This document shows, piece by piece, positions 1 to 8,769 of a stretch of 8,769 bases of DNA. The notes beneath the pieces were generated by a model. The model ran no database searches. It had not been told where the DNA came from and saw nothing but the letters and a program-made list of their open reading frames with translations. A program made the position numbers and the translations under genes. The stretch spans positions 1 through 8,769 of the forward strand of contig JAKADJ010000080.1 in NCBI GenBank assembly GCA_021820645.1, given 5' to 3'. This DNA is from Bacillota bacterium (lineage in GTDB: Bacteria; Bacillota_E; Sulfobacillia; Sulfobacillales; Sulfobacillaceae). Every line of letters begins with the position of its first letter. Position 1 is the stretch's first letter.

Positions 1-1
1 A

Positions 2-106
2 GCGGGATTTATGGTGACGGACCTCTACGAGGATACCAATGGGAGCGGGCGGTTACACGAATATCATGTGCCGACGTACATTGCGACCAGAGCCATCAAG
101 CGTTAA
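2..106 (+). CDS. C-terminal fragment, probable SAM-dependent methyltransferase
   Basis: An open frame enters from the left edge and ends at TAA 104-106, giving about 34 residues. The readable tail has the pattern GF(M)VTDLYEDTNGSG, then LHEYHVPTYIATRAIK. From memory of the family, class I SAM-dependent methyltransferases often end like this: a DLYED turn, then a beta-strand with PT(F/Y)IATRA(I/L)K. The catalytic and SAM-binding parts lie outside the window, so the call rests on the tail alone. The next gene starts 56 bp downstream on the same strand with its own strong ribosome binding site, so the two may be co-transcribed. It could instead be another Rossmann-fold enzyme with a similar terminal strand. 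Confidence 0.5.
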   Translation, partial: AGFMVTDLYEDTNGSGRLHEYHVPTYIATRAIKR

Positions 107-162
107 AACGGCCGCGCACAGGAATCTCGCATAACTGGCCGGATCAGGCGGAGGGTAGTTTC

Positions 163-927
163 GTGGAACGCTATACTTTGGATCAGGTGCGTGAACGCAT
201 GATTCATGCTTGGGACGGCGTCACGTGTGTATCTGCAACCGGGTCGATGAAACACTTCCCGGTCATGCGTGGCGATCCGGATTATCCGAGATTTCTAGAT
301 TCGACCGACCTGGATTTGCCCATACGCCAATTATCGGCTTGGTGGATGGCGCCGGACCGATGGCGGCATGATATGCGTCGGGGACAGGATCCTGCGCTCA
401 GTTACGTAGGAGTCGCTAACCGATGGTGGTTGCGCCACGACGGTGTCCTCAGACGGTCAGGGACTACGGAAGAAGCCCGACAACAAGGTCTAACCCAGGA
501 AGGTAACCTTATCTATGGGCGTCCCTATCTTAGTCCTGAGCAGAATGCCCACCTGTGGCTATGGCTCAATCCGGCTATTTGGGTGGCCTCGTATGATTTA
601 GTGATGAATAACTGGTTTGCTCCCTTGCCCGATGATGTGTACCACGATGAAGAAATCGTTCACGTTTTGGCCAGCGCAGGATTTGAATCCAATCCGGTGA
701 CCGGAGAGAAGAAAAAACTGTCCGATCGGTGGTGGATTTGGGATTGGGACCGAGACGAAGAACTAGGCGACTATGTTAATTTTTTTCAGCTGTGGGTAGA
801 CATGCGCACCGGGTTTTGCCGTAGGATGACTGCGGAAGGAGCCAACGGGCGGCATTGGGACATTCTTGTACAGTCGTTGACGCTCAATGATCCCGTCCAA
901 GTTCCCCATGACATGTTTGAGATCTGA
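163..927 (+). CDS. Tryptophan-rich protein, possible LolA/RseB-like fold
   Basis: This 254-residue protein starts at GTG 163, chosen because GGAGG at 150-154 sits 8 nt upstream. I see no signal peptide, lipobox or membrane segment, so it is probably cytoplasmic. It has about 16 tryptophans (roughly 6%), including WW pairs near residues 60 and 88 and a WWIWDWD cluster near residue 190. The order of elements resembles LolA/RseB-type beta-barrel proteins. First comes a segment with 'W-x-x-PDRWR'. Next is a strand with a WW pair before 'RHDG', which recalls the 'dG..wW.y' pattern. The C-terminus reads 'LWVDMRTGFCRR' and then 'SLTLNDPVQVPHDMFEI', like the 'lwvD..tG' and 'lnepvp...F' endings of such proteins. 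That assignment is pattern memory, not a search. No catalytic motif is visible and the function is unknown. It follows a probable methyltransferase gene on the same strand. Confidence 0.6.
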   Translation: MERYTLDQVRERMIHAWDGVTCVSATGSMKHFPVMRGDPDYPRFLDSTDLDLPIRQLSAWWMAPDRWRHDMRRGQDPALSYVGVANRWWLRHDGVLRRSGTTEEARQQGLTQEGNLIYGRPYLSPEQNAHLWLWLNPAIWVASYDLVMNNWFAPLPDDVYHDEEIVHVLASAGFESNPVTGEKKKLSDRWWIWDWDRDEELGDYVNFFQLWVDMRTGFCRRMTAEGANGRHWDILVQSLTLNDPVQVPHDMFEI

Positions 928-1030
928 GGAGCAAGCGGGTTTGTCGGCGATGGGGAGAAGCGTGGCCACCAGGCCCCCTGGCCGTTCGTCCCGCACTTGA
1001 AAAAATTTTCGAGATCCCTTGAAAAAACCC

Positions 1031-1059
1031 TTGACAGACCACACGGAGAATTTTATATT
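1031..1059 (+). promoter_or_regulatory. Sigma-A-type promoter of hsp20 gene
   Basis: A perfect -35 box TTGACA (1031-1036) is separated by exactly 17 bp from a -10 box TATATT (1054-1059). Transcription should start near 1066, leaving a leader of about 40 nt before the ATG at 1108. Upstream are two identical CTTGAAAAAA blocks at 996-1005 and 1018-1027. They are offset by 22 bp (about two helical turns) and could act as an UP-element-like curved A-tract. There is no CIRCE element (HrcA operator) between the preceding gene and the start codon. Confidence 0.75.
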
Positions 1060-1060
1060 A

Positions 1061-1080
1061 AGGTCAAAGAAAGTCAAAGA
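1061..1080 (+). repeat. Tandem 10-bp repeat at the hsp20 transcription start
   Basis: Two adjacent decamers, AGGTCAAAGA and AAGTCAAAGA, match at 9 of 10 positions. They cover roughly -5 to +15 relative to the predicted start. One helical turn apart, they would present the same face to a dimeric regulator, so they may be an operator. No regulator in the window is an obvious partner. A chance A-rich repeat is also possible. Confidence 0.4.
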
Positions 1081-1107
1081 CAACAAATTCCGAGGAGGTC
1101 GATTTCG

Positions 1108-1518
1108 ATGAACATGTTGCAAGAGATGCTGTGGAACCCGGTGGCGGCGGTGGAAAGTGCCTTACCAGCCGTAAACATCCGAAAGAACCAAGAGGTTTTT
1201 GAAGTCACCGTCTCAGTTCCAGGATACGACGCGAATCGGTTAGAGATGACTTGGGAAGACAAAGTTCTCAATATCCGCGGGGCTGCGGTAACCCCCGATC
1301 GCGAAAGCGATGGATGGTCTTATCTACGCCGCGAGATTCGGACCCCGGGCTTTCACTACCGTGTCGAGCTTCCCACGGGAGCCAACGAATCGGAGATTGC
1401 GGCAGAACTTAAGGACGGGTTGCTGACGATTCGGGTACCGATGACGCCAAAGCGGACCATTCCGATTCAAATCGATACGCACCAAGTCTCCATCACCGAT
1501 GCGGCTCACTCCTCGTAA
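1108..1518 (+). CDS. Small heat-shock protein, Hsp20/alpha-crystallin family
   Basis: This is a 136-residue ATP-independent holdase chaperone that would bind unfolding proteins in the cytoplasm and hand them to ATP-dependent chaperones. The ATG at 1108 is chosen because GAGGAGG (1092-1098) lies 9 nt upstream. The frame is open back to 997, but that part overlaps the promoter. A short N-terminal arm (about residues 1-18) is followed by an alpha-crystallin domain (about 19-112). The domain has the strand 'FEVTVSVPGYD', a 'LNIRG' strand and the closing signature 'A-x-L-KDGLLTIRVP'. The C-terminal tail carries the IXI-type motif in 'RTIPIQI', which normally docks into the groove of a neighbouring subunit. 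The length is usual for bacterial Hsp20. The gene looks monocistronic, lying between its own promoter (1031-1059) and the terminator at 1537-1566. Confidence 0.92.
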   Translation: MNMLQEMLWNPVAAVESALPAVNIRKNQEVFEVTVSVPGYDANRLEMTWEDKVLNIRGAAVTPDRESDGWSYLRREIRTPGFHYRVELPTGANESEIAAELKDGLLTIRVPMTPKRTIPIQIDTHQVSITDAAHSS

Positions 1519-1536
1519 TCAGACGCTCCTAATGGG

Positions 1537-1566
1537 AAAGGGTCCTCCTTGGTGAGGACCCTTTTT
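1537..1566 (+). terminator. Intrinsic terminator after hsp20
   Basis: A perfect inverted repeat pairs AAAGGGTCCTC (1537-1547) with GAGGACCCTTT (1554-1564) around a 6-nt loop. A T-run follows on the plus strand (1562-1566). It lies 18 bp after the hsp20 stop. On the minus strand it sits just beyond the stop of the convergent gene ending at 1574, with a short T-run, so it may serve both genes. Confidence 0.92.
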
Positions 1567-1573
1567 ATGCGAA

Positions 1574-1927
1574 TTATGGAGCCCGTGGTGGCTTGTTCTG
1601 GTTAGCTGCAATGAGTAGGACCAGGGCGGCCGTCATAAAGAAACTTCCGGGACCAGCCCAAACTGTGAACCATCCCGGCACTCCAATAAAGCTGGCACCA
1701 AACAACATGACCATTGCAATTTGGGGCTGCACCCATAGTACAACTAGGGCAAGCCCACCCACCAGCGTTGCACCCCACGTGAAAAGGGTGGGGGTCAGGT
1801 GCCAGAGAGTCAAGGCTTGATGCGTGCCGGTTTGCCAGAGAAAAGTTACGAGTCCTAAGCCCGCCATGGTCAGGACAAAGCTGATTGGTTTCATGAGGAA
1901 GAGTGTGCCCGTTTTTGCGGAAAACAT
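1574..1927 (-). CDS. Small hypothetical membrane protein
   Basis: The encoded protein has up to 117 residues and about four hydrophobic helices. It is rich in Leu, Val, Gly and Trp and ends in a short polar tail (NQNKPPRAP). I see no family motif. The start is uncertain. ATG at 1927 gives the full length, and ATG at 1894 (MKPISFV) gives 106 residues beginning right at the first helix; neither has a convincing ribosome binding site. The gene is divergent from ctaB and convergent with hsp20. The hydrophobic periodicity makes a real gene more likely than a chance frame. Overlapping antisense and shifted frames here show no such pattern. Its role is unknown; next to ctaB a link to the respiratory membrane is possible but unproven. 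Confidence 0.6.
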   Translation of the reverse strand: MFSAKTGTLFLMKPISFVLTMAGLGLVTFLWQTGTHQALTLWHLTPTLFTWGATLVGGLALVVLWVQPQIAMVMLFGASFIGVPGWFTVWAGPGSFFMTAALVLLIAANQNKPPRAP

Positions 1928-2051
1928 GTGTAATGCTGTCGAGATCTGGAAAGGAAGGGCTCTTCGAATGAGGCCCGTCGCATGATTTGGGGGAGAGTGG
2001 ACAGACTGGGAATGCCGACCCTGTCACGACCACCATAGTAATTATTAGGCA

Positions 2052-2079
2052 TTGAAAAGCCCCGAGATTGCAGTAAAGT
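2052..2079 (+). promoter_or_regulatory. Candidate ctaB operon promoter
   Basis: TTGAAA (2052-2057) is separated by 16 bp from TAAAGT (2074-2079). This would give a transcript start near 2086 and a leader of about 50 nt before the ctaB ATG at 2136. The boxes match consensus at 5/6 and 4/6 positions. The position is sensible in the divergent intergenic region, but the match is only moderate. Confidence 0.4.
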
Positions 2080-2135
2080 GAGTAGTGGAACAAGATCGCG
2101 TGTCAAATTGGCGCGAAGCATTGGAGGAACCAGGT

Positions 2136-3035
2136 ATGTACACGCAAGTGGCCACGGTGCCGCAAAGTTGGCGTCGGACGCTGGCCGACTACGTGGTGCT
2201 GACAAAGCCACGTATTATTGTGCTATTGGTGATCACGGCATACTGTGCGATGGTGGTGGCGGGCGGCAAGGTGCCGCATGTAGGATTGACGCTGGTCACA
2301 ATTATCGGACTCGCCATGTCGACCGGAGGGGCGCATGCCATCAACATGTGGTACGACCGGGATATCGACCAACTAATGGAGCGAACCAAACGGCGGCCCG
2401 TAGCGGCCGGCCGGATGGATCCGGTGAATGCCTTGGTATTTGGCATTGTGCTCGAACTGGTGTCGTTTATTGGACTCGGATTGTTAGCCAATTGGATGGC
2501 GGCAGCCGCCTCCCTGGCTGGATTTCTTTTTTATGTGTTCGTTTATACGATATGGTTGAAGCGCCGTACCCCTCAAAACATTGTCATCGGTGGAGCTGCC
2601 GGGGCGTTCCCGCCATTAGTCGGTTGGGCTGCCGTGACCGGACAAGTGGGCGTCGCAGCATGGCTAATGTTTTTAATTGTGTTCTTGTGGACCCCACCAC
2701 ATTTTTGGTCTTTAGCTCTCTATAAGCAAGACGATTATAAACGGGCCGGGATTCCGATGATGCCGGTCGTACGCGGCGAGCGCACCACCAAAATCCAGAG
2801 TCTCTTGTACAGCGTGCTGTTATTGGTGGCTTCGCTGTTCCTGTATATGACCCATGTCGTTAACGTGGTGTACCTGGTTGCCGCGATTGTCTTGGGGGTG
2901 ACCTTCATCGGGTATAATGTCTATTGCTGGCGGGAACGGGCACCCGAGGTTACCTGGGCGAAGCGCACATTTAAATTCTCTCTTATCTACATGATGCTGA
3001 TATTTGTGGCCATGGTGGTTGCCGTACCTCACTAA
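2136..3035 (+). CDS. ctaB: Protohaem IX farnesyltransferase (haem O synthase)
   Basis: CtaB is an integral membrane prenyltransferase of the UbiA superfamily. It attaches a farnesyl group from farnesyl diphosphate to haem b, making haem O for haem-copper oxidases and as the precursor of haem A. ATG 2136 is chosen because GGAGG (2123-2127) lies 8 nt upstream, giving 299 residues, the usual family length. The frame also opens at GTG 2085, but that has no good ribosome binding site. The first Asp-rich motif is N70-x3-D74-x3-D78 in 'NMWYDRDIDQLMERTKRRP', which binds diphosphate through Mg2+. The second is around D199-D200 in 'YKQDDYKRAGIPMMPVVRG'. About nine hydrophobic helices are visible. The MFS gene follows after 26 bp and is probably in the same operon. 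No oxidase subunit genes lie within the window. Confidence 0.95.
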   Translation: MYTQVATVPQSWRRTLADYVVLTKPRIIVLLVITAYCAMVVAGGKVPHVGLTLVTIIGLAMSTGGAHAINMWYDRDIDQLMERTKRRPVAAGRMDPVNALVFGIVLELVSFIGLGLLANWMAAAASLAGFLFYVFVYTIWLKRRTPQNIVIGGAAGAFPPLVGWAAVTGQVGVAAWLMFLIVFLWTPPHFWSLALYKQDDYKRAGIPMMPVVRGERTTKIQSLLYSVLLLVASLFLYMTHVVNVVYLVAAIVLGVTFIGYNVYCWRERAPEVTWAKRTFKFSLIYMMLIFVAMVVAVPH

Positions 3036-3061
3036 GACCTATAGGAAGGAAGAAAGCGACT

Positions 3062-4387
3062 GTGAAGCCTAACTATCGGATTCTTGGGGTATATTTTGTC
3101 GGGGTGTTCATTGGGGCCCTGGACACGAATGTGCTAGGACCGGTGTTTCCGCTAATTACCAAAAGTTTTCATATTGTGTTTGGATGGACGGCATGGACCA
3201 TCACGGCGTACACCGTGGCCTATATTGCCTCCACAATTTTGGCAGGTGCCGCCGGGGACCGCTTTGGTCATCGGAAAATTTTTACCTGGGGAATTGTCGC
3301 CTTTGGCTTGGCCTCGCTGTTAGCGGCCCTGAGCCAAAACTTTGCCATGTTTATCGTAGCTCGGATTGTCCAAGGAGCGGGTGCCGGTGCGGTATATCCC
3401 AACGCCCAGGCCGAGGGCCTTAAACTATTTCCGGCACACCGCCGGGGAATGGCACTCGGCCTATTCGGTGCCATTTTTGGGGTGGCGAGTATCTTGGGTC
3501 CCACTGCTGGTGGTGCTTTAGGACAGTATTTTGGCTGGCCCGCAGTGTTTGTCATCAATATTCCTATCGCCATCGTGGTGTTAGGCTTAGTGCGCCGGGT
3601 TCCACGCTCCGAAACCGGTTCGCGTGCGGTGCCGGATATCTCCGGTGGGCTTGGGTTTGCAGCCTTTTTAGCCAGCGTCCTTCTGTTTATCACGGTGAAT
3701 TCAAGCGTACGATGGCTATTTTTGGCCATCGCGGCACTCTGCTTCTTGCTCTTTTGGATCCGGCAGCGCACCGCCAGAATTCCCTTTTTGGATTCTAAGC
3801 CGTTAAGCAATACGGCGGGGATTGCCGTGATGATTGGAGCCGCCCTGATTGGTCTGGACATGTCGGCGGCCATCTTCGTGCCCACGTTGACCCAAGACTC
3901 CCTACATTTTAGTGTCCTAGTGTCCGGCGTAGCACTACTTCCGGCCGCCTTTACCGGCGCCGTGTTCTCCGGGGCTGGCGGCGTCATGGTGGACCGAATT
4001 GGCCCACGTAAGGTTTTAGTCGCGGGACTTTTGGCCGCCGCGCTTGGCGGCTTGTTACTGGCTTGGCCGCATCTGGTGTTGTGGCGCTTTATTGTAGCCA
4101 TGGTCGCACTGGGCATTGGAACGGCCTTCACGATGGGAGCTCCTTTGAATCGGATGGCCTTGGCCCTATACCGCGAAGATCAGGCGGGGGAAGCGCTCTC
4201 GTTAATGGCCGTATTTAGGGGCGTGGGGCTCGCGGCCGGTCCGATTATTTTAACCGCCGCGGAGGTCTGGCATGGATTTAGCGGCATGTTTGGCAGTGTC
4301 TTTATCGCTTCCCTGATTGGGCTGGTCGCCTTCTTGTTTGTCCCGGATGTAAAAGTGGTCAAGCCGAGTCAGGTGGTGGAAACCTAG
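3062..4387 (+). CDS. MFS transporter, DHA2-type (14 TM) drug/H+ antiporter
   Basis: This 441-residue permease starts at GTG 3062, with the purine-rich site AGGAAGGAAG about 8-10 nt upstream. I count about 14 hydrophobic helices: six, then two linker helices near residues 195-235, then six. That is the DHA2 arrangement. TM1 carries 'GALDTNVLGPVFPLI', the DHA2 'LD.tivn.alP.i' pattern. The TM2-3 loop has the motif A form 'GAAGDRFGHRK'. TM5 has antiporter motif C as 'ILGPTAGGALG'. A second degenerate motif A, 'GVMVDRIGPRK', lies in the second half. These features imply proton-coupled export. The substrate cannot be read from sequence. It lies 26 bp after ctaB and 22 bp before the peptidase start, so it is probably translated from the same transcript. 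Confidence 0.9.
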   Translation: MKPNYRILGVYFVGVFIGALDTNVLGPVFPLITKSFHIVFGWTAWTITAYTVAYIASTILAGAAGDRFGHRKIFTWGIVAFGLASLLAALSQNFAMFIVARIVQGAGAGAVYPNAQAEGLKLFPAHRRGMALGLFGAIFGVASILGPTAGGALGQYFGWPAVFVINIPIAIVVLGLVRRVPRSETGSRAVPDISGGLGFAAFLASVLLFITVNSSVRWLFLAIAALCFLLFWIRQRTARIPFLDSKPLSNTAGIAVMIGAALIGLDMSAAIFVPTLTQDSLHFSVLVSGVALLPAAFTGAVFSGAGGVMVDRIGPRKVLVAGLLAAALGGLLLAWPHLVLWRFIVAMVALGIGTAFTMGAPLNRMALALYREDQAGEALSLMAVFRGVGLAAGPIILTAAEVWHGFSGMFGSVFIASLIGLVAFLFVPDVKVVKPSQVVET

Positions 4388-4409
4388 CTAGTGTAAAGGA
4401 ATGGTGCCC

Positions 4410-4743
4410 ATGGGCTCCAAGCGACTCCGCGAGTACGGCATTGAGATAGGGACTTTGCCCACGGGACCCACCAACCATTTGTGTGACGTGCCGGGGGTAT
4501 TGGTGGGTCATGTTACCTTGGATCGGGATCACCGATACGGCAATGAGGTCTGTACCGGAGTCACTGCCATTTTGCCGCATAAAGGGAATTGGTTTAGGGA
4601 CCCGGTTCCCGCTGCGAGCCACGTCATTAACGGGTATGGCAAGACCACGGGAACCATTCAGGTTAACGAACTCGGACTTTTGGGATCCCCCATTATGCTC
4701 ACCAACACCTTTGGGGTGCCCGCCGTGACAGAAGGGGTCTTAC
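4410..4743 (+). pseudogene. DmpA/P1-family aminopeptidase, 5' part (split by IS)
   Basis: This is the N-terminal third of an L-aminopeptidase/D-esterase (DmpA-BapA type, an Ntn-like fold peptidase that self-cleaves). ATG 4410 is preferred because AAAGGA (4395-4400) lies 9 nt upstream; the ATG at 4401 directly abuts that site. Family features are 'TGPTNHLCDVPGVLVGHVTL', 'VCTGVTAILPH', 'INGYGKTTGTIQVNELG' and 'LTNTFGVPAVTEGVL'. Homology stops at 4743, where the mobile element begins. The frame then runs 14 codons into the element's left end and stops at TAA 4785-4787. The rest of the gene is at 6894-7630. Joining 4743 to 6894 gives Val-Leu-Arg-Tyr-Met in frame and a 356-residue product, a normal length for the family. 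Confidence 0.9.
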
Positions 4744-4781
4744 CGAAACCGGGCGTAAAGCCCCTGTCTTCAGACATGGGG
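4740..4781 (+). other. IS left end: TTAC target, AAAG guide and hairpin
   Basis: The cleavage site TTAC (4740-4743, host sequence) is followed 13 nt later by AAAG (4757-4760). AAAG abuts an imperfect hairpin: CCCCTGTC (4761-4768), loop TTCA, then GACA-T-GGGG (4773-4781) with an unpaired T at 4777. In H. pylori IS608, as I recall, the left cleavage tetranucleotide is TTAC and the guide AAAG at the hairpin foot, so the match is exact. TnpA should recognise this hairpin as single-stranded DNA. If tnpB were active, TTAC would also be its target-adjacent motif. Confidence 0.8.
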
Positions 4782-4859
4782 ATATAAGCCCGTTGGCCCG
4801 ATAGGGACAAAAGTTTTTAAAGGTGTCGTGTTAGACCACACAATGCTGATAATTAATTT

Positions 4860-5252
4860 ATGGGCGACAAATCCAATCACAACGTCGTGTATTCCTGCAA
4901 ATATCACGTGGTCTGGTGCCCGAAGTATCGGCGGCGGGTTTTGGTTGAGGGCGTGGATGAACGGCTGAAGGAGATCATTTATCAGGTGGCCGAAGAACGC
5001 ACCGTCGAGGTCATCGAGATGGAAGTCATGCCGGATCATGTCCATCTGTTGGTAGAGGTCGATCCCCAGTATGGTATTCATAAGTTCGTCAAACAGGTCA
5101 AGGGACGGTCATCACGCTTATTGCGCCAAGAGTTTCCTCGACTCAAGAGCCGGTTGCCGAGTTTGTGGACAAACTCGTATTTTGTGTCGACCGTAGGAGG
5201 TGCCCCGCTTGCCGTTATCAAACAGTACATCGAAAACCAAAAATCGGTCTAA
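4860..5252 (+). CDS. tnpA: IS200/IS605 Y1 transposase TnpA
   Basis: This 130-residue HUH single-strand transposase has all catalytic residues in place. The HUH motif is H60-V-H62 in 'MPDHVHLLVEV', and the nucleophilic tyrosine is Y123 in 'IKQYIENQ', with a conserved Gln four residues later. The N-terminus 'HNVVYSCKYHVVWCPKYRRRVL' is typical of the family, and the length is normal. As known for the family, a dimer cuts the top-strand ends through a 5'-phosphotyrosine link, excises a single-stranded circle and reseals the donor without a scar. The ATG at 4860 has no obvious ribosome binding site, so translation may be weak, as is usual for such elements. The 3' end overlaps the start of tnpB by about 44 bp in another frame. 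Confidence 0.95.
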   Translation: MGDKSNHNVVYSCKYHVVWCPKYRRRVLVEGVDERLKEIIYQVAEERTVEVIEMEVMPDHVHLLVEVDPQYGIHKFVKQVKGRSSRLLRQEFPRLKSRLPSLWTNSYFVSTVGGAPLAVIKQYIENQKSV

Positions 5253-6792
5253 GCCCGGTCGAAAAACCACGCCATCGTTTGTCTGCGAAGTGCCCTTGCG
5301 CGTGACACGCTCACAAGAGAAGACCTTGCAGACACGTTTTGAGGTGGCACGGCAGCTGTACAATGCCTTGCTGGGCGAAGCCCTTAGACGTATGCATCTC
5401 TAACAGCAGTCTCAAGCCTACGACATCGCTCGTAAAATTCCGCAAAGCCGGGGAAAGGAACGGGCAGCGGCGTTTGCCGCTGCGCGTATTGCGGTAGGCT
5501 TCACCGAATATGCGTTGTCGCGGTATGCGACCACGATCCACCAATCATGGATTGGCGACCATGTGGACGCCGTCATTGGACAAACCCTCGTGCACCGTGC
5601 GTTTGATGCGGTGAATAAAATTGTCTTAGGTCGAGCCAAGAAAGTTTGCTTTAAGGGGACACGGGGTCTGCATCAGATTGGTAGCCTCGAAGGCAAGTCC
5701 AATCAAGCCGGACTGCGCTGGCGCGAGAACGCCTTGCATTGGCGCGGTCTCACATTGCTCATGGCCAAAAACGCCAATCGTGATCCCGTCATTGCTTATG
5801 GCCTCGCACAACGAATCAAGTATGTGCGGCTGGTACGGCGGACTATTCGTGGACACCTACGGTTCTTTGCTCAACTGGTCTGTGAAGGATTCCCGATGCG
5901 ACAACTTGACCCGAAAACGGGACAATTTAAACATCCTATCGGATCTGAGATCCTGGGCCTGGATATCGGCCCGTCAACCATTGCCATCGTCGGCGGGAGC
6001 CAAGCATACCTCAAGCAGTTTGCTGAGGAGATCCTGCGGGATCATCGCACGATTCGCCGTTTGCAACGGCATCTCGCCCGGCAGCGCCGGGCGAATAATC
6101 CCGATTGCTATGACACCCAGGGCCGGGCCATCCCCGGTAAACATCCCACGCACCAAAGTCGGCGGCAGAAAGCGACGCAAGCGCTGCTCAAGGAGCTCTT
6201 TCGATGCGAAGCGGCGCATCGCAAGGCGTTGCATGGGCGTCTCGCCAATCAGATTCTCGGCATCGGGGTCCTCATTAAAACCGAAAAATTGAGCTACAAC
6301 GCGTTTCAAAAGCGATTTGGCCGATCTATTAGTGTTCGGGCTCCCAAGCTGTTTTTATCGATCTTAACCCGCAAGGCTGCAAGCGCTGGCGGGGAGGTCC
6401 TCGAATTCAGCACCCGCACCACGGCCTTATCCCAAGTCTCTTTATGCGGGAAGAAACACAAAAAGCGGCTTTCTGAGCGGGTCCACGCCTGTGAGTGTGG
6501 CGTGACCACGCAAAGGGACCTCTTTAGTGCCTATCTGGCCCGCTTTGTGGAAGATGATGCCCTCCAAGTTGCCAAGGCTCGTGAGTCTTGGCCAGGTGCG
6601 GAACCGCTCCTGCGGACGGCTTGGCAACAGGCAGTCAAAAACCAACCTGCAAGTCGAGGGACTCGTCCCTCGTCCTTGGGCCGCTATCCCAGCGGCCCGA
6701 GTCAGAGCGGGTCGTCCGAGAAAGTTTGCGCCACGGTCGGTATCGTGGGTAATCCAGCGACTAAGAGCTTGGATGATGTAGCCACCTCGTGA
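5209..6792 (+). pseudogene. tnpB: TnpB RNA-guided nuclease gene with internal stop
   Basis: TnpB is the RuvC-type nuclease related to the Cas12 ancestor, guided by an RNA made from the element's right end. The frame is 528 codons including the terminator. TTG 5209 is chosen because TAGGAGG (5194-5200) sits 8 nt upstream; GTG 5200 overlaps that site. TAA at 5401-5403 (codon 65) interrupts the frame, which continues without shift after it. The RuvC residues appear intact: D252 in 'LGLDIGPSTIAIVG', E359 in 'IKTEKLSYNAFQ' and D437 in 'TTQRDLFSAYLA'. The zinc knuckle seems damaged. The second pair is C428-x-C430, but the first reads S411-x-C413, where Cys-x-Cys is expected. A downstream restart (TTG 5515) would lack the N-terminal nucleic-acid-binding region. 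The gene is probably inactive unless the stop is read through. Confidence 0.88.
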
Positions 6793-6913
6793 CCGCAGGG
6801 AATCCCTTCGGGAACAGAGTGTTGTGAGAGCCAGGAAGAGGTTGCCGGAATTCGCGAATAGAACCCCCCGGATTTATCCGTGGCGAGGTTCAGGTTACAT
6901 GATTGAGGTCGAT
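6793..6913 (+). ncRNA. Probable TnpB guide RNA (reRNA/omega RNA)
   Basis: In this family the guide RNA scaffold comes from the 3' end of tnpB and the element's right end, and the guide is the first 16-20 nt of flanking DNA. Here the scaffold would cover the tnpB stop region to 6893. It includes the small hairpin TCCC-TTC-GGGA (6803-6813) and the right-end hairpin near 6867-6883. The guide would start at 6894 with GTTACATGATTGAGG. The 5' boundary is not visible and may lie inside tnpB; the coordinates are approximate. The call rests on family position, not on covariation. Confidence 0.45.
6861..6893 (+). other. IS right end: GAAC guide, hairpin and TCAG cleavage site
   Basis: GAAC (6861-6864) precedes an imperfect hairpin: CC-CGGA (6867-6872) pairing with TCCG-T-GG (6877-6883), with an unpaired T at 6881 like the one in the left hairpin. 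Ten nucleotides follow to the cut after TCAG (6890-6893). As I recall, IS608 uses TCAA with guide GAAT. Here the last base of both tetranucleotides has changed together (A/T to G/C), as expected if they pair. Confidence 0.7.
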
Positions 6914-7630
6914 CCCGAGATCGGAGACGGTCGCTCGGTAAATGTGGTCGTGGGCGAGTGCAACGATAGTTACCTAAACGACATGAGGGGACTCCACGTG
7001 CGGCCAGAACATGCATCCCAAGCCATTAAGGCCGCGTTACAGAGTAATTCCCGGCACGAAGGGGCGCTTGGTGCCGGTACCGGCATGACGTGTTTTGGCT
7101 GGAAGGGCGGGGTTGGGTCGGCCTCTCGGACCCTTGAGGGGAAAAGCGGCGCCCATACGATTGGCACCCTGGTGGTCAGCAACTTTGGGTCGGCCCAGGA
7201 TCTTCAGATCAACGGAATCCGCGTCGGTGATGCATTGATGCCACCCACAAGGAGTCCTGATACATCCATAAATGAACCATCCGTGGCCGATGGCTCCATC
7301 ATGATTGTGATCGGCACCGACTTGCCGTTGACGCAGGGTGGACTCTTGCGACTAGCCAAGCGCGCGGTCGTCGGCCTGGCACGAACGGGGTCCTATGTGT
7401 CGCATGGAAGTGGGGACATTGTGGTGGCATTCAGTACCGTGCGCGTCGAGTCTTTCGTGGCGGGCTTCGAAGAGGATGGATCTTTGATGTCCGAGGCGTT
7501 TCGAGCCACCATCGAGGCGGTCGAGGAATCGGTCTTAAATTCGCTCGCAATGGCGGGCACCACGATGGGAAAGCGAGGGCGTGTAGTCACCGGGTTTCCG
7601 ATGGAGCACTGGGCGCGACTGCATGCTTAG
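6894..7630 (+). pseudogene. DmpA/P1-family aminopeptidase, 3' part (split by IS)
   Basis: This fragment carries the C-terminal two thirds of the peptidase begun at 4410. Family signatures follow in order: 'VVVGECNDSYLNDMRGLHV', 'GALGAGTGMTCFGWKGGVG', 'IGTLVVSNFG', then 'VADGSIMIVIGTDLPL' and 'GSGDIVVAFST'. The Gly-Ser bond in 'ADG|SIMIV' (Ser codon 7295-7297) is the expected autoproteolysis point. It makes Ser the N-terminal nucleophile of the beta subunit. In the rejoined protein it is residue 246 (249 if counted from ATG 4401), very close to Ser250 of Ochrobactrum DmpA as I recall. All motifs are intact, which suggests a recent insertion. A GTG at 6824 inside the element keeps the frame open but is not a native start. 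The activity of a separate C-terminal fragment is doubtful. Confidence 0.9.
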
Positions 7631-7690
7631 CCGAGTGCTACATAATCCCTCAACGGCGAGGCGGGCGTTAAGCCCCGTCGTAGCGGCCAG

Positions 7691-7710
7691 GATTCACTCA
7701 GATTCACTCA
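7691..7710. repeat. Tandem 10-bp repeat at the lipoprotein stop codon
   Basis: GATTCACTCA occurs twice back to back (7691-7700 and 7701-7710). The second copy contains the TGA of the minus-strand lipoprotein gene. It lies in the 77-bp gap between the convergent peptidase and lipoprotein genes, where no clear T-run terminator is visible. It is probably a replication-slippage duplication. Confidence 0.6.
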
Positions 7711-8298
7711 GGATTTTCCCAAACCGAGTTGGCTGGCGACCGCTTCAAGTTTCGTGGCGGTTTGTACATCCTCTAATTGTTTTTCAATTTTGCCGTGGGA
7801 ATTGAGGAAGAAGAAGCTTGGGATATAGGCCGCTTTTTTAGAAAATACGCTATCACGCTTGGGATCTAAGAAAATTCGATCGGGGTTTAAGTGAAACTCC
7901 TGGGCATAGGTATCCATCGTTGTGGCCAAGAGCGATACGGCGTGTTTAGACGGAAGAGCTTTAGGGTGATCGACCCCGGCATTTGAATTATTTAATGGAC
8001 CCGGCACGCCAATTCCCCCGTACGGTGAGATGACGACGAGCGAGACCCGAATGTGATGCAGGGTCGCCCAGCGAATCAAGGCGGGTTCTTGCCACCTGGC
8101 TTCCCAGGCACAAAACTTACACCAAGAGGCCATGGCAATGACGATGCCCCCGGACGGAGCACCAAACGCGGGACTGACCCAATGCTGTGACGCTACGGAA
8201 TAGACCGGGGGAGTCGATGGTGCGGCAGATTGTCCGCACCCCGCAAGTAGTGTGCCTCCGGTCAAAGCGATGATGGCAAATCGAGTCACAGCACGCAC
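7708..8298 (-). CDS. Thioredoxin-fold lipoprotein (TlpA/ResA-like)
   Basis: This 196-residue exported protein starts at GTG 8298; GGAGG on the minus strand (8308-8312) lies 9 nt upstream. The N-terminus is a lipoprotein signal: basic residues, a hydrophobic stretch, then the lipobox LLAGC with C21 as the lipidation site. A Pro/Ser/Ala-rich linker follows. The thioredoxin-like domain starts near residue 50 and has a C60-K-F-C63 redox motif after 'AMASW'. A probable cis-proline (P160 in 'AAYIPSFFFL') precedes 'NSHGKIEKQ'. It would face the outside of the membrane and act in thiol-disulphide exchange, for example in cytochrome c or oxidase maturation. Near ctaB this role is attractive but inferred. 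Between the two halves of the fold lies an insert of about 60 residues rich in Gly, Pro and Asn. It shares its orientation with the membrane protein 91 bp upstream. Confidence 0.82.
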   Translation of the reverse strand: MRAVTRFAIIALTGGTLLAGCGQSAAPSTPPVYSVASQHWVSPAFGAPSGGIVIAMASWCKFCAWEARWQEPALIRWATLHHIRVSLVVISPYGGIGVPGPLNNSNAGVDHPKALPSKHAVSLLATTMDTYAQEFHLNPDRIFLDPKRDSVFSKKAAYIPSFFFLNSHGKIEKQLEDVQTATKLEAVASQLGLGKS

Positions 8299-8364
8299 CA
8301 GAAAGTTCCTCCGTCCCGTTAGGTCGTGGTTTAGCGACGCCGTTTACTATGGTATACGGGGGGA

Positions 8365-8385
8365 CCCGGAGTTGCAAGATCCGGG
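8365..8385 (-). other. Intergenic hairpin between two minus-strand genes
   Basis: The inverted repeat CCCGGA (8365-8370) / TCCGGG (8380-8385) has a 9-nt loop and lies just after the stop of the upstream minus-strand gene. No T-run follows on the minus strand, so it is not a classical terminator. It may be a weak terminator or an RNA-stabilising hairpin. A weak promoter-like pair for the lipoprotein gene (TTGCAA, 17 bp, TACCAT, reading leftward from 8377) overlaps it. Confidence 0.35.
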
Positions 8386-8389
8386 TGTG

Positions 8390-8769
8390 CTACTGGGCTC
8401 CGACTTGTGACTCGAGACGTCGCCGGCTGGCAACAGGGGCCAAAATGGCTTTTCGGTCTGGGTGACATACCCAGGGTAGAGCCATCAGCAAAAGCCAAAT
8501 CGGCGGCGTATTGGGATCGGTACCGACTCCTCCCAACACACCAAAATCCATGGCCAACCACCAAATCGTAAACAACCAGATTCCTACGCTGATTTTCAGC
8601 CAGGTGGGATGCCAATCTAAAAGATAGGCGACTCCGAATCCGGCCATGATGACAATGAAGCTGACGTTGGTCCAGTTCGACATGTGTCCCAGATATAGTG
8701 CCACCTGCTGAATGACAGAAGAAATGACCGAAGGTTGCGGACTTGTCGCCAGAGCCTGCCATGGTGACA
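8390..8769 (-). CDS. C-terminal part of a multi-pass membrane protein
   Basis: The minus-strand frame is open from the right edge to TAG at 8390-8392, giving about 125 residues. The GTG at 8704 is internal, because coding-like sequence with 'ATSPQPSVISSVIQQ' continues upstream of it. Three or four hydrophobic helices are visible. A conserved-looking stretch 'DFGVLGGVGTDPNTPPIW' precedes the last helix, and the tail is basic and cytoplasmic-looking. I recall similar 'G...TDPN..P' endings in uncharacterised membrane proteins of Gram-positive bacteria, but I cannot name a family. It is followed after 91 bp by the thioredoxin lipoprotein gene in the same direction, which hints at a shared envelope function. 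Confidence 0.65.
   Translation of the reverse strand, partial: SPWQALATSPQPSVISSVIQQVALYLGHMSNWTNVSFIVIMAGFGVAYLLDWHPTWLKISVGIWLFTIWWLAMDFGVLGGVGTDPNTPPIWLLLMALPWVCHPDRKAILAPVASRRRLESQVGAQ

Follow-up and report, generated by a model that had tools for sequence, protein, structure and literature searches.

It is asked here whether a transposon lying within a peptidase gene forms a reversible ON/OFF locus or is simply an insertion that has broken the gene. The window, i.e. the whole stretch of 8,769 nucleotides that was analysed, belongs to a Sulfobacillus-like bacterium and contains two pieces of a gene for a DmpA-type peptidase of family S58, which are separated by an element of the IS200/IS605 family. 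A preliminary description of this DNA recognized a Y1 (HUH) transposon with exact ends and an intact-looking TnpA, whose excision would rebuild the gene, and proposed a reversible ON/OFF locus. The first part of that description stands, while the proposed switch is not supported. Very probably, an IS608-like element has inserted into the peptidase gene fairly recently and in the ordinary way. This gene is interrupted in the sequenced genotype; the kind of event is known and the instance is new. The features are listed in Table 1.

Table 1. Positions of the element, its ends and genes, and the two parts of the peptidase gene in the window.
Feature	Position	Strand	Remarks
IS608-like IS200/IS605 element	4744..6893	+	borders set from other copies
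TTAC target and left cleavage site	4740..4743	+	TTAC at 35/38 left ends; identical to the IS608 target (PMC5934647)
Left end	4757..4781	+	guide-like AAAG at 4757-4760 (by comparison with IS608), then hairpin at 4761-4781
Right end	6861..6893	+	guide-like GAAC at 6861-6864; hairpin to 6891; private C at 6884; cleavage site TCAG at 6890-6893
tnpA, Y1/HUH transposase	4860..5252	+	130 aa; PF01797; NF033573 over cut-off; ISHp608 TnpA 2A6M
tnpB, RNA-guided nuclease gene	5200..6792	+	start uncertain; frame interrupted by TAA (5401-5403); 3' part matches PF07282
S58 (DmpA-type) peptidase, 5' part	4401..4743	+	114 codons from ATG 4401 (start possibly ATG 4410); PF03576 positions 1-85
S58 peptidase, 3' part	6894..7630	+	contains the Gly-Ser site; PF03576 positions 87-306

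Borders of the element and the joint between the gene pieces

A near-identical locus (L001) lies on contig DAHWKJ010000082.1 of the Sulfobacillus MAG clean1335 (G001). A search of the 34 genomes from the family of G001 with window positions 4300-7700 gave matches in 29 of them, G001 included. Part of the matching places was fetched (40 stretches), together with the loci returned by other searches. The ends were compared using queries that stopped 7 bases inside each end, and the window's own locus (L016, L050) was excluded. The fetched copies provided 38 distinct left ends, and in 35 of them TTAC was located immediately 5' of the element, compared to about 2% expected by chance; in 28 of these 35, it occurred at exactly the same offset as in the window. 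The three other left ends are those of L117, which has TTGC, L121, and L048. Of the 18 distinct right ends, 16 terminate in TCAG, the exceptions being L078 (TCAT) and L039. Agreement in each of the flank columns outside the element did not exceed 48%. The element therefore spans positions 4744-6893.

Subterminal hairpins with guide tetranucleotides on their 5' sides, as characteristic of the IS200/IS605 family, are present. The left hairpin is directly preceded by AAAG, contains one unpaired T, and has a z-score of -1.6, while the z-score of the right hairpin is -3.1. The guides and cleavage sites of IS608 (ISHp608) from Helicobacter pylori are AAAG/TTAC and GAAT/TCAA (PMC5934647). The window element shares with IS608 the TTAC target, the AAAG that adjoins the left hairpin on its 5' side, and the order of tnpA and tnpB on the same strand. 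By contrast, its right end has GAAC/TCAG, where guide and cleavage site depart together from those of IS608, each at its fourth base, and we infer that GAAC and TCAG pair as guide and cleavage site. The base following the right end is also different: it is G or A at 12 of 16 sites examined here, whereas about 70% of IS608 targets have C (PMC5934647). Within the right-end stem, position 6884 is C in the window versus G in all 16 other TCAG-ended copies. The hairpin of the window copy has a calculated stability of -6.9 kcal/mol versus a mean of -8.7 kcal/mol for the 16 others, two of which are as weak or weaker.

Joining position 4743 to position 6894 yields a single open frame of 359 amino acids from ATG 4401, or 356 from ATG 4410, which reads ...TEGVLRYMIEVD... 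across the joint. Restoration of the frame alone is weak evidence, because 10 of the 28 right-hand joints tested (6885-6912) are likewise in frame and free of stops. The two gene halves match Pfam family PF03576 at adjoining positions of the profile (1-85 and 87-306 of 307). Peptidase homologues were taken from the 120 best listed of 6686; one of these, P0003, is a fragment from the same locus and was left out. Residues 107-124 are gap-free in all of the remaining 119. At the place of the joint, P0001, the closest homologue among those listed (82% identical), likewise reads VLRYM, and P0002 (71% identical) reads VLQYM. Since none of the 119 homologues has an insertion or deletion here, the element neither added nor removed residues relative to the family; the empty site is thus deduced from homologous proteins with an identity of at most 82%. 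The gap-free protein junction also suggests that no target duplication was made in the window, where the element lies 3' of a short fixed target as is typical of IS200/IS605 insertions.

At the level of sequence comparison, the exact joint is confirmed by two independent lines, namely the element ends in other copies and the gap-free homologues. The base-exact borders 4744-6893 named in the preliminary description are borne out by the TTAC and TCAG counts, and the compared copies mostly have the same ends. Its 356-codon frame with VLRYM across the joint was reproduced by translation and agrees with the homologues, none of the 119 having extra or missing residues at this place. Excision at the 4743/6894 borders would rebuild the gene exactly.

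Two other explanations of the joint were considered. According to one of them, the element was joined to wrong flanks during assembly. Elements of this kind are indeed repeated in related genomes, and the left junction is known from the window only, since L001 starts at window position 4832, inside the element. We nevertheless consider such an artefact highly improbable: the right junction is common to L001 and the window, TTAC and TCAG stand exactly at the borders, and both flanks belong to one peptidase, at adjoining profile positions. The other explanation is that IStron-like splicing removes the element from RNA, so that the gene works despite the insertion. The in-frame junction would agree with this, but scarless insertion alone already explains such a junction, and a comparison of the window with Rfam, which covers the group I introns, gave no match at E-values up to 0.5. 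The identification as an IStron was dropped for lack of a group I intron at this threshold, and we regard splicing as barely conceivable.

The interrupted peptidase gene

The 5' part of the gene reads 14 codons into the element and then reaches a stop, which gives a frame of 128 amino acids. The 3' part is devoid of the first 114 residues. We infer that the peptidase loses its function while the element is present. Assignment to family S58 follows from scores above the PF03576 cut-off in both halves, and residues 3-339 of the joined protein align with DmpA (1B65), residues 9-357 with 2DRH. Both structures have GS opposite the Gly-Ser pair of residues 248-249, so the autocleavage site, earlier described as intact, appears to be present in the joined peptidase. 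In annotation, both gene pieces should be treated as one interrupted S58 gene.

Enzymes of family S58 mature into two chains, and one could therefore imagine that the two pieces are made separately and assemble into an active enzyme. An ATG is located 5 bases past the element end in the 3' part, with GAGG upstream. However, the gene is split behind residue 114 (numbering from ATG 4401) and not at the autocleavage site, the Gly-Ser pair 248-249, and the 5' piece is terminated by 14 foreign codons. A two-piece enzyme is accordingly most doubtful.

At columns conserved in at least 90% of the homologues, the joined peptidase departs from the consensus in 7 of 123 cases, 6 of which are common to P0001. 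The departure E95G affects a residue conserved at 99% and is absent from P0001. The mean for the other homologues is 3.5 departures, and 17 of the 119 have at least 7. The number of departures, twice this mean, speaks against a recent insertion with little decay, but the decay that is the peptidase's own is slight and therefore fits a recent insertion.

Transposase and nuclease genes of the element

TnpA possesses the HxH motif and the C-terminal tyrosine that are catalytic in Y1/HUH transposases. Its scores for PF01797 and NF033573 are over the cut-off. The alignment with TnpA of ISHp608 (2A6M) covers 125 residues (E-value 4e-59) and runs through the HxH and QYIENQ stretches; assignment of catalytic residues in Y1 TnpA is given in PMC5934647. 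In agreement with the preliminary description, the open frame of 130 amino acids looks intact, and the protein may be active on these ends.

The situation with tnpB is different from that in IS608. Its frame is cut short by a premature TAA at position 5401, both in the window and in L001/L016, while a sense codon is present in all 14 other distinct copies aligned at this position, and the match to NF040570 is below the cut-off. TnpB of the window copy is, judging from the frame, probably dead. An open tnpB frame is a trait of the IS605 group but is not needed for transposition; its absence leaves the membership, based on TnpA and the ends, unaffected. Stops at other positions of tnpB were detected in L023 (one), L078 (two), and L082 (three), so a broken tnpB is not rare among the compared copies. 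The nonsense codon, the stem change at 6884, and E95G are additional to the features noted previously. TnpB could be supplied in trans.

The bin of G001, which seems to mix species, contains six matches to Y1 transposases, the present one included. The plasmid and phage collections contained only relatives of tnpA size (14 plasmid records and 1 phage record). A 144-bp stretch in another genome (L119 737-880, G032:C152) carries both ends of the element, cannot accommodate its genes, and is PATE- or MITE-like.

Alleles, possible reversion and the proposed switch

The scan of genome contigs with the joined protein revealed 15 loci. The only near-identical one was L001, where residues 116-359 adjoin the element; the other 14 were 43-56% identical. 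All other places in the 34 genomes of the family, the L001 locus apart, displayed at most 47% identity to the joined peptidase, and an exact-pattern scan of viral contigs gave no empty site. Thus, DNA of an uninterrupted conspecific allele was not found in the genome contigs, the 34 family genomes, or the viral contigs, and the alleles seen in the assemblies searched are filled only. The joined flanks of two further element sites (L113 and L116) had no match across either joint in the 34 genomes.

In G001, the left part of the window is represented solely by a second version of the neighbourhood, with 76% identity over window positions 1022-4417. The corresponding locus (L018, G001:C93) is 78% identical over 2811-4417 and 71% over 7734-8707. 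The similarity stops at window position 4417, just 3' of ATGGGATCT, which resembles the peptidase start, and restarts 104 bases further on, in what is, in the window, the next gene after the peptidase. As judged from this short match, a deletion seems to have removed the peptidase from the L018 lineage and spared the apparent start region (L018 1540-1760), which suggests an independent loss. The peptidase seems to be dispensable at this locus in the sister lineage.

Regarded as a selected device for phase variation, the locus would have the peptidase ON after excision by TnpA and OFF after re-insertion at the same TTAC. The base-exact ends, the intact frame of TnpA, and the little decay of the peptidase would agree with this proposal. 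However, members of the IS200/IS605 family as a rule have precise ends and make no target duplication (PMC5934647, PMC7290912), and scarless ends are therefore no sign of a switch by themselves. Return to the same site has been proposed to need cutting of the empty site by TnpB and repair from the sister chromosome (PMC8612924), and the role of TnpB in retention is restated in PMC11870625. Since tnpB of the window copy is stopped at 5401, this route is probably closed and no means of same-site return is probably left within the element, although TnpB acting in trans could still serve. The altered right-end stem (C at 6884), the failure to find an empty allele in the assemblies searched, and the sister-lineage locus without the peptidase also count against a switch. 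Among the listed titles of papers on IS605 in connection with phase variation or precise excision, we found none on an ON/OFF locus of this family. The reversible ON/OFF locus of the preliminary description is considered very unlikely.

ISDra2 of Deinococcus radiodurans belongs to the same family and has the same peel-and-paste mechanism, but it differs from the window element by a TTGAT target and an active TnpB (PMC8612924). A gene interrupted by ISDra2 has been shown to be restored when the element is excised (PMC2806898). As reported there for ISDra2 without tnpB, the excision frequency is approximately 2e-3 per cell and increases by a factor of about ten upon irradiation, whereas overall transposition into a reporter gene occurs at approximately 4e-10, or 2e-8 after irradiation. 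Transposition into the reporter gene is therefore more than a million times rarer than excision, which is a further point against an ON/OFF locus.

Under the preferred explanation, an ordinary insertion, a single-stranded circle would have been integrated by TnpA 3' of TTAC through pairing of guides and cleavage sites (AAAG/TTAC and GAAC/TCAG), and the peptidase would be inactive with the element in place. Rare excision driven by TnpA, for instance during replication, would restore the peptidase exactly. In the opposite direction, the element could only insert anew, with many TTAC sites available, so that the locus would be a revertible disruption rather than a programmed switch working both ways. 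An ordinary disruption of this sort might revert in one direction. That the loss of TnpB has created a self-resetting allele, in which the peptidase would turn ON stochastically and one way in part of the population, perhaps under DNA damage in the habitat, is unlikely. The locus represents a clean natural case in which a TnpA+ TnpB- element of the IS608 type interrupts a coding gene and the exact empty site can be predicted. It could be used for testing whether an element is lost faster once TnpB is gone.

The bin of G001 seems to mix two Sulfobacillus species, because contig C38 is near-identical to the window and the neighbourhood recurs on C93 with an identity of 71-78%. L001, which may come from the same sample as the window, differs from window positions 4832-8769 at 5 of 3938 bases, all within the element, where L001 1-2062 corresponds to window 4832-6893, and none in the flank; four of the differences are silent and one exchanges Arg and Trp in the tnpB frame. 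Their confinement to the element might reflect the presence of more than a single copy, or a mixed consensus.
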